Source: Rothia sp. (in: high G+C Gram-positive bacteria)
GTDB taxonomy: Bacteria > Actinomycetota > Actinomycetes > Actinomycetales > Micrococcaceae
Direction: 5' to 3'
DNA: 64,000 bases
Assembly: GCA_030529845.1 (NCBI GenBank)
Contig: JAUMWB010000003.1
Location: 124,001-188,000, forward strand
Both the position numbers and the translations under genes were made by a program. The notes beneath the pieces were generated by a model, which saw only the letters and a list, made by a program, of their open reading frames with translations, searched no databases and had not been told where the DNA came from. The first letter of the stretch is position 1. Every line of letters begins with the position of its first letter. This document shows positions 1-64,000 of the stretch, in pieces.

Positions 1-1379
1 TCAACAAGATTGCACAGGACCGCCCCCGCGTCCTTATCGTCGGCGGCGGCTACGTCGGCTTCACCGTCGCAAAGAAGATCCAGAAGGTCATCAAGGAGTC
101 CGGCGGCGTCGTCACCGTTGTCGACCCCAACCCCTACATGACCTACCAGCCCTTCCTCCCCGAAGTTGCAGCAGGCTCCATGGAAGGCCGTAACGCCACC
201 GTACCCCTGCGCCAGCACCTGCGCGACTCAGAAATCATCGGCGGCCGCGTCGTAGCCATCAACCACGCGACCAAGACCGCGACCATCGAACCCATCAACG
301 CCGGTGAAACCTTCGAACTGACCTACGACGAAATCGTCCTGGGCGCAGGCGCCGTCACCCGTGCCTTCCCCATCCCCGGCCTGGCCGAGGTTGCCATCGG
401 CATGAAGACCGTTGAAGAAGCAGTATCTGTTCGCAACTGGGTTCTCGAGCGCATCGAAATCGCCTCCCTGACCACCGACGAGGACGAGCGCCGTCGCGCC
501 CTCACCTTCGTCATCGTCGGCGGCGGTTTCGCAGGTGTTGAAACCATCTCCGAACTCGAAGACATGGCCCGTGAAGCTGTTAACCGCAACGACCGCCTGC
601 GCATCTCAGACCTGCGCTTCGTCATGGTTGAAGCAGCCCCCCGCATCATGCCCGAGGTCCCCGCAGACCGCGCCGAAAAGGTTGTCGCTGAACTGCGCGC
701 CCGCGGCATCGAGGTCCTGCTTAACACCTCACTCTCCGACGCTACCGACGGTCACCTACAGCTCATCAACATGGGCGACAAGTCACCCGCCGGTGAACTC
801 GACACCGACACCCTGATCTGGACTGCCGGCGTAGCAGCATCCCCCATGCTCAAGGACACCGACTTCCCCATCGACGAGCGCGGCCGCGTGCGTGTGCAGG
901 CTGACCTGCGCGTTGCTGGCGATGAGGGCATCATCGAGGACGCCTGGGCAGCAGGCGACAACGCAGCTGTACCCGACCTCTCCGGTGGCGGCGTCGGCGG
1001 CTTCTGCGTACCTAACGCCCAGCACGCCTCCCGCCAGGCCCTCAAGCTGGCAGAAAACCTGCTGGCCAAGCGCCGCGGGGAAGCTCTGACCGACTACTAC
1101 CACGAGACTATCGGCGTTGTCGCCGGCCTGGGGCTGTGGAAGGGCGTAGCTAACTTCAAGGGCAAGACTATCGGCGGCCCCCTGGCCTGGCTCATGCACC
1201 GCGGCTACCACGGTACCGCTATCCCCACCACCGAGCGTACCGCCCGTGTTATGGCCACCTGGGCCCTGAACCAGATCTTCGGCCGTGATACCTCATCGAT
1301 CCGTCACCAGCGTTCACCCCGCCGTGCCTTCCAGCAGGCTACCGGCACCGCACCCGAGAAGACCAAGGCAAAGCTCTAG
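1..1379 (+). CDS. ndh: Type II NADH:quinone oxidoreductase, 5'-truncated by the window edge
   Basis: The reading frame is open from base 3, upstream of the first internal ATG at 138, so the true start lies outside the window. The visible N-terminal part reads RVLIVGGGYVGFTVAKKI, the first FAD-binding GxGxxG Rossmann motif, and a second dinucleotide-binding motif (VIVGGGFAGVE) lies in the middle for NADH. The two-fold Rossmann layout, the WTAGV stretch and an acidic motif near AAGDNA are typical of NDH-2 and related FAD-dependent pyridine nucleotide oxidoreductases. Family knowledge: a peripheral membrane enzyme that passes electrons from NADH to menaquinone without pumping protons. About 460 codons are present, close to full length. 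The gene ends just before a tRNA. Confidence 0.9.
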   Translation, partial: NKIAQDRPRVLIVGGGYVGFTVAKKIQKVIKESGGVVTVVDPNPYMTYQPFLPEVAAGSMEGRNATVPLRQHLRDSEIIGGRVVAINHATKTATIEPINAGETFELTYDEIVLGAGAVTRAFPIPGLAEVAIGMKTVEEAVSVRNWVLERIEIASLTTDEDERRRALTFVIVGGGFAGVETISELEDMAREAVNRNDRLRISDLRFVMVEAAPRIMPEVPADRAEKVVAELRARGIEVLLNTSLSDATDGHLQLINMGDKSPAGELDTDTLIWTAGVAASPMLKDTDFPIDERGRVRVQADLRVAGDEGIIEDAWAAGDNAAVPDLSGGGVGGFCVPNAQHASRQALKLAENLLAKRRGEALTDYYHETIGVVAGLGLWKGVANFKGKTIGGPLAWLMHRGYHGTAIPTTERTARVMATWALNQIFGRDTSSIRHQRSPRRAFQQATGTAPEKTKAKL

Positions 1380-1447
1380 GAACTTTTCTGGTATAAATGT
1401 ATAAGCGATAGCGCTCGCTGGGGTTCACCCTGCGGGCGCCCGCTCAA

Positions 1448-1521
1448 GGCCCTATAGCCCAATTGGCAGAGGCAGAGGACTTAAAATCCTTGTGTTCCGG
1501 GTTCGAGTCCCGGTGGGGCTA
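1448..1521 (+). tRNA. tRNA-Leu(UAA)-like, short variable loop
   Basis: A complete cloverleaf folds: acceptor stem 1448-1454 with 1514-1520 (including two G-U pairs), D arm with GCCC and the TTGGCA loop, anticodon stem GAGGA/TCCTT around loop CTTAAAA giving anticodon TAA, variable loop GTGTT of only five bases, and T arm CCGGG-TTCGAGT-CCCGG. Discriminator base is A; CCA is not encoded (ACA follows). The anticodon reads the leucine codon UUA, but ordinary bacterial leucine tRNAs are class II with a long variable arm, so the amino-acid identity is less certain than the tRNA call. Similar short tRNAs are, from memory, found in other actinobacteria. Confidence 0.85.
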
Positions 1522-1522
1522 C

Positions 1523-1573
1523 AAAAAAGAGAGTACGCCATAATGCGCGAAGCGCAGGCGTACTCTCTTTTTT
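1523..1573 (+). terminator. Large hairpin directly after the tRNA
   Basis: Arms 1523-1539 and 1557-1573 are perfectly complementary over 17 bp. The 17-base loop itself contains a second small hairpin (TGCGC-GAA-GCGCA, 1544-1556). The 5' arm begins with six A and the 3' arm ends in six T, so it can act as a terminator in either direction. It starts only one base after the tRNA discriminator region. Confidence 0.8.
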
Positions 1574-1586
1574 GTAGCCTGGCGTT
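1535..1586. repeat. 52-bp direct repeat, copy 1
   Basis: Positions 1535-1586 recur at 1634-1685 with a single mismatch (TAGCC versus TTGCC near the right end). Copy 1 includes most of the large post-tRNA hairpin. Confidence 0.85.
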
Positions 1587-1587
1587 C

Positions 1588-1613
1588 AAAATTGCCACCG
1601 ATGTGGCGATTTT
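1588..1613 (+). terminator. Second hairpin with T-tail between the repeat copies
   Basis: Arms 1588-1598 and 1603-1613 pair over 11 bp with one G-U pair around a CGAT loop and end in TTTT, the form of a Rho-independent terminator. It sits between the two copies of the 52-bp repeat. Confidence 0.6.
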
Positions 1614-1633
1614 AGCCAGCTGAAACTGTGCTG

Positions 1634-1685
1634 ACGCCATAATGCGCGAAGCGCAGGCGTACTCTCTTTTTTGTTGCCTGGCGTT
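1634..1685. repeat. 52-bp direct repeat, copy 2
   Basis: Near-identical copy of 1535-1586. It lacks the A-rich left arm present before copy 1, so only the inner 5-bp stem and the small TGCGC hairpin can form here. Beyond the tRNA, the hairpins and these repeats, I see no gene between 1380 and 1818. Confidence 0.85.
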
Positions 1686-1710
1686 AAGCGTGCGGGTAAC
1701 ACTTGCATGG

Positions 1711-1761
1711 CATATCGTTAAACGATAATATCGATAAGCAATAGTATTGAAAAACGATATG
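1711..1761 (+). promoter_or_regulatory. Cluster of TATCG/CGATA operator-like boxes with putative promoter
   Basis: Three nested symmetric elements are visible: a 15-bp palindrome TATCGTT-A-AACGATA (1713-1727), TATCGATA (1729-1736), and a 9-bp inverted repeat formed by CATATCGTT (1711-1719) and AACGATATG (1753-1761). A TANNNT-type -10 box TAGTAT lies at 1742-1747, so the palindromes cover the -35 area and the start site. This is the expected arrangement for autoregulation by the small helix-turn-helix protein encoded downstream; binding is inferred. Confidence 0.55.
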
Positions 1762-1818
1762 TGGTTGGTGTTGGGGGTTCATAAGAACAACCCCCATCCG
1801 GCCAGTAAGGAGGCAACT

Positions 1819-2361
1819 GTGCCTACTGATGCTCCCAGAAAGAAAAATTTCTGGTCGATGGATGTAACTGCACTAGCTCTGCTCTGCAGTCTGTTTCTCG
1901 TCACCTACATCCTGAATGTATTTGTCGATCGGAAGTTCCATACCTTCCTCAGCCCGGCAATTGAAGGCGGAATCAGCTTTGACCTGGCAGCCGGAGGTCC
2001 CTTTGCGTACTTAATGACAGGTTTTGTGCTCAAGTCGGTGAGCCTGTTTGTCGCTATCTGGGGTATGTGGTTCATATTGAATCGCATTAAGAGGGGGCAG
2101 TTATACTCCCAAAAGACGTCACAAGGTGCTGCTCTTGTAGCTTATGCAGTGCTTGGTTGGCTAGTTGGCAGCGGAGTCGAAGATATGGGTAATAACTTCC
2201 TGGCACACCGCCTTGGCTTGGACGAGCAGTGGAGTGGCGGCTTGCTTACCAATACTTCAGTCATGGTTCTTGTCTTCCTGTTGCTTGCAATGCTCTACGT
2301 GCTGCAACGGTCGATTCGTCAGGCAATTGAGCTTCAGAAAGAGATCGATGACCTTGTCTGA
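1819..2361 (+). CDS. DUF2975-like four-helix membrane protein
   Basis: About 180 residues with four predicted membrane segments (LALLCSLFLVTYILNVFV; FAYLMTGFVLKSVSLFVAIWG; LVAYAVLGWLVG; VMVLVFLLLAMLYVL), the pattern of DUF2975 proteins. I place the start at GTG 1819 because a strong ribosome site AAGGAGG (1807-1813) lies five bases ahead; an in-frame TTG at 1747 would add 24 residues but overlaps the operator cluster. The gene overlaps the next one, a small XRE regulator, by 14 bp. DUF2975 proteins are commonly paired with such YozG-like regulators; the biochemical function is unknown. Confidence 0.7.
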   Translation: MPTDAPRKKNFWSMDVTALALLCSLFLVTYILNVFVDRKFHTFLSPAIEGGISFDLAAGGPFAYLMTGFVLKSVSLFVAIWGMWFILNRIKRGQLYSQKTSQGAALVAYAVLGWLVGSGVEDMGNNFLAHRLGLDEQWSGGLLTNTSVMVLVFLLLAMLYVLQRSIRQAIELQKEIDDLV

Positions 2362-2584
2362 TTCGATTGAAAGTAGCGGTAAGTATATCCATTGCAATCT
2401 GGGTGTTTTGCTGGAGCAACGTTCTATGACGCTGCTTGAGCTATCAGACCGGGTTGGGGTAACAGTTGCTAATCTTTCTAAACTCAAAAACAATCGTGCG
2501 AAAGCTATACGGTTTAGTACGCTCCTTGCTATATGCGAAGTGCTGGAATGTACACCTGGTGACCTTTTAAGTATCGGGAGGTAG
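2348..2584 (+). CDS. Small XRE/Cro-type helix-turn-helix regulator (YozG-like)
   Basis: A 78-residue protein starting at ATG 2348 inside the end of the upstream DUF2975 gene. The helix-turn-helix is readable in the segment MTLLELSDRVGVTVANLSKL (recognition helix V-T-V-A-N-L-S-K-L) followed by IRFSTLLAICEVLECTPGDLL, a hallmark of the small YozG/Cro family. The overlap with the membrane partner implies translational coupling. It probably represses its own operon through the palindromic TATCGTT boxes at 1711-1761. Target and signal are not deducible from sequence. Confidence 0.8.
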   Translation: MTLSDSIESSGKYIHCNLGVLLEQRSMTLLELSDRVGVTVANLSKLKNNRAKAIRFSTLLAICEVLECTPGDLLSIGR

Positions 2585-2589
2585 TAGCT

Positions 2590-3501
2590 GTGGCCCCTAA
2601 GGTTTTCGATAGAGTAGAAGTTATGAAGACACCTCATCTCTATGCCGTTGACCTCGATGGAACCCTGCTGACCGACCACAAGACCTATAAGCACGAGCAG
2701 CTGGATCACGTCCTGACCCTGCTAGCTGAGCAGGGCTCATCCCTGGCGGTAGCAACGGGTAATCAGATGCCGAAAATTGAGCAGTATCTTGCCGGTCACG
2801 AGCATCACGAGAACCTCTACTACATTGCAGAGAACGGTGCCATTATCCATAACCGGGGCACTGATTTAGCCCTGTGGGGTTTTACCCCCGAACTGGTTCA
2901 ACAGTGTCTGGCAGCCCTAGAAGGCTTCCCAGCCCTGGGTATTATTTTGTCCTGCCGCCACCACTCCTTTGTGCCCAGCGACCGCTTGGCAACTATCGCG
3001 GGGCGAGTGCATGAGCAAGTGGCCAAGGCGGGAATTGATTTACCCGGGTGGGACCCGCAGGATCCCATTACGGCCATCCGTCCTTTCTACCCCAATGTGG
3101 AAGCCATCGATGATCCGAGCACTATGACCGAAACCGTGGTGAAGATTGCCCTGAACGCTGACCCCGGTGAGGGTATCTATGAGACCATTGAGAAACTTCA
3201 TGCCGCCCTACCGGCAGGGGTTGCGGCAACCTCCAGCGGGTTTGGTGCTATCGACCTGATTATCGAGGGCAACCACAAGGGCCACGGCCTGGCCTGGTTG
3301 GCTGACCACCTGGGGCTGGCTGCTGAGCAGACCACAGCCTTTGGTGACTCTGGCAACGACCTTGAGATGTTTAGCTACGCCGGGCGCGCTATCGCCATGG
3401 AACACTCCGACCCGGTTCTCGCCCCGGTCACCGACCTAACCATCGGTTCGAACAACGATGGAGCCGTCCTTAACTTTCTTGAAGCTGAACTGACTGCCTA
3501 A
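2590..3501 (+). CDS. Cof-type HAD-IIB family hydrolase
   Basis: Residues near the N-terminus read AVDLDGTLLTDH, HAD motif I with the nucleophilic and acid/base aspartates; ATGNQ fits motif II, the Lys of NHKG fits motif III, and FGDSGNDLEMF is motif IV. The large cap between motifs II and III is the C2 (IIB) type of the Cof/YidA sugar-phosphate phosphatases. Start at GTG 2590 is supported by GGGAGG eight bases upstream; ATG 2623 is an alternative. At 303 residues it is slightly longer than the typical 270. The natural substrate cannot be told from the sequence. It follows the XRE gene by five bases and may be co-transcribed. Confidence 0.88.
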   Translation: MAPKVFDRVEVMKTPHLYAVDLDGTLLTDHKTYKHEQLDHVLTLLAEQGSSLAVATGNQMPKIEQYLAGHEHHENLYYIAENGAIIHNRGTDLALWGFTPELVQQCLAALEGFPALGIILSCRHHSFVPSDRLATIAGRVHEQVAKAGIDLPGWDPQDPITAIRPFYPNVEAIDDPSTMTETVVKIALNADPGEGIYETIEKLHAALPAGVAATSSGFGAIDLIIEGNHKGHGLAWLADHLGLAAEQTTAFGDSGNDLEMFSYAGRAIAMEHSDPVLAPVTDLTIGSNNDGAVLNFLEAELTA

Positions 3502-3614
3502 ACCGCAGCTACTCACGCCCTGAGAAAAACGGGCAGAAATACCGGCCAAGATTCGGTAGGGTAGAAGACAAGACATTTACCACGACTACTTATTACCACT
3601 AGGAGACAACAGCC

Positions 3615-4517
3615 GTGGCAGGTAACCCCCTGATTAACAACATGACTAAGCCCGCTGGCGATCCCCGCTTCGGGCAGTTCGGTGCTGGCGGCACCACTAC
3701 CGCCAACCCCTATGGCCAGCAGGTTCAGAGCCCCTACGGCACCTACCAGCAGGGTAGCTACACCCAGCAGGCTCCCTATGGCTACGAGAACCAGCAGGTA
3801 TCGGCTGGCCAGCTCAACGACATGTACAACGCCGGTACCGCTGGCCCGGTTGATACCAACCGCATCACTATCAACGACATCATCATGAAGACCGGCCTGA
3901 ACCTGGGCCTGGTTGTCGTGGGTGCTGTTATCTCCTGGTACATGCCCATCCTCATGTTCGTCGGTTTCATCGGCGGCCTGGTGCTGGGCTTCGTTAACGC
4001 CCTGAAGAAGAAGGTCTCACCTGCCCTGGTGATGACTTATTCCTTGATGGAAGGCCTGCTGCTGGGCGGTTTCTCCCTCATGTTTGAGGCATCCTACCCC
4101 GGTATCGTGGTTCAGGCTGTTCTGGCAACCGTCATCGTATTCGCAACCATTCTGGCGCTCTACAGCTCCGGTAAGGTGCGGGCAACTCCCAAACTGACCC
4201 GCTTCTTTATGATTGCAACGATTTCCTACGCCGTCTTCTGCCTAGTCAACCTCGTTGCATCCTTCTTCTTCGACTTCAACGCTCGCGGTGTTGAGGTAAT
4301 GGGTGTTCCCCTGGGTCTAATCATCGGCCTCTTCGCCGTGCTGCTGGCTACCTACTCCCTGCTGCTGGACTTCACCCACGCCTCTGACGCCATTAAGATG
4401 GGCGCCCCCGAGCGGGAGTCCTGGCGCATTGCCTTCGGCCTGATCGTGTCACTGGTCTGGCTCTACGTCGAGATCCTGCGCGTTCTCTACTACGTACGCT
4501 CTATGGCAGATGACTAA
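3615..4517 (+). CDS. Bax inhibitor-1/YccA family membrane protein
   Basis: 300 residues: an N-terminal cytosolic stretch of about 85 residues rich in Gly, Tyr, Gln and Pro (repeated PYG units), then roughly seven hydrophobic segments of the BI-1 (TMBIM) fold, ending in a conserved region with LLDFTHASDAI and a final membrane segment with VSLVWLYVEILRVLYYV. The Asp of LLDF matches the acidic pH-sensor position of bacterial BI-1 channels. GTG start with AGGAG ten bases ahead; a -10-like TAGGGT lies at 3557-3562. Bacterial members are calcium-leak-type channels; the role here is inferred only from family. It is a single gene, followed by a terminator. Confidence 0.88.
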   Translation: MAGNPLINNMTKPAGDPRFGQFGAGGTTTANPYGQQVQSPYGTYQQGSYTQQAPYGYENQQVSAGQLNDMYNAGTAGPVDTNRITINDIIMKTGLNLGLVVVGAVISWYMPILMFVGFIGGLVLGFVNALKKKVSPALVMTYSLMEGLLLGGFSLMFEASYPGIVVQAVLATVIVFATILALYSSGKVRATPKLTRFFMIATISYAVFCLVNLVASFFFDFNARGVEVMGVPLGLIIGLFAVLLATYSLLLDFTHASDAIKMGAPERESWRIAFGLIVSLVWLYVEILRVLYYVRSMADD

Positions 4518-4554
4518 AATCTAGGCTCTCTCTGGCCCGCTAGGAAAGAAGCGT

Positions 4555-4592
4555 AGCCCGGGGTAGAAGCACCTCTGCTTCTGCCCCGGGCT
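4555..4592 (+). terminator. Hairpin terminator after the BI-1 gene
   Basis: Arms 4555-4571 and 4576-4592 pair over 17 bp with one G-U pair around loop CCTC and run into CTTTTCTGTG. Confidence 0.85.
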
Positions 4593-4734
4593 TTTCTGTG
4601 CCGTGCCCCAGCTGCGGGGGAGGGGCAGGAGGATCCGGTAGGACGCACCCGCCCGGCTTCATGGGGCGAGTTTGGTCACGCTTGTGCCCGGGATGCGGGC
4701 AGGCAAGGGACAGATAGTAAGGAAACGTGGGAAG

Positions 4735-5997
4735 ATGGAAAGTATGAGTGTCATTATTCCTGAACCCTCTGCCCGGCAGAGTGAATCTGACCGTCAGGTA
4801 CCTTTTGCCTTGCAGACGGCAGCAGCCTGGTCTTGGCGACTGATGATTGTAGGTATCGTAGCCGCAGCCCTTTACTGGATGCTGGCTAAGATTTCCCTCA
4901 TCGTCATTTCAATCATGATTGCGGCCCTGCTGGCCGGTCTCATGTCGCCGGTTGTCTACTTCCTCCGTCGCAACAGAATCCACGCCGGTATCGCTACCGC
5001 AATCACTGAACTGGGTCTTATCGCCGGTGTCATTGGTCTGCTAGCGCTGGTAGGCCAGCAGCTGACCGCCGGTTTCTCCTCCCTATCTGACCAGGTTGTC
5101 GAGGGCTGGAACCAGATTGTTGCCATGCTCAACAATCTGCCTATCGACCTGGGGGCAGACAAGATTGACCAGTACATCAGCCAGCTGGTCACCACCTTGC
5201 AGGACAACACCTCCAGCATCCTCAACGGGGTAGCCAGCGTCGGTTCTACCGCAGCCGATATCGGTACCGGCATGGTAATTGTTCTCTTCACCCTCATCTT
5301 CTTCCTCATGGAAGGTGAACGGATCTGGCTCTTCATCGTCAAGCTCTTCCCCCGCAACGCCCGCCGCGCTGTCAACGGTGCTGGCCGTCGCGGCTGGACC
5401 TCACTGGTTTCCTATGTGCGCGTGCAGGTCTTCGTGGCCGCAGTTGACGCCATCGGTATTGGCCTCTCAGCCTTCTTCCTGGGCGTCCCCCTGGCGCTGC
5501 CCCTGGGCGTCCTGGTTTTCCTGGGCTCCTTCATTCCCGTCGTCGGTGCGCTCCTGACCGGAATTATCGCCGTCCTGCTAGCCCTGGTCGCTAACGGCCT
5601 GGTCAACGCCCTTATCATGCTGGCTATGGTGCTGATTGTGCAGCAGATTGAATCCAACATTCTTCAGCCTCTGGTGATGGGCAAGGCAGTTGCCCTGCAC
5701 CCCCTGGCCGTCGTCATCGTTGTGGTCGCAGGCTCCATGCTCTACGGCATCGTCGGCGCCCTATTCGCCGTGCCCGTCCTGGCCGTGGTCAACACCGTGA
5801 TCCGCTACCTGGCTGGCCGCGAATGGGAGCACGACCCCGATATTCGCGAAGAGGAGTTCCTCTACCCTCACGAGATTAAACGCCGCGAGAAAAAGGCCAT
5901 CGCTGAGAAGGTCAAGGAACGCCTCAACCGTATTAAGGAAGCCGAAAAGGCCGATGAAGATGCTCTAGAGGCCATTAACAACGGCGCCCAGAAGTAA
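4735..5997 (+). CDS. AI-2E family transporter (PerM-like)
   Basis: A polytopic membrane protein of about 420 residues with the AI-2E/PerM pattern: two N-terminal membrane helices, a long soluble loop (about residues 95-175), then five to six helices including the signature FLGSFIPVVGALLTGIIAVLLALV and QQIESNILQPLVMG. A charged lysine/glutamate-rich cytosolic tail closes the protein. Start codon is uncertain: ATG 4735 and ATG 4744 are both in frame, with AAGGA about 12 bases before the first. Family members export small molecules or act as Na+/H+ antiporters; substrate unknown. ilvA follows after 19 bp and could be in the same transcript. Confidence 0.85.
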   Translation: MESMSVIIPEPSARQSESDRQVPFALQTAAAWSWRLMIVGIVAAALYWMLAKISLIVISIMIAALLAGLMSPVVYFLRRNRIHAGIATAITELGLIAGVIGLLALVGQQLTAGFSSLSDQVVEGWNQIVAMLNNLPIDLGADKIDQYISQLVTTLQDNTSSILNGVASVGSTAADIGTGMVIVLFTLIFFLMEGERIWLFIVKLFPRNARRAVNGAGRRGWTSLVSYVRVQVFVAAVDAIGIGLSAFFLGVPLALPLGVLVFLGSFIPVVGALLTGIIAVLLALVANGLVNALIMLAMVLIVQQIESNILQPLVMGKAVALHPLAVVIVVVAGSMLYGIVGALFAVPVLAVVNTVIRYLAGREWEHDPDIREEEFLYPHEIKRREKKAIAEKVKERLNRIKEAEKADEDALEAINNGAQK

Positions 5998-6016
5998 GAG
6001 ACAAGACGAGGTAACG

Positions 6017-7276
6017 ATGCAAGAAGCACCCGCCCCGGTTGAGCTCCCCGTGAGCCTAGGCCAGATTGAAGATGCCGCCCGCCTACTCGACGGCGTCATC
6101 GAACGCACCCCCGTTGCTCACTCACGTGCCCTGAGCGAGCAGATTGGCTCGGAGGTCTTCCTTAAGTGTGAAAACCTTCAGCGATCGGGCTCCTTCAAGG
6201 TACGCGGTGCCTACGTGCGCATGGCTAAGCTCACCGAGGCCGAAAAGGCCGTGGGTGTGGTGGCAGCATCGGCAGGAAACCATGCCCAGGGCGTAGCCCT
6301 GGCCGCCTCTCGTCTTGGCATCGCAGCCCGTATCTACATGCCCCAGGGGGCAGCCCTGCCCAAGATCGCCGCCACCCGCAGCCACGGAGCTGAGGTTGTG
6401 CTGCACGGCGTGAACGTAGACGAGGCTCTAGCCGAAGCCAAGCGCTACGCCGAAGAAACCGGCGCCGTCTTCGTACACCCCTTCGACAACGAAGATATCA
6501 TCGCGGGCCAGGGCACCCTGGGCCTAGAGATTCTTGAGCAGGTTCCGGACGTCGATACCATCTTGGTGGGCGTTGGCGGCGGCGGCCTGCTGGCGGGGCT
6601 CTCTATCGCGGTGCGCTCGCTGGAAGAAAAGCTAGGGAAAAAGATCCGTATTATTGGTGTGCAGGCCGAGCACGCGGCAGCCTACCCGCCCTCCCTGGCA
6701 GCGGACGCACTTGTGCCCTTGAAGAAGGTCTCCACCATCGCCGACGGTATCGCGGTGGGCCGCCCTGGCCAGCTTCCCTTCACCATCATCAAGAACCTGG
6801 TGGATGACGTCCACACCGTCTCCGAAGACGAGATTGCCCGCGCCCTCATTTTCCTGATGGAACGCAACAAGCTGGTCGTTGAACCGGCCGGTTCGGTCTC
6901 GGTGGCGGCGGTCATGAGCGGTTCCCTCAAGGAAAAGTACGGTGATTTGGGCACCACGGTCTGCCTACTCTCGGGCGGCAACATCGACCCCATGCTCATG
7001 CTCAAGGTCATCCAGCGAGGCCTCTCAGCTGCGGGCCGTTACATGACCGTCAAGCTCATGCTCAACGACCGCCCCGGCGAGCTCACCACCATCTCCCGCA
7101 TCATCTCGGAGCATGACGCCAACGTCACCGGCGTAGACCACACCCGCGTGGGTGGGGCCCTGTCCATGGGCGATGTCTCCATCACCATCGACATGGAAAC
7201 CAAGGGCGTAGAGCACTGCCAGGAGGTCATTGCAGCCCTGGAAGCTGAGGGCTATAAGCCGATTGTGGTCTACTAA
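6017..7276 (+). CDS. ilvA: Threonine ammonia-lyase (threonine dehydratase)
   Basis: PLP enzyme converting L-threonine to 2-oxobutanoate and ammonia, the first step of isoleucine synthesis. The PLP lysine lies in SGSFKVRGAY (about residue 60), the phosphate-binding glycine loop in VGVGGGGLLAG (about residue 190), and a serine-rich SGGNIDP near 325. Residues about 340-419 form one ACT domain (MTVKLMLNDRPGELTTISRII). The 419-residue length with a single ACT domain matches the short form found in many actinobacteria and in catabolic enzymes rather than the 510-residue E. coli IlvA. GAGG lies six bases before the ATG. Confidence 0.92.
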   Translation: MQEAPAPVELPVSLGQIEDAARLLDGVIERTPVAHSRALSEQIGSEVFLKCENLQRSGSFKVRGAYVRMAKLTEAEKAVGVVAASAGNHAQGVALAASRLGIAARIYMPQGAALPKIAATRSHGAEVVLHGVNVDEALAEAKRYAEETGAVFVHPFDNEDIIAGQGTLGLEILEQVPDVDTILVGVGGGGLLAGLSIAVRSLEEKLGKKIRIIGVQAEHAAAYPPSLAADALVPLKKVSTIADGIAVGRPGQLPFTIIKNLVDDVHTVSEDEIARALIFLMERNKLVVEPAGSVSVAAVMSGSLKEKYGDLGTTVCLLSGGNIDPMLMLKVIQRGLSAAGRYMTVKLMLNDRPGELTTISRIISEHDANVTGVDHTRVGGALSMGDVSITIDMETKGVEHCQEVIAALEAEGYKPIVVY

Positions 7277-7289
7277 AAGATTTCTGAGA

Positions 7290-7394
7290 CGCAGAATATT
7301 TGCCTTTGCCTGCGACCCTCTCACCGGTTCGTTGCGCTCACAAGTGATTCACGCCAGCCCCGAAAGCCAGCAGGTTGCCGGCAAATATCCTGCG
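7290..7394. repeat. Long imperfect inverted repeat downstream of ilvA
   Basis: Arms 7290-7304 (CGCAGAATATTTGCC) and 7380-7394 (GGCAAATATCCTGCG) match in 14 of 15 positions and enclose 75 bases; a shorter CTGC/GCAG pair lies just inside. It sits between the ilvA stop and a separate strong terminator, so it is not needed for termination. It may be a structured 3' RNA or a remnant of a small mobile repeat; neither is proven. Confidence 0.5.
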
Positions 7395-7420
7395 CCTGAA
7401 TCTTTGCCCCTCAACGCAGA

Positions 7421-7473
7421 CTGAAGCCCGGGCGTCCGCCCCTCGAAGGAGGGGAAGGACGCCCGGGCTTCAG
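7421..7473. terminator. Bidirectional terminator between ilvA and greA
   Basis: A perfect 17-bp stem (7421-7437 with 7457-7473) with a further CCCCTC/GAGGGG stem in the loop, followed by TTTTAT on the + strand. It lies between convergent ilvA and greA and can serve both. Confidence 0.88.
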
Positions 7474-7492
7474 TTTTATCTACCGGCGGGTT

Positions 7493-7993
7493 TTAGCCCT
7501 GGAAGGGCTTAGCAGAGACAATCTTGACGGGGATCTGCTTGCCATTGGGGGCTTCGTAGAAGAGTTCGTCGCCTACCTTGTGGCCGTTAATGGCGGCACC
7601 CATGGGGGACTTCTCCGAGAAGACCTGCAGGTCGGAGCCACCGACCAGGGTGTCGGCTACTTCGCGGGAGCCGAGCAGGAAGGTCATGGTCTTGCCGGCA
7701 ATATCGGCTTCAACGACCATGCCGGGCTCAACTACGCCGTCATCGGCTGCGGGCTTATCTGATACCTGGGCGGTTTCGAGCAGGTGCTGCAGCTGCTTGA
7801 TGCGGCCCTCGTTCTTGCCCTGTTCTTCGCGGGCTGCATGGTAGCCGCCGTTTTCCTTGAGGTCGCCCTCGTCGCGGGCCGCTGAGATACGGTCGATAAT
7901 TTCCTGGCGGTAGGGGCCGGAGAGGTACTCAAGCTCAGCCTTGAGCTTGTCGTAGGCTTCCTGAGTGAGCCAAGCGCCTTCGTTTTCTGCCAT
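7493..7993 (-). CDS. greA: Transcription elongation factor GreA
   Basis: 166 residues from ATG 7993, which has GGAG upstream; an in-frame GTG at 8107 would add an unrelated 38-residue leader. The N-terminal antiparallel coiled coil begins LTQEAYDKLKAELEYL and carries acidic residues at its tip (ARDEGDLKENGGYHAAREEQG), the GreA signature; the C-terminal FKBP-like domain contains SPMGAAINGHKVGDE. GreA binds the RNA polymerase secondary channel and stimulates cleavage of backtracked transcripts. Located as in M. tuberculosis, beside a DUF4307 gene and mca. Confidence 0.95.
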   Translation of the reverse strand: MAENEGAWLTQEAYDKLKAELEYLSGPYRQEIIDRISAARDEGDLKENGGYHAAREEQGKNEGRIKQLQHLLETAQVSDKPAADDGVVEPGMVVEADIAGKTMTFLLGSREVADTLVGGSDLQVFSEKSPMGAAINGHKVGDELFYEAPNGKQIPVKIVSAKPFQG

Positions 7994-8151
7994 GTGTTTA
8001 CTCCTTGTCAGCAAGGCCCCGAAACCGTTGTGGCTGGGGACCCTGTATACGGACGGGGCTAGTGAGGGCCCCGTATAAAAGGTCAGTCGTGAGCCTAGTC
8101 TACCCACAGGCGGGGTAAGCTCCCTAACTTTACCCCTAGAGAGAAAGGGCT

Positions 8152-8562
8152 TTAGTTAACCTTCCAGCAGCTATCGACGGTGGCTGTGGTTGCTTCACCT
8201 AGTACCCTAAACTGTACGGTCTGCACCGAGATGCCGTTCCCGTTGTCGTCGGCGTAGGGGCCGATAGCGACTTCCTTCCAGCCGACGGGGGCACCTGCGG
8301 TGTTCAGGGCCTTAACAGCGCAGACAGCGGTGTCTTCAGCTCGTTTGCTCACCTCAAAGGTAACTGAGACTTCATCAGCGCTGGTGAGGGTAAAACCAAC
8401 ATCACGACCGGTGGGATCATCGCTGGAGTCCGACTGTACCCAGACCACAAAGGCGATGCCCACCAGTACAGCTACCAGGGTCAACCCGTACCAGAACCAC
8501 TGGGGTAGGGCAGTACGCTGGCGGGTTGTGCCATAACGGGCGGATAGGTCAGGGGAGGTCAT
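8152..8562 (-). CDS. DUF4307 membrane-anchored protein
   Basis: 136 residues from ATG 8562 (AAAGGTG upstream). The N-terminus has the DUF4307 mark SARYGTT, then one membrane helix (WFWYGLTLVAVLVGIAFVVWV, about residues 25-45) and an extracytoplasmic beta-rich domain of about 85 residues ending in a cysteine pair-like VDSCWKVN. Function is unknown. Conserved neighbour of greA and divergent from mca, which matches the order in mycobacteria. Confidence 0.82.
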   Translation of the reverse strand: MTSPDLSARYGTTRQRTALPQWFWYGLTLVAVLVGIAFVVWVQSDSSDDPTGRDVGFTLTSADEVSVTFEVSKRAEDTAVCAVKALNTAGAPVGWKEVAIGPYADDNGNGISVQTVQFRVLGEATTATVDSCWKVN

Positions 8563-8710
8563 CGACCCACACCTTTCATACGGGGTAATAGAGAAGGAAG
8601 GCGGCTCCGTTAAGACGGGTAGAATTGACCAGTGTCTTTGAATGCGGGCCTTCCTCATTTACGATACCCCAAACATTACTCGAGCCACCTTCGCACAAAT
8701 GGAGTTTTGC

Positions 8711-9670
8711 ATGAGCAGCACTGAATCACCCGCACCCGGTTTTGACCCGTCCCTGCTGGCCCCCTTGAAAGAGGACTACACCGGCCTGCGTATTCTGGCC
8801 GTTCACGCCCACCCCGACGACGAATCCTCCAAGGGCGCCGCCACCATGGCCGCCTATGTAGCCCGCGGTGCCCGCGTGATGGTGGCGTCCATGACCGGTG
8901 GCGAACGAGGAGACATCCTCAACGAAGTGGTCAAGAGCAACCCGGCTGCCCACCGTGACCTGGCAGGCGTCCGCCGTCTTGAGATGAAGCAGGCCGCCGC
9001 CGTGCTGGGTATTGAGCACCGCTGGATCGGTTTTGTTGATTCGGGCCTGCCCGAGGGTGACCCCCTGCCCCCGCTGCCCTACGGCTCTTTTGCCAGCCTG
9101 CCCCTGGAGCAGGCGTCCGCCCCGCTCGTGCGCCTGGTACGAGACTTTAAGCCCCACGTCATCCTCACCTACGACGAAATTGGCGGCTACCCCCACCCCG
9201 ACCACATCATGACCCACCGGGTCTCCATGGAAGCCTTCGAGAAGGCGGGGGACGCGGACGCCTACCCCGGTACCGGTGAGCCCTGGCAGGTTTCCAAAAT
9301 CTACTACGACCGGGCCTTCAATTACGACCGCATGCTGGCTTTCCACCACTATCTCGAAGAAGCAGGCCTGGAGTCCCCCTTCGCACAGTGGATTGCCATG
9401 TCAATGGAAGAAGACATTGAGGGGCACCGCCCGCCGGTCTCCCGCCACCAGGCCACCACCCGGATCTCATCGGCAGACTTCTTTGAGAAACGAGATGAGG
9501 CCCTGCACGCCCACCAGTCCCAGGTCGCCCCAGACTCAGCCTTCTTTGCCGTCTCTCCCGAGATGCAGCGTAAAATCTGGCCCTTCGAAGACTACGTGCT
9601 GGCCCACAGCCGAGTGAAGAGCGAGGCGCCGGAAACCTGCTTCTCAACCGGTATCGACTACCGCTCCTAA
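8711..9670 (+). CDS. mca: Mycothiol S-conjugate amidase
   Basis: A zinc amidase of the LmbE/PIG-L fold that cleaves mycothiol conjugates, releasing a mercapturic acid for export and GlcN-Ins for reuse; it is the core of actinobacterial thiol-based detoxification. Zinc ligands are in AHPDDE (about residue 33) and HPDH (about residue 150). 319 residues from ATG 8711, preceded by GGAG at a spacing of six; upstream in-frame ATGs at 8642 and 8699 lack such a site. Length and the TGGERGD motif favour Mca over the related deacetylase MshB. A TAGAAT -10 box is at 8620-8625. It diverges from DUF4307. Confidence 0.9.
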   Translation: MSSTESPAPGFDPSLLAPLKEDYTGLRILAVHAHPDDESSKGAATMAAYVARGARVMVASMTGGERGDILNEVVKSNPAAHRDLAGVRRLEMKQAAAVLGIEHRWIGFVDSGLPEGDPLPPLPYGSFASLPLEQASAPLVRLVRDFKPHVILTYDEIGGYPHPDHIMTHRVSMEAFEKAGDADAYPGTGEPWQVSKIYYDRAFNYDRMLAFHHYLEEAGLESPFAQWIAMSMEEDIEGHRPPVSRHQATTRISSADFFEKRDEALHAHQSQVAPDSAFFAVSPEMQRKIWPFEDYVLAHSRVKSEAPETCFSTGIDYRS

Positions 9671-9758
9671 AGACAGGAAAGGCCCAGCCCCACCGCGTAG
9701 AATAGGGGTGACCGCCTAAAGGCGGCCCCTGCGCCCCAGACCCAGACCAGAGGAAACC

Positions 9759-10103
9759 TTGACAGTGTCAGCCCTGATTCCTGTATCTCTTACGATTCTT
9801 GCAGCCGAAGCGACCCCCACCGTCATTACCACGGTCAACCCCGACGGGTCCTTCCGCGGCTCACCCGGTATCGTGGGCTTCATCGTCACCTTCTGCCTGG
9901 CAATCGCCATCGTGTTGCTGGGGCTAGATTTGACCCGCCGCGCTCGCCGTCTGCGCTACCGCAGTGAATATGCCATTGCCCGTGAGGCTGAGGAACGGGC
10001 AGCAGCTGAGGCCGCCGCGCAGGGGAAAACCAAGGAGCCGGTTCATGCCACCGTGCGCGATGAGGCAGTGGTGGCGCAGGATCACCTGCGCCGCCCCCAC
10101 TAG
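9759..10103 (+). CDS. Small single-pass membrane protein downstream of mca
   Basis: 114 residues from TTG 9759, with AGAGG five bases ahead (GTG 9765 is an alternative). One membrane helix (PGIVGFIVTFCLAIAIVLLGLDL, about residues 35-57) is followed by a basic then alanine/glutamate-rich cytosolic tail. An N-terminal segment may span the membrane or be a signal. The same kind of protein follows mca in mycobacteria. No function is assigned. A TAGAAT -10 box at 9698-9703 suggests its own promoter. Confidence 0.7.
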   Translation: MTVSALIPVSLTILAAEATPTVITTVNPDGSFRGSPGIVGFIVTFCLAIAIVLLGLDLTRRARRLRYRSEYAIAREAEERAAAEAAAQGKTKEPVHATVRDEAVVAQDHLRRPH

Positions 10104-10124
10104 TTTCTTCGAGAAGATAAACTC

Positions 10125-10159
10125 AAGGACGCCCTACCCGGCCCGGGTACGGCGTCCTT
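10125..10159. terminator. Bidirectional terminator between convergent genes
   Basis: Outer arms AAGGACGCC (10125-10133) and GGCGTCCTT (10151-10159) enclose an inner TACCCG-GCC-CGGGTA hairpin; TTTAGTTTT follows. Lies between the small membrane protein gene and the hemolysin III gene. Confidence 0.82.
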
Positions 10160-10184
10160 TAGTTTTGAAGGTCACGGGGTGCGC

Positions 10185-10925
10185 CTATACAAAGATGCAG
10201 AACATGACTGCAATGTAGTGCTGGATGAAGCCGAGCACCGTAAAGACATGGAAGAGCTCGTGGAACCCGAAAATATGTGGGGCCATAGCGGGTCGCTTGG
10301 TGCCGTAGAAGACCGCGCCGATGATGTAGCTGGCCCCGCCGGTGGCGATGAGAATAGTGGCGACGGGGGAGACCTGCCAGAAATCCCCCAGGTAGAAGAC
10401 CGCCATGAGCCCCATGACAACGTAGATGGGGGTATAGAGCCAGCGGGGAGCCCCGGTCCAAAAGACTCTGAAGAGGGTGACCGATAGGGCGCAGCCCCAG
10501 ATACTCCAGAGCAGCACCGCCTGCTGAGCGCCTTCTAGGAGGGTGAGGGCTACCGGGGTGTAAGTACCCGCAATGAGCAGGGTGATGTTGGCGTGGTCCA
10601 GACGTTTGAGTAGCATACGGGCCCTAGCTGACCAGAAGCCCCGGTGGTAGATACCGGAGATGCCGAAGAGCAGGACGCCGGTGAGGGCAAAAATGGCGCA
10701 CCCGACGCCCACCAGGCCACCGCCGGAGAGGGCAATGAGCACGATGCCGGCGATAAAGGCGACGGGCGCGAAACCCGCATGAATCCAGCCGCGCAGCAGG
10801 GGCTTACCGTTCTCACGGTAGAAGTCGATGACTTCACGCTGAACATCGGTGAGCCGGTCAAGGACGCTCTGGTGGGGTGTAGTTGAGGAGCCGGTGGTCT
10901 GAGAACGGTGAACACGTGAAGCCAT
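10185..10925 (-). CDS. Hemolysin III / YqfA-PAQR family membrane protein
   Basis: 246 residues with about seven membrane helices and the HlyIII/PAQR marks: LLKRLDHANITLLIAGTY (the SxxxHxxD-like conserved region) and HELFHVFTVLGFIQHY with the zinc-binding histidines near the C-terminus. The start is taken at ATG 10925, which lies six bases after a -10-like CATACT (10932-10937), with TAGACC at 10956-10961 as a weak -35: a probable leaderless transcript. An in-frame TTG at 10946 would lie upstream of that promoter. Role in envelope homeostasis is family-based; toxicity should not be assumed. Confidence 0.87.
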   Translation of the reverse strand: MASRVHRSQTTGSSTTPHQSVLDRLTDVQREVIDFYRENGKPLLRGWIHAGFAPVAFIAGIVLIALSGGGLVGVGCAIFALTGVLLFGISGIYHRGFWSARARMLLKRLDHANITLLIAGTYTPVALTLLEGAQQAVLLWSIWGCALSVTLFRVFWTGAPRWLYTPIYVVMGLMAVFYLGDFWQVSPVATILIATGGASYIIGAVFYGTKRPAMAPHIFGFHELFHVFTVLGFIQHYIAVMFCIFV

Positions 10926-11113
10926 ATATTTAGTATGGCAGGTCAAAATAAGTGCGGTCTAGGGGGGGAGCTAGAAGCTGAACCTGCGGGCAAGGAGCCC
11001 AGGGCGCCGTCCGCCTAACCATCGCAGACGAGGCTAAGGAGCCTACCCGCTCCGGTCTTACAGGTAGAATGAGCAGGTAAGAAACCCGGCCACCTTCAGA
11101 CCAGGAGCAGCAT

Positions 11114-11875
11114 ATGAAGCTACCGCAGCCACTGTACACGGTGTATGAGCGGTCCCTGATTTCTGGGATTCCAGCGGAGAAACTGCCCCAGCATATCGGT
11201 GTGCTGGTTGATGGTAACCGCCGCTGGGCTGCCCTGCTGGGGGAGAGCACTAAGCACGGCCACGAGGCCGGTGCTGCCCGTATTATCGAGTTTTTGGGCT
11301 GGTGTACGGAGCTCAAGATTCCGATGGTCACCCTCTATATGCTCTCGACCGAGAACCTCAAGCGCAGCAGTGATGAGCTCAATGATCTGGTTGAAGTTAT
11401 TGAGGGGTTCGTGGGAAAGCTAGCTGCCAGCGGTCTAGCCCGCATTCGCCCGGTGGGTCAGCTCGAATCCCTACCTACCAGCCTGCGCTCTGCTTTCGAG
11501 GTGGCCGTTGAGCAAACAGCGGCTGTGAGCGGCTTACAGGTCAATATCGCTGTTGGCTACGGTGGGCGCCAGGAGATTACGGACGCCGTGCGCGGCCTAC
11601 TGCGGGAAGCAGCAGCTTCGGGGCACAGCCTGGACGAACTCGCAAAGAGCCTGACCAGTGACGATATTTCCCGCCACCTCTACACCAGTGGCATGCCCGA
11701 CCCCGATCTCTTAATTCGCACCTCTGGCGAGCAGCGTCTCTCTGGCTTTATGACCTGGCAGTCGGCCTACTCCGAGTTCTATTTCTGCGAAGCCCTATGG
11801 CCGGACTTCCGCCGGGTTGATTTTCTGCGAGCCCTGCGTGACTACGCTCAGCGCCAGCGCAGGTTCGGCTCCTAA
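11114..11875 (+). CDS. Short-chain Z-isoprenyl diphosphate synthase (UppS family)
   Basis: 253 residues of the cis-prenyltransferase family. Motifs: HIGVLVDGNRRWA (catalytic Asp in the family HxxxIMDGNxRW), ENLKRSSDEL, and the C-terminal PDPDLLIRTSGEQRLSGFMTWQ with the two arginines and serine binding IPP. Position next to hemolysin III matches M. tuberculosis Rv1086, a Z-farnesyl diphosphate synthase, so the product may be short (Z,E-FPP) rather than the C50-C55 lipid carrier; sequence alone does not decide. AGGAG precedes the ATG. TAGAAT -10 box at 11065-11070. Confidence 0.88.
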   Translation: MKLPQPLYTVYERSLISGIPAEKLPQHIGVLVDGNRRWAALLGESTKHGHEAGAARIIEFLGWCTELKIPMVTLYMLSTENLKRSSDELNDLVEVIEGFVGKLAASGLARIRPVGQLESLPTSLRSAFEVAVEQTAAVSGLQVNIAVGYGGRQEITDAVRGLLREAAASGHSLDELAKSLTSDDISRHLYTSGMPDPDLLIRTSGEQRLSGFMTWQSAYSEFYFCEALWPDFRRVDFLRALRDYAQRQRRFGS

Positions 11876-11893
11876 CAGCGGCCGGGAGCAAAT

Positions 11894-12430
11894 GTGCTCG
11901 AAGAGATATATAACCTAGCAGTAGAGGGTCTGGGCGGACGCTGGCAGTCGGCTCTTGCCTGTGTGCTCCTGGTTTGGGTGGTGGCGTGCTACCTGATAGC
12001 AACTGCCCGCCTGTGGGTGATTGATGTGCGTGAGCACCGTCTTCCTGACCGCATCGTCCTTCCCCTCTACGCCCTGCTTGGCCTACCCCTCTTTGGGGTG
12101 ATCCTACTAGCTTCCCCCGATTCCTTTGCCCAGGCTAAGCAGACAGCCTATGGGGCAGCGGTGATGCTTGGTTTCTACGCGCTCATGCGCCTAGCATCTC
12201 GCGGGGCCCTTGGATTAGGCGATGTAAAACTGGCCGGGGTACTGGGCCTGCTCTTGGCCTATTTTTCGCCCCTGAACCTGCTCTGGGGCAACCTGCTTAT
12301 TTTCCTCACCGGCGGACTATATTCTCTAGCGCTCATACTGACTCGTCGCGCTACCGGCCGTACCCACATAGCCTTCGGTCCCTTCATGCTGTTAGGCACC
12401 ACCATCGCTCTTTTCTTCCCAGCAACCTAA
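11894..12430 (+). CDS. A24 family prepilin peptidase, single-domain form
   Basis: 178 residues, about six membrane helices. Both catalytic aspartates of type IV prepilin peptidases are visible: VIDVREHRLPD near residue 40 and GLGDVKLAG near residue 110. The N-terminal methylase domain of PilD-type enzymes is absent, as in TadV/CpaA-like proteins. GTG start with GGGAG upstream; only 18 bp after the Z-prenyl synthase, so probably co-transcribed. No pilin or secretion ATPase gene lies in the window, so its substrate must be encoded elsewhere. Confidence 0.85.
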   Translation: MLEEIYNLAVEGLGGRWQSALACVLLVWVVACYLIATARLWVIDVREHRLPDRIVLPLYALLGLPLFGVILLASPDSFAQAKQTAYGAAVMLGFYALMRLASRGALGLGDVKLAGVLGLLLAYFSPLNLLWGNLLIFLTGGLYSLALILTRRATGRTHIAFGPFMLLGTTIALFFPAT

Positions 12431-12487
12431 CTAGCCAAGCGCGGCCGGCTGCCACGGACGTCCGCACTGCCCCCACGAAAGGACACT

Positions 12488-12970
12488 ATGCCTACCCCAC
12501 CATTCATTACCGACCTGCGGGCTAAAATCGGCTCTGACATGCTGTGGCTCTCTGGTGCTACGGCTGTGATTCAGCGGGATAACGGCGATATTCTGCTGGT
12601 TCGTCGCAGCGACACCGGGGCCTGGACGCCGGTCACCGGCATTGTCGACCCCGGTGAGAACCCAGCCCTGACCTGCCTGCGGGAGGCTGAAGAAGAAGCC
12701 GGGGTAGTTATCGAAGTCGTGGGTTTTGCCCAGCTGAAAGCCGACCCACCCATGACCTTCGATAACGGGGATCGCTGCCAGTTCCTCGATCACACCTTTT
12801 ACTGCCGCTACATCTCGGGGCAGGCCCGGGTCAATGACGAGGAATCTAGCCAGGTGCGCTGGGTACCGGTGGACCAGCTGCCTGACTACTGTAGCGAACG
12901 CATGCTCGATAGAATCGATGCCGCCCTGCACTGGCAGAACGGCGCCCGATTCGATCTGGAAGCCAGATAA
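12488..12970 (+). CDS. NUDIX hydrolase
   Basis: 160 residues with a complete Nudix box G-x5-E-x7-REAEEEAGV starting at GIVDPGE (about residues 55-77), which binds Mg2+ and positions the diphosphate substrate. The N-terminal beta strands (ATAVIQRDNGDILLVRRS) and the TFYCRYISG segment fit the fold. Members hydrolyse nucleoside diphosphates linked to another moiety; this one resembles the ADP-ribose/DNA-mismatch type only in general layout. Its stop codon abuts the stop codon of the convergent MarR gene with no bases between. Confidence 0.88.
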   Translation: MPTPPFITDLRAKIGSDMLWLSGATAVIQRDNGDILLVRRSDTGAWTPVTGIVDPGENPALTCLREAEEEAGVVIEVVGFAQLKADPPMTFDNGDRCQFLDHTFYCRYISGQARVNDEESSQVRWVPVDQLPDYCSERMLDRIDAALHWQNGARFDLEAR

Positions 12971-13477
12971 TTAGGCCTCGGCTGAGAGCTTACGCAGGAG
13001 CTCAACCAGCAGGGTGCGTTCAACAGGGGTCAGCTTTTCTGCCCACCGGGCCTCTAGCTGGTTCTGCTGGGCGAAGATGGAGCTGACGAACTCGGTGCCA
13101 GCGGGGGTAAGCTCAACGAGGGTACCACGGCCGTCCTCGGGGTCCTTAGCCTTGGTAATCAACCCCTTGGTTTCTAGGGGCTTACTGATATTCGAAACAG
13201 CGGCCCTGGTCATACCGGTGATGTTGGCCAGGGAGCTAGCTGAGGTTGCACCGGAATGCCAGAGAGCAAACAGCACCCGGTAGGCTGCCCAAGAGCTCCC
13301 CGCAGGGCGGTGTACCTTAGACTCAAAATCGTGGGTGATAGCCACAGAAGCGCGGTTGAGTGACATAGCGAGTAGGGTGGCATCAATATTGACGGGAGCC
13401 TCAGACTGGTGGGTGAGATTATCTCCGACCCGGTCGATAAAAGACCAGTAGGTGTGGTTACGGGGTGACGGTTCCAT
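12971..13477 (-). CDS. MarR family transcriptional regulator
   Basis: 168 residues with a winged helix-turn-helix: LWHSGATSASSLANITGMTRAAVSNISKPLETKGLI followed by the wing DPEDGRGTLVELTPAG with the conserved D-x-R. An extra 30-residue N-terminal segment precedes the dimerisation helix. ATG 13477 lies six bases after a TAGGCT box (13484-13489), which suggests a leaderless transcript; the AAGGA directly abutting the ATG is too close to work as a ribosome site. It diverges from the acetyl-CoA acetyltransferase gene and could control it, but no ligand can be inferred. Confidence 0.86.
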   Translation of the reverse strand: MEPSPRNHTYWSFIDRVGDNLTHQSEAPVNIDATLLAMSLNRASVAITHDFESKVHRPAGSSWAAYRVLFALWHSGATSASSLANITGMTRAAVSNISKPLETKGLITKAKDPEDGRGTLVELTPAGTEFVSSIFAQQNQLEARWAEKLTPVERTLLVELLRKLSAEA

Positions 13478-13571
13478 TCCTTAAGCCTACTCATTGCGGG
13501 GCCAGGACGGAAAAATTAGCCCCCTATTCCAGGCCCGAGGCGTGGTGCGTGCGCCATCTATCAGTCTGGTC

Positions 13572-13600
13572 TTGACCGACAGGATGCTCGGGGTTAGTCT
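13572..13600 (+). promoter_or_regulatory. Promoter of the thiolase gene
   Basis: TTGACC (13572-13577), a 17-base spacer and TAGTCT (13595-13600) form a sigma-70/SigA-type promoter. A short inverted repeat TGCAGC/GCTGCA (13625-13642) lies in the resulting 5' leader just before the ribosome site. Confidence 0.65.
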
Positions 13601-13654
13601 CTAAGAAATCCCTGAGATAGCAGGTGCAGCGATGATGCTGCAGAAGGAAGAAAT

Positions 13655-14851
13655 ATGCAGACTACCAACAAAGACGTTGTCATTATCGGCGCTGCCCGTA
13701 CACCCCAGGGTAAGATTATGGGCTCCCTATCATCCTTGAGCGCCGTTGAGCTGGGTACCACTGCTCTTGCCAAGGCCCTAGCTGCTGCGGGGGTTGCCCC
13801 CGAATACATCGAGGCAGTTATCTTTGGCCAAGTTGTGCAGGCGGGTGCGGGGCAGAATCCCGCCAAGCAGACCGCCAGCGCCGCCGGTATTCCTTTGACG
13901 ACTCCGGCGGTCACCGTTAACAGTGTCTGCTTATCGGGGCTACGTGCAGTCATGGACGCCGCCCGCCTGATTCGTGCAGGTGAGGTTCAGGTTGCGGTTG
14001 CCGGGGGCCAGGAATCTATGTCTCGGGCGCCCTTTCTGTTGCCGGACTTCCGCTCGGGCCGGGTCTTTGGTGCTACCGGGGTTCTGGACGCTGTAGAACG
14101 CGATGCCCTCACCGACGCTCAGAGTGGCGAGTCGATGGGGGTGCTGACCGAGGGCTCTAACGCTGATTTTGAGCTAACCCGTGAGCAGCAAGATGAAATC
14201 GCCGCTGCCTCCCACCAGCGAGCTCACGCGGCGGCGTCCGCAGGGCTTTTTGAGGCCGAAATAGCTCCGGTGCAGGTGCAAGGACGCCGCGGGCAGGTAA
14301 CTGAGGTCACCGCCGACGAAGGAGTTCGTGAGGGAACCACGGTGGAGATTCTTGCACAGCTGCGCCCCGCTTTTGACAAGGACGGCACTATCACCGCGGG
14401 GAATGCCTCCCCGCTGTCTGATGGTGCAGCTGCCCTGATGCTCTCCACCCGAGAATTTGCCGAAGAAAACGGAATCAAGCCGCTTGCAACCGTCCTCGCC
14501 TGGGCCAACACAGCAGGCCCAGAGAACGTGCTGCACTACCAGCCTTCCCGCGCTATTGCAGCTGCCCTCAAGAAGGCAGGGCTTACGGCAGCTGACCTTG
14601 ATCATGTTGAGATTAACGAGGCCTTTGCGGCGGTATCGGCTGTGTCTATCCGTGAGCTGGGGCTGGAAGCGGAGAAAGTCAACCCTCATGGCGGCGCTAT
14701 CGCATTAGGGCATCCGGTGGGGGCATCCGGTGCCCGTCTGGTTGTGCATGCAGCCCACACCCTGAATCAAACACCCGAAGCTACCTATGCGGCAGTAGCT
14801 CTCTGCGGAGGTGGTGGCCAGGGAGACGCCCTCATTCTGGGCAAGGTATAG
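13655..14851 (+). CDS. Acetyl-CoA C-acetyltransferase (thiolase)
   Basis: 398 residues, the usual size of a homotetrameric biosynthetic or degradative thiolase. The acyl-accepting cysteine is in VNSVCLSGLRAV (about residue 91), the catalytic histidine in HGGAIALGHPVGASGAR (about residue 350) and the second cysteine in ALCGGGGQGDA (about residue 382). It joins two acetyl-CoA into acetoacetyl-CoA or cleaves 3-ketoacyl-CoA. A complete promoter sits at 13572-13600. It stands alone beside a divergent MarR gene, with no other beta-oxidation gene nearby, so the direction of the pathway is unclear. Confidence 0.92.
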   Translation: MQTTNKDVVIIGAARTPQGKIMGSLSSLSAVELGTTALAKALAAAGVAPEYIEAVIFGQVVQAGAGQNPAKQTASAAGIPLTTPAVTVNSVCLSGLRAVMDAARLIRAGEVQVAVAGGQESMSRAPFLLPDFRSGRVFGATGVLDAVERDALTDAQSGESMGVLTEGSNADFELTREQQDEIAAASHQRAHAAASAGLFEAEIAPVQVQGRRGQVTEVTADEGVREGTTVEILAQLRPAFDKDGTITAGNASPLSDGAAALMLSTREFAEENGIKPLATVLAWANTAGPENVLHYQPSRAIAAALKKAGLTAADLDHVEINEAFAAVSAVSIRELGLEAEKVNPHGGAIALGHPVGASGARLVVHAAHTLNQTPEATYAAVALCGGGGQGDALILGKV

Positions 14852-14911
14852 CCAGCCTGGCCAGATGGTCCCAAACACTGGGCCCCTGCCCTGTCAGAAG
14901 TAGAGATATAG

Positions 14912-14950
14912 AAAGGCTGGCCCCCGAGAATTCCTCGGGGGCCAGCCTTT
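14912..14950. terminator. Bidirectional terminator between thiolase and fumC
   Basis: A perfect 17-bp stem (14912-14928 with 14934-14950) around loop AATTC; AAA/TTT at the base in both directions. Lies between convergent genes. Confidence 0.9.
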
Positions 14951-14969
14951 ACTCGGTGGAAAAGCAGGG

Positions 14970-16376
14970 TTAGAAGTTACCTAGCATCTTGGTGACGTCC
15001 AGAGCCTCATCAAGCTGGGCCTCGGCGACCTCACCGCGCTCAACATAACCCAGGGCGATGACGGCCTCGCGCACGGTGGTCTTGTTGGCCACTGAGTACT
15101 TAGCGATCTTGGCTGCTGCCTCGTAACCAATGAGCTTGTTCATGGGGGTCACGGTTGAGGGGGATGCCTCAGCCAGGAAGCGGGCACGCTCCACGTTGGC
15201 TTCCAGACCGTCAATCATCTTGTCGGCCATCACGCGGGAGGTGTTGGCCAGCAGGCGGATGGACTGGAGCAGGTTGGCAGCCATGACGGGGATACCCACG
15301 TTCAGCTCGAAGGCCCCGTTGGTGGAGGACAGGGCGATGGTGGTGTCGTTACCGATAACCTGAGCGCAGACCATAATGGCTGCCTCACAAATCACGGGGT
15401 TGACCTTGCCGGGCATGATGGAGGAACCGGGCTGCAAATCGGGGATATGTAGCTCGCCCAGGCCGGTGTTGGGGCCTGAGCCCATCCAACGAATATCGTT
15501 GTTGATCTTCATGAAGGAGTAGGCGATATTACGCAGCTGGCCGGAGGCCTCAATCAGGCCATCGCGGTTGGCCTGGGCCTCAAAGTGGTTGCGGGCCTCG
15601 GTCAGGGGCAGGCCGGTTTCTTCAGCCAGAAGTTCAATGACGCGGGCAGAGAAGCCATCGGGGGTGTTGATGCCGGTTCCCACAGCGGTGCCACCCAGGG
15701 GTACCTCAGCAACGCGGGGCAGGGAGGCATGGATGCGCTCAACCCCGTAGCGGACCTGGGCTGCGTAGCCGGAGAACTCCTGGCCTAGGGTCACAGGGGT
15801 GGCATCCATCAGGTGGGTGCGGCCGGACTTGACGACGTCCTTGAACTCTACAGCCTTGCGCTCCAGGGACTCAGCCAGGTATTCCAGGGCCGGGACCAAA
15901 TTCTTGAGCAGGGCCTCAGTAGCAGCTACGTGCACGGAGGTGGGGAAGACGTCGTTGGAGGACTGGGAGGCATTGACGTGGTCGTTGGGGTGAACCTCGA
16001 CGTCCTGGCCCTCCAGAGCCTGGTTAGCCAGGGTTGCCAGCACCTCGTTGGTGTTCATGTTGGAGGAGGTGCCAGAGCCGGTCTGGAAGACGTCGATGGG
16101 GAAGTGTTCATCGTAGTCACCGGCAGCTACCTTATCTGCAGCATCGCGGATAGCTGCGGCGCGGGTGGTGTCAAGAACACCCAGCTCTTCGTTGGCGCTT
16201 GCTGCTGCCTTCTTAATGAGGGCCAGGGCGCGGATGTGGGCAGACTCCAGTGTCTGGCCTGAGATGGGGAAGTTTTCAACGGCACGCTGGGTCTGGGCGC
16301 GGTAGAGGGCATCTACGGGTACGCGGACCTCACCCATGGTGTCGTGTTCAATGCGGTATTCAGTGTTTTCAGCCAT
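14970..16376 (-). CDS. fumC: Class II fumarate hydratase
   Basis: TCA-cycle enzyme interconverting fumarate and L-malate. 468 residues from ATG 16376 ([20 protein letters not shown]); an upstream in-frame start would only add a basic leader. Signature [11 protein letters not shown] (catalytic serine loop) near residue 325, plus [24 protein letters not shown] and [12 protein letters not shown] active-site segments. Length matches class II (non-Fe-S) fumarases. The order fumC - carbonic anhydrase - DUF4245 - glpX resembles the fum-glpX-DUF4245 block of mycobacteria. Confidence 0.95.
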
Positions 16377-16480
16377 ACTGCCTAGTCTAATACGCCGCCG
16401 TGACGGCTGTCGCACTGGCCGTAAAAATGACGCAAGAGCAGGCTCTGCGCCGAATGCGGAGTACAGCCCGGCTGGAGATT

Positions 16481-17104
16481 CTAGATAGTAATCAGCGGTG
16501 AGGAGGAGTAGACCAGGTCGGCTTTGCCGTCGGCTAGGTGGTAGAAGACGCCAATAACGGCCAGGGATCCATCTTCGATACCTTCGCGGATGATCCCGGA
16601 CTGCTCGGCAATACGGGCAGCGGTCTGACGGGTATGCTCAATCACCATATCGTTGATGGTGGCCCCCTCGGGTAGCTCCGGGGAGATAACCGACGGCAAA
16701 ATACCTTCCACCAGGTTGCGGATAAAACCACCGGGCATTTCACCCTCCACCAGGGCCTTGTGGGTGGCGGTAATAGCACCACAGGAGTCATGGCCCAGCA
16801 CCATAATCAGCGGGGTCTTGAGCTCCCCGCTGGCGTATTCCAGGGAGCCGAGTACGGCGTCGTCCAGTACCTGCCCGGCAGTACGTACCACGAAGGCGTC
16901 GCCCAGGCCCAGGTCAAAAATAATTTCAGCTGCTAGGCGGGAATCGCCACAGCCGAAAATAGCGGCGAAGGGGTGCTGGCCGGCTACGAGTTCAGCGCGA
17001 CGGGCTGCGTCCTGGTGGGGGTGGGAGCGGTTGCCCGCCACAAAGCGGGCATTGCCCTCAACAAGTCGCTCCCAGGCCTGGACGGGGGTTTCGATGGCGG
17101 TCAT
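16481..17104 (-). CDS. Beta-class carbonic anhydrase
   Basis: 207 residues. Zinc ligands and the catalytic dyad are readable: CGDSR (Cys, Asp, Arg; about residues 52-56) and HDSCG (His and Cys; about residues 104-108). It hydrates CO2 to bicarbonate in the cytosol, supplying carboxylases. No membrane segment, so it is not a SulP fusion. The gene is on the same strand as fumC, about 100 bp upstream of it. Confidence 0.92.
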
Positions 17105-17208
17105 GGCAGGCGTCCTTTCGCAGCGGTTTAGCTTTAACCTAGCAATCTGCCCGGCCGATGGTGTGTGTAAGGCGAATTACATTTTAAAGCAGGACGCCGG
17201 TGGGCGGC

Positions 17209-17904
17209 TTACTGAATTCCGCTTGAGGGAGTGGGAGAAGCCGTGGAAGTAGGAGCCTTCATGTAGGCGACAGTAGCCTCAGCCAGGGCCTGGAACTCGG
17301 CTGCCTCAGCTTCGCCCTTGAGAATGACGGTGGTGCCGTCCACCTCACCGATGTAGAAGGTGGTGATCTTGTCTTTATCGTCATCATCGACGAGGGAACG
17401 CACGTCCCAGTCCACACCACCAGCTTGAACCGTAGCCTCGGGTACCGCCTGCCCCACTGTTTGCGCAATCCAGGTGGGGTTGGTGTCCTGCGCCTGAATC
17501 AGCTCAATAAAGTCGCTGGTAGGAGTCACCTGGCCGGTGGACCAGTAGTTGATACCGTCTGCCTGGCCGGTAACCCAGCGAGCGTAGTTGTAGTGCCAGC
17601 CCTCCTGCTCGGCGGCGGCAACGGGGTAGCCAGCCTGGTTGCTTGCTTCATAAGCGATGACCGGCAGGTCAACGGTGGGCCGGTAGGGGTTCTTGTTGGG
17701 CTGCGGCATCAGCCAGATCACCGGTAGCAGCAGCAGCACCATGACAATCATCGAAATTACCATGTTACGGGCGGGCGCATTGATACGGGCCGCCTGTTTT
17801 TTGGTAATTTGCGGGATGACCTGCTCGGTGGTGTCCGGGGCCTGGGTTTCAGGGGCGGACGCCTGGGGCTGGGGCTGCTTGCTAGGGTTAGTCGATGAAG
17901 TCAC
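17209..17904 (-). CDS. DUF4245 membrane-anchored protein
   Basis: 231 residues: a proline- and glutamine-rich cytosolic N-terminus (about 45 residues), one membrane helix (MVISMIVMVLLLLPVIWLM, about residues 48-67), and an extracytoplasmic domain with the DUF4245 marks NPYRPTVD, GWHYNYARW and YIGEVDGTTVILKG. The tail is Ser/Thr/Pro rich. Function unknown. It diverges from glpX, the same neighbour it has in mycobacteria and other actinobacteria. Confidence 0.85.
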   Translation of the reverse strand: MTSSTNPSKQPQPQASAPETQAPDTTEQVIPQITKKQAARINAPARNMVISMIVMVLLLLPVIWLMPQPNKNPYRPTVDLPVIAYEASNQAGYPVAAAEQEGWHYNYARWVTGQADGINYWSTGQVTPTSDFIELIQAQDTNPTWIAQTVGQAVPEATVQAGGVDWDVRSLVDDDDKDKITTFYIGEVDGTTVILKGEAEAAEFQALAEATVAYMKAPTSTASPTPSSGIQ

Positions 17905-18093
17905 GCCTCCTATTCTGGTCTATAAGAGGCGCACTGTGCCACTTGTGGGCGGTAATGAGCGGCGTCATCTGTGTCAAGTAGGGGCTGACTGGCCCGTAAT
18001 AGGGGGCACAAGCGAGTAGGCTAGAAGATGGAGGCTGAGCGACCGATAGTAGGGAGCCAGCTGGCATAGTTAGAAGCTACTCGAAGGTGAGTC

Positions 18094-19089
18094 ATGTCAA
18101 ACGTAAACAACGAAGATCGTAACCTAGCGCTGGAACTGGTGCGTGCTACCGAGGCTGCCGCTATTGCCTCTGGCCCGCTGGTGGGTGCAGGGGATAAGAA
18201 CATGGCGGACGGCGCTGCTGTCGACGCTATGCGTGCCCGCCTTAAGACCGTGCACTTCAACGGCACCGTGGTGATTGGTGAGGGGGAGAAGGACGAGGCC
18301 CCCATGCTCTTCAATGGTGAGCAGGTGGGCGATGGTTCAGGAGCCAAGTTCGACGTAGCTGTTGACCCGATTGACGGTACCCGCCTGACTGCCCTGGGTA
18401 TGGATAACGCTCTCTCTGTTATTGCGGTAGCTGAAGGTGGCACCATGTTTGACCCCTCGGCTGTCTTTTACATGGAGAAGCTGGTCACCGGCCCCGAAGC
18501 CGCCGACATGGTAGACCTGCGCCTGCCGGTTAAGCAGAACCTGCACCTGGTTGCTAAGGCCAAGGGCACCAGCATCAGCCAGCTCACCGTTTGCGTGCTG
18601 GACCGCCCCCGTCACGCCAAGCTGGTTGAAGAAATCCGTGCCACCGGTGCTCGTACCCGCATGATTCTTGACGGCGACGTTGCGGGCGCTATCGCTGCTT
18701 GCCGTGAGGGCACCGGTGTGGACCTGATGATGGGAACCGGCGGCACTCCCGAGGGTATCGTGGCTGCCTGCGCTATCAAGGCCACCGGCGGCATTATTCA
18801 GGGTCGTCTGGCCCCCGTTGATGACGCCGAACGCCAGAAGGCCCTGGACGCTGGCCACGACCTGGATGCGGTACTTACCACCGATGAGCTGGTCACTACC
18901 GATAACTGCTTCTTTGCCGCAACCGGTATCACCGATGGCAAGCTGCTGCGCGGTGTGCGCTACGGCCGTGACACCGTCACCACCCAGTCCCTGGTCATGC
19001 GTTCCAAGTCAGGCACCGTGCGCCTGATTGAGGCCGAGCATAAGCTCTCCCGCTACTCAGCTATGATTGCAGGAACTATGAACAAGTAG
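18094..19089 (+). CDS. glpX: Class II fructose-1,6-bisphosphatase
   Basis: 331 residues. Dephosphorylates fructose 1,6-bisphosphate in gluconeogenesis. Lithium-sensitive phosphatase motifs: [31 protein letters not shown] (metal-binding DPIDGT), and DGDVAGAI with the substrate-binding [20 protein letters not shown] precedes ATG 18094. A TAGGCT -10-like box is at 18017-18022. It is the actinobacterial glpX at its conserved position next to DUF4245 and fumC; no class I enzyme is present here. Confidence 0.94.
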
Positions 19090-19121
19090 GGTCCTAGAGT
19101 AGATTTAGAGTCGAATACCAG

Positions 19122-19234
19122 AAGATTGAGCAGGTCTTCCCGAAAGCCGACTGGCTGGGGCTGGCATGAATTGGGCGAGCGCCCAGCGCGAGCCCAAGAA
19201 GGTTAGTCGGCGAAGGGAACACCTGCTCAATCTT
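19122..19234. terminator. Long hairpin structure between glpX and femX
   Basis: Outer arms 19122-19135 and 19221-19234 are perfectly complementary over 14 bp and end in TTATTT; inside, GCCGACT (19146-19152) pairs with AGTCGGC (19205-19211) and a GGGCGAGCGCCC hairpin forms the tip. At 113 nt it is much larger than the other terminators in the window. It lies between convergent genes and partly reaches the last base of femX. Confidence 0.7.
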
Positions 19235-20254
19235 TTATTTACTGATTTTTGCGCGAACCTGCCCGACAGCGTCCTTAGCCTTGGGCAGTAGGGTCGTGGT
19301 GGCGAACTTCTTACCCGATGCAAGGGCTTCACGGCCTGCACGGATGCCTTGGTAGGCCTTGTAACCGGGGGTGGAGACGGGTAGGTCCCAGGTTCCGGGG
19401 TAGGCAATGGAAGTGCCGCCGAAGGACTTCTTAAACTGGGTGAAACCGGCCCACTCGTGCTCCGGGTCATCGGTCGGGGCGATACCGAAAAGGTCGAGTT
19501 GCTTGAGGCCTTGTTCCTTAGCATCGAGCATGATGTAAGAGAGCAGGGGGGTGCCAACTTTCAGTTTGCGGTGCTCAAAGGAGGTGGCGGTATGAGCGTA
19601 GACCCGGGTGTCATCGGAGTCGTAGTTGAGGGAAGCACCTATGGGCTTACCGTCTACCTTGGCGATGAAGAGAGTGGCGGCACCGGCAGGCATGAGTACT
19701 TCTGCGACCTTGGCTAGGTAGTCGTCTTGCTGGCGGTTGAAGCCGAGACGGGTAGCGGTTTCGTCCAGGTATTTGAGCAGGATTTTGATATCTGCGGGGT
19801 CCTGGGATTTTTCGAAGGTTACGCCCTTCTTATGGATGTTGCGGTGCAGGTTGCGGTTTGATGATGACATGCCTTTGATGAGGTCGTCTTCACTCTGGGT
19901 GAGGTCGATCATCTGGGTGTGGGCAGGCTGAATCTGACGCGGGGAGAGTTTGAAGCCGCGTGCTGCGAGGAAGGCCTCTCCGCTTTGGTTGCCCCAGATA
20001 TCTGACTGGGTGGGTTCTACACGAACGAACCAGCACTTGTTTTCTGAGGCTACTCGTTTAAGGTCTGCAATGGCTTCGTCGAAGGCGGCGGCGCTGTTGG
20101 CCTCCGGGCCGTAGGGGGTGTAGAGATAGCGGCCGGTTTTGCCGCCTTCCAGAATTGCTAGGTAGCGCCAGCCGTCACCCTGGCCTCTGAAAACTTTGTG
20201 GCCATTTGCCTCTTGAAACTGGGCCCAGATATCTGATTGCAGAATGTTTGTCAT
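19235..20254 (-). CDS. FemAB/FemX-family peptidoglycan bridge aminoacyltransferase
   Basis: 339 residues made of two GNAT-like halves. Recognisable segments are the N-terminal SDIWAQFQEANGHKVFRGQG, the SSNRNLHRNIHKKGV basic stretch and the C-terminal LDLFGIAPTDDPEHEWAGFTQFKKSFGG, the classic FemX/MurM ending. These enzymes transfer amino acids from aminoacyl-tRNA to the lysine of lipid II, building interpeptide bridges; Lys-type peptidoglycan with bridges is usual in Micrococcaceae. The amino acid added (Ala, Ser or Gly) cannot be told. The C-terminal 40 residues are lysine/alanine rich. Confidence 0.88.
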   Translation of the reverse strand: MTNILQSDIWAQFQEANGHKVFRGQGDGWRYLAILEGGKTGRYLYTPYGPEANSAAAFDEAIADLKRVASENKCWFVRVEPTQSDIWGNQSGEAFLAARGFKLSPRQIQPAHTQMIDLTQSEDDLIKGMSSSNRNLHRNIHKKGVTFEKSQDPADIKILLKYLDETATRLGFNRQQDDYLAKVAEVLMPAGAATLFIAKVDGKPIGASLNYDSDDTRVYAHTATSFEHRKLKVGTPLLSYIMLDAKEQGLKQLDLFGIAPTDDPEHEWAGFTQFKKSFGGTSIAYPGTWDLPVSTPGYKAYQGIRAGREALASGKKFATTTLLPKAKDAVGQVRAKISK

Positions 20255-20290
20255 GGGAACCAGCTTACCGCTTTGCTGCTGGTCGTGGGG

Positions 20291-21856
20291 TTAGGGGACC
20301 GAGCAGGTTCCGTTGTCGCTGAGTTCTGCGGTGAGCTGTGCCCGGTAGGCGGCTGTTTCGATGACATCGAGGCCTGAGCTGGCGGAGGCCTCCCTGCCGG
20401 TAGCTGCGGCTGCTTCGGTTGCGGCGGTGGGCTGGATGCCTGAGGCTGAGTCGGCAATGACCTGCTGTACCGCGGTATGGAGCTGGTCGAAGTCGGGGTA
20501 GGTGGGGAAGAAGGCGTCGAAGTAGGGGGGACCTGCTGCGAACTGAATCAGGTCGTAATTCTTGGACTTGAGGGCGACATCACCCAGGGCTGCCAGGCCG
20601 CTTTGGGGGATGTTGGTTTCGATGACTTGTTCTCCGGCTGCGGTGATGTCTGCGAACTTGGTGAGTACGTTGGCGGGGTCGAGCTGCTTGAGCATGGCTG
20701 CCTGCACGCAGCGCTGGCGGGCCTGGCGGTCGTAGTCGGAGGCCCCTTCGCGGGAGCGGGCGTACCAGAGGGCGTGGAAGCCGTCGAGGTGCTGGATGCC
20801 GGGTTCGATGTAGCCGTCGATGGGGTTGGGTAGGCCTGTGATTTCATTCGTGCCTCCACCAATGGGCACGTAGCCGCCTACGTCGATGGTGATGCCGCCT
20901 AGGGCGTCGATGAGCTGTTCAAAGCCCGACATATCAATGAGGATGTAGTTCTCAACGGTGATGCCGAGGACGCCGGAGACAGCGTCCATGGTGGCTTCAG
21001 CGCCGGGGTCATCTGCTCCGGGGTAGAGGTCAGCGTAGTCGGCGGTGACGGTGGGGTAGAGGGCGTTGAGGATGCATTCGTCACCGCAATCGAAGCCCTC
21101 GGGGTAGACCTCCCAGAGGGGGGAGCCGTCTTCGAAGATGGCGTTTTGCAGGTTACGCGGTACTGAGATAGTAACCGCCTGGCCGGTCTGAGCGTCGATG
21201 GAGACCACGGTCATGGAGTCGGGGCGGCGGCCTACACGGTCGGCGCCGGCGTCCCCGCCCATGAGCAGGATGTTATAGCGGCCGTCCTGCTCCTTGATGG
21301 GGGTGCCACCTGCAAAGATACTACCGAGTGCTCCGCGCCCTACCCAGGTGATGTAGGCGGCATATCCCAGCCCGCCGCCGGTGAGAGCGATGCAGGCGAC
21401 CAGGGCGAGGGTTATCAGGGGTTTGGAGCGGCCTTCGAGCAGGCCGGGGCGGATAGCGCGCAGGGTCGCTAGGAAAAGGTAGACCCAGCCCAGGGCTAGC
21501 CCTAGGAGGGCGGCAGTTACGAGTAAGAGCACCCAGGTGTTGGTGACCAGGGAGAGTACTAGGGTGCGGCGCAGGGTCCAGAGGAGCAGTAGGGCCAGGA
21601 GCAGGCCCCAGACGGTAAAGGTGATTTTTAGAGCCTTGCGGCCCAGGGGTTTCTGCCCGGTTAAGAGCTGGGCAGACCCGGGGAGGAAGAGGGTGAGCAG
21701 AAGTAGGAGCCAGGCCCGGCGGGTGCGGACGGAGGCCGACGCGGCTTCGGGGTGCCGGAGCGGGTCGGTGTAAGTGGGGTCTACCAGGTGCTGGCCCCGC
21801 CCCCTGATACCTGTGATAGGGGCCGCGGAGCGTGGACGCTTGTGCTCACCGGACAT
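20291..21856 (-). CDS. LytR-CpsA-Psr (LCP) family glycopolymer ligase
   Basis: 521 residues. The first 170 contain about four membrane helices (starting AWLLLLLTLFLPGSAQLL), more than the single anchor common in the family. The LCP domain (about residues 195-430) shows NILLMGGDAGADRVGRRPDSMTVVS with the conserved Asp and Arg binding pyrophosphate, SVPRNL, and WYARSREGASDYDRQARQR. LCP proteins attach lipid-linked polymers such as teichoic acids, arabinogalactan or capsule to peptidoglycan outside the membrane. It could act on the polymer made by the 46-64 kb island; that is inference. Confidence 0.9.
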   Translation of the reverse strand: MSGEHKRPRSAAPITGIRGRGQHLVDPTYTDPLRHPEAASASVRTRRAWLLLLLTLFLPGSAQLLTGQKPLGRKALKITFTVWGLLLALLLLWTLRRTLVLSLVTNTWVLLLVTAALLGLALGWVYLFLATLRAIRPGLLEGRSKPLITLALVACIALTGGGLGYAAYITWVGRGALGSIFAGGTPIKEQDGRYNILLMGGDAGADRVGRRPDSMTVVSIDAQTGQAVTISVPRNLQNAIFEDGSPLWEVYPEGFDCGDECILNALYPTVTADYADLYPGADDPGAEATMDAVSGVLGITVENYILIDMSGFEQLIDALGGITIDVGGYVPIGGGTNEITGLPNPIDGYIEPGIQHLDGFHALWYARSREGASDYDRQARQRCVQAAMLKQLDPANVLTKFADITAAGEQVIETNIPQSGLAALGDVALKSKNYDLIQFAAGPPYFDAFFPTYPDFDQLHTAVQQVIADSASGIQPTAATEAAAATGREASASSGLDVIETAAYRAQLTAELSDNGTCSVP

Positions 21857-21896
21857 GTCTTTGCCTCCCTGGCATGGTGGGCCTGAAAAATAACCG

Positions 21897-21934
21897 AGTG
21901 TGGTTGAGTAGCTTGAAATCTACTCAACCACACT
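21897..21934 (-). terminator. Terminator of the purK-purE operon
   Basis: A perfect 15-bp stem (21897-21911 with 21920-21934), loop of eight. Read on the minus strand it is followed by a T-rich run (TTATTTTT), so it terminates transcripts coming from purE before the LCP gene. Confidence 0.8.
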
Positions 21935-22017
21935 ACTGAAAGAAGCTGGGTGCTCCCGGGGTGGTTTTCCTGAACTTGCCCGGTTGGCGGGGAAGAAGAG
22001 GCGGGAGCTTGTAGAGG

Positions 22018-22668
22018 CTAGGGCGCGTAGGGGGTTTTCTGCTGGCCGTCTCGCTCGTCATTGTGGGCGGGGGCAGAGAGCGGCTGTGCCTGGGCGCCAG
22101 CTGCGGTAGAGGTTTCTTGGCTGTCGAGTTCGGCCTTGTGGTCCTCGACCTTGGCGCGCAGAGCGGCACCCTTGTCCATGGCGGTCTGGCGTAGAGAGGC
22201 GGCAAAATCGACGAGGTCGGCTCGCACCTGGCGGGCGAAACCGTCGCTTCCCGAGCCGAGCATACGCAGAGCCAGCAGGCCGGCGTTACGGGCGCCGTTG
22301 ATGGAGACGGTAGCTACGGGCACTCCGGCGGGCATCTGCACGATCGAGAGTAAGGAGTCCATGCCATCCAGGGACTTGAGCTTGACCGGAACACCGATTA
22401 CGGGCAGGGGAGTAACGGATGCCAGCATACCGGGCAGGTGGGCTGCACCGCCGGCACCGGCGATGATGACGCGGATACCGCGGTCTGCTGCTTCACGACC
22501 GTAGGCAATCATGTCTTCGGGCATGCGGTGGGCTGAAACCACATCTGCCTCGTAGGGGATGCCAAATTCTTCGAGTACCTCAGCGGCAGCTTCCATGACC
22601 GGCCAATCTGAGTCTGAGCCCATGACGATGCCGACGATGGGGCTGTTGGAGTCGTAGGGGGAGGTCAT
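22018..22668 (-). CDS. purE: N5-carboxyaminoimidazole ribonucleotide mutase
   Basis: Purine synthesis: moves the carboxyl of N5-CAIR to give CAIR, working right after PurK. The substrate loops GSDSDWPVM (about residue 18), SAHRMPE and [11 protein letters not shown] are intact. The core ends near residue 165; about 50 further residues are hydrophilic, Gln/Ala/Pro rich and probably disordered, making this 216-residue protein longer than the usual 160-170. Presence of purK shows it is the class I (mutase) form. It lies 75 bp downstream of purK on the same strand. Confidence 0.93.
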
Positions 22669-22743
22669 GTGATGCTCCTAGGGGTTAGAGGTGGGGGCGG
22701 ACGCTCGCCCCACAGGCGAGGGCGGGCAAACTGTTTGAGGGGC

Positions 22744-23937
22744 TTAGGGCGCGGTAGGGCCGTCGGTGAGGAGGGTGGCTGCCGCTGTGGCTTGAGCCCG
22801 CAGGGTTCCGAGGTCGGAGGCTGCCCCGGTCATATTGATGTGCCCAATCTTGCGGCCGGGCTTTACTGCCTTGCCGTAGTAGTGCACCTTGGCCGCCGGG
22901 TAGGTTTCCATGAGCTTGGGGTAGATGCCGAAGATGTCTTCGTTCTCCCCGCCCAGGAAATTTTTCATCAGGGCTACCTCGCCCTTGATATCGGTGCTAC
23001 CCAGGGGGTAGTTAGCAACGGCCCGCAGGTGCTGTTCGAACTGGCTGGTGACGGAGCCGTCCTGGGTCCAGTGGCCGGAGTTGTGGGGGCGCATGGCGAA
23101 TTCGTTAATGAGGAAGCCCGCTTCAGAGTCGGGAACCTCAAAGAGCTCAGCGGCCATGACGCCGGTGACACCCAGTTCGGTGGCAACCTTGAGGGCAGCA
23201 GCCTGGGCGGCTTCTGCTACCTCGGAGGAAATGCCGGGGGCAGGAGCGATGACCTCGTCACAGACAGAGTTTACCTGAATGGACTCAGCGACCGGCCAGG
23301 CCATCACCTGCCCTGAATCTCGGCGGGCTACCATGGCAGAGAGCTCGCGGGTAAAAGGAACCTTTTCCTCTACCAGCAGTGCCGAGAAGTCGGTGCGGGC
23401 CGGTAGTTGCTCAAACCAGGGGGTTGACTTAGCGCGGGCGTCCTGCTCACTATCGAGCACCATCACGCCCTTACCGTCATAGCCGCCCCGCGGGGTCTTC
23501 AGCACAACCGGCCAGCCGCCCTCCTTGCCGAAAGAAAGCAGCTCATCGAGGGTACGAACCTCGGCCCACCGGGGGTTAGGCAAACCCAGGCGGTCAACAG
23601 CCTTGCGCATCTCAATCTTGTCCTGGGCGTGAACCAGGGCAGCGGGGCGGGGTTGTACGTTAACACCCTCATCCATCAGACGCTGCAGAAAATCGGTGGG
23701 CACATGCTCATGATCAAAGGTGAGCACATCAACCTCGCGGGCAAAAGCTGCCAGCGTATCGTAATCGTGGTAGTCACCCACCGGTGCCAAGGGCACCGCC
23801 CGGCGAGCGCAGACGTCCTCGCTCTCAGCCAGAATACGAAGGTCGAAGCCAAGCTCGGTAGCGGCGGGCGCCATCATGCGCGCCAGCTGGCCGCCACCTA
23901 CAACACCAATTTTGGGTCCAGTCATAGGGTAAGTCAC
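22744..23937 (-). CDS. purK: N5-carboxyaminoimidazole ribonucleotide synthase
   Basis: ATP-grasp enzyme making N5-CAIR from AIR, bicarbonate and ATP. The N-terminal Rossmann-like motif GVVGGGQLARMMA, the ATP-grasp loop KTPRGGYDGKGV and INEFAMRPHNSGHW with metal ligands are all present. Start: a promoter with TTTACA (23968-23973), 17-bp spacer and TAGCCT (23945-23950) places the transcription start at GTG 23937, giving a leaderless message; ATG 23925, four codons on, is the alternative and has no ribosome site. Forms an operon with purE and diverges from gtrA. Confidence 0.92.
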   Translation of the reverse strand: MTYPMTGPKIGVVGGGQLARMMAPAATELGFDLRILAESEDVCARRAVPLAPVGDYHDYDTLAAFAREVDVLTFDHEHVPTDFLQRLMDEGVNVQPRPAALVHAQDKIEMRKAVDRLGLPNPRWAEVRTLDELLSFGKEGGWPVVLKTPRGGYDGKGVMVLDSEQDARAKSTPWFEQLPARTDFSALLVEEKVPFTRELSAMVARRDSGQVMAWPVAESIQVNSVCDEVIAPAPGISSEVAEAAQAAALKVATELGVTGVMAAELFEVPDSEAGFLINEFAMRPHNSGHWTQDGSVTSQFEQHLRAVANYPLGSTDIKGEVALMKNFLGGENEDIFGIYPKLMETYPAAKVHYYGKAVKPGRKIGHINMTGAASDLGTLRAQATAAATLLTDGPTAP

Positions 23938-23944
23938 ATTCACT

Positions 23945-23973
23945 AGGCTACCTGGGCACACGGTGCTTGTAAA
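23945..23973 (-). promoter_or_regulatory. purK promoter, probably leaderless
   Basis: On the minus strand TTTACA (five of six to TTGACA), a 17-base spacer and TAGCCT; the -10 box ends seven bases before an in-frame GTG (23937), so the first transcribed base is expected at the start codon. Confidence 0.7.
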
Positions 23974-24209
23974 AGCCCCAGCTACATGCTGAATAGACCC
24001 AGAGGCACCGGGGCCAGTTCTCAGGCAATGCCCCGCAATCTGTGAGCAAAACACTACCCCTGCCAGGAGGGTACCGAGCCCATAGCGCCTGTACTATGTG
24101 AACAGAAAAGACCTGCTCCCCAGTTCAGTCGGTGCGCCCCAGGCTTCCCACCGAACTCATGCACGTTCCCGCCGGGAGGGGCCCGCACCAGAAGACTAGG
24201 GAGAAAACC

Positions 24210-24785
24210 ATGAGCTCGCTCAAACAGCGCCTAGAGACCCTGTGGCATAGTCACGGCAGAGAGGTCTTGCAGTTCCTGAGCGTCGGTGGCATAGCCTTCG
24301 TCATCAACTCCCTGGTGACCTGGTCGCTCATGCACTCTATCTTTGCCGACGGGCACGCCAAGGCCAAGGTTGTAGCCGGCATCGTCGCCACCATCTTCTC
24401 TTGGGTTGCCAACCGCCTGTGGACCTTCCGTGAAAAGCGCACCGGCAACAAAGTACGCGAAGCCGTTGAATTTGGCATCGTCAACGCCATCGGTATCGGT
24501 GTTGAGGCCTCCTGCGTGCTCTTTAGCGTCTACGTGCTGGGCCTAACCAGCCCGCGGGCGTCCTTTATCTCGGGCACTATCATCGGTACCATCTTGGGTA
24601 CCATCGTGCGCTACTTCCTCTACAAGTTCTGGGTTTTTGCCCAGAGTAAGAGCCACAGTGACGATAAGACCACCGAGGAAAAACGGGCCGAGCTCATCGA
24701 AGAAGCCACCAAGATTATGACCGGCTCCCTGCCTATTGTTGAGAAGGCAGAGACCGGGCCCGTTCGTCGGCCAAAACTCGACTAA
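24210..24785 (+). CDS. GtrA family membrane protein
   Basis: 191 residues from ATG 24210, preceded by AGGGAG at six bases. Four membrane helices in the GtrA pattern: FLSVGGIAFVINSLVTWSLM, VVAGIVATIFSWVANRLWTF, a third around AIGIGVEASCVLFSVYVLG, and GTIIGTILGTIVRYFLYKFWVF. GtrA-type proteins flip or hand over polyprenyl-linked sugars for cell-surface polymer decoration. The C-terminal 35 residues are charged. Conserved position divergent from purK in actinobacteria. The last 53 bp overlap the convergent TIGR03089 gene. Confidence 0.87.
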   Translation: MSSLKQRLETLWHSHGREVLQFLSVGGIAFVINSLVTWSLMHSIFADGHAKAKVVAGIVATIFSWVANRLWTFREKRTGNKVREAVEFGIVNAIGIGVEASCVLFSVYVLGLTSPRASFISGTIIGTILGTIVRYFLYKFWVFAQSKSHSDDKTTEEKRAELIEEATKIMTGSLPIVEKAETGPVRRPKLD

Positions 24786-25485
24786 GACGCTCCTGCTCCC
24801 AGGTAACTTGCGGGTCAAGAATCAAAGCCGCGCGGCCTGACGCTATCACAGCTAGAGCTTGCTCTAGGGAGGCGGCATCGAAGCGCTCGCCCGCTACCTG
24901 GAGGGCAGCTACCTCACGGTCATACCCAGAAGACAGGGCTGAAACCTGGTGGGCCAGCCGCTCCATCAGCTGGGTATTGCTGGTACCCTCCCAGGCCAGT
25001 CCTTCAGAGTCAGGTTCTGCCCACCCCATGTAAACATCGGGGTGGGACCTGACCTCAGCCGCGTAATCAATCGTTCCCGCAGGTAGCTGCCCCATAAAGC
25101 GCGGAGCTAGCGGTTCAGAGGCCACAGCCAGCAGGTACTCTTCCGCTGCACCTTCTAGCTCTGCGGTATCAAAGGCGGCGCGGACGTCCGCCCCCGCCTG
25201 CTGCTGCCAGGTGAGGGCGGCTCCCACCCGCAGACCTGCTGCCGCCAGAACCAGCGAACGCCAGTGCAGGCGCTCGGGCAGGGCCAGTAGGGAGCCAGGT
25301 TCCAGCTCGCACTCGTCCACCAAAAAGTTAGCGGTCTTAGCAACCCAGTTATCAAAAACCCTGCCCGAAAGCTCGATGCGCTCACCCGGTACCGAATACC
25401 AGAGCAGGGCAGGGAACTGGCGCTGGGCCAGCAGGTTCATGAACCGTGGGAAAGAAGAACCCACCTGGGGAAATGATGCTGTCAT
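24733..25485 (-). CDS. TIGR03089 family protein
   Basis: 250 residues from ATG 25485 with AGGGAG upstream. It looks like the N-terminal part of an adenylate-forming (acyl-CoA synthetase-like) fold: PALLWYSVPGERIELSGRVFDNWVAKTANFL and LPERLHWRSLVLAAAGLRVGAAL, but the ATP-binding and catalytic core motifs of true AMP-ligases are absent. TIGR03089 proteins are actinobacterial, of unknown function and usually near LCP and purEK genes, as here. Overlaps the end of gtrA by 53 bp tail to tail. Confidence 0.8.
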   Translation of the reverse strand: MTASFPQVGSSFPRFMNLLAQRQFPALLWYSVPGERIELSGRVFDNWVAKTANFLVDECELEPGSLLALPERLHWRSLVLAAAGLRVGAALTWQQQAGADVRAAFDTAELEGAAEEYLLAVASEPLAPRFMGQLPAGTIDYAAEVRSHPDVYMGWAEPDSEGLAWEGTSNTQLMERLAHQVSALSSGYDREVAALQVAGERFDAASLEQALAVIASGRAALILDPQVTWEQERLSRVLADERARSLPSQQ

Positions 25486-25613
25486 GCTCCCTACTCTAGG
25501 GCACCGCTCGCTTTGCAGCCAGAAGGGGTTGTCTGAGGTAAATGCATATACCACAGAGAAACGCAAATTATTGTGAGAGAATCTCGTATGAAGAAGATTT
25601 TTTTAATCTCAGC

Positions 25614-25643
25614 TTGACGAACAGCCCGTTACACGCGTGTAAT
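25614..25643 (+). promoter_or_regulatory. whiB promoter overlapped by a perfect 14-bp palindrome
   Basis: TTGACG (25614-25619), an 18-base spacer and TGTAAT (25638-25643). The palindrome TTACACGCGTGTAA occupies 25629-25642, covering nearly all of the -10 box, a classic repressor position. It resembles the BldD half-sites TNAC/GTNA known from Streptomyces but its centre is one base longer than that consensus, so the regulator is unassigned. Confidence 0.6.
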
Positions 25644-25698
25644 TAGGTGCAGGGAATTTTTTATTCTGTCCTCAATTTGGGATATGAAAGGGAAGAAT

Positions 25699-26172
25699 AT
25701 GGGCCTCCACAGCCGCCTACCTCAGGGCGCTGCAGGGCGCACGCCTGATGTGGCCCAGTACCACACTATGCACTCTGCCCAGTACTTAGAAGACCAGGCA
25801 ACTGCCTTGCTCAATGCCGCTGCTCCTAAGAGCCGTGGCCGGGCTAGCTCACTCGCCAGTAGCTCAGCTACCGATATGTTCTCCACCGACTCCGACGCCC
25901 TCTCCCTCTGGCAGCAGGCTGCCGGCATCTACAGCACTGATGGGGATGACGGGGAACTCTCCTGGCAGGCAGATGCCCTCTGCGCCCAGACCGACCCTGA
26001 GGCTTTCTTCCCTGAAAAGGGTGGATCAACCCGCGACGCCAAGCGAGTATGCAGCGAATGCCCCGTTCGCGAAGCTTGCCTAGAATACGCCATGGAAAAC
26101 GACGAGCGCTTCGGCATCTGGGGCGGCCTGTCAGAGCGTGAACGCCGCCGCCTCCGCAAGCAAGCTATCTAA
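25699..26172 (+). CDS. WhiB-family iron-sulfur regulator (WhiB2/WhmD-like)
   Basis: About 157 residues. The C-terminal 75 hold the Wbl domain: a first Cys in ADALCAQTDPEAFFPEKGG, then CSECPVREAC (C-x2-C-x5-C) completing four 4Fe-4S ligands, the G-I-W-G-G turn (FGIWGGLSERERRRLRK) and a basic tail that contacts DNA or SigA. An 80-residue Ser/Ala-rich N-terminal extension is unusual in length. ATG 25699 follows GGGA by about five bases; ATG 25684 has no ribosome site. The next gene, DUF3499, is the constant partner of WhiB2 in mycobacteria, which supports a role in division or septation. Confidence 0.9.
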   Translation: MGLHSRLPQGAAGRTPDVAQYHTMHSAQYLEDQATALLNAAAPKSRGRASSLASSSATDMFSTDSDALSLWQQAAGIYSTDGDDGELSWQADALCAQTDPEAFFPEKGGSTRDAKRVCSECPVREACLEYAMENDERFGIWGGLSERERRRLRKQAI

Positions 26173-26190
26173 GAAAGAAGGGCTTGATTC

Positions 26191-26454
26191 ATGGCAATCA
26201 CCCGCCAGTGCTCACGCCAGACATGCCAGCGTGAGGCTATTTTCACGCTCACCTACGCCTATGCGCAGTCAACCGCAGTGATCGGCCCCCTGTCTGTGCA
26301 CCGGGAACCCCACGCCTATGACCTGTGCGAGTTCCACGCTGACCGTCTCACCGCCCCCCAGGGCTGGGATGTTGTGCGTCTGGACGCCCCCGCTCCTAGC
26401 CCCGAGGCAGAGCAGCAGGATGAGGCGTCCTATCCGCCCCTACGTTCGGTCTAA
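26191..26454 (+). CDS. DUF3499 family protein
   Basis: 87 residues. Four cysteines and histidines (RQCSRQTCQREA near the N-terminus, YDLCEFHADRL in the middle) suggest a zinc-ribbon-like fold, the DUF3499 mark. The C-terminus is acidic and proline rich. Eighteen bases after whiB and followed by a terminator, so the two form one operon. Function unknown. Confidence 0.85.
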   Translation: MAITRQCSRQTCQREAIFTLTYAYAQSTAVIGPLSVHREPHAYDLCEFHADRLTAPQGWDVVRLDAPAPSPEAEQQDEASYPPLRSV

Positions 26455-26469
26455 GACCTGAGTCGATAC

Positions 26470-26496
26470 AGCCCGTTGGCCCTAAGCCAACGGGCT
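26470..26496 (+). terminator. Terminator of the whiB-DUF3499 operon
   Basis: A perfect 11-bp stem AGCCCGTTGGC/GCCAACGGGCT (26470-26480, 26486-26496), loop CCTAA, then TTCTTCT. Confidence 0.9.
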
Positions 26497-26598
26497 TTCT
26501 TCTACCCCGCTATATCAAAAAGTGCCCCAATCCGATAAACTTTGACGAGCACACAACACACTCGCGCCCACAGTCCGTGACATAAGGAAGATAAGTTC

Positions 26599-27843
26599 GT
26601 GGTCAACCCCATCAACGCAGCCAACCGAGACGCCTTCACCCGCCGGTCTTTTGTGACCGTCGGAGCCTTGGGCACCGTTACCCTGGCAGCCTGCTCAACC
26701 TCGGAGAGCACCGCTACCAGTAGTGAGGCCAGTAGCGCGAGTGCTACCGCAAGCCCCACTCCCACCGCCAAATTCACCGGTACTGTAGAGGTCTACCCCG
26801 CCCTCGATGAGGTAGAGATTAACCCCATCGAAACCGTCACCGTCACCACCGCTGACTCAACCCTCACCAAGGTCACCGTGACCACCGCCAAGGGCGAAGA
26901 ACTTGCCGGTGAGCTAGCCGCAGACGGAAAGAGCTGGGCCTCAACCGACCGCATGCTCTTCCACAGCGACTACACCGTAGAGTGGGAAGCTGAAGACACC
27001 GCAGGTACCGCAGGCACCGGCGAGAGCACTTTCTCCACTGTCTCTGCGGCCTATGAGGTCGATGCCCTCATGAACTTCGACGAGGGCGCTAGCTACGGCA
27101 TCGGTAAAATTATCCAGTTCAACTTCTCTGAGCCTGTCCTGAACAAGGCCGAGGTAGAAAAGCGCATCACCGTCAAGGGTGGCGGTGATCAGGCCGGTAA
27201 GTTCCGTTGGTACAGCGACTACATGGCGCGCTACCGCCCCGAGGACAAGTGGGCCACTAACTCTACTGTCACCGTTACCATCGACTTGTTCGGACTTGAC
27301 GTAGGCAACGGCATGATCGGTAACCACACCACCACCCGTAGCTTCAAGACCTGGAATAAGCGCTACGCCTTTGCGGATAACAACACTAAGACCATCAAGA
27401 TGTATGTCGATGACGTCATGGTGCACGAAGCTTTCATTACCCTGGGCAACATTGAGTGGCCTTCTGTGGTGGGCCAGCTGGTCATCATGGAAAAGGCTGA
27501 GAGCTACTACTTCAACCCCGGTTCTCTTAATCTAGCAGAAAACGACCCCCACTACTACGAGCCTTTCTGGGCCTCCTGGACTGCTCGACTGACCTCCGGC
27601 GGTGTATTCGTTCACCAGGCCCTGCCTTCCGCCTGGTCTTCGGTGGGTCGCGCGAACGTCTCTCACGGCTGCATCGGTATGCTACCCGATGACGCCAAGT
27701 TCTTCTACAACACCTTCGGCGTTGGCGACGTGGTAGAGACCGTGAACACCGGCTACCCCCAGGCTGACCCCGACGACGGCTACGGTGACTGGAACATTCC
27801 TTTTGCCAACTACCACGACACCACCTGGAAGGGTAACTGGTAA
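26599..27843 (+). CDS. Tat-exported lipoprotein L,D-transpeptidase
   Basis: 414 residues. The N-terminus has twin arginines (FTRRSFVTVGALG, residues 15-16) and a lipobox LAAC with Cys 32, so the protein is probably a Tat-dependent lipoprotein. A Ser/Thr/Ala-rich linker, then two Ig-like domains (about 60-260) and a YkuD catalytic domain (about 265-400) with SHGCIGM, holding the catalytic Cys. The family usually has Arg or Asn after HGCI/V; Gly here is unusual. Such enzymes form 3-3 cross-links or attach proteins to peptidoglycan. Single gene between two terminators. Confidence 0.9.
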   Translation: MVNPINAANRDAFTRRSFVTVGALGTVTLAACSTSESTATSSEASSASATASPTPTAKFTGTVEVYPALDEVEINPIETVTVTTADSTLTKVTVTTAKGEELAGELAADGKSWASTDRMLFHSDYTVEWEAEDTAGTAGTGESTFSTVSAAYEVDALMNFDEGASYGIGKIIQFNFSEPVLNKAEVEKRITVKGGGDQAGKFRWYSDYMARYRPEDKWATNSTVTVTIDLFGLDVGNGMIGNHTTTRSFKTWNKRYAFADNNTKTIKMYVDDVMVHEAFITLGNIEWPSVVGQLVIMEKAESYYFNPGSLNLAENDPHYYEPFWASWTARLTSGGVFVHQALPSAWSSVGRANVSHGCIGMLPDDAKFFYNTFGVGDVVETVNTGYPQADPDDGYGDWNIPFANYHDTTWKGNW

Positions 27844-27868
27844 GACCCGAGCCGCACCGGCCTAGAAG

Positions 27869-27923
27869 GGAAAACTCCCACTTCACAGCACCATCGGATG
27901 GAACTGTGAGGTGGGAGTTTTCC
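27869..27923 (+). terminator. Terminator after the L,D-transpeptidase gene
   Basis: A stem of about 20 bp with one G-U pair (arms from 27869 and up to 27923), 3' arm ending GGGAGTTTTCC. It begins 25 bp after the stop codon, and TAGAAT (27936-27941) for the next gene follows immediately. Confidence 0.82.
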
Positions 27924-27985
27924 GTCTCTACCGCGTAGAATACACAGGCAGACGCACCCCTATATACCCCGGGAGGAAACCCGCC

Positions 27986-29008
27986 GTGGCCCAGCAGCCC
28001 GACCAGAACCAGGAGTGGAAGAAACTCAGCCCCGCTGTTACTACCCCTAAGGCCGATAGCCTACTGTCAGCCCGCAGGGCTGAACGCGGTATTCAGACTC
28101 CGGCCCCCAGCCCTAGCGAGCCCACTGATACCGGTCAGCCAGTGCAGCAGACAGGGGAGGAAGTTTCACCCGAGGCAGCCCCCTGGACCTCGCCCCTGGC
28201 CGCGGTAGCAGCCCCCGCCAGTAGCGCGTCCGCCCCTGAACCCACCCCGGCTACAGAACGAGCCGAAGCCCGCGAACTTGCGGTAAACGACAAACCCCAC
28301 CTGCTGGGTCTGCGCCGGGCTATTATCGCTGTGACTGTTCCCGTCCTCACCATCATGCTGGCCGTACGCGCCGTAGCCAGCTCAGCCTTCCTCTGGATCG
28401 AATACCACCGCCCCGGCTTCCCCGCCGACAGCTACGGTTTTGACACCCAAGAAAGACTGCGCCTGGGCTCCTACGGGTTGGACTACATCTTGAACCTTGC
28501 CCCCCATACCTACCTGGCCGGTATAACCACCGGAGGCCAAGCAGCCTTTCTGCCCAGCGAAGTCGAACACATGACCGACGTCAAACGAGTCATGCTCATC
28601 AGCATGACCTTCGCCCTCATCATACTGGTCCTTGCCCTGCTCTCAGCTAGAACCCTGCGCCTGCGGGCACCCGGCGTCCTACGCTCATCCCTCTTCGCCG
28701 GGACCTGGCTGACCCTGGTGCTCCTTACCGGCCTGGCTGTAGCTGGCCTGCTCGGCTGGGAAACCTTCTTCACCACCTTCCACGAGGTTTTCTTCCCCCA
28801 GGGCAACTGGCAGTTCCGCATGAGCGATACCCTGATCCGCCTCTACCCGCCCCAGTTCTGGGTGGACGCAGCCGCCGCTGCTGGCCTGCTCATCCTCCTG
28901 ATCACAGCAATCCTGCTAGCCGCCACCTGGCCCACCCGCTACCGCAAGCAGCTCGCCCTCAAGCGCCGGGCAGAACGTCAGGAACTCAAAGAACTCCTGA
29001 CCAAGTAA
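27986..29008 (+). CDS. TIGR01906/DUF1461 family integral membrane protein
   Basis: 340 residues from GTG 27986, with GGGAGG ten bases upstream. About 100 residues of Pro/Ala/Ser-rich cytosolic sequence precede four membrane helices; between helices one and two lies the family pattern IEYHRPGFPADSYGF and RLRLGSYGLDYIL. The charged end is KRRAERQELKELL. Function unknown. Next to pmt and rsmI, the usual actinobacterial location. A TAGAAT -10 box lies at 27936-27941. Confidence 0.82.
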   Translation: MAQQPDQNQEWKKLSPAVTTPKADSLLSARRAERGIQTPAPSPSEPTDTGQPVQQTGEEVSPEAAPWTSPLAAVAAPASSASAPEPTPATERAEARELAVNDKPHLLGLRRAIIAVTVPVLTIMLAVRAVASSAFLWIEYHRPGFPADSYGFDTQERLRLGSYGLDYILNLAPHTYLAGITTGGQAAFLPSEVEHMTDVKRVMLISMTFALIILVLALLSARTLRLRAPGVLRSSLFAGTWLTLVLLTGLAVAGLLGWETFFTTFHEVFFPQGNWQFRMSDTLIRLYPPQFWVDAAAAAGLLILLITAILLAATWPTRYRKQLALKRRAERQELKELLTK

Positions 29009-29023
29009 AACCGCACAAGAACA

Positions 29024-29065
29024 TACAGCCCGGGGCCGGTTCAGAAGAACCGGCCCCGGGCTGTA
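29024..29065. terminator. Bidirectional hairpin between TIGR01906 gene and pmt
   Basis: A perfect 19-bp GC-rich stem (29024-29042 with 29047-29065) with loop AGAA between convergent genes; no clear T-run. Confidence 0.78.
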
Positions 29066-29084
29066 CGGCTGGAATGAGAGAACC

Positions 29085-30692
29085 CTAAATCCAGGCGTCA
29101 AACCACATGCGCTCACGCCACTCGGCGTAGGGAACGGTCTGGGCCGTCCAGATGGGCCAGTAGTAGATAGAAACCAGGAGCGCGAAGACTACAAAGAGAC
29201 CGACTACCAGTAGACCTGCCCGGCGGCGGCGCACGCTGTCGCCGGAGCGTCCTAGCGCCAGCCCTAAAATACCCGCCAGCATAAGAATCAGGTAGGGCTC
29301 AAAGGACAGGGCGTAGAAGAAGAACATGGTGCGCTTAGGGTAGGCGAACCAGGGGAAGTATCCCACCGCAAAGACCGCGAAAAGCGAAGCAAAACGCCAG
29401 TCACGGCGGAGTGCCACCAGCAACAGTGAGAGAGTGGCCACGATGATAAAGGACCACCAGAGGAGGGGGTTGCCGATATTGAGGACTGCCTCGGAGCAGG
29501 AATCGACCGTGCACCCGTTAACACCCAGGTCGGGGGACTCATAGTAGTAGCTGGTGGGACGACCCAAGATGAGCCACTGCCAGGCAGGAGACTCGTAGGT
29601 GTGGGGGGAGTCCAGCCCGGAATGGAAGGAGTAGGCAGAGCGGTGGTACTCCCAGAGGGAGCGCAGAGACTCTGGCAACCAGAGAAGCCCCTCGCCGGGG
29701 TGCTCCGCAGCCCAGTTGCGGTCGTAGGCAGAATCTGAGAGGAACCAGCCGGTCCAGGTCGCTAGATAGGTCAGCAGACCGGTACCGATGAGGGCAAAGA
29801 AAGCGAACACGCCGTCGCGCAGGAAACCCGAGATGTACCAGCGGCGGATACCTGCGATACGGCGGGCATTAGCATCCCAAAAAACCGTCATCAGACCGAA
29901 GATAGCGATGAAGAAGAGGGCGTTCCACTTGACACCTACCGCCAAACCCGCGCAGATACCGGCAATAAACCGCCAGTAGCGGAAGCCCAGCCAGGGCCCG
30001 TAGAGCATAAAGTCGTCGGTGGGAGCGCCGCCATGGGTACGGGCATGAGCCGCAATACGGGCCGCGAGCCTACGCCTACCCTGGTAACGGTCAAGCAGTA
30101 GTGCCACAAAGGTAGCCAGCAACCAGAACATCAGGAAGATATCGAGCAGGGCAAAGCGGGACTGCACAAAATGCAGACCATCGATAGAAATCAGCAGGCC
30201 AGCCAGGGTAGCAACCGTAACCGAGCGGAAGAGCATCCAACCAGCCAGCATGACTAGACCTACCGACAGGGTGCCGGTCAGGGCTGCCGCAAATCGCCAG
30301 CCAAAGGGGTTATCATCGCCAAAAACTGCCATCCCCAAGGCAATCATCCACTTACCTACCGGCGGGTGAACCACATATTCAGCGGTTTCAAGTATGCCCG
30401 AAGGGGCACCTGCGACGAAGGCTTCGTTAGCTGTATCTGACCAGTTACGCTCATACCCAAAGTGCAAGAGGGAATAGGCATCTTTGGCATAGTAGGTCTC
30501 GTCAAAGACGATGGCGTTCGGGTTGGCCAGGTTCACAAAGCGCATAAGCCCGGCCAGCACCAGAACCAGCAGAGGCGCTACCCAGCCGTAACGGGGCAGG
30601 GGCACAGAGGCTACGGCAAGCCGAGCCCGGAGGGCCGATTCGGTGAAAGCGTCTTTGAGGGTCAGGACGGCAGAGGTTGGGTTAGATGTCAC
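29085..30692 (-). CDS. pmt: Protein O-mannosyltransferase (polyprenyl-phosphate-mannose-dependent)
   Basis: About 535 residues, ten or more membrane helices, GT39 family. The first extracytoplasmic loop carries the catalytic acidic motif NAIVFDETYYAKDAYSLL, and a second region AEYVVHPPVGKWMIALG matches the conserved HPPxGK element. The end holds YGEWR-like WRERMWFDAWI. It transfers mannose to Ser/Thr of secreted proteins as they leave the Sec channel. Start chosen at GTG 30692, seven bases after a TAGCAT box (30700-30705), suggesting a leaderless message; an in-frame start at 30758 is possible. Divergent from rsmI as in M. tuberculosis. Confidence 0.9.
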   Translation of the reverse strand: MTSNPTSAVLTLKDAFTESALRARLAVASVPLPRYGWVAPLLVLVLAGLMRFVNLANPNAIVFDETYYAKDAYSLLHFGYERNWSDTANEAFVAGAPSGILETAEYVVHPPVGKWMIALGMAVFGDDNPFGWRFAAALTGTLSVGLVMLAGWMLFRSVTVATLAGLLISIDGLHFVQSRFALLDIFLMFWLLATFVALLLDRYQGRRRLAARIAAHARTHGGAPTDDFMLYGPWLGFRYWRFIAGICAGLAVGVKWNALFFIAIFGLMTVFWDANARRIAGIRRWYISGFLRDGVFAFFALIGTGLLTYLATWTGWFLSDSAYDRNWAAEHPGEGLLWLPESLRSLWEYHRSAYSFHSGLDSPHTYESPAWQWLILGRPTSYYYESPDLGVNGCTVDSCSEAVLNIGNPLLWWSFIIVATLSLLLVALRRDWRFASLFAVFAVGYFPWFAYPKRTMFFFYALSFEPYLILMLAGILGLALGRSGDSVRRRRAGLLVVGLFVVFALLVSIYYWPIWTAQTVPYAEWRERMWFDAWI

Positions 30693-30778
30693 CCTAGCTA
30701 TGCTACCCGGGGTGGCGGAATCATGCGTGCGTGTAGCGCCAAGACTCACAGGGTACAAAAGTAGTAGGGTTTAACCCT

Positions 30779-31663
30779 ATGGAACCCTCCCCTCATACCA
30801 AGCCCGCTGCGCCGGCCGAAGGCGGCGCCCTCGTTCTGGGCGGAACCCCCATCGGCAACCTAGCCGACGCCTCCCCGCGTCTGCGTGAGGCGCTCGCGTC
30901 CGCCGACGTCCTGGCCGTAGAAGACAGCCGCACCCTGCGCAAACTTGCTGCCGGGCTGGGCGTCACCACCCGGGGTCGGGTACTGGTCAATCACGACCAC
31001 AACGAGGCCGACCGTGCCGGGCAGATTGTTGAAGCCGTGGCAGCCGGTCAGACCGTGCTACTCATGTCGGACGCCGGTATGCCAGCAGTCTCTGACCCCG
31101 GCTACGTGGCAGCAGCGGCCGTAGCCGACGCTGGTCTGACCGTCACCGCCCTGCCCGGCCCCTCAGCTGTGGTCACCGCCATTGCCGTTTCCGGTCTACC
31201 CTCGGGCCGTTTCACCTTCGAGGGCTTCCTGGCCCGCAAGGGCTCAGACCGCACCCGCCGCCTGGCGGCGCTTGCAGCCGAAGAGCGCACCATGGTCTTC
31301 TACGAGTCCCCCCACCGGCTGGCCGCGACCCTGCACGACTTTGCTGAAACCTTCGGGGCAGAGCGCCGGGCGGCTGTCTGCCGCGAACTTACCAAGCTGC
31401 ACGAAGAAGTAGCCCGCGGTAGCCTGGCAGAACTGATCACCTGGGCAGAGTCCAAGCAGATGAAGGGCGAAATTGCCATCGTGGTGGAGGGGGCACCCGC
31501 ACCTGAGGCTGAAGAAGCAGAGAACCTAACCGATCTCGTCCTTGAACTGGTTGCAGGTGGCGCCCGCCTGAAAGCCGCCTGTGCCCAGGTGGCCGAAGCT
31601 CACGGGGTCTCTAAACGCGACCTCTACCAGGCGACCCTGGCCGTCAAAGATTCAGAAAGCTAA
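30779..31663 (+). CDS. rsmI: 16S rRNA (cytidine(1402)-2'-O)-methyltransferase
   Basis: 294 residues of the tetrapyrrole-methylase fold. Conserved segments: LVLGGTPIGNLADASPRL near the start, VEDSRTLRKL, LMSDAGMPAVSDPGY (SAM and RNA site) and VVTAIAVSGLPSGRFTFEGFL. It methylates the ribose of C1402 in the decoding centre. ATG 30779 lies eight bases after TAGGGT (30765-30770) with no ribosome site, so it may be leaderless. An AGGGTT-T-AACCCT inverted repeat is at 30766-30778 in the shared pmt/rsmI control region. tatD follows four bases after its stop. Confidence 0.93.
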   Translation: MEPSPHTKPAAPAEGGALVLGGTPIGNLADASPRLREALASADVLAVEDSRTLRKLAAGLGVTTRGRVLVNHDHNEADRAGQIVEAVAAGQTVLLMSDAGMPAVSDPGYVAAAAVADAGLTVTALPGPSAVVTAIAVSGLPSGRFTFEGFLARKGSDRTRRLAALAAEERTMVFYESPHRLAATLHDFAETFGAERRAAVCRELTKLHEEVARGSLAELITWAESKQMKGEIAIVVEGAPAPEAEEAENLTDLVLELVAGGARLKAACAQVAEAHGVSKRDLYQATLAVKDSES

Positions 31664-31667
31664 GCCC

Positions 31668-32744
31668 ATGTGTACCGACCATACCCTCACCGACGCCGAA
31701 CTGCGTGATCTTGCCGAGCGTTTTGCCTCCTACTTACCCAGTGAGGCTGAGCAGATCGCCAGTATCTTTGAGACCCCCGAACCGATTTTTGAGGGCGAAG
31801 TTCCCCCTGCCTATCGGGCTGACCGCTATAACACCGCCGGGGAGCCCAGCGGGGAGGGCACCCGCCGCCGCGGGGAGAAGGGAGAGGACGGCCGCCGCCG
31901 CAACCTGGTCTTTCCGCCGGCTCCCGCGCCCCTGCCCTATGCCATCGTCGATAACCACACCCACATGGACCTGCTGGACGGCGAGGTGGCTGTGACCGCC
32001 CGCGACGCCCTGGATACCGGTGAAGCCCTGGGCATCGGTGCAATTGTGCAGGTGGGCTGTGACGTGCCCAGTTCCCTCTATGCTGTGCGAGCAGCCCAGG
32101 CTGACCCCCGCGTCCTAGCCGCTGTGGCCCTGCACCCCAATGAGGTCCCCAAGCTGGCAGAAGCTGGTCAGCTGGAGACGGCTTTGGCTGCTATCGATAC
32201 CTTGGCAGCTGACCCGCGCGTCCGTGCCCTGGGGGAGACCGGCCTGGACTACTTCCGTACCGGTGAAGAGGGGCAGGCTGCCCAGGAGGAATCCTTCCGC
32301 GCCCATATCCGTATGGCCAAGAAACACGGTAAAGCTGTGCAGATTCACGACCGGGACGCGCACGAGGACGTCGTCCGTATCTTGCTTGATGAGGGCGCCC
32401 CCGAGACCGTTATCTTCCACTGCTACTCCGGCGGGCCCGACCTGGCCGAGATCTGCAACGACCAGGGCTGGTACATGAGCTTTGCGGGCACCGTGACCTT
32501 CAAGAACTCGCACGGTATTCAAGAGTCGCTGAGGCTAGCCCGCCGGGATCTCATCCTGACGGAGACCGACGCCCCCTTCTTGACTCCCCACCCCTTCCGG
32601 GGGCGTCCTAACGCCTCATATATGACCAACTACACGGTGCGCTTCATGGCAGAGCACCTGGGGACTGACCTGGAAGAGCTCTGCCGGGATATTCGGGCTA
32701 ACTCTTTGGCAGCATACGGGAGCTGGGGGATTGAGGGCTTCTAG
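31668..32744 (+). CDS. TatD family metal-dependent hydrolase (DNase)
   Basis: 358 residues from ATG 31668, four bases behind the rsmI stop with no ribosome site of its own, so translation is likely coupled. The TatD barrel begins near residue 90: NHTHMD (first metal-binding histidines), GETGLDYFR (Glu ligand), QIHDRDAHED, FHCYSGG and TETDAPFLTP (final Asp). The first 90 residues are an extension not seen in short TatD proteins, ending in a basic low-complexity stretch. TatD enzymes cleave DNA or related phosphoesters, roles in repair and quality control. The 3' end overlaps the convergent GT87 gene by 47 bp. Confidence 0.9.
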   Translation: MCTDHTLTDAELRDLAERFASYLPSEAEQIASIFETPEPIFEGEVPPAYRADRYNTAGEPSGEGTRRRGEKGEDGRRRNLVFPPAPAPLPYAIVDNHTHMDLLDGEVAVTARDALDTGEALGIGAIVQVGCDVPSSLYAVRAAQADPRVLAAVALHPNEVPKLAEAGQLETALAAIDTLAADPRVRALGETGLDYFRTGEEGQAAQEESFRAHIRMAKKHGKAVQIHDRDAHEDVVRILLDEGAPETVIFHCYSGGPDLAEICNDQGWYMSFAGTVTFKNSHGIQESLRLARRDLILTETDAPFLTPHPFRGRPNASYMTNYTVRFMAEHLGTDLEELCRDIRANSLAAYGSWGIEGF

Positions 32745-33942
32745 CCGCTAGCGCGATATAGGCGACCGCCCAGACCACCGGCAGGGCGTGCAAGAGAGCT
32801 AGGTGCTCGGGCCATTCGTTACCGCCCCAGTTGTGCCCGCCAAACCAGACCGCAAAGGGCATGGCAAAGATGAGTACACCGGTGGCGGCCAGGTAGAGGT
32901 AGCCGGTGTGCGCGGTGCGCCAGCCGTAGAGACCCGCGAAGATGAGGAAGGTCACGAACCAGACCCAGTGGTGGGTCCAGGAGATGGGGGAGAGCAACAG
33001 CCCCAGCGCCGCAACACAGGAGGCGGCCCCCAGGTAGGCGCAGGGGGCGTCCTGCCCCGTTAACCTGCGCACGGCTAGGTAAGTCAGCACTACCGACCCC
33101 AGGGCGGTGATGACAAAAAGGACGCCGGTGAGCCAGCTGGGGAAGAGCATGGCCCAGGTGCCCAGCAGGTTATAGTTCAGCGCCCCGGTAATGGAGCCCA
33201 CGCGGGAGGATTCAAAGATTTTCTCGGTGAAGTACTCGCGGGCTACCTCAAAATCGACGGCAAAACTCAGCGCGATGGAGGCCAGGCCGGTGCCCACGAA
33301 ACGGGCCAGGGACTTCCAATCGCGGGTGGCGATGAAGAGTAGTCCGAAGATAGCCGGGGTGAGTTTAATGCAGGCTGTCAGGGCAATCAGCACCCCGTGC
33401 CAGCGGGTGTTCTTGAGGTAGATGACGTCGATGAGAATCAGCAGTACCAAAAAGAGGTTGATCTGCCCCAGTTCCATGTTGAAACTGATGGGGAAGAACT
33501 TGAGCAGCAGGGGAGTGAGCCAAAACCCGGCTGCCAGGGCGGGGCGCTTGCCTACCCCCATCCCCCGGCAGGAGAGGTAGACCAGGGCTACCAGCGCGGC
33601 AATGTTGAGCAGCAGGAATATAGGCCCTGCGGTATCTGCACTGGTGAGCAGCACAAAGGGGGTGAAAACTAGGGCAGCAAAGGGCGGGTAGGTGAACCCG
33701 TAGATTTCTTCGGGCGGTAGGGCCCAGTTGTAGAGCTGGCCGGTTTCTAACCAGTGGGCAACTCCGCCGTAGTAGACCTGTAGGTCGAAGAATTCCCGGG
33801 CCACCATTTTTTCGTCCCAGAGGAAGGGGTAGGCGCTGATGACGGTGAGCGCTAGGGTGGTGACCAGGGCCGGTGTGCTGGTGAGCGCCCTGGTGAGGGC
33901 GGCGATGGGCGGACGCTGGTGGGCGGCAGGTGCTACAGGCAT
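32698..33942 (-). CDS. GT87-family polyprenyl-phosphate-mannose alpha-mannosyltransferase-like membrane protein
   Basis: 414 residues with about ten membrane helices. The first extracytoplasmic loop contains [17 protein letters not shown], whose acidic residue fits the GT-C catalytic position, followed by [16 protein letters not shown], a hallmark of the GT87 (DUF2029/PimE-like) family. In mycobacteria these enzymes add mannose or arabinose to glycolipids outside the membrane using decaprenyl-phosphate sugars. With pmt nearby, polyprenyl-phosphate-mannose is probably available. Acceptor unknown. Overlaps tatD tail to tail. Confidence 0.85.
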
Positions 33943-34047
33943 GGGGTTTCCGGGGTTGGGTGGCTGGGTACGAGCAGTAATTCTACCGGGGGTGTTCTGG
34001 GAGCGAAGAAATCTATGTGTATATACAGACCCGGTAGACTAGGGAGC

Positions 34048-34956
34048 GTGACTGAACAGCAATCTCCCGTACCCGATGCCCTGTTGGGCCCCCAAGAAAT
34101 TCGTGATCTGGCCGCCCAGCTCGGTATCCGCCCCACTAAGACCCTGGGGCAGAACTTCGTGATTGATCCCAATACGATTCGTCGTATCATCGCCGCCGCC
34201 GATATCAGCCCCGATGAGACGGTGGTTGAGGTTGGTCCGGGCCTGGGTTCTCTGACCCTGGGTATTTTGGATGCAGCCAAAGATATGGTTGCTGTTGAGA
34301 TCGATCCGCCTCTTGCTGAACAGCTTCCGACGACGATTGCTAAGTTCCGCCCCGGCTCGGAAGACCGTATCGACGTGGTGCTCTCTGATGCCATGAAGGT
34401 CACCGAGCTGCCGCGCACCCCGTCCGCTCTGGTAGCTAACCTGCCCTATAACGTGGCGGTGCCGGTGCTCCTGCATATGTTTGCTACCTTCCCCTCGATT
34501 GAACACGCCCTGGTCATGGTGCAGGACGAGGTCGCAGACCGCCTCTCGGCCAAGCCCGGGTCTAAGATTTACGGGGTGCCTTCGGTCAAGGCTAACTGGT
34601 TCGCTGAGGTGTCTAAGGCCGGGGTAATCGGTACTAACGTTTTCTGGCCTGCTCCCAAGATTAAGTCGGGTCTGGTGGCTTTTAAGCGTCGCCCTGAGCT
34701 ACTGTCTGACCTGCCTCGTGAAGAGGTTTTTGCTATTGTCGATGCTGCCTTTGCCCAGCGTCGCAAGACCCTGCGGGCTGCTCTAGCCGGTTGGGCCGGT
34801 TCAGCTGCCCGTGCCGGTGAGATTCTTGAGACCGCCGGTATTGACCCGCAGTTGCGCGGGGAAAAGCTCGATATTTTTGACTTTATCAAGATTGCCGAAG
34901 CCGCCCGGCAGGTACCTGCCCCTGCCGACCAGAGCGGGGAGGACACGTCCGCATGA
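34048..34956 (+). CDS. rsmA: 16S rRNA (adenine(1518)-N6/adenine(1519)-N6)-dimethyltransferase
   Basis: 302 residues. SAM-binding motifs [11 protein letters not shown] and [10 protein letters not shown], and the catalytic NLPYN motif of the KsgA/Dim1 family. [13 protein letters not shown] is the conserved N-terminal element. It dimethylates two adenosines in helix 45 of 16S rRNA. Start at GTG 34048: AGGGAG (34041-34046) precedes it, but a TAGACT box (34035-34040) exactly seven bases upstream may instead make this a leaderless start. Overlaps ispE by four bases (ATGA). Confidence 0.94.
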
Positions 34957-35861
34957 CCCTCAGCGTTTCTGCTACCGCCCCCGGCAAGGTCAACCTCTAC
35001 TTTGCGGTGGGGCCCCTGCGCGAGGACGGCTACCACGAGGTCGCCTCGCTCTATGCCGCAACCGATGTGCTAGAGCGCGTCAAGATTTCTTCGGCCCAGG
35101 AGCCCGGTATCGCCCAGTCGATGAGCGTTGCTGAGGGCTCCCCTGTGGCGGAGCAGGTTGCGGCAGGGGCTTTTGACCCGGCTGTCGTTCCGCTTGATGA
35201 ATCTAACCTGGCCCATCGCGGGGCTGCAGCGGTGCTGGCGGAGCGCGGCCTGGAGCCCACGGACGTCGCTGTCCAGCTTCACATCGATAAGGCTGTTCCG
35301 GTTGCCGGTGGGATGGGCGGAGGGTCTGCTGATGCTGCCGCCGCTATGAAGGCTATGAACGATTACCTGGTGCAGGCAGGCCTGGTCGCTGAGCCTCTTG
35401 GGCTTGAGCGTCTGCTGGAGTTGGCTGCTCCGCTGGGTGCCGACGTGCCCTTTGCCCTCTTAGGTGGCCTGGCTGTGGGCACCGGGGTGGGGGACAAACT
35501 CACGCCGATTGAGGTACCTGAGGGTGTAGAGCCGCTGAAGTTTGGGTTTGTGCCCTCAACAGCTGGGTTATCGACCCCTGCGGTTTTCAGGGAGCTGGAC
35601 GCCGGCCGGGCTGAGGGGCGCTACCCTGCTCCGGACGCTACCCTGCGGGTTCCGCAGGAGCTGTTAGACCTGCTGACCTCGGCCAAGCCGCTGCAGGAGC
35701 GCCTGTCGGCTATTGCCAAGCTATTGCGTAACGACCTGGCTGCGCCTGCTGTTGCCCTGTTGCCTGAACTGGCCGAAACCCTTGACGGGGCTCAAAGCCA
35801 GCCCGAGGTGGCGGCAAGCTTTGTCTCGGGCTCAGGGCCTACAGTTGCCTTTATCTCCTAG
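34953..35861 (+). CDS. ispE: 4-diphosphocytidyl-2-C-methyl-D-erythritol kinase
   Basis: 302 residues of the GHMP kinase family. N-terminal [23 protein letters not shown] and the ATP loop [15 protein letters not shown] (about residues 110-125) are diagnostic; the last motif SGSGPTVAF closes the fold. It phosphorylates CDP-methylerythritol in the non-mevalonate isoprenoid pathway, which feeds the polyprenyl carriers needed by the envelope genes nearby. Its ATG overlaps the rsmA stop, so the two are translationally coupled, the usual actinobacterial arrangement. Confidence 0.94.
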
Positions 35862-35948
35862 TTACCTGGAGGGTTGAGCTAACTCCCTCGGGGGAAGGTG
35901 GCGGTAGAATGGGGACGTTACTCGTTTTAATTCAGTAGTGTAGGGGCT

Positions 35949-37736
35949 ATGATCAGCAGTATTCGCAACTTGTTTTACCTTATTGATTTTCCAGTCAAAG
36001 CTAAAATGGTCATTGCTGTTTTAGGTTCTCTGACAGTTTCCCTGCTGGAAATCTTAGGTGTTCTGGCTACTTACCCGCTTCTGCTGGCTGCTTCTGGTCA
36101 GGCTATTGATGCTGGAATCTTGGGAAGAATTGCTGCTTTTGTCGGCATTTCTGAGCGTCAAGACCTCATCATGGTTCTGGCAGGTATCATCATCGTGGCC
36201 TTTGTAAGTAAGACAGCTTATGCAATTGGCTTCCGCTGGTGGCAGGTTGGGTTTATCCAAAGACTTGAACGAACTGCCCGGGTAAAGCTTTTGGGGCTCT
36301 ACCTTGATACACCCTACCAGGATCATAAGAAGCGAGACCTTTCTAAGCTCCATACGAATCTAGCTACTGCTGTATCTCAGGGGTACAGTCAGAGCATTCT
36401 CAGCTTGCTGAACGTGGTAACTGGACTTGTAACAGTCCTGCTCATGCTGGGGGTACTGGTCTTTGTTTCTCCTTTGGTGGCATTATTTGCTATCACTATC
36501 TTTGCAGTGGTTGGCTATTGCGTACCACTACTCTTAAAGAAGCGTCTTTCAAAGATTAGTCTTCAAATCACCGAAGCAGATTATGTTTCGTGGTTTTCTG
36601 CCATGCCTGCCCTATCTGCCTTCCGAGAGATGCGCCTTTTTGGTGTCGCCCAGAATTTTAAAGAGAGCTATGCAGTAGGTGCTCAGATGCGGGCTAAGGC
36701 TAATCGTGAGCAGGCCGTTATCAACGAACTCCCTAAGAACATCATAGAGATCGTTTTTATTGTGAGTATCGCCGTGTTGGCAACCTATATGTTCTCCACA
36801 AAAAATCAGGCTGAAGCTGTTGCCACCATGGGTGTATTTACAGTTGCAGCGCTTCGTATCATGCCTGCCCTGACTTCTACCATTGCATCTGTGAACGCGG
36901 TGCGGGCAGGCTCAGCTGGTGTGAGGATTATCAACGAAGAAATCTCCTACTTCAGGGGGCAGGAGCTCCACTCTCAGGTTGATTCGCCGGGCCTCAGCTT
37001 CGATGGGGATATTTCTGTTGAAGATGTAGTTTTCAAATACTCGCCTGAAGAGCCTGCTGTGCTTGATAAGGTTTCGTTGACAATTCCTGCGCGTAGCACT
37101 GTTGCCTTTGTCGGCTCAAGCGGGTCAGGCAAGTCGACTCTGGTAGATCTTATCTTGGGTATGTTGACCCCAGTTGAGGGCAATGTGCGGTGCGGTGAGC
37201 ACAATATTAGAGAAGATATTAAATCCTGGCATCAGCAAGCTGGTGTTGTTCCTCAAAGTGTTTATATTCTGCCAGCTAGCCTCAAAGAAAATGTGGCATT
37301 CGGTCTAAAGGCAGAAGCGATTAACGATCAGCGTGTACTTGAGGCTCTTGAGCAGGCCGAGCTGGGAGAACTGGTAGCGAGTCTTCCTGCTGGAATTGAG
37401 GAAGAGCTAGGGCATGAAGGAGGGCGCCTTTCTGGCGGCCAGAGACAGAGGTTGGGAATCGCTCGGGCTCTTTACCGGAACCCAAAGCTGCTGGTACTTG
37501 ATGAAGCAACATCTGCTCTTGACAATAAAACTGAGCATAAGATTACTCAGACCATTGACCGCCTGTCGGGAGAGATGACAATCATCATGGTAGCTCATCG
37601 CCTCTCGACCATTAAGAAGGCAGATATCATTTTTTACATGAAAAATGGCAGGGTTATCAATCAGGGAAGTTTCGAGGAGCTTTCTGCTGTTAATCAGGAG
37701 TTCCGTGAGCTTGTTGAATTGGGGAAGCTATCATGA
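35949..37736 (+). CDS. ABC transporter, fused membrane and ATPase domains (PglK/MsbA-like flippase)
   Basis: 595 residues: six membrane helices (about 20-315) followed by an ATPase domain with Walker A VGSSGSGKSTLVD, signature LSGGQRQRLGIARAL, Walker B LLVLDEATSALD and the H-loop AHRLS. The overall shape and the position at the head of glycosyltransferase genes match PglK-type flippases that turn over lipid-linked oligosaccharides. Codon use is visibly more A/T-rich than the upstream ispE. ATG 35949 lies seven bases after TAGTGT (35936-35941); another -10, TAGAAT, is at 35905-35910. Overlaps the next gene by four bases. Confidence 0.88.
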   Translation: MISSIRNLFYLIDFPVKAKMVIAVLGSLTVSLLEILGVLATYPLLLAASGQAIDAGILGRIAAFVGISERQDLIMVLAGIIIVAFVSKTAYAIGFRWWQVGFIQRLERTARVKLLGLYLDTPYQDHKKRDLSKLHTNLATAVSQGYSQSILSLLNVVTGLVTVLLMLGVLVFVSPLVALFAITIFAVVGYCVPLLLKKRLSKISLQITEADYVSWFSAMPALSAFREMRLFGVAQNFKESYAVGAQMRAKANREQAVINELPKNIIEIVFIVSIAVLATYMFSTKNQAEAVATMGVFTVAALRIMPALTSTIASVNAVRAGSAGVRIINEEISYFRGQELHSQVDSPGLSFDGDISVEDVVFKYSPEEPAVLDKVSLTIPARSTVAFVGSSGSGKSTLVDLILGMLTPVEGNVRCGEHNIREDIKSWHQQAGVVPQSVYILPASLKENVAFGLKAEAINDQRVLEALEQAELGELVASLPAGIEEELGHEGGRLSGGQRQRLGIARALYRNPKLLVLDEATSALDNKTEHKITQTIDRLSGEMTIIMVAHRLSTIKKADIIFYMKNGRVINQGSFEELSAVNQEFRELVELGKLS

Positions 37737-38917
37737 GTCAGTATTCTGTCGTTATTCTTTCAAATGAAGTACCTAAGCCTGAGCCTACAAGTGCGGGGGA
37801 ACGCTTAATCCGAGAGCTTTATTTTGCCCTGAGGGAAGCCGGGCATACCCCTATTTTTCTTGCCCCCGTTCCGCGTAATGGCTATGCTCCAGCCTATGAC
37901 CTTCCTCGATACTTCGTGGCTACAGGTACAAGGCCATTGGAAAGAGCGGTTGCGCGTCTTACTCGCTCCTTCACCTGGACCCCCAATATCAGTTTTTACA
38001 TGGCCCTGATGCGAGATAAGCAGGCTATGAGCCTACTCCAGGAAGCAGCGGTTATTGATATGCAGTGGAGTTCTAATATTTTACTAGCTCCCCTCATGCG
38101 GAGAATTAATCCTACTGCTCGTCTCGTAGGTACTTTCCATGATATCAATGAGCAAAGATTAAAACGCCGTGCTGCATCAGAACCTCAACCTATAAAATCT
38201 TCAATGTGGCGTGCTCAGGCGATAACATCTGGCCTATTGGAAGGGCTAACGACTCGTTTTCTTGATAGGGTTGTCGTCCTATCAGATAAAGATAGGGCTC
38301 TTTTACGAGCCCCTAAGAAGGTCAAAGACAGGGTCTATACCGTTATACCGCCGGTTTATTTAGATTTTAGTCAGCCAAAACTACAGAGGAAACCTGGTCA
38401 TAATGTGGTGTTTGTGGGAACCATGTATCGCTGGGAGAACCATCAGTCAGTTGAGTGGTTTATTCGTCAGGTACTTCCCTTGATATGGGCAAAAAGACCT
38501 GAGATAAAATTTACGGTAGTTGGAGAAAGTCCTTCTCCTGATTTGATGAAGTTGGGAGAGGACGCCCGCATTGAATTTACCGGTTTCGTTAACGACCTTG
38601 AGTCTATCTATGCTCAGGCAACCCTGCTAGTTTCCCCCATTAAGCTAGGGAGCGGGGTCAAGTTTAAGACCCTAGATGCAATTCTTCGGGGTATCCCCCT
38701 GGTCTCAACAGGGGCGGGTATTGAAGGAATCGCCCAAGTTAGCTGGGCCTCGGCTCTAGCTGAAAGTCCCCAGGCTTTTGCTGAGAAGGTATTAGCTGTA
38801 CTTGATGACTATGAAACTTTTGCCCAGAAAGCAGGGCAGTCAGCGGTAGAAGCTAGTCGTGTGTACTCCAAGGAAGCCTACCAAGGGAAAATCAAGGAGG
38901 TGTACCGTGGGCTCTAA
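37733..38917 (+). CDS. Glycosyltransferase, GT4-like
   Basis: 394 residues with a GT-B layout. The C-terminal half has NVVFVGTMYRWENHQSVEWFI, EFTGFVNDLESIYAQATLLVSPIKLGSGVKFKTLDAILRGIPLVSTGAGIEGI, the usual donor-nucleotide-binding region of GT4 enzymes with acidic residues less well kept than in model members. The sugar and acceptor are unknown. It starts inside the last codon of the flippase (ATGA) and overlaps the following GT2 gene by 11 bp, so it belongs to a three-gene operon. Confidence 0.85.
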   Translation: MSQYSVVILSNEVPKPEPTSAGERLIRELYFALREAGHTPIFLAPVPRNGYAPAYDLPRYFVATGTRPLERAVARLTRSFTWTPNISFYMALMRDKQAMSLLQEAAVIDMQWSSNILLAPLMRRINPTARLVGTFHDINEQRLKRRAASEPQPIKSSMWRAQAITSGLLEGLTTRFLDRVVVLSDKDRALLRAPKKVKDRVYTVIPPVYLDFSQPKLQRKPGHNVVFVGTMYRWENHQSVEWFIRQVLPLIWAKRPEIKFTVVGESPSPDLMKLGEDARIEFTGFVNDLESIYAQATLLVSPIKLGSGVKFKTLDAILRGIPLVSTGAGIEGIAQVSWASALAESPQAFAEKVLAVLDDYETFAQKAGQSAVEASRVYSKEAYQGKIKEVYRGL

Positions 38918-39791
38918 TGTAGGTGTTTCTGTCGTTATCCCAACCTATAACGCTGAAGAATTTATCTCTTTACAGCTTGAGGCTCTGCTGAAGAGTTCTG
39001 TATTGCCTGACGAGATCATTGTTTCTGATAACGGCTCTACAGATCGAACTCCAAGTATCGTGGCAGAATGGGAGCAGAAAAGCACCCTTATACGGAGAGC
39101 TGATTCCTCATCACAGCGAGGTGTATCCCATGCCCGGAATCTTGGATGCTCCCAGGCAGGGGGTAAGTTCTTGTTGGTCTGCGATGCCGATGACATTGTC
39201 GCGCCGACCTGGGCGGAAGCAATGGTAGATGCTTTAGCTGACGCTGACCTTGTAGGTAGCGGTCATCAGCTCTTGCTCTTCGACGAACCCTCATCTTCCT
39301 ACCAGCTAGGGGATATCAACATCCAGCAACCTCAAGTTTTTGAAGGCATTCCTTATGTACTGGGAGCTAGTATGGGCTTCAAGCGTGAAGTCTTTGAGGC
39401 TCTTGAAGGCTTTGACCTTTCCTATCAAGCTGGTCATGATGAAGTAGATTTCTGTCTTCGTGCGACCACACAAGGTTTCCAGTTAGGGTGGGTCGACAAA
39501 CCACTTATTCACTATCGACAGCGGTCATCTCTTACAGATTTAGCAGGTCAGATGAGAAACTACGGGTGTACTTGGGTTCAACTGATAATGAATTTTTCCC
39601 CTGCTTTTGACCATAAATTGCCCAGTTTGAAACTCATGCTACGCAAAGTGCTTCTGGCCCTTCCCGGTTACTTAGCGAAGGGCCAGCGAACACGAGAAGA
39701 AATTAGAGGCTTCTGGTGGAACGTTGGTGTGCTTGAAGGGACCCTACGGTATCAGGTTTTGAGGACTCTTCCGCAGCGGAAGCTAAAATAA
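38907..39791 (+). CDS. Glycosyltransferase family 2
   Basis: 294 residues from GTG 38907, with a near-perfect AAGGAGG six bases before it. GT-A fold: SVVIPTYNAEEFI, IIVSDNGSTDRT, VCDADDIVAPTW (DxD metal site) and AGHDEVDFCLRA (catalytic base region, ED-type). The last 90 residues may associate with membrane. Likely adds one sugar to a lipid-linked glycan turned over by the adjacent flippase. Followed by a terminator, so it ends the operon. Confidence 0.87.
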   Translation: MGSNVGVSVVIPTYNAEEFISLQLEALLKSSVLPDEIIVSDNGSTDRTPSIVAEWEQKSTLIRRADSSSQRGVSHARNLGCSQAGGKFLLVCDADDIVAPTWAEAMVDALADADLVGSGHQLLLFDEPSSSYQLGDINIQQPQVFEGIPYVLGASMGFKREVFEALEGFDLSYQAGHDEVDFCLRATTQGFQLGWVDKPLIHYRQRSSLTDLAGQMRNYGCTWVQLIMNFSPAFDHKLPSLKLMLRKVLLALPGYLAKGQRTREEIRGFWWNVGVLEGTLRYQVLRTLPQRKLK

Positions 39792-39826
39792 AAATTGCCA
39801 GCCTTATTCTTGAGGCTGGCAATTTT
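39791..39826. terminator. Bidirectional terminator closing the flippase operon
   Basis: A perfect 13-bp stem AAAATTGCCAGCC/GGCTGGCAATTTT (39791-39803, 39814-39826) with a ten-base loop between convergent genes. Confidence 0.87.
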
Positions 39827-39843
39827 CTGTTTAGGGAGTCCGA

Positions 39844-40878
39844 TTATTGTGCTATCCACCCTCTTGCTTTGAAGGCTTTTTCGATAGATTTCCACATGTG
39901 ACTATAGGTGAGGTGCTCATGCACATGCTGAGCCGCCCGTGATCCAAGAGCTCTGCTTTCTTCAGGCTTACTGGATAAATCATTGAGAGCTGTACGCCAG
40001 GCATCAACATTACCCTCCTCAACGAAACGGGCTGTATCGTCATTGAAGTAATAACGCATGGCTTTTGATTCCGTTAGGATCAAGGCTGCTCCTGTGGCAG
40101 CTGCTTCCAGGGCCACAGTTTGGCCTGTAGGGTAGGCTAACTCAACCGTTGGTACAGCGACTATATCTGATGAGTGTAGAACCTGAACGTACTCATCAAA
40201 AGGTACAGTCCCATGAAAGTGGACATTATCGGGGATATCTAGTCCACTGATAATCTCGGGGCGAGTATACAGGTGGAGTTCGATAGGAAGAGGTCTGAGG
40301 GCTTCAATGAGGGTTTTATAGTCTCTTCCTCTGTCAAAACCCACAGCAGAAAGAGCCAGGGGGCGTTCTGCACGGGGGTTGAATGAAAAAGTTTCTGGGG
40401 CAAAACCGAAGTTGATACTTTCGATGCGTTCTGCATCGAACCCTGAGTCCGTCAGAATATCTATTTGGTTCTCACTCAATACAAAATTGAGATCCACGCC
40501 TGAATACTTTCTAACTATCTCCTTCCTTTCTGCAGCTGGTAGATAGCGTATCTCTTCTGCCAGCCAGCATGAAATCATGGCTAGAGGAGTAGCCGAGAAG
40601 GGCGGAATTTTCTTTTGCTTTAAGAGCGAGGGGAAAATGGCGTAGCTTTCAAGAAAACAGAGAAGCACATCTGCTGACGCAATATGACCCATAGAGCGGA
40701 TAGCTTTATCCATTGGAAAACCGATTCGATGTTCAGCGACATCCCGGATCTTTATGTGGGCAGGATGGGAGGCCGTAGAAACTTCCACCAGAGAATGGCC
40801 GAGTTTACGGGTGAGAATATCTACACCATAGGGGCCGTCGCTTGCCTGCCCCTCACAAATGACTGCAATTTTTGCCAT
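39844..40878 (-). CDS. Glycosyltransferase, GT4-like
   Basis: 344 residues with a GT-B shape. The N-terminal part has VICEGQASDGPYGVDILTRKLG; the C-terminal donor-binding part has LALSAVGFDRGRDYKTLIEAL, NVHFHGTVPFDEYVQVLHSSDIVAVPT and GQTVALEAAATGAALILTES, where the EX7E motif of GT4 can be fitted loosely. It starts 27 bp after the end of the ABC-F gene and probably rides on that transcript, an odd partner for a translation factor. Base composition is AT-rich like the flippase module facing it. Confidence 0.8.
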   Translation of the reverse strand: MAKIAVICEGQASDGPYGVDILTRKLGHSLVEVSTASHPAHIKIRDVAEHRIGFPMDKAIRSMGHIASADVLLCFLESYAIFPSLLKQKKIPPFSATPLAMISCWLAEEIRYLPAAERKEIVRKYSGVDLNFVLSENQIDILTDSGFDAERIESINFGFAPETFSFNPRAERPLALSAVGFDRGRDYKTLIEALRPLPIELHLYTRPEIISGLDIPDNVHFHGTVPFDEYVQVLHSSDIVAVPTVELAYPTGQTVALEAAATGAALILTESKAMRYYFNDDTARFVEEGNVDAWRTALNDLSSKPEESRALGSRAAQHVHEHLTYSHMWKSIEKAFKARGWIAQ

Positions 40879-40905
40879 TTCTTCTCCTTCTTTCTCTTAG
40901 CTTGC

Positions 40906-42732
40906 TTAGCTCAGAATATCGCTTAGCTCCATCCAGCGCATCTCTAGCTCATCGATTTCGTCCTGGACTCCCTGATGCTCAGTAGATAGGGCTGCCAAGC
41001 CCTCATAATCCGACTGATCATGGCTAGCCATTTTCTCATCCAGCTTGGCTTTCTGGTCTGCCAACTTAGCCAGCTTGCGGTCAATCTGATTGATTTCCTT
41101 CTGGGCAGCCCGAACCTCAGCCCCACTAGCCTTAGCAGCCGAGCTGCTGCCGGCGTCCTGTTTACCGAGAGGAGAAGAAGCTACAGCCTTGGTTGACGGG
41201 GCAGCAGCTGTAGATATCGAAAGCTGCAGATACTCATCAACCCCGCCCGGCAGATGCCTAAAAGTGCCGTCAATGAGAGCATACTGCTGGTCGGTGACAC
41301 GTTCCATCAGGTAGCGGTCGTGCGAAACCACTAGGAGCGTGCCAGGCCAGGTATCGAGAAGGTCCTCCATTGCCGCCAGCATGTCGGTGTCGAGGTCGTT
41401 TGAAGGCTCGTCCAGAATGAGCGCATTGGGTTCGTCCAAGAGAATCAGCAGCAACTGAAGGCGGCGCTTCTGACCGCCAGAAAGATCCTTAACCGGGGTG
41501 GAGAGCTGGGCTGAGGTAAAACCCAGACGCTCTAAGAGCTGGCCGGGAGTCATCTCCTTACCACCAGCTACATAGGAGGTGCGCTTGCGCCCAATGACAT
41601 CTGATACCCGGTCATTCTCAACTTCCCGCAACTCATCGAGCTGCTGGGTGAGCGTAGCGACCTTCACAGTCTTGCCGTGCTTAACCCGCCCGCGGGTGGG
41701 CTGTACCGAACCGGTGACGAGACCTAGCAGGGTTGATTTTCCAGCACCGTTCACACCCATAATGCCGGTGCGCTCACCGGGGGCGATGCGCCAGGTGACC
41801 TTCTTGAGCACGTCCTTCGTTGCCCCGGACGCATTGGAATCGGGGTAGCTGACATCGACGTCCTCGATATCCACCACGTCCTTGCCCAGGCGGGATACAG
41901 CCATCTGGGAGAGCTCAACCTTGTTACGCACCGGGGGCACATCGGCGATCAGCGCGTTAGCGGCGTCGATACGGAACTTGGGCTTGGACGTACGGGCAGG
42001 GGCCCCGCGACGTAGCCAGGCGAGCTCTTTGCGCATGAGGTTCTGGCGTTTTGCCTCGGTGGCAGCAGCCTGGCGGTCGCGCTCAACGCGCTGCAGAATG
42101 TAGGCAGCGTATCCACCCTCGAAAGGCTCAACGATACCGTCGTGGACCTCCCAGGTATCGGTACAAATTTCGTCCAGGAACCAACGGTCGTGGGTGACGG
42201 TGAGCAGACCGCCCGCGTTCTTAGACCAGCGGGTTTTAAGGTGGTTAGCTAGCCAGGTGATAGCCTCAACATCGAGATGGTTGGTAGGCTCGTCAAGCAT
42301 GAGGACATCCCAGTCCCCTGCCAGCAGAGCGGCAAGGGCAACGCGGCGGCGCTGGCCACCCGAGAGAGAAGAGACGGACGCATTCCAGTCGAGATCCGAG
42401 ACTAAACCTGAAATAACGTCGCGAATCTTAGAATCCGAAGCCCACTCGTATTCAGGGGTATCACCAACGATAGCCTGGCCAACGGTCAGCGAATCGTCTA
42501 GAACATCTGCCTGATCGAGGAAGCCAATCCGGGTGCCAGATCGCACCGTGACCTTACCTGAATCGGGGGCAAGGCGTCCGCCCAGAAGAGATAGCAGGGT
42601 TGATTTACCATCGCCGTTACGGCCTACGATGCCGATACGGTCACCCTCATTGAGGCCAACCGTGATGCCCTCAAAGATGGTGCGTGTGGGAAATTCAATG
42701 TGTAGGTCTTCGCCGCCAAGTAGATGTGCCAT
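40906..42732 (-). CDS. ABC-F family ATPase (Uup/EttA-like)
   Basis: 608 residues with two ATPase domains and no membrane domain: Walker A GRNGDGKSTLLSLL and GVNGAGKSTLLGLV, signatures SLSGGQRRRVALAAL and LSGGQKRRLQLLLIL, Walker B MLDEPTNHLD and ILDEPSNDLD. A charged coiled coil of about 80 residues ends the protein (EVRAAQKEINQIDRKLAKL...), which points to the Uup-like branch that acts on ribosomes or DNA. No vga/msr-type resistance can be inferred. In related genomes it commonly follows ispE; here the flippase module separates them. Confidence 0.9.
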   Translation of the reverse strand: MAHLLGGEDLHIEFPTRTIFEGITVGLNEGDRIGIVGRNGDGKSTLLSLLGGRLAPDSGKVTVRSGTRIGFLDQADVLDDSLTVGQAIVGDTPEYEWASDSKIRDVISGLVSDLDWNASVSSLSGGQRRRVALAALLAGDWDVLMLDEPTNHLDVEAITWLANHLKTRWSKNAGGLLTVTHDRWFLDEICTDTWEVHDGIVEPFEGGYAAYILQRVERDRQAAATEAKRQNLMRKELAWLRRGAPARTSKPKFRIDAANALIADVPPVRNKVELSQMAVSRLGKDVVDIEDVDVSYPDSNASGATKDVLKKVTWRIAPGERTGIMGVNGAGKSTLLGLVTGSVQPTRGRVKHGKTVKVATLTQQLDELREVENDRVSDVIGRKRTSYVAGGKEMTPGQLLERLGFTSAQLSTPVKDLSGGQKRRLQLLLILLDEPNALILDEPSNDLDTDMLAAMEDLLDTWPGTLLVVSHDRYLMERVTDQQYALIDGTFRHLPGGVDEYLQLSISTAAAPSTKAVASSPLGKQDAGSSSAAKASGAEVRAAQKEINQIDRKLAKLADQKAKLDEKMASHDQSDYEGLAALSTEHQGVQDEIDELEMRWMELSDILS

Positions 42733-42953
42733 CTCTTTAGGCTACAACGAGCGATTTAGGTTGTCACGTACAGGCGAAAAGCATGAATAGAACCTAAAAA
42801 GGCAGTAAAGTTCTGAGTTTGACACGAAAAATTTTTCCTCCAGGTCTTTGGTTCTCAGGCTGCTTATTGCAGTGGGACTACAGGTAGGACGAAGCAGGGA
42901 AAGACTGCATAAACATGGCGCAATTTAATGTAGGGGCACTCCGTAAGGGACGC

Positions 42954-43511
42954 ATGGAGCGAATGAATGAGGGGCTTTCTGTTCGAGAACCTCACTCGCA
43001 GAAAAAAATTCTTTTTGTCTGCACCGGCAATATAGCTCGTAGCGCCTCTGCCCAGTACATTGCAGAGCAACTTGTAGGTCCTGAATCAAGCTGGACCTTC
43101 GATAGTGCTGGTACAGGGGCAGTGGTCGGCTCGGGGGTAGCACCTTTCATCGACGCAGAGCTTGAAACTCGGGGCATAAAATTCAAACACCACAGGGCAA
43201 AACAGGTTACCGGTGAACTCCTCGAAAGTTCGGCCTTAGTGCTGGTCATGGAAAAAGAGCATTTAAATTGGCTGGTAAGAGAGTGGCCCCAATGCCGTCC
43301 TAAAATTCACCTGCTGAAACAGATGGCGAGGGTGCGAGAGTCAGCCGGACGTCGAGCAGATCCCGTAACTTTTATGTATCAGTTAGGTGAGGCTCCCGCG
43401 CGCAACGACAAACTCGATGACCCCTACCGAAAAGGTGCTGACGCTGCCCGTATTGCTGTTGAAGAAATTGAGCTAGCCCTCACAAAAATTATCCCCTGGT
43501 TGGGTGCCTGA
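42954..43511 (+). CDS. Low-molecular-weight protein-tyrosine phosphatase
   Basis: About 185 residues from ATG 42954 (AAGGGA upstream); ATG 42915 would add 13. Phosphate loop FVCTGNIARSASAQ supplies the CX5RS nucleophile and arginine, and LDDPYRKG gives the general acid Asp. A basic insertion around residues 130-150 is longer than in model enzymes. Such Wzb/EpsP-type phosphatases reverse the autophosphorylation of Wzc/CpsD kinases; the only such kinase in the window is at 60280-61722. Cytosolic; single gene upstream of tRNA-Gln. Confidence 0.88.
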   Translation: MERMNEGLSVREPHSQKKILFVCTGNIARSASAQYIAEQLVGPESSWTFDSAGTGAVVGSGVAPFIDAELETRGIKFKHHRAKQVTGELLESSALVLVMEKEHLNWLVREWPQCRPKIHLLKQMARVRESAGRRADPVTFMYQLGEAPARNDKLDDPYRKGADAARIAVEEIELALTKIIPWLGA

Positions 43512-43629
43512 TAGGTACCTTAAGAATCTTTTGCCGACACTTGCCCCCGGTGCGTTTCGTTCTGAGCGCGAGTCTTGGTAATATCTAGATTCGTCTGCAC
43601 AGCCTCTTCGGAAGGCTCGTAGACAATAA

Positions 43630-43701
43630 TCCGCCATGGTGTAATTGGCAACACAGCGGCCTTTGGAGCCGTTATTCAAGGTTCGAGTCCTTGTGGCGGA
43701 G
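43630..43701 (+). tRNA. tRNA-Gln(UUG)
   Basis: Acceptor stem TCCGCCA/TGGCGGA (43630-43636, 43694-43700), D arm with AATTGGCA, anticodon stem GCGGC/GCCGT around CTTTGGA giving TTG, and a T arm CAAGG-TTCGAGT-CCTTG. Discriminator G. 72 nt, no encoded CCA. A TAATAT -10-like box is at 43579-43584. Sits directly upstream of glmU. Confidence 0.93.
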
Positions 43702-43762
43702 CTCAATACCCCTTTATCTCGCAACATTACCGGGGTTTCACTCGCTCAAGGAGTACCAACTA

Positions 43763-45238
43763 GTGACTGCTACTGCTTCAGTTCCGTCCGCTGTTATCGT
43801 TCTAGCTGCCGGAGCTGGAACCCGCATGAAGTCCTCTACCCCCAAGGTCATGCACCCCATCGGCGGGCGCTCCATGGTAGAACACGCGGTAGCTGTGGCT
43901 CGTGAACTTAACCCCAAGAATCTGGCTGTTGTTGTGCGCCACCAGCGCGATAAGGTGGCGGCTCATGTCACTGCTTTCGATGCTGACGTCACTATCGTTG
44001 ATCAGGACGAAATTCCCGGTACCGGGCGCGCCGTTGAAGTCGGTCTGCTGGGCCTTGACGCTGAATCGGGGGAGGTCGAAGGCACCGTTGTGGTGACCTA
44101 TGGTGACGTTCCTCTGCTGAAGACCGAGACTCTGCGTAAGCTCATTGCCTTCCACGAAGAAGGCAAGAACGCTGTCACCGTTCTGACAACCCACATCGAT
44201 GAACCCGGTTCCTACGGCCGTATCGTCCGCAACGAAGCTGGCGAAGTAACCGCTATCGTCGAAGCCAAGGACGCCACCCCTGAGCAGCTTGCCATCACCG
44301 AGATCAACTCCGGTATTTACGCCTTTGACGCAAAGGTTCTGCGTGACTCGCTGACCCGCGTTACCACCAACAATGCCCAGGGCGAAAAGTACATCACCGA
44401 CGTCCTTTCCATTGCCCGCGAGGACGGCTACCGCACCAGCGCACTCGATATTGAAGACCGCTGGGAAGTTGAAGGTGCAAATGACCGCGTGCAGCTGGCT
44501 CAGCTGGGGAGCAAGCTCAATGACCGTCTAACCCACGCGCACATGGTTGCTGGTGTCACCATTGTTGACCCTGAATCCACCTGGATTGACGTTACCGTCA
44601 CCATTGAGAACGACGTTACTATCCTGCCGGGCACCCACCTGCGCGGCACCACCCATATCGCGACCGGCTCCGTCGTCGGCCCCGATACTACTCTGACCAA
44701 CGTCAAGGTAGGGGAGAGCGTCACTATTTCCCGTACCGAGGGCTCCGATTCAGAAATCGCGGACGGTGCCACCGTTGGACCTTTTGCTTACCTGCGCCCC
44801 GGCACCAAGCTCGGCACCAAAGGCAAGATTGGTACCTTTGTTGAAACCAAGAACGCCGAAATTGGTGCAGGTTCAAAGCTGCCCCACCTCTCCTATGCAG
44901 GGGATGTAACCATTGGTGAGAATTCCAATATCGGCGCAGCATCAATCTTTGTGAACTACGACGGTGTGAACAAGCACCGTTCTACCGTAGGTAACAATGT
45001 CCGAATGGGGTCCGACAACATGTATGTCGCACCCGTACATATCGGAGATGGCGCGTATTCTGGAGCTGGAACCGTCATCCGCAAGGACGTCCCCGCAGGC
45101 GCCCTAGCAATTAACGAAGCCCCCCAGCGCAACATCGAACGCTGGGTTATTGAAAAGCGAGCTGGTACTGAAGCCGCAGAAGCAGCCCAGGCTGCACTGG
45201 ATACGGAATCAGCCAGCTCAGTTAAGGAAAGCGAATAG
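43763..45238 (+). CDS. glmU: Bifunctional GlcNAc-1-phosphate uridyltransferase / glucosamine-1-phosphate acetyltransferase
   Basis: 491 residues from GTG 43763 (AAGGAG eight bases ahead). The N-terminal pyrophosphorylase domain begins VIVLAAGAGTRMKSSTPKVMHPIGG; VVTYGDVPLL holds the metal Asp. From about residue 255 a left-handed beta helix of hexapeptide repeats carries the acetyltransferase site (LPHLSYAGDV, NYDGVNKHR). It makes UDP-GlcNAc for peptidoglycan, and that nucleotide sugar is the usual source of ManNAc-type sugars for nonulosonic acids. Five bases separate it from prs. Confidence 0.95.
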   Translation: MTATASVPSAVIVLAAGAGTRMKSSTPKVMHPIGGRSMVEHAVAVARELNPKNLAVVVRHQRDKVAAHVTAFDADVTIVDQDEIPGTGRAVEVGLLGLDAESGEVEGTVVVTYGDVPLLKTETLRKLIAFHEEGKNAVTVLTTHIDEPGSYGRIVRNEAGEVTAIVEAKDATPEQLAITEINSGIYAFDAKVLRDSLTRVTTNNAQGEKYITDVLSIAREDGYRTSALDIEDRWEVEGANDRVQLAQLGSKLNDRLTHAHMVAGVTIVDPESTWIDVTVTIENDVTILPGTHLRGTTHIATGSVVGPDTTLTNVKVGESVTISRTEGSDSEIADGATVGPFAYLRPGTKLGTKGKIGTFVETKNAEIGAGSKLPHLSYAGDVTIGENSNIGAASIFVNYDGVNKHRSTVGNNVRMGSDNMYVAPVHIGDGAYSGAGTVIRKDVPAGALAINEAPQRNIERWVIEKRAGTEAAEAAQAALDTESASSVKESE

Positions 45239-45243
45239 CAGTA

Positions 45244-46227
45244 ATGACTGAGATTACGAATCCAGGCGAAAAGAAGATGGCGCTGGTCTCAGGCCGCGCC
45301 CACCCCGAACTCGCTGAGCAGATTGCAGCGGAACTGGGGAATGAAGTTCTTCCTTCATCCGCCTACACCTTCGCCAACGGTGAGACCTATGTACGTTTCA
45401 ACGAATCGGTGCGAGGGAAGGACGCATTCGTTATCCAGTCACACCCGGCACCGATTAACGATGCCATCATGGAACAGCTGATTATGGTTGACTCGCTCAA
45501 GCGTGCATCGGCCCGTTCCATCACTGTAGTTTCTCCCTTCTACCCCTACGCCCGTCAGGACAAGAAGCACAAGGGCCGTGAGCCTATCTCAGCTCGTCTG
45601 ATTGCTGATCTCTACAAGACTGCTGGCGCCCACCGCCTGATGAGCGTTGACCTGCACACCGCCCAGATTCAGGGCTTCTTCGATGGCCCGGTTGACCACC
45701 TGATGGCTATCCCCCTGCTGGCAGAGTATGTAGCAAGCAAGGTCGATACCTCAAACGTCACCGTTGTATCGCCCGATACTGGCCGTGTTCGTGTTGCAGA
45801 GCAGTGGGCTGAGCTGCTCGACGGTGCGCCCCTAGCCTTCGTCCACAAGACCCGTGATGTCAATGTGCCTAACCAGGCTGTATCTAAGACCGTGGTGGGT
45901 GACATCGAGGGCCGCACCTGCGTGCTGATTGACGACATGATCGATACCGGTGGCACTATCGCCGGTGCTGTGCGCGTGCTCAAGGAACACGGCGCTAAGG
46001 ACGTCATCATCGCAGCCACCCACGCTGTCTTCTCTGACCCCGCTGCGGAGCGTCTGGCTAACTGCGGTGCTAGCGAAGTCGTTGTTACCAACACACTGCC
46101 GCTCAAGCCCGAGCAGATGTTCGATAATCTGACTGTGCTGTCCATTGCACCTCTACTGGCTCGTGCCATCAAGGAAGTTTTCGATGAGGGGTCTGTGACT
46201 AGCCTGTTTGATGGACGAGCTAACTAA
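45244..46227 (+). CDS. prs: Ribose-phosphate diphosphokinase
   Basis: 327 residues. Makes PRPP from ribose 5-phosphate and ATP, feeding purines, pyrimidines, histidine and tryptophan. SVDLHTAQIQGFFDGPVDHL is the catalytic region and CVLIDDMIDTGGTIAGA the PRPP/ribose-phosphate-binding loop. glmU-prs is a widely conserved actinobacterial pair. ATG 45244 follows the glmU stop by five bases, implying one transcript; a terminator follows. Confidence 0.95.
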   Translation: MTEITNPGEKKMALVSGRAHPELAEQIAAELGNEVLPSSAYTFANGETYVRFNESVRGKDAFVIQSHPAPINDAIMEQLIMVDSLKRASARSITVVSPFYPYARQDKKHKGREPISARLIADLYKTAGAHRLMSVDLHTAQIQGFFDGPVDHLMAIPLLAEYVASKVDTSNVTVVSPDTGRVRVAEQWAELLDGAPLAFVHKTRDVNVPNQAVSKTVVGDIEGRTCVLIDDMIDTGGTIAGAVRVLKEHGAKDVIIAATHAVFSDPAAERLANCGASEVVVTNTLPLKPEQMFDNLTVLSIAPLLARAIKEVFDEGSVTSLFDGRAN

Positions 46228-46247
46228 TCCAGTTTACTAGTGTCAAG

Positions 46248-46291
46248 AGCGTGTGATGTCTTCGAAAGTATTTATGAAGGTATCACACGCT
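46248..46291 (+). terminator. Terminator after glmU-prs
   Basis: Ten-bp arms AGCGTGTGAT (46248-46257) and ATCACACGCT (46282-46291) with a small CTTC/GAAG stem inside, then TTTTGATATT. It separates the housekeeping operon from the glycan island. Confidence 0.85.
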
Positions 46292-46336
46292 TTTGATATT
46301 TGAATGTCGCGTCTAGCGGAAGGAGCCTGCCGAAAA

Positions 46337-47443
46337 GTGCGTATCGGTATTTTATCTTCTTGGGATATGACTGACCCTTTATCTTGGTCTGGGGTAGTGC
46401 TTCCAGCTGTCACTGTTCTTTCGAACCGGGCAGAGGTGGTCCTACTTCAGGTTCCACCAGTAACAGATAGCTTTGTAGATAGAATGTTAGCTAAACTATA
46501 TGGTCTATCTAATGCGGTTTATTTACCTTCGGATGCTTTCGCAACAGCATTCCGCAAAGCTTCACAGGTGAGGAAATTACGCGAAGGAAATCATGTTGAT
46601 GTGGTGATTTCTCTAGCTGCCTCTAAAGAATCACTTGGAATTCCCTCACATATTCCGGTAGTGCAGGTTACAGATTCTTCCTTTGCGGCAATGATAGATG
46701 GCTACTTTAGCGGAAAAAAAATATCAGCGCCGACTCAGTTCCAGGGACATGTACTTGATAAGTTGGTTGCCAAAAAATCTACTCATTACTGTGTTGCTAG
46801 TAAATGGTCGGCGGAGCAACTTATCCGAGATACCGGGGTGTTGGCTTCCAATATCACTGTCACTCCTTTTGGGCCCGGTGTTCAGCCTGTAACTCGTCCT
46901 TCAGCAATCCAAAGGAAACCCGGAATAAATCTCTTATTCATTGGGTCGCATTGGAAGAGAAAGGGCGGTGATCGTGCGCTAGAAATTTTTACTCTTGCTC
47001 GTACCTACCGGTCTGATATAACTTTGACAGTTATCGGAGCTCCGGAAGAAACCCCTATAGAGGGAGTCACCTATCTACCTCGTCAGTCTAAAGAAAACCT
47101 TTCAGCTCTATATATGTCGCACGATGCTCTGCTAGAGCCTACAGAAGCTAGTGCTGGTGGTGTGGTTGTGACTGATGCTTTAAACCATGGTTTACCCGTG
47201 ATTTCGACCCGCGTAGGAGGGATTCCTACCCTCGTCAGAGAGGGAAAAACAGGATGGCTCGTCTCAGCTGAGAACGCTGTAGAAGAAATTGCCAACTTGC
47301 TTAAATCTCTCACTCATGAAGATCTTCAACAGGCCTCCCAAGCAGCCCGAGAGGACGCAAGGGAAAGACTTACCTGGGAGAGCTGGGGAAAAGCTGTAGT
47401 GGAAATATGCGAGCAGGTTGTGAAGAATAGTAGAAAGTTGTAA
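46337..47443 (+). CDS. Glycosyltransferase family 4
   Basis: About 368 residues from GTG 46337, which has GGAAGGAG upstream (an in-frame ATG at 46304 lacks a ribosome site). GT-B fold; C-terminal half has NLLFIGSHWKRKGGDRALEIF (K of the K-K-G loop), YLPRQSKENLSALYMSHDALLEPTEASAGGVVVTDALNHGLPVISTRVGGIPTLV with EX7-type acidic positions. AT-richer than glmU-prs just before it. First gene of the long + strand glycan series, with its own space of 100 bp after the terminator. Confidence 0.87.
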   Translation: MRIGILSSWDMTDPLSWSGVVLPAVTVLSNRAEVVLLQVPPVTDSFVDRMLAKLYGLSNAVYLPSDAFATAFRKASQVRKLREGNHVDVVISLAASKESLGIPSHIPVVQVTDSSFAAMIDGYFSGKKISAPTQFQGHVLDKLVAKKSTHYCVASKWSAEQLIRDTGVLASNITVTPFGPGVQPVTRPSAIQRKPGINLLFIGSHWKRKGGDRALEIFTLARTYRSDITLTVIGAPEETPIEGVTYLPRQSKENLSALYMSHDALLEPTEASAGGVVVTDALNHGLPVISTRVGGIPTLVREGKTGWLVSAENAVEEIANLLKSLTHEDLQQASQAAREDARERLTWESWGKAVVEICEQVVKNSRKL

Positions 47444-47514
47444 GGACCTTCTAAATTAGAACCCGGGTATGCTCTACAGCTAGTCCCTGATACAGAGAAA
47501 GAGTAAAGGCTTAT

Positions 47515-48438
47515 ATGTCACGTTTGTCAGTCGTGATTCCTTTTTACGGGGACCCTTCTGATACTTTAAATCTTGTCCAACAGATTAAAGCACAGACCGG
47601 TGAGTTACCTATAGAAATAGTGGTCTCTGATGACGCTTCCCCTATACCGTTCCCAGCGGTTGAGGAGGTTACTTCCGTCCGTCGCGATACTAATGGGGGG
47701 TTTGGCTCTAACGTTAATACCGGTGTTGCCGCAGCTACCGGAGACTGGCTGCTTATTCTCAACAGTGACCTTACCCTCCCCCCTAACTTCCTCGCTGACA
47801 TGCTTTCAGCAGCAGAAGAAGAAGAAGAAGCCCAAAGAGCTGGGCAAGGTGTTATGCTCAGCCCACACATTACAGGTCATAACGGCGAGTCGCAGTGGGT
47901 TGGTCGGGCTTTCCCCAAAACCCGCCATCACGCCTGGGAATGGTTCACCCCAGCAGCACGTCTACGCCCCACACGATTCTGGCACGCAATGGTTGGCCAT
48001 GATCTAGTCTGCACCACCGGTAAACGAGCAGAAACTGACTGGCTCATGGGAGCCTGCATGATGCTCCGCCGCGAGGACTTCAACGCGGTGGGCGGCATGG
48101 ACGAGCGGTTCTTCATGAACAGTGAAGAAACCGACCTGCAACGTCGGCTAGCTGCTCACGGCATCAAACGCATCTTCCGTGGCGATATAGTAGTAGAACA
48201 CCTAGGGGGCGGCTCATCTGGAGTCTCTACCCAGCGACGTCAATGGGTGCTCGATTCCCGCTTTATCTACAACGCAAAATGGAATGAAGGTAAGCACCTA
48301 GCCACTGCGCTGAAAGCTGTAACTGTTGCTAATTTTCTTTTTAACTTAGTAAGAGCGCTTCGTAACCGTGCCGTTAAACCTCTTGCGACCCTCCGCGAAG
48401 AACTGACCTATATCAAGAAAGCAGAAAGCAAACGATAA
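47515..48438 (+). CDS. Glycosyltransferase family 2, rhamnosyltransferase-like
   Basis: 307 residues. GT-A fold: RLSVVIPFYGDPSDTL, VVSDDASP, NTNGGFGSNVNTGVAAATGDWLLILNSDLTLPP (DxD-like NSD), DWLMGACMMLRREDFNAVGGMDERFFMNSEETDLQRRL. This pattern is that of WbbL-type GT2 enzymes that use dTDP-L-rhamnose, and the rml genes at 61.9-64 kb would supply it. The sugar is inferred. An A/G-rich run of GAA codons (EEEEE) lies mid-gene. No gap to the next gene. Confidence 0.85.
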   Translation: MSRLSVVIPFYGDPSDTLNLVQQIKAQTGELPIEIVVSDDASPIPFPAVEEVTSVRRDTNGGFGSNVNTGVAAATGDWLLILNSDLTLPPNFLADMLSAAEEEEEAQRAGQGVMLSPHITGHNGESQWVGRAFPKTRHHAWEWFTPAARLRPTRFWHAMVGHDLVCTTGKRAETDWLMGACMMLRREDFNAVGGMDERFFMNSEETDLQRRLAAHGIKRIFRGDIVVEHLGGGSSGVSTQRRQWVLDSRFIYNAKWNEGKHLATALKAVTVANFLFNLVRALRNRAVKPLATLREELTYIKKAESKR

Positions 48439-49446
48439 ATGGCAGAGAAACTCCTCATCATCAGCCCTGCCTTTCACGGCTACTGCTACTCTATTGCCGA
48501 TGGCTTTACCCAGTTGGGCTATGACGTAACGGTGCATCGCTACGATGCTTTCGACACTGTCAAAGACAAGGTCCGCAATAAAGCTCTCTATGAGCTGCCC
48601 TCAAAAGTTGGTTTCGATGGTCAGAAGGCGGCTGAAAAAGCGGCTACAGCTAAAGCTCTCCAGGTTCTTCGCGAGGTAGATCCCGATAAGCTTATCGTTA
48701 TCAAAGCAGACACACTAGGCGATGACTTCTGGCAGGCCGTCGCTGACCGCAAAATCCCCTACATTCTCTGGCTCTACGACGATCTTAAGCGTCACCGTTA
48801 CACTCGGGATTTTCTGAGAAGCCTCCCCACGGTGGTCAGCTACGCTAGGTCTGAAGCTGAGGAATTTGCCGAGGAAGGCATCAACGCTCACTTCGTAGCT
48901 AATGGCTATGACCCTAAACTGGCAGACTTCCCCAACACTCGCGTCCCTGAAATTGTGTTCGTCGGGTCCCGTTACGATAATCGCGAGAAGATGATGCTAG
49001 CCCTGAAGGACGCCGGGGTGCCAGTGCGCGTGTATGGGAGGGCTTGGTCACACCACCCCTTTGACCGCCTTCGAACCTGGGAGCTTAAACGCCCTGACCT
49101 ACCTGCTGAACGCGATATCCCGCTGGCTGAAGCCTACCGGGTACAGGCTGCTGCTGCTGCCTCCCTGAACGTTCATGGGTTGCAGGCAGGTTTAGCAATG
49201 CGCACCTTTGAAGTGCCCGGTATGAATGGGCTTCAGCTGATAGACCGCCCTGACGTTGAGGAGTTCTACGAGGTTGGCTCTGAGGTTCTCCTTTATCAGA
49301 GCACAGAAGAACTCATCGAACTGTGTCAGCGTATCATCGCTGACCCTAGCTGGAGCGACTCTATACGCGTTGCTGGCCTCAAACGTAGCCAGGCAGAACA
49401 TACTTTCTTCCACCGCGCACAGAAAATGGATACCCTATGGGTCTAA
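48439..49446 (+). CDS. CgeB-like glycosyltransferase
   Basis: 335 residues. N-terminal KLLIISPAFHGYCYSIADGFTQLG and ILWLYDDLKRHRYTRDFL, then EIVFVGSRYDNREKMMLAL and a C-terminal stretch with SLNVHGLQAGLAMRTFEVPGMNGLQLID, which is the CgeB/DUF3880-type arrangement: a glycosyltransferase-1-like half with the R-x-F-E segment. The family modifies polysaccharides and spore coats in other bacteria. The ATG begins right at the preceding stop codon. Overlaps the next gene by up to ten bases. Confidence 0.8.
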   Translation: MAEKLLIISPAFHGYCYSIADGFTQLGYDVTVHRYDAFDTVKDKVRNKALYELPSKVGFDGQKAAEKAATAKALQVLREVDPDKLIVIKADTLGDDFWQAVADRKIPYILWLYDDLKRHRYTRDFLRSLPTVVSYARSEAEEFAEEGINAHFVANGYDPKLADFPNTRVPEIVFVGSRYDNREKMMLALKDAGVPVRVYGRAWSHHPFDRLRTWELKRPDLPAERDIPLAEAYRVQAAAAASLNVHGLQAGLAMRTFEVPGMNGLQLIDRPDVEEFYEVGSEVLLYQSTEELIELCQRIIADPSWSDSIRVAGLKRSQAEHTFFHRAQKMDTLWV

Positions 49447-50510
49447 TGCACCCCGAAGATCTCGAGGCCTGGAGCACCTGGCAGGCTAACGCTCATCTGC
49501 TTCGCCGGGTAAAAAACAATCTCAAGAATATTTCCGTGCGAGCTCGCGGTGCTGAGACTGCCACTAGCGCATCTATGCCAGTAACCGGCTTTCTTCATGT
49601 GACCGGTGGCAGCCCCCAGATTGTGATTGTTCTTGATTCCACATCGCCAACCTCATTGGGATCTCTGGTAAGACCTCTCAGCTGGCTTACAGCTGGCTCA
49701 TACGCAGTGTGGGCACCCGAAGACGTGACCGAGTATCTCCCTGAAGGGTCTTGGTATGTGTCTACGCTAGCCGAAACCGACCTTGATGACGCGCTCAACG
49801 AAGTACAGCAGGTTCTTGCTCTGGGCCACTATATGGCTTGGGGGGCTGCTGCCTATCGGCTAGCCCAGCGCGTGGGTGCTCGTTTCATCACCGTCCAGCA
49901 CGGTCTGCATACCCCCTATGCGCCTCCACTGGCTCCTGGTACCCACCTTCTTGCCTTTAGCAAGGCTGATGCTGAGTTCTGGATATCTGGTCGAGACGAC
50001 GTTACCTATGATGTGGTCGGTTCCCAGCTTTTCTGGGAAGCTGCTCAGAAGCCTCAAATAGACCCCGGGACTATCTCGGAAACCCCGATTTTTCTGGGGC
50101 AAATGCACGGGGCAGAACTACCCAGAGCATCTTTCGCACGAGCAAGCATTAAATTCACGCATGAGCACAAGGCCATCTACCGGCCGCATCCAAGTGAGAA
50201 AGATAAACTTTCCCGCTTAACCCACTCTCTTATGAGTAAACTAGGAATCAATATTGACCGCTCTCAGCAGCCACTCAACCAGGTGAATAACCCGGTTGTG
50301 TCAATATTCTCGACCGGTGTTCTAGAAGCTGCACTGCGTGGAGTACCTGCCTGGGTATATCACCCCAACCCTCCAACCTGGGTTACCGAGTTTTGGGAAC
50401 GCTACGGTATGAATCGGTGGGGGAGCGATCCCACCCCGGCGCCCCAGGTACCTGTACAGGAACCTGCACAGCTCATCGCTGAATACCTCACTCGATCATT
50501 GGAGAACTAA
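49437..50510 (+). CDS. Putative GT-B transferase of uncertain family (polysialyltransferase/TagF-like motifs)
   Basis: 357 residues; I do not recognise the family with confidence. A Rossmann-like first half ends in RFITVQHGLHTPYAPPL (Q-H-G), and the second half has IYRPHPSEKDKL (R-P-H-P) and SIFSTGVLEAALRGVPAWVYHP, motifs shared by CDP-glycerol/ribitol phosphotransferases and by bacterial sialyl- and polysialyltransferases. Because neuA and neuB follow directly, a CMP-nonulosonate-using transferase is the best guess. Start is ATG 49437 or ATG 49446; the latter overlaps the previous stop (TAATG). No signal peptide. Confidence 0.6.
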   Translation: MGLMHPEDLEAWSTWQANAHLLRRVKNNLKNISVRARGAETATSASMPVTGFLHVTGGSPQIVIVLDSTSPTSLGSLVRPLSWLTAGSYAVWAPEDVTEYLPEGSWYVSTLAETDLDDALNEVQQVLALGHYMAWGAAAYRLAQRVGARFITVQHGLHTPYAPPLAPGTHLLAFSKADAEFWISGRDDVTYDVVGSQLFWEAAQKPQIDPGTISETPIFLGQMHGAELPRASFARASIKFTHEHKAIYRPHPSEKDKLSRLTHSLMSKLGINIDRSQQPLNQVNNPVVSIFSTGVLEAALRGVPAWVYHPNPPTWVTEFWERYGMNRWGSDPTPAPQVPVQEPAQLIAEYLTRSLEN

Positions 50511-50515
50511 AGAGC

Positions 50516-51235
50516 ATGCGCATTCTCTGCGTGATACCCGTTCGCGGCGGGTCCAAGGGAATTCCCCGAAAGAACCTTAAACCCATCGCTGGTAAGCCTC
50601 TGGTCGCCTGGACTATTGAACAGGCGCTGGCAGCGCAAGCTGAACTAGAAGGCGAATACCTGGTTGATGTGCTGGTCTCAACCGATGACGCTGAATTGGC
50701 TGATATCGCTCGCCAGTACGGGGCAGAGGTTCCTTTCATGCGCCCGGCTCACCTGGCAGAAGACACCACTGCCACCGAGCCGGTGATTGAGCACGCTATT
50801 GAGTTCTACACAGCTGCGGGCAAGCGTCCGGACGCTGTCATGCTCCTTCAAGCGACCTCCCCCGTCCGCCTGCCCGGTACCCTGGCACGCGCTATCCGCC
50901 AGTTCGCTACCTCCACCTCAGATTCCATGGTGGGCGTTATCCCTATCGGTCCCTTTATCTGGGCCGCCACAGAGCCACCAACTGCCCAGTACGAGGTCAT
51001 GGCCCGTCCTCGCCGTCAGGAGCTCACCCGAGAGACCTTCCGCTACCGCGAAAACGGCTCCATGTACATCACCAAGACCGAGCTCTACGAAACCCTGCAC
51101 AACCGACTGGGTGGCGAGATTGAGCTCTTCATGCTTGATGAAGTTGAAGGTGTAGATATTGACGCTCCCATCGACTTTTCCGTCGCAGAGCACCAGCTGC
51201 TCACCACCCTCGCATCAGAAGAAAACGAAGGCTAA
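50516..51235 (+). CDS. neuA: CMP-N-acylneuraminate (nonulosonate) cytidylyltransferase
   Basis: 239 residues. Nucleotide-binding P-loop-like VIPVRGGSKGIPRKNLKPIAGKPLV is the family signature; DDAELADIARQYGAEVPFMRP, LLQATSPVR and YRENGSMYITK are further conserved parts. It activates a nonulosonic acid (sialic, pseudaminic or legionaminic type) with CTP. Which sugar cannot be told from sequence. It lies six bases before the NeuB fusion gene, so the two steps are made together. Confidence 0.9.
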   Translation: MRILCVIPVRGGSKGIPRKNLKPIAGKPLVAWTIEQALAAQAELEGEYLVDVLVSTDDAELADIARQYGAEVPFMRPAHLAEDTTATEPVIEHAIEFYTAAGKRPDAVMLLQATSPVRLPGTLARAIRQFATSTSDSMVGVIPIGPFIWAATEPPTAQYEVMARPRRQELTRETFRYRENGSMYITKTELYETLHNRLGGEIELFMLDEVEGVDIDAPIDFSVAEHQLLTTLASEENEG

Positions 51236-51241
51236 AACACT

Positions 51242-53485
51242 ATGATTATCGAACGTAATATCACCCCCTACATCGTTTTCTCTGAGGACCCGGTGCTGAC
51301 TGCCCTACAGAAGATTTCTGCTAACGGGCAGCGCATTATTTTTCTGGTCAACGAATCTGGTGTGCTCAAGGGCTCCCTGTCCGACGGCGACTTCCGCCGC
51401 TGGCTGATTGCCAACCCCGCTGCCTCCCTTGAAACCAGTGCCCTTGAGGTGGCTAACCTGGGCGTCAAGACTGCCCCCATCGGTTCGGAACCGGCAGAGC
51501 TGCAGGGCGAATTCGCCAAGGGTATCAGCCTTCTTCCCCTGGTGGACGAGCGCGGCCACCTGGTTGCTATCGCCATGGACGAGCAGAACGTGCTGCGCAT
51601 TGGCCGCACCGAAATCACCGAAGACTCACCCTCCTTCATCATTGCCGAAATCGGTAACAACCACCAGGGCGACGTTGACTTGGCTAAGCGCCTGGTCGAC
51701 CTTGCTGTTGATACCGGGGCGGACGCTGTTAAGTTCCAGCTCCGTGACATGGATGCCCTCTACCGGCAGAAGGGCTCAAAGTCAGCCGGTGAAGACCTAG
51801 GTGTTCAGTACACCCTCGACCTGCTCTCCCGCTTCTCCTTTACCGTTGACCAGATGTATGAGGTCTTTGACCACGTCAAGCAGCACGATATGGACATCAT
51901 GTGCACCCCCTGGGACGGCCCCTCGGTCCAGGCTCTGGTCGACTACGGTATTCAGGGCCTCAAGGTCGCTTCAGCTGACCTAACCAACCATGACCTGCTC
52001 CGCGACATGGCTTCCCGCGGTCTGCCCATGCTGGTCTCCACCGGTATGAGCCGCGAAGAAGAGATCCGGGAGTCGGTTAATCTGCTGCGCTCCCTAGGTG
52101 CTTCCTACGCCCTGCTGCAGTGCCAGTCCACTTACCCAGCGCCCTTCAAGGACGTCAACCTGGCCTACATGGATCGTCTAGCTGACATCGGCCAGTGCCT
52201 GGTGGGCTACTCAGGCCACGAACGCGGCTACCACGTGCCCATCGCAGCGGTTGCCCGGGGTGCCAAGATTATTGAAAAGCACTTCACCGTCGATAAAACC
52301 CTTGAAGGTAACGACCATACCGTCTCCTTGCTGCCCGAGGAATTCAAGGCTATGGTTCAGCAGATCCGCGAGGTAGAGGAGTCGATCGGCACTTCTGCTC
52401 CCCGCGAGGTCTCCACCGGTGAGCTCATGAACCGCGTTAACCTTGCTAAGTCTCTGGTTGCTACCCGTACCATCGCTAAGGGCGAGGTCGTGACTGAGGC
52501 GGACGTCGAGGTCAAGTCACCCGGCCGCGGTCTGCAGCCTAACTACCTGCCCCAGCTGCTGGGCCGCACCATGCAGCGTGAGGTTGAGGCAGGATCCTTC
52601 TTCTTCGAGGGCGACCTGAAGGACGACCTCGTGACCCGCCGCGACTTCAAATTTGACCGCCCCTGGGGCCTGCCCGTCCGTTACCACGACTACAAGCCCC
52701 TCATTGAGGACGCCGAGCCTGACTTCCTGGAGTTCCACTTCTCCTACAAGGACCTTGAAGTCAACATCGATGAGGTCTTCGACCGTAAGCTCGACATGTC
52801 CTTTACCACCCACCTGCCCGACCTCTTCGCCGGTGACTTCCTGGTAGACCTGGCTTCCCGGAACCAGGAAATCTGGGAACGCTCCATTGCAGAGGTCCAG
52901 CGCACTATTGATATCACCCGTGACCTAACCCGATACTTCACCGTAGACGATGACCCGGTTATGGTTGTCACCATGGGTGGCTTCACCAAGGACGGCCACA
53001 TTGCCCCGTCCGCCCGTGCCGACAAGTACGAGCGTATCGGCGAGGCCCTGGCCAAGCTTGACACCTCGGGTGTGCGTATCGCTGCCCAGACCCTGCCTCC
53101 TTACCCCTGGCTCATGGGCGGTCAGCAGTACCACAATCTCTTCCTTGATCCCAAGGACACCGCTGACTTCTCCGACACCTACAACACCGCCCTCTGCTTG
53201 GACATCTCCCATACCATGCTGGCGGCCAACTTCCTCAAGATTCCTCTCTCCGAGGCCGTCGAGCTGCTGGCCCCCCGCTCCATCCACCTGCACCTGGTTG
53301 ACGGCATCGGCGTGGACGGCGAAGGCGTTCAGGTCGGTGAAGGCGACGTGGACTGGGCAGCTCTTGGCAAGCAGCTGCGGGAACTGACCCCCACGTCCTC
53401 CTTCATTCCCGAAATTTGGCAGGGCCACGTCAACAACGGCGAAGGCTTCTTCACCGCACTCGATAGGCTCGAAAAGTGGCTGTAA
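51242..53485 (+). CDS. neuB: Four-domain NeuB fusion: CBS pair, N-acylneuraminate synthase, SAF, TIM-barrel sugar isomerase
   Basis: 747 residues, about twice a normal NeuB. Residues about 5-120 form two CBS motifs. Residues 130-385 are the synthase barrel with IAEIGNNHQG, VKFQ, VASAD, QCQSTYPAP, GYSGHERG, IEKHFT and DHTVSL, the residues that bind PEP, metal and acyl-sugar, so this domain looks active. Residues about 400-462 are the SAF (antifreeze-like) lid. Residues 470-747 are an AP-endonuclease-2/xylose-isomerase barrel with likely metal ligands in EFHF, CLDISH, HLHLVDG and PEIWQGH. The last barrel may supply or edit the substrate sugar; this is inference. Overlaps the next gene by ten bases. 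Confidence 0.9.
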   Translation: MIIERNITPYIVFSEDPVLTALQKISANGQRIIFLVNESGVLKGSLSDGDFRRWLIANPAASLETSALEVANLGVKTAPIGSEPAELQGEFAKGISLLPLVDERGHLVAIAMDEQNVLRIGRTEITEDSPSFIIAEIGNNHQGDVDLAKRLVDLAVDTGADAVKFQLRDMDALYRQKGSKSAGEDLGVQYTLDLLSRFSFTVDQMYEVFDHVKQHDMDIMCTPWDGPSVQALVDYGIQGLKVASADLTNHDLLRDMASRGLPMLVSTGMSREEEIRESVNLLRSLGASYALLQCQSTYPAPFKDVNLAYMDRLADIGQCLVGYSGHERGYHVPIAAVARGAKIIEKHFTVDKTLEGNDHTVSLLPEEFKAMVQQIREVEESIGTSAPREVSTGELMNRVNLAKSLVATRTIAKGEVVTEADVEVKSPGRGLQPNYLPQLLGRTMQREVEAGSFFFEGDLKDDLVTRRDFKFDRPWGLPVRYHDYKPLIEDAEPDFLEFHFSYKDLEVNIDEVFDRKLDMSFTTHLPDLFAGDFLVDLASRNQEIWERSIAEVQRTIDITRDLTRYFTVDDDPVMVVTMGGFTKDGHIAPSARADKYERIGEALAKLDTSGVRIAAQTLPPYPWLMGGQQYHNLFLDPKDTADFSDTYNTALCLDISHTMLAANFLKIPLSEAVELLAPRSIHLHLVDGIGVDGEGVQVGEGDVDWAALGKQLRELTPTSSFIPEIWQGHVNNGEGFFTALDRLEKWL

Positions 53486-54603
53486 ACTCCAGCCAGCCGG
53501 TAGCACTGCATTGCGTACCGGTACCCGAATATGGCGGCGTAGCCCGGCACATCAGCGATCTCGCTGAGGCCGGGCTACCCGGCTATCACCTTGTAGTGCT
53601 CTGCCCCGCAGGCGCCCTCGCTGCTCGTCTTAAAGAGATGGGGGCGGACGTCCGCGAAGCCGATTTTGGTACGGGAACCGGATTCGCGGCGTCCTTACGT
53701 ACCCTTGATACCCTCATCGATGACCTTAAACCGGCCATCGTGCATTCTCACCTGGCTTATGCTGATGTTGTTGCGGCTGCCGCGGTGAACCTGCGGAAGG
53801 CCCGTAAACTAGTTCGCCGCGGAACCTACGTACCGACGCTGTTCACCACTGAGCACGGCATTGCCGGGGATGATGCGGTCTACCACGGCACCTCTTGGCG
53901 CTCGCTTTTGATGGAAACCGTGCACCGGGTGCGTCTGTGGAGAACCGACGGCAAGATTGCTGTGTCGCAGTCAACCGCTGACCAGATGAAGCGAAAGTGG
54001 GGCGCTCGTGGCGTCGAGGTGGTCTATAACGGAATCAATGCCGCTGAAACCCAGCAATCTGTTACCAGCCACCGTATCGAGGCAGAGGAAGGGGCGCTCC
54101 GCGTGCTGTCCCTAGCACGTTTAGCTCCAGAAAAAGGACTTGATATTTTGGTGGAGGCTTTTGCTCAGGTGCGTGAGCAGGTTCCGGGGGCTCATCTGGA
54201 AGTTGCCGGGGCAGGTGAACTGAAGGACGCCCTTACTCAACAGGTAGCTGAGCTAGGGCTTGAGGACTCAGTAAGTTTCCCTGGGTTTGTTAACCCCGTT
54301 GAGGCTATGGGCCGGGCGGACGTCTTGGTGCAGCTTTCTGTCTGGGAGAACTGCTCCTACACCCTGTTGGACGCTAAGGCCGCAGGCCTAGCTGTTGTCG
54401 CAACAGCTGTGGGCGGTAACCCGGAGATACTTGATGGCTCTGAGCTGGTGCCCTCGCTGAATCAGATGAAACGAGAAGTTGCTGTAGCTACTGTAGCCCA
54501 GAAGATTCTAACCTCCCGGCAAGATAGCTCTGAACCCATGAACTGGATCAGTAAGACTGGCATGGGGCAGGCAATAGCTGATCTCTACCGGAAGGTAGGC
54601 TGA
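53476..54603 (+). CDS. Glycosyltransferase family 4
   Basis: 375 residues from GTG 53476, inside the neuB end. N-terminal PVPEYGGVARHISDLAEAGL is the acceptor-side loop; LRVLSLARLAPEKGLDILVEAF, DSVSFPGFVNPVEAMGRADVLVQLSVWENCSYTLLDAKAAGLAVVATAVGGNPEIL is the donor-side region, with E-x7-type positions degraded (NCSYTLLDA). Cytosolic, membrane-associated by family. Sugar and linkage unknown. Confidence 0.87.
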   Translation: MAVNSSQPVALHCVPVPEYGGVARHISDLAEAGLPGYHLVVLCPAGALAARLKEMGADVREADFGTGTGFAASLRTLDTLIDDLKPAIVHSHLAYADVVAAAAVNLRKARKLVRRGTYVPTLFTTEHGIAGDDAVYHGTSWRSLLMETVHRVRLWRTDGKIAVSQSTADQMKRKWGARGVEVVYNGINAAETQQSVTSHRIEAEEGALRVLSLARLAPEKGLDILVEAFAQVREQVPGAHLEVAGAGELKDALTQQVAELGLEDSVSFPGFVNPVEAMGRADVLVQLSVWENCSYTLLDAKAAGLAVVATAVGGNPEILDGSELVPSLNQMKREVAVATVAQKILTSRQDSSEPMNWISKTGMGQAIADLYRKVG

Positions 54604-54605
54604 AT

Positions 54606-55853
54606 ATGTCGCTGATTGGGGTATCAGACCAGGGCAAGCTCACTATGGGCGACCGGACCCTGGGGGAGCTAGCCCGTGAAGCCGGTGATAGGGCCAAGAT
54701 CCAGGCATCACAAATCCGTCTGCCGGAGTTCCTGCTCTTTGCTTCACTGATTTATGGGCAGCATGTACCGGGACTCGGTTTACCTTTTAACCAGCTCATG
54801 ATTTTTATCATCCTTGGCTACGCCCTGACCCGCAAAGCGGTCTTTGAGCTGGGTAAGTGGTCCAAGGTTTTTGCCTTCCTTGGCCTTTTGCTGGCCTACG
54901 TTGCGGTGGTATCAGCCTTTGCTGACCCCAGTGAGTATGCAGCTGACTGGACAAGACGCCTGCTACGTCTTCTTGCCACTACTGTACTTATCTACGTGAT
55001 AGCTGTAGGGCAGATTCACTTAAGATCGGCTATCTTGGGTTACTCGACCGCCCTTCTCGTTAATGCTGGATTATTTTTTGCAGGTCTTGCACCTGACAGC
55101 TATGGGGGGTATCTGACCGGCTATCTGCTGGATAAAAACTATGCGGGCCTGGTCCATGCACTCTTTGCCCTCCTGATCATGACTGCTCTAGTTAAGCGAT
55201 GGCAGCAGGTAGTGGTGCTGGTTATAGCCTGCTTCTTGCTTTGGGAGACTGGATCTCGGACCTCGCTGGCTGCCCTGCTTTTTGCCTATCTCTGGATTCT
55301 GCTTGCCCCGCGCCTAGTCCCCATGGGTAAAGTTGCCCTGCTGGGAATCTTCTGGTGGGTCATCGGCTTTATCACGGATGACTTCGCCGATGCTTCAGTA
55401 TTTGGTGATCGAACCGGCACAGATGCTCTACGAGCCCGTATTGACGAAATGTCTTGGGCTAAGGTGCAGCAAACAGGTTTCTTTGGTCAAGGGCTGGGTG
55501 AGGCCTACGTCTACGATGGTATTCAGGAACGCACCTGGTTCTTTCATAACTCCTACTGGGCAGCCTTCGTCGAGGGGGGATGGATTTGGGCCCTGGGCCT
55601 GGTTGCTGTAACCCTGTTTGTCGCTGTTCAGCCCCTGACCACGGGAAAGAACCAGACCATCTACCAGGTGATTGGCCAGGGATTGGGGATTGCCCTCCTG
55701 ATATGCTCCCTACGTCTCGGGGAGGTCTTTTACACTACCCCCTGGGCTATATGTATGGGGTATGTCATAAGAAGCTGGGTTGTGACGCGTTACGAGAACC
55801 AATCCATCAGGCTCTTTGGGTACGACAAAGAATTAGCTGAGCGGAAAATATAA
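54606..55853 (+). CDS. O-antigen ligase/polymerase-like membrane protein (Wzy/WaaL type)
   Basis: 415 residues with about ten membrane helices and a large extracytoplasmic loop between about residues 255 and 320 (FADASVFGDRTGTDALRARIDEM...FHNSYWAAFVEGG). WETGSRTSLAALLFAYLW matches the SRTG-type motif and the loop histidine (FHNSYW) the Wzy_C/O-antigen ligase family. It would polymerise lipid-linked repeat units outside the membrane. This is the only polymerase candidate in the window. Two bases after the previous stop. Confidence 0.88.
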   Translation: MSLIGVSDQGKLTMGDRTLGELAREAGDRAKIQASQIRLPEFLLFASLIYGQHVPGLGLPFNQLMIFIILGYALTRKAVFELGKWSKVFAFLGLLLAYVAVVSAFADPSEYAADWTRRLLRLLATTVLIYVIAVGQIHLRSAILGYSTALLVNAGLFFAGLAPDSYGGYLTGYLLDKNYAGLVHALFALLIMTALVKRWQQVVVLVIACFLLWETGSRTSLAALLFAYLWILLAPRLVPMGKVALLGIFWWVIGFITDDFADASVFGDRTGTDALRARIDEMSWAKVQQTGFFGQGLGEAYVYDGIQERTWFFHNSYWAAFVEGGWIWALGLVAVTLFVAVQPLTTGKNQTIYQVIGQGLGIALLICSLRLGEVFYTTPWAICMGYVIRSWVVTRYENQSIRLFGYDKELAERKI

Positions 55854-55858
55854 GACAG

Positions 55859-56905
55859 ATGGAACTTTACATCGCCTCCAACAATGGGGAAATCGGTGGG
55901 GGAGAGGTTATGCTTCTCCACCTAGCCCGCGCTGCCAGGTCACTGGGTCATCAGATCACCGTTATTGGCCCTGCCCAGCCAGCAGAGCTGATAGAAGCTG
56001 CCCGGGATGAGGGTTTTTCAACCATCACTATTCCTGCCCAGAACCGTAAGGTCTACATGGCAGGCCTAGGCCTTTGGCGTACCCGGAACAGGGAGAAACT
56101 GCTCTGGTGCAATGGCCTCCTGCCGTCCCTAGCTACTGCAGGAGATAAAAATAGGATAGTGCACCTCCACCAGCTCCCCAGCGGCTTACAAGGCTATGCA
56201 CTGAAGCTTGCACGATGGGGAGCCGCCAAGGTTCTTGTGCCAAGCCACTATGTGGCTGCTCGGGTTAAAGACAGCCTTGCCTTTGAGAATTGGGTTGCTG
56301 AGCTTCCTCGAACTGCTCGGCTTCAAACCGATCAGAAGCAGATTAGGCTAGGTTTTCTAGGCCGCCCCTCCCTCATTAAGGGAACCCACACGCTTGCCCG
56401 CGCCGTAGAGATACTCAACAATAGAGGCGGATATCGGGTTCAGCTGGTCATTGGTGGGGAGGCAAAATTTATTGACCAGAAGAGTTCTCACCAGGTTGAG
56501 GAATCCCTGAGCAAACTGGGCAAGGACGTTATCCTCCTAGGCTGGGTTGAACCTGAAGTACTCTTTGCACAAACCGATATTCTGGTGGTTCCGTCAGAGG
56601 TCGAGGAATCCTTTGGATTGGTTGCTGCTGAAGCTATGAGTGCCCAGCAGCCCCTCATTATTTCACATGCCGGTGCCCTACCTGAAGTACTAGGGGAAGA
56701 TTACCCCTGGGTATTCTCCCCAGGCAGTGTTGAAGAACTTGTTCAGAAGATAACAGAGCTTCTTGACCACCGGAGAAATAATGTAGAAGCCTTCGAAGCC
56801 CAACTCTCATCTGCCTACTGGCGTTGGTATGAGAACTACTCCCCAGAAGCCGGTCGGGAACGTCTCCGTCTGCTATTAGAACCGTTTGAAAGAAGTCAGG
56901 CATAA
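55859..56905 (+). CDS. Glycosyltransferase family 4
   Basis: 348 residues. N-terminal NNGEIGGGEVMLLHLARAARSLGH is the G-G-G-E acceptor loop; RLGFLGRPSLIKGTHTLARAVEIL, VILLGWVEPEVLFAQTDILVVPSEVEESFGLVAAEAMSAQQPLIISHAGALPEVLG gives the complete EX7E motif (EESFGLVAAE), so this member looks catalytically competent. Five bases from the polymerase gene. Sugar unknown. Confidence 0.9.
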   Translation: MELYIASNNGEIGGGEVMLLHLARAARSLGHQITVIGPAQPAELIEAARDEGFSTITIPAQNRKVYMAGLGLWRTRNREKLLWCNGLLPSLATAGDKNRIVHLHQLPSGLQGYALKLARWGAAKVLVPSHYVAARVKDSLAFENWVAELPRTARLQTDQKQIRLGFLGRPSLIKGTHTLARAVEILNNRGGYRVQLVIGGEAKFIDQKSSHQVEESLSKLGKDVILLGWVEPEVLFAQTDILVVPSEVEESFGLVAAEAMSAQQPLIISHAGALPEVLGEDYPWVFSPGSVEELVQKITELLDHRRNNVEAFEAQLSSAYWRWYENYSPEAGRERLRLLLEPFERSQA

Positions 56906-56906
56906 T

Positions 56907-57851
56907 ATGAGCACCTATTCGGCAGCCGTTATTATCCCTACCAGGGGCGGGGCTGCTAAACTGCACTACCCCCTTGATGCTCTAGAGCAGCAAACTGAAA
57001 AGGACTTTCAGGTCATCGTCGTGATTGACGGCGATATTGATAACTCTCGGGCTCTAGTCCAGTCCTACATTGACCGTGGCAGGCTAAACCTCTCAATGAT
57101 TGTCTTTGAAGAAAATCAGGGCCGGGTGGCTGCCCTCAACGCCGGGCACAGGGCTGCCGATGCTCGTGTGCTCATAAGATGCGACGATGATTTAGAGCCA
57201 GCCCCCAATTACGTTCAGCAACACCTGAGCCACCACGGGGAGGGGAAGAAAACCGGCGTTATCGGTATTTATAAGAACGTTTTTCCTGATACTACCTATG
57301 CTCGGGTCTACGGCCGTTTCCGCGATAATAAGTTTAGGGGGGACGCCTACAAAACCCCTCGTGATAAACAGTGGATCTACTGGGCAGGTAACGTTTCTCT
57401 AAGCAAAGACCTTTACCAAGAGCTAGGTGGCTACGATGACAGCTACCGGCTCTATGGATGGGAAGACGTAGATATGGGGTACATGGTGCATAAGGCTGGC
57501 GCCGAAATCATCGTTGACCCTGAACTGGCAACCTTCCACTATGTCGCGGCAACTACCACCGCTATGCGAGCTAAAAGGGCTCTTTACTCGGGGGCTGCCC
57601 GAAATATCTTCACTCAAAAGCACAGTGCCCACAGCCTTCCCTCTCCCCGGCCTTCGGGAGTCTGGGGCCTTGCCGTCCGATCTCTAGCTCAGGTGAGTAC
57701 AGAAACTAGCCTAAAATTTATGGGTAATGCTGTTGATTTAGTAGCGGAAAGAATTCCTGCTTTTGTAGCAGAAAAGCTGATTTCCTTAATCGTAGAGGCA
57801 GCAAGCTACTCGGGGATCACCCACCCTGAACGCGCACAGAAAACCTTCTAG
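56907..57851 (+). CDS. Glycosyltransferase family 2
   Basis: 314 residues from ATG 56907, two bases after the previous stop codon. GT-A fold: AAVIIPTRGGAAKLHYPLDALEQQ, VIVVIDGDIDNS, RVLIRCDDDLEPAPNYV (D-D-D metal site), YWAGNVSLSKDLYQELGGYDDSYRLYGWEDVDMGYMV with the WED base motif typical of galactosyl/chondroitin-type GT2 C-terminal domains. The tail of about 60 residues is amphipathic. Part of the same operon. Confidence 0.9.
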   Translation: MSTYSAAVIIPTRGGAAKLHYPLDALEQQTEKDFQVIVVIDGDIDNSRALVQSYIDRGRLNLSMIVFEENQGRVAALNAGHRAADARVLIRCDDDLEPAPNYVQQHLSHHGEGKKTGVIGIYKNVFPDTTYARVYGRFRDNKFRGDAYKTPRDKQWIYWAGNVSLSKDLYQELGGYDDSYRLYGWEDVDMGYMVHKAGAEIIVDPELATFHYVAATTTAMRAKRALYSGAARNIFTQKHSAHSLPSPRPSGVWGLAVRSLAQVSTETSLKFMGNAVDLVAERIPAFVAEKLISLIVEAASYSGITHPERAQKTF

Positions 57852-57868
57852 CCGAAAGAGTCGACGTC

Positions 57869-59002
57869 ATGACCTCCACCGCTACCAGCCCAGAGCAAAC
57901 AGAATCAACTACCGTCCCTCTCGCTATTGCCCACGACTACCTCACCCAGCGAGGGGGCGCTGAACGCGTGGTCCTTGCCCTGCACAAGGCCTTCCCCGAC
58001 GCACCTATCTATACCACCCTCTACGATCCAGAGGGAACCTACCCAGAATTTAAAAACTGCAGGGTCATTACTTCACCCCTCAACAGGATTCCCCTCTTCC
58101 ACAAAGACCACCGCCTGGCCTTGCCCTTCCTGCCCTATTTCTCGAGCAAGCTCAAGGTAAAAGCTGAAAAGGCTCTTGTCTCCACTACCGGCTGGGCACA
58201 CGGCTTTGACCTGCCCCAAGAGAGCCTAATCTACTGTCACTCACCGGCTCGCTGGGTTTACCTCACCGACCAGTACATCGGGAACCGCATTAACAGAAAT
58301 ATTGCCAGGGCCTTCAAAATGATGCGGCCCTTCCTCCGCCGCTGGGACCGCGCCGCTGCTAGCCGTCACCCCCACTATGTAGCTAATTCCTCTACTATTC
58401 AGCAGCGCATCTTCGATGTCTACGGTAAACGGGTCAATATCATCTTCCCTCCCTACTCAATCAGCGAGCAGGGAGCACAGGAGAGTATCCCCGGCCTGGA
58501 AACCTTTATAGAAGAGGGCTACTTCCTGATCGTATCCCGCCTACTGCCTTACAAGAATGTGCAGTATGCGGTTGAGGCCTTTGCCGGTCTTAGCCAGAAA
58601 CTATTGGTGATCGGGGCAGGTCCTATGAAAGAAGAGCTAGAAGCTCTAGCTAGCGGCAATGTAGCTTTTGCTTCAAATCTCTCAGATGAGCAAATGCAGT
58701 ATGCCTACGCCCATGCCAAAGCCCTGCTCGCTGTTTCCCACGAAGATTTCGGTATCACTCCACTTGAGGGCGGTGCCTTCGGTAAACCTACCATTGCCCT
58801 CCAAGCCGGGGGGTTTATGGACACTATTGTCGATGGCGTCACCGGAATCTTTATCAAGACTCCCAGCGCCAGTGATATCAGAACAGCTGTAGAGAACTTT
58901 GACGCAGAGCTGTTCTCAGCACAAAGGATCAGGGAACACGTTCAGCAGTTCAACGAAGAGCGCTTTATCCAAGAGATTAAAGATCAGATTCAAAAGCTCT
59001 AA
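57869..59002 (+). CDS. Glycosyltransferase family 4, WbaZ-like
   Basis: 377 residues. The N-terminal half has AIAHDYLTQRGGAERVVLAL and LIYCHSPARWVYLTDQYIGN, which are marks of the WbaZ-type (mannosyltransferase) branch; ISRLLPYKN-like VSRLLPYKNVQYAVEAF and HEDFGITPLEGGAFGKPTIAL give the EX7E motif. Last gene of the + strand series; about 40 bp separate it from the convergent PqqD-like gene. No classical terminator was found in that gap. Confidence 0.88.
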   Translation: MTSTATSPEQTESTTVPLAIAHDYLTQRGGAERVVLALHKAFPDAPIYTTLYDPEGTYPEFKNCRVITSPLNRIPLFHKDHRLALPFLPYFSSKLKVKAEKALVSTTGWAHGFDLPQESLIYCHSPARWVYLTDQYIGNRINRNIARAFKMMRPFLRRWDRAAASRHPHYVANSSTIQQRIFDVYGKRVNIIFPPYSISEQGAQESIPGLETFIEEGYFLIVSRLLPYKNVQYAVEAFAGLSQKLLVIGAGPMKEELEALASGNVAFASNLSDEQMQYAYAHAKALLAVSHEDFGITPLEGGAFGKPTIALQAGGFMDTIVDGVTGIFIKTPSASDIRTAVENFDAELFSAQRIREHVQQFNEERFIQEIKDQIQKL

Positions 59003-59041
59003 AACACCTGAATTAGGGCGGCGGGGTAGGGGAGCTAACTA

Positions 59042-59350
59042 CTAGCTTTCTTGCCCCGCCGATTCCTTTACCTCTACAAGTCCCTGAGCTTCAAGTGAGC
59101 TGAGAAAGCCGATGACGCTTGCTGCCACAGTATCGTGGGAGACCTGGTAGATATCGGTAATCTCAGCAATCAGGTCTTCTGAGTTAATAGGGGTCTCAAG
59201 AATCTCCCATATGACGGCGCTAGGGCCGTGCAGAACCGCAATTTCTGAGGTTTTAAGGTTAGCCACATACGAAGCATCATCGGGTGATATCGTGCTATCG
59301 ACCCCCATGATAAAGGCTGTGTGGGGGGCTCGTCTGTATTCAATACTCAT
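59042..59350 (-). CDS. PqqD-like protein
   Basis: 102 residues from ATG 59350, which lies inside the end of the nucleotidyltransferase gene (11-bp overlap). The winged-helix-like PqqD pattern is readable: an N-terminal YRRAPHTAFI strand, VANLKTSEIAVLHGPSAVIWEIL (the hallmark L-N-x-x-g..iW-L), then TISAEI-like EDLIAEITDIYQVSHDTVAASVIGFLSSLEAQGLVEV. PqqD proteins normally present a precursor peptide to a radical-SAM or other modifying enzyme, but none is seen here; related PqqD-like proteins also occur in exopolysaccharide loci with HPr-kinase-like proteins. Role unknown. Confidence 0.78.
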   Translation of the reverse strand: MSIEYRRAPHTAFIMGVDSTISPDDASYVANLKTSEIAVLHGPSAVIWEILETPINSEDLIAEITDIYQVSHDTVAASVIGFLSSLEAQGLVEVKESAGQES

Positions 59351-60206
59351 GACTTTTTCTCCCAATCTTGGTGAGGAGCTGGCTGAAACGGCTGAAGAAT
59401 TTCTCCCGCACTTCAGCCTTGCTGGGGGCATGCCCTAGCTCCATAGCAAGGTGGTCTTTATTAACCAGGAGGATGCTCAAAGCGACCTTGACCTTTGCCC
59501 CCAGGCCCTGTGCATGTTGAAAGCGGGCTCGCCAGCGTAGATGGTTTGGAGTATCTTCTGAGACCGATTTCCATAAGAGATAGTCGGGGTGGCGGGAAAA
59601 TTCTTCGAGTTTTCCTAGGGCCGCTGCATAGGCCAGGTCTGCCTGTAGTTCAGGAACCCGTGCCTGCATGACTTCCCAGTCTTGGGGGGAGAGGGTTTCT
59701 TTCAGGTAGGCAATATCTGAATTGCGCTCTGCAATAGATCGGGCCCCGTGCACGACAACGGTGATACGGGAATCGGTGAGGGAGGGGAGATTGCAGGGGT
59801 AGTTGGCGATGAGCTTTGTTCTGCGCTCTTTCCAGAGAGTGTCGAAGGCTGAGCCATCTGCTGGCCCTAGGCCGGGGAAGTAGCGGTGTATATCAGCCAG
59901 TCCCCAGGCCCCGTGGTAGAGGGTCATGGCGTGTTCAAAGATTGAGCCGGTTTCAAAGTGGGCTAGGATTTCCCAGCCGTCGGCGAGAGCAAGTTCAACC
60001 AGCTGATCGACCTGGCTTGGGCGAATAAGCAGGTCTACGTCGGTGCTGGTACGGCCTGGCCGGTAGATTTCTTGGGCAAAGGCGTAGCCCTTAACGTGGA
60101 GAATGTCTAGATGGTGGGTTAGCGCCAGATGCTGGAAGTAGGCATGAGACAGCTGGATTCTAAGAGCAAGAGGAATATCTTGGGGTTGTGAAACTGAAGC
60201 GGTCAT
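59340..60206 (-). CDS. Nucleotidyltransferase-fold protein (PF14907/NTP_transf_5-like)
   Basis: 288 residues. LHVKGYAFAQEIYRPGRTSTDVDLLI contains the K-G...S-x-D-x-D core of Pol-beta-type nucleotidyltransferases (NTP_transf_5 family), and HAMTLYHGAWGLADIHRYFPGL adds the conserved D-x-H. The rest is helical. Family members occur in capsule and exopolysaccharide clusters, frequently beside PqqD-like genes, with no firm biochemical role. It is translationally coupled to the PqqD-like gene. Whether it transfers a nucleotide, phosphate or nothing is unknown. Confidence 0.78.
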   Translation of the reverse strand: MTASVSQPQDIPLALRIQLSHAYFQHLALTHHLDILHVKGYAFAQEIYRPGRTSTDVDLLIRPSQVDQLVELALADGWEILAHFETGSIFEHAMTLYHGAWGLADIHRYFPGLGPADGSAFDTLWKERRTKLIANYPCNLPSLTDSRITVVVHGARSIAERNSDIAYLKETLSPQDWEVMQARVPELQADLAYAAALGKLEEFSRHPDYLLWKSVSEDTPNHLRWRARFQHAQGLGAKVKVALSILLVNKDHLAMELGHAPSKAEVREKFFSRFSQLLTKIGRKSHEY

Positions 60207-60241
60207 AGTGCCTATCGAGGGGGGTAGGGGTAAAAGATAAG

Positions 60242-60278
60242 GTATGCCAGCCCTGCCTCAAAGGCAGAGCCGGCATAC
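60242..60278 (-). terminator. Terminator directly after the wzc-like gene
   Basis: GTATGCC (60242-60248) pairs with GGCATAC (60272-60278) and a CCTGCCT/AGGCAG stem forms inside. On the minus strand it follows the stop codon by one base and runs into CTTATCTTTTA. Confidence 0.78.
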
Positions 60279-60279
60279 A

Positions 60280-61722
60280 TTATATAGAGGTCCTTGTGCT
60301 TTGCTCTGTGACAGCCTTGGGATTTTTCTTCTTTTTCTTGGAGCCCTTGCTCTTTTCTTCGCCCTGGCCGTAGTAGCTGGTGTAGGCTCCGGTGGAGCTG
60401 TAGGCAAAGCCGTAGTAGGAGTTCCCCAGGCCAGTGCGGGGAGCACGGTTAATGACCACACCTAGCAGAGTCGCGTTTACCTTACGGAGGTTGGAAGCAG
60501 CCTCTGCAAGGTTTTCCTTACGGGTCTTTCCGACTGTACCTACCAGGACCACACCGTCAACTGCGGTTGAGAGCAGAGCTGCGTCTGTGACAGGAAGTAC
60601 CGGGGGGACGTCGACAATCACTGTAAATTCGCTGGAGAGTTCAGCAATGAGCTGACGCATTTTATCTGAGCCGAGTAGTTCAGAAGGGTTGGGGGGAATG
60701 CGGCCAGCCGGCAGAATGAAGAGTTGAGTATCTTCAAACTGTCGAACTGCATCAGCTAGCTCCACCTGCCCAGCCAGCACCTGGGTTAGGCCGACCTTGG
60801 AGTCTATCTTGAACTTCTTTGCAATGGTGGGGCGGCGCAGGTCTGCATCGATGATGATGACAGGCGCACCAGCATCCGCAAGAGCCCTGGCAATAGAGGT
60901 GGAAACTGTTGACTTACCTTCACCGGGTTCAGCAGAGGTAACAATGAGCGATTTGGGCGGGTTATCGACGTTAACGAAGCGCAGGTTGGTTCGCATCTGC
61001 CTGATAGCTTCTTGAGCCACGTGGTCGCTATTGGCCCGCAGAATGTTTTCTTCGGTGAGTTCATCAGAGGCCGGCAGGACGCCTAGCACGCCTGCATCGG
61101 TAGCCTTGGTAGCATCATCGCGGGTTCGGAGCTTGGTATCCACCGTGCGACGCAGGAAAACAGCCGCAAGTACAAGGAGGAGACCACCAGCAGCACCCAT
61201 CATCACCAGCTTTTTAGTGTCAGGGCTGATAGGTGCTGAGCTAAGACCAGCATCTTCCAAGGGAATAACGCGGACAGTGCTAGACCCCTCCAAATCATTT
61301 ACAACTTTGGCCACTGCCTCGAGAGAGCTATTGGCTAGGGCCTGAGCTGTTTCAGGTCTGTTGCCTGTAGCCGTCACCATAATAAGAGCTGAATTGGGGT
61401 CCACAGTTGCCGTTAGATTGCCCTGAACTTCACCGCGGGTGAGGCTCAGATCCGGGTTGGCAGCAATAATCTCGTCAGCAACGGGACCGCTGTTAACAAA
61501 CGCTAGATAAGCATTTGCTTTTTCTTTAGCGGCCGCTGATCCGGAGATAACATCTCCAATGCCTGCCCCGTCTCCTACAGTGACATAGCCTGTAGAAGAG
61601 GATGCATAAACGCGTGGTTGCAGCAAGGAGTAACCAAACCCTAGAAGTGCACCGACAACTAGGCCAATCAAGAGAAGTTTCAAGTTGGCACGGAGCATGC
61701 GTAGGAAGTCAAGTATGGTCAT
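60280..61722 (-). CDS. Polysaccharide co-polymerase / tyrosine autokinase (Wzc/CpsCD-type BY-kinase)
   Basis: 480 residues. A Wzz-like domain lies between two membrane helices (about residues 15-33 and 172-190). The cytosolic kinase has Walker A AEPGEGKSTVSTSIA, Walker A' IIIDADLRRP and Walker B VIVDVPP. Unlike the Firmicutes pair, both parts are in one chain. A tyrosine cluster (SYYGFAYSSTGAYTSYYGQ) before a lysine-rich tail is the expected autophosphorylation site. It controls polymer length and export together with a Wzy polymerase (candidate at 54606). The phosphatase at 42954 is its probable partner. Confidence 0.93.
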   Translation of the reverse strand: MTILDFLRMLRANLKLLLIGLVVGALLGFGYSLLQPRVYASSSTGYVTVGDGAGIGDVISGSAAAKEKANAYLAFVNSGPVADEIIAANPDLSLTRGEVQGNLTATVDPNSALIMVTATGNRPETAQALANSSLEAVAKVVNDLEGSSTVRVIPLEDAGLSSAPISPDTKKLVMMGAAGGLLLVLAAVFLRRTVDTKLRTRDDATKATDAGVLGVLPASDELTEENILRANSDHVAQEAIRQMRTNLRFVNVDNPPKSLIVTSAEPGEGKSTVSTSIARALADAGAPVIIIDADLRRPTIAKKFKIDSKVGLTQVLAGQVELADAVRQFEDTQLFILPAGRIPPNPSELLGSDKMRQLIAELSSEFTVIVDVPPVLPVTDAALLSTAVDGVVLVGTVGKTRKENLAEAASNLRKVNATLLGVVINRAPRTGLGNSYYGFAYSSTGAYTSYYGQGEEKSKGSKKKKKNPKAVTEQSTRTSI

Positions 61723-61873
61723 AGGGGCCCTAAAGTTTAGCTATGCGGCATGGTAATTTCGGGTTTGAACCCAGAAGATAATTCTAACAATGAATTGCTC
61801 ATAAAAATCGGTAGCGAGGGGGCTAACCTCATCAGTGAAAAGCTTAAATCCGCTCCGGCCCTTATGAGGGCTG

Positions 61874-62734
61874 TTATTTTATGAGACTGAGTAAGTACTT
61901 ACCGTAGCCGCTTTTAACGAGAGGCTGGGCTAGTTCTTCAAGGCGGGTATCATCAATCCACCCCATGCGCCACCCGATCTCTTCGGGGGATCCAATGGAG
62001 AGTCCCTGGCGAGCCTGCACAGTACGAATAAAACTGGTGGCATCTGCCAGTGAGTCAAAGGTGCCGGTATCGAGCCATGCAGTGCCGCGGGGTAGCACCT
62101 CTACATGTAGCTTTCCTTGCTCCAGGTAGACACGATTAAGATCGGTGATTTCAAGCTCACCACGTGGGGAGGGTTTAATAGCTTTCGCGTATTCGACAAC
62201 ATTGTTGTCGTAGAAGTACAGACCGGGAATGGCGTACTCACTCTTGGGCTGTGCGGGCTTTTCTTCGATAGAAATTGCCTTAAAATTCTGATCAAATTCC
62301 ACAACACCATATGCAGTCGGATCTGCAACGCGGTAGCCGAAAACAGCTGCGCCATCGACATTGTTGTACTTGCGAAGCTGAGTGCCCAGACCGGGGCCGT
62401 AGAAAATGTTATCGCCCAGTACTAGGGCAGCGGAATCGTTGCCGATATGGTCCTCACCCAGGATAAAAGCCTGTGCCAGACCATCGGGAGATGGCTGAAC
62501 TTTGTAAGTAAAGTTAACGCCAAACTGAGAGCCATCGCCAAGAAGCCGCTGGAACTGGTCCTGGTCCTGAGGCGTGGTGATAATCAGGATATCTTGGATA
62601 CCTGCCAACATCAGGGTTGAAATGGGGTAGTAAATCATCGGTTTGTCGTAAACCGGAGTGAGCTGTTTACTGATGCCGAGTGTAATGGGGTGGAGCCGTG
62701 AACCGGTGCCACCTGCGAGTAAAATTCCCTTCAT
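61874..62734 (-). CDS. rfbA: Glucose-1-phosphate thymidylyltransferase
   Basis: 286 residues, first step to dTDP-L-rhamnose. Signature [35 protein letters not shown] is complete; VLGDNIFYG holds the metal Asp, [32 protein letters not shown] and [11 protein letters not shown] are family hallmarks. ATG 62734 lies six bases after CAGAAT (62741-62746), so a leaderless start is likely although AGGGG could also serve as ribosome site. Divergent from rfbB. The 150 bp between it and wzc hold only a small GCCCT/AGGGC hairpin and AT-rich sequence. Confidence 0.94.
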
Positions 62735-62795
62735 ACCCCTATTCTGGCATGAACACCACATTTTCAGGGGCTATCGGAAACCCAAAATAGGGTGA

Positions 62796-63814
<1,019 letters not shown>

Positions 63815-63815
<1 letters not shown>

Positions 63816-64000
63816 TGCCCAAAGAATTGGCCGTTCACACAACGGATATCCCCGGTCTACTTGTTATTGATATTCCCCAGCACGGTGATAACCGCGGCTG
63901 GTTCAAGGAAAACTGGCAGCGCGAGAAAATGGTTGCTGCGGGTCTGCCAGACTTCGGCCCTGTACAGAACAACATTTCTTTCAACGCAACAGCAGGTACG
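63815..64000 (+). CDS. dTDP-4-dehydrorhamnose 3,5-epimerase-like protein, 3'-truncated by the window
   Basis: Only the first 62 codons are visible. GLLVIDIPQHGDNRGWFKENWQREKM matches the start of RmlC (R-G-x-F-x-E/ N-W) and PVQNNISFNATAGT the S-x-S/N...G-x-R/T region. In several Actinobacteria this gene is an RmlC-RmlD fusion; the window ends too soon to tell. It overlaps the rfbB stop codon by one base, so it is co-translated with it. Confidence 0.85.

Follow-up and report, generated by a model that had tools for sequence, protein, structure and literature searches.

The DNA analysed here, referred to throughout as the window, is a stretch of 64,000 nucleotides from Rothia sp., and it contains a gene in which a NeuB synthase domain and its SAF lid are joined, within one open reading frame, to a CBS pair on the N-terminal side and to a xylose-isomerase-like barrel on the C-terminal side. 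The features of this gene and of the two genes before it are as follows.

49437..50510, forward strand: gene with no Pfam match, candidate ulosonate transferase, conserved in the genus beside the synthetase gene
50516..51235, forward strand: putative CMP-ulosonate synthetase (CTP_transf_3), nearest to PseF but below the cut-off of that model, just upstream of the fusion
51242..53485, forward strand: fused CBS-NeuB-SAF-barrel protein of 747 aa, ATG start, single open reading frame
51242..51586, forward strand: CBS pair, residues 1-115, with SDGDFRR against the family consensus TDGDxRR
51692..52393, forward strand: NeuB synthase domain, residues 151-384 (Pfam)
52448..52615, forward strand: SAF (antifreeze-like) lid, residues 403-458 (Pfam)
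52517..52519, forward strand: codon of Ser426, at the position of Arg314 in N. meningitidis NeuB (NmeNeuB)
52649..53482, forward strand: xylose-isomerase-like barrel, residues 470-747 (Pfam match 498-745)
53087..53413, forward strand: Gln616, Asp654, His657, His684 and Glu724, which we take from superfamily habit to be metal or active-site residues; present in 48 of 48 fused proteins

The four-part fusion that a sequence-only reading had proposed here is borne out by the intact frame, by domain search with Pfam, and by conservation across the family. The NeuB domain is matched with an E-value of 1.9e-77, the SAF domain scores 40.8 bits, and the barrel reaches the gathering score of AP_endonuc_2 (75.2 bits against a cut-off of 31.1); the CBS match, over residues 9-55 of the window protein, falls just below its cut-off (23.7 bits against 24). 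Among the NCBIfam models the nearest is NeuB_NnaB (TIGR03569, the N-acetylneuraminate synthase equivalog), at 309 bits against a cut-off of 399.65, and the pseudaminic acid synthase model TIGR03586 is matched at 233.1, below its cut-off of 340.25.

The fusion is present in 28 of 35 genomes of the same genus, the window's own included. It is an intact full-length open reading frame in 26 of these, is cut by the contig start in one (G016), and occupies two open reading frames in another (G001). In the latter genome (locus L015) the synthetase gene is broken into two frames just as the fusion is, and both breaks are probably assembly errors, that in the fusion a frameshift. The search covered 59 genomes in total; one of two other genomes of the family carries the fusion, and the 22 other genomes of the order yielded three with a NeuB match alone and one in which part of the barrel is weakly matched. 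A scan with the barrel across 84,980 species genomes returned 534 stretches, of which 427 encode a relative. The architecture was examined in the best 80 of these 427, a ranking which favoured sequences near the Ensifer query, so that the remaining 347 may differ. All four parts are present in 72 of the 80, and these 72 align with the window protein from the CBS end to the barrel end; six lack the CBS pair alone (L085, L087, L088, L090, L100 and L101), one is cut by a contig end (L089), and one is interrupted (L077). The best 80 come from cyanobacteria, several classes of Pseudomonadota, relatives of the sulfate reducers, Bacillota and Bacteroidota. Of 102 plasmid records with a match, one, from Ensifer canadensis, holds the whole fusion, as a full-length relative of 47% identity that also lies behind a cytidylyltransferase gene. 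None of the 63 stretches of viral contigs that fit the search patterns encodes a relative, and phage records gave three partial matches, all in the NeuB part and none reaching 80% coverage. When the gene of a relative was used as a DNA query, which more diverged copies escape, 1 of 5,426 E. coli genomes matched, over 49 bases; the gene matched is a conventional unfused neuB, and the legionaminic-type cluster to which it belongs includes a neuC. Because the fusion recurs in 28 of 35 same-genus genomes and all four parts in 72 of 80 relatives elsewhere, chance and assembly error are excluded, and the fusion is a member of a widespread, barely studied enzyme family rather than a local oddity.

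The fusion starts 6 bases after the synthetase gene, whose product scores 137.6 against the PseF model (cut-off 205.7), and it lies within a run of glycosyltransferase genes, upstream of which are two genes that we take, by their sequences, to be glmU and prs. The gene at 49437-50510 directly precedes the synthetase in all 9 retrieved loci of the genus in which the block is kept, and is a candidate for the transferase of the CMP-sugar; a comparison of its product with the DUF6716 neighbours of the cyanobacterial fusions by hhalign found no relation (probability 0.26%). A CMP-sugar synthetase-like protein is encoded in 56 of 79 loci, L077 being excluded and many of the contigs being short. The adjacent upstream gene (n=61) matches CTP_transf_3 in 30 cases and DUF6716 in 13, and the adjacent downstream gene (n=62) matches sulfotransferase in 11, CTP_transf_3 in 6, MptE-like in 6 and polysialyltransferase in 2. 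No recurrent acceptor-supply gene was seen beside the CBS-bearing fusions in the loci mapped.

The evaluation of the synthase half was based on an alignment of 48 fused proteins, consisting of the window's own and 47 of the best 80 relatives (the CBS part being present in 42 of the 48 and absent in 6), together with 24 non-fused NeuB controls. Ten of the controls were found by profile in the same loci, where tblastn showed 12 places with a non-fused NeuB, those in L077 and L096 being absent among the called open reading frames; the other 14 were chosen among the 30 matches listed of the 102 plasmid records. Residues were mapped onto N. meningitidis NeuB through PDB alignments, and the roles of the metal, PEP and catalytic residues were taken partly from the available text of PMC6795526 and partly from what is generally described for these enzymes. 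The equivalents of K53, Q55, T110, K129, S132, S154, Y186, S213, H215, E234, H236 and D247 are present in all 48 fused proteins, and E134 is replaced by Asp and N184 by Ser in all 48. By this mapping, the residues for metal, PEP and catalysis are intact in the NeuB half. The meningococcal enzyme (NeuB/SiaC; 1xuu, 4ipi, 4ipj) shares with it the condensation domain, the metal and PEP residues and the SAF lid, but is only about 350 aa long, has the lid residue Arg314, uses ManNAc, and has no CBS pair or barrel.

It is at Arg314 that the fused proteins depart from the controls. The position holds Ser in 47 of the 48 (Ser426 in the window protein) and Cys in the other, while by the printed motif the 24 controls have Arg in 23 and Lys in one (L086); the alignment column itself gives 21 Arg and 1 Lys, gaps being shifted in L100 and L076. 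Arg also occupies this position in the pseudaminate synthase 8h2c and in SpsE (1vli), and the register of the column is fixed by the PDB variants 4ipi and 4ipj, which show Ala and Lys there. The available text of PMC6795526, citing Joseph et al. 2013, reports that in NmeNeuB the R314A variant is inactive and R314K is active, and assigns to Arg314 the positioning of the ManNAc N-acetyl group. Three further positions separate the two sets: Arg168 is found in 48 of 48 fused proteins and in none of the 24 controls, Arg328 in 48 of 48 and in 2 of 24, and Gly325 in 47 of 48, with Asp in all 24 controls. Arg168 and Arg328 might substitute for Arg314, a possibility which counts against an acceptor that lacks the N-acetyl group. 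In an unrooted FastTree phylogeny the 48 fused NeuB domains are split from the 24 others with support 1.0.

The closest counterpart in the literature is the NeuB of the Serratia KL1 and KL2 capsule loci. According to the available text of PMC9000132, neuB of S. marcescens UMH9 is 2241 bp long and codes for an additional domain, COG1082; the formation of sialic acid depends on this gene, as judged for the neuB mutant by a general sialic acid assay. The same text names neuA and neuB as the two genes distinguishing these loci, gives a Kdn:Neu5Ac ratio of about 20:1 in the capsule, and reports that Kdn was chemically identified in the wild type and was absent in a mutant of the whole locus. The likeness extends to length (2241 bp against 2244 here), to the combination of PF03102 with a sugar phosphate isomerase/epimerase domain, to the cytidylyltransferase gene alongside, and to a setting in a capsule or surface polysaccharide locus; the Serratia system differs in that it serves a Gram-negative capsule of known sugars (Kdn and some Neu5Ac) and in that a CBS pair goes unmentioned in the portion of PMC9000132 available. 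The kinship thus rests on length and described domains. The Serratia length, which may include a 9 bp leader, leaves room for a CBS pair, and the marks of the Serratia type, namely a NeuB domain with an isomerase domain, a size of about 743-746 aa (747 here) and a cytidylyltransferase gene, are found at the present locus. The extra domain has therefore already been noted in print, and the window protein is a further member of a known, uncharacterised kind. Among the texts consulted in a search of the open literature, with subscription papers mostly outside it, only PMC9000132 mentions the domain, in one sentence, and the part of the later paper PMC12077157 that is available has no mention of it.

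Taken together, these observations point with moderate confidence to a nonulosonate synthase with several domains, of the Serratia KL1/KL2 type, that is self-regulated, makes a Kdn-type product and uses an acceptor without an N-acetyl group. The NeuB and SAF core would condense PEP with a D-manno-configured aldose lacking this group, most simply mannose or mannose 6-phosphate, and the product would be Kdn or a sugar close to it. The synthetase encoded by the preceding gene would then convert this product to CMP-Kdn, the activated form to be built into a surface polysaccharide; the CBS pair would most likely sense the CMP-sugar and throttle the first committed step; and the barrel would most likely act on a sugar, supplying the acceptor by metal-dependent isomerisation or epimerisation. 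For the similar Serratia protein it has been shown that sialic acid formation depends on it and that the sialic acid of the capsule is mainly Kdn (PMC9000132). Some Neu5Ac is present in the same Serratia capsules, so ManNAc may also be accepted.

The barrel motifs named in the sequence-only reading (EFHF, CLDISH, HLHLVDG and PEIWQGH) are all present, and their key residues are near-invariant: E497, H499, H524, Q616, D654, H657, H684, D687, E694, E724 and H729 occur in 48 of 48 fused proteins, and H682 in 47. AP_endonuc_2 is matched at E 1e-3 by every one of the 48 members, the window's included. Among solved chains, the barrel profile reaches E below 0.01 with just two, MJ1311 (3wqo) and the putative sugar isomerase 3lmz, which unlike the present barrel are stand-alone proteins, and which align over a C-terminal stretch alone (77 and 67 positions). 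The metal ligand set of the xylose-isomerase-like superfamily is usually Glu-Asp-His-Glu. By this habit D654, H684 and E724 presumably bind metal, and the fourth ligand would be Gln616, which is invariant where the superfamily set has Glu (its position being assigned from sequence). The weak NCBIfam matches of the barrel are to fructoselysine 3-epimerase in 2 of 48 members, in line with an isomerase or epimerase, and to CbiR in one. Since the evidence is of sequence rather than of structure, the barrel is called a probable metal-dependent sugar enzyme and no further; an endonuclease-IV-like three-metal enzyme was set aside, weakly, on evidence of the same kind.

In the best surviving alternative, which is nevertheless unlikely, mannose 6-phosphate is converted by NeuB to Kdn 9-phosphate, from which the barrel removes the phosphate, a single protein thereby doing the work that elsewhere needs a separate phosphatase. 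The Kdn-9-phosphate synthases of Bacteroides thetaiotaomicron and Prymnesium parvum, compared here by their descriptions in the available text of PMC9000132 and PMC6200933, probably have the same type of product but are used with a separate phosphatase, and no fusion is mentioned for them there; neuA and neuB are the only sialic acid genes that the PMC9000132 text names for the Serratia loci. The superfamily includes phosphodiesterases, the single CbiR match belongs here as well, and the two arginines specific to the fused proteins, Arg168 and Arg328, could bind phosphate. Against a phosphatase, the D-x-H motif of MJ1311 corresponds to Gly-Glu-Gly in the aligned family consensus, and by the usual ligand positions the three-metal site of endonuclease IV is incomplete.

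The sequence-only reading had proposed that the barrel replaces NeuC, such that a GlcNAc-derived sugar would be turned into ManNAc by the barrel and condensed to Neu5Ac by NeuB. The enzymes that could otherwise supply ManNAc were surveyed in 39 genomes, 25 of which belong to the genus (20 with the fusion and 5 without). The first part of the proposal, that NeuC is missing from the window, is confirmed: the single Epimerase_2 match of the whole genome is WecB (459 bits against a cut-off of 210; the NeuC model gives 98.5 against 235.9). Epimerase_2 is matched in 6 of the 20 fusion genomes, the window's own among them, leaving 14 without a match, and in 4 of the 5 fusion-less genomes, with a weak match in the fifth; NanE exceeds 170 bits in 6 of 20 and 4 of 5 respectively; and AGE is found in none of the 25. 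The six fusion genomes with Epimerase_2 and the six with strong NanE weigh against the Kdn-type reading. Nine of the 20 fusion genomes have no strong match to any of these three ManNAc-forming families; completeness is 95% or more in seven of these, and in one, G015, NanE is partially matched a little above its cut-off (33.9 against 27 bits). The window's own genome has only a marginal NanE match (27.7 bits), its only NeuB is the fusion, and it contains four AP_endonuc_2 matches besides that in the fusion. These counts support independence of the fusion from neuC, and the proximity to NeuB_NnaB and the small amount of Neu5Ac in Serratia (PMC9000132) also speak for the proposal. The second part, that the barrel makes ManNAc, is not supported, because Arg314 is lost in 48 of 48 fused proteins and the Serratia product is mainly Kdn in the available text of PMC9000132; the score under the NeuB_NnaB cut-off also counts against it. 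Given this loss and a mainly-Kdn Serratia enzyme, a source of ManNAc seems unneeded. Replacement of NeuC is therefore weakened to an improbable reading, and the idea of the barrel as a sugar supplier survives in another form, in which it probably supplies or trims a sugar.

The presence of a condensation enzyme and a probable sensor in one chain is supported by the CBS region. CBS is matched at E 1e-3 in 35 of 48 members (42 have that part), solved CBS pairs align with the family profile at residues of about 11-113 (best 4o9k, E 3.2e-9), and KpsF/GutQ models are matched by 38 of 48. The CBS part of the window protein, taken alone, finds two MgtE sequences (E 0.0078 and 0.017) slightly ahead of 4o9k (E 0.074), so that the resemblance to arabinose-5-phosphate isomerases holds at the family level only. 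The KpsF/KdsD isomerase (4o9k) is alike in having a CBS pair with TDGDLRR and in belonging to a pathway to a CMP-ulosonate; its CBS pair is attached to a SIS isomerase, not to NeuB. The 4o9k structure was reportedly solved with CMP-Kdo. The family resemblance suggests that a CMP-sugar, the end product, is a more likely ligand than CMP by itself or ATP; of the earlier suggestion that the domain senses CMP or ATP, the sensor is thus retained as probable and the choice of nucleotide becomes less likely.

The six loci without the CBS part are distinguished by their neighbours. An HddA-like GHMP kinase lies directly upstream in five of the six and carries a visible CBS pair in four, with TDG[DN]IRR in L085, L090, L100 and L101; the L087 kinase is cut, the L101 kinase is interrupted, and the sixth locus, L088, has no such kinase in its stretch. 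A GmhA-like isomerase occurs in three (one a fragment) and an HddC-like transferase in three. The L090 kinase, the one run against models, is nearest to HddA and below the model cut-off. No HddA-like kinase is found in any of the 72 CBS-bearing loci, within the stretches mapped. The CBS pair is thus carried by one of two enzymes, the synthase or the adjacent kinase, as expected of a pathway sensor. A second, stand-alone isomerase-like barrel is encoded near the CBS-less fusion in L085, L087, L090 and L100. In L088 a DapA/aldolase-family gene (12559-13506), nearest to the 5-dehydro-4-deoxyglucarate dehydratase model but below its cut-off, lies near the fusion and a cytidylyltransferase gene.

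A more ambitious form of the preferred reading, itself improbable as a whole, holds that the protein is a self-regulating ulosonate factory in one polypeptide, in which the barrel would convert a central ketose or its phosphate to a D-manno aldose, the Arg-less NeuB would condense this with PEP, and the CBS pair would sense the CMP-sugar; in the CBS-less branch a heptose acceptor would give a ten-carbon ulosonic acid, the sensor having moved to the heptose kinase. A barrel that is only a non-catalytic scaffold or an allosteric part is very unlikely: a second barrel in the chain could have a structural role, but with 44 invariant columns of 278, against 46 of 256 for NeuB, and with its presumed ligand positions kept in 48 of 48, it looks like a working enzyme. 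A D-manno-heptose acceptor with a ten-carbon product is less probable still, since the kinase, GmhA-like and HddC-like genes that would favour it belong to the CBS-less branch (with models run on L090 only, and below their cut-offs), while the 72 CBS-bearing loci have neither kinase nor GmhA within the mapped stretch, the Serratia product is Kdn (PMC9000132, as available), and the absence of any SIS_2/GmhA match in the window's own genome sets it aside for this organism.

If the factory reading is true, perhaps hundreds of species, from cyanobacteria to this genus, make Kdn-type sugars with two genes, and should the barrel make the acceptor, chemists would have a useful one-protein route from a cheap sugar to Kdn. 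The combination of the Arg-to-Ser change in the lid with a fused barrel is a simple sequence mark which could help to tell Kdn from Neu5Ac synthases, and by which many bacteria with proteins closest to the N-acetylneuraminate synthase model would be expected to make Kdn-type sugars; one group writes, in the available text of PMC10483923, that the two kinds of synthase cannot be told apart by annotation. The occurrence of the CBS pair on the synthase or on the neighbouring kinase makes the feedback hypothesis directly testable. Fusions of NeuB to another pathway enzyme are also described in fusobacteria (NeuB/NeuA and NeuB/NeuD, one operon being without neuC), with other partners than here and with no CBS pair or isomerase-like barrel mentioned in the available text of PMC4045943.

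Two same-genus loci also point to a loss of the block. In G003 and G023 (loci L019 and L020) the glycosyltransferase at 47515 survives only in part of its first 75-93 residues; behind it come the C-terminal 29 and 27 residues of the fusion, and then the next glycosyltransferase. This scar is consistent with one deletion that took out 96% of the fusion together with the synthetase, two other genes and most of the glycosyltransferase. Elsewhere in the window, among polysaccharide genes at 59042-60206 on the reverse strand, a PqqD-like protein adjoins an NTP_transf_5 protein, the gene for which recurs in several same-genus loci.
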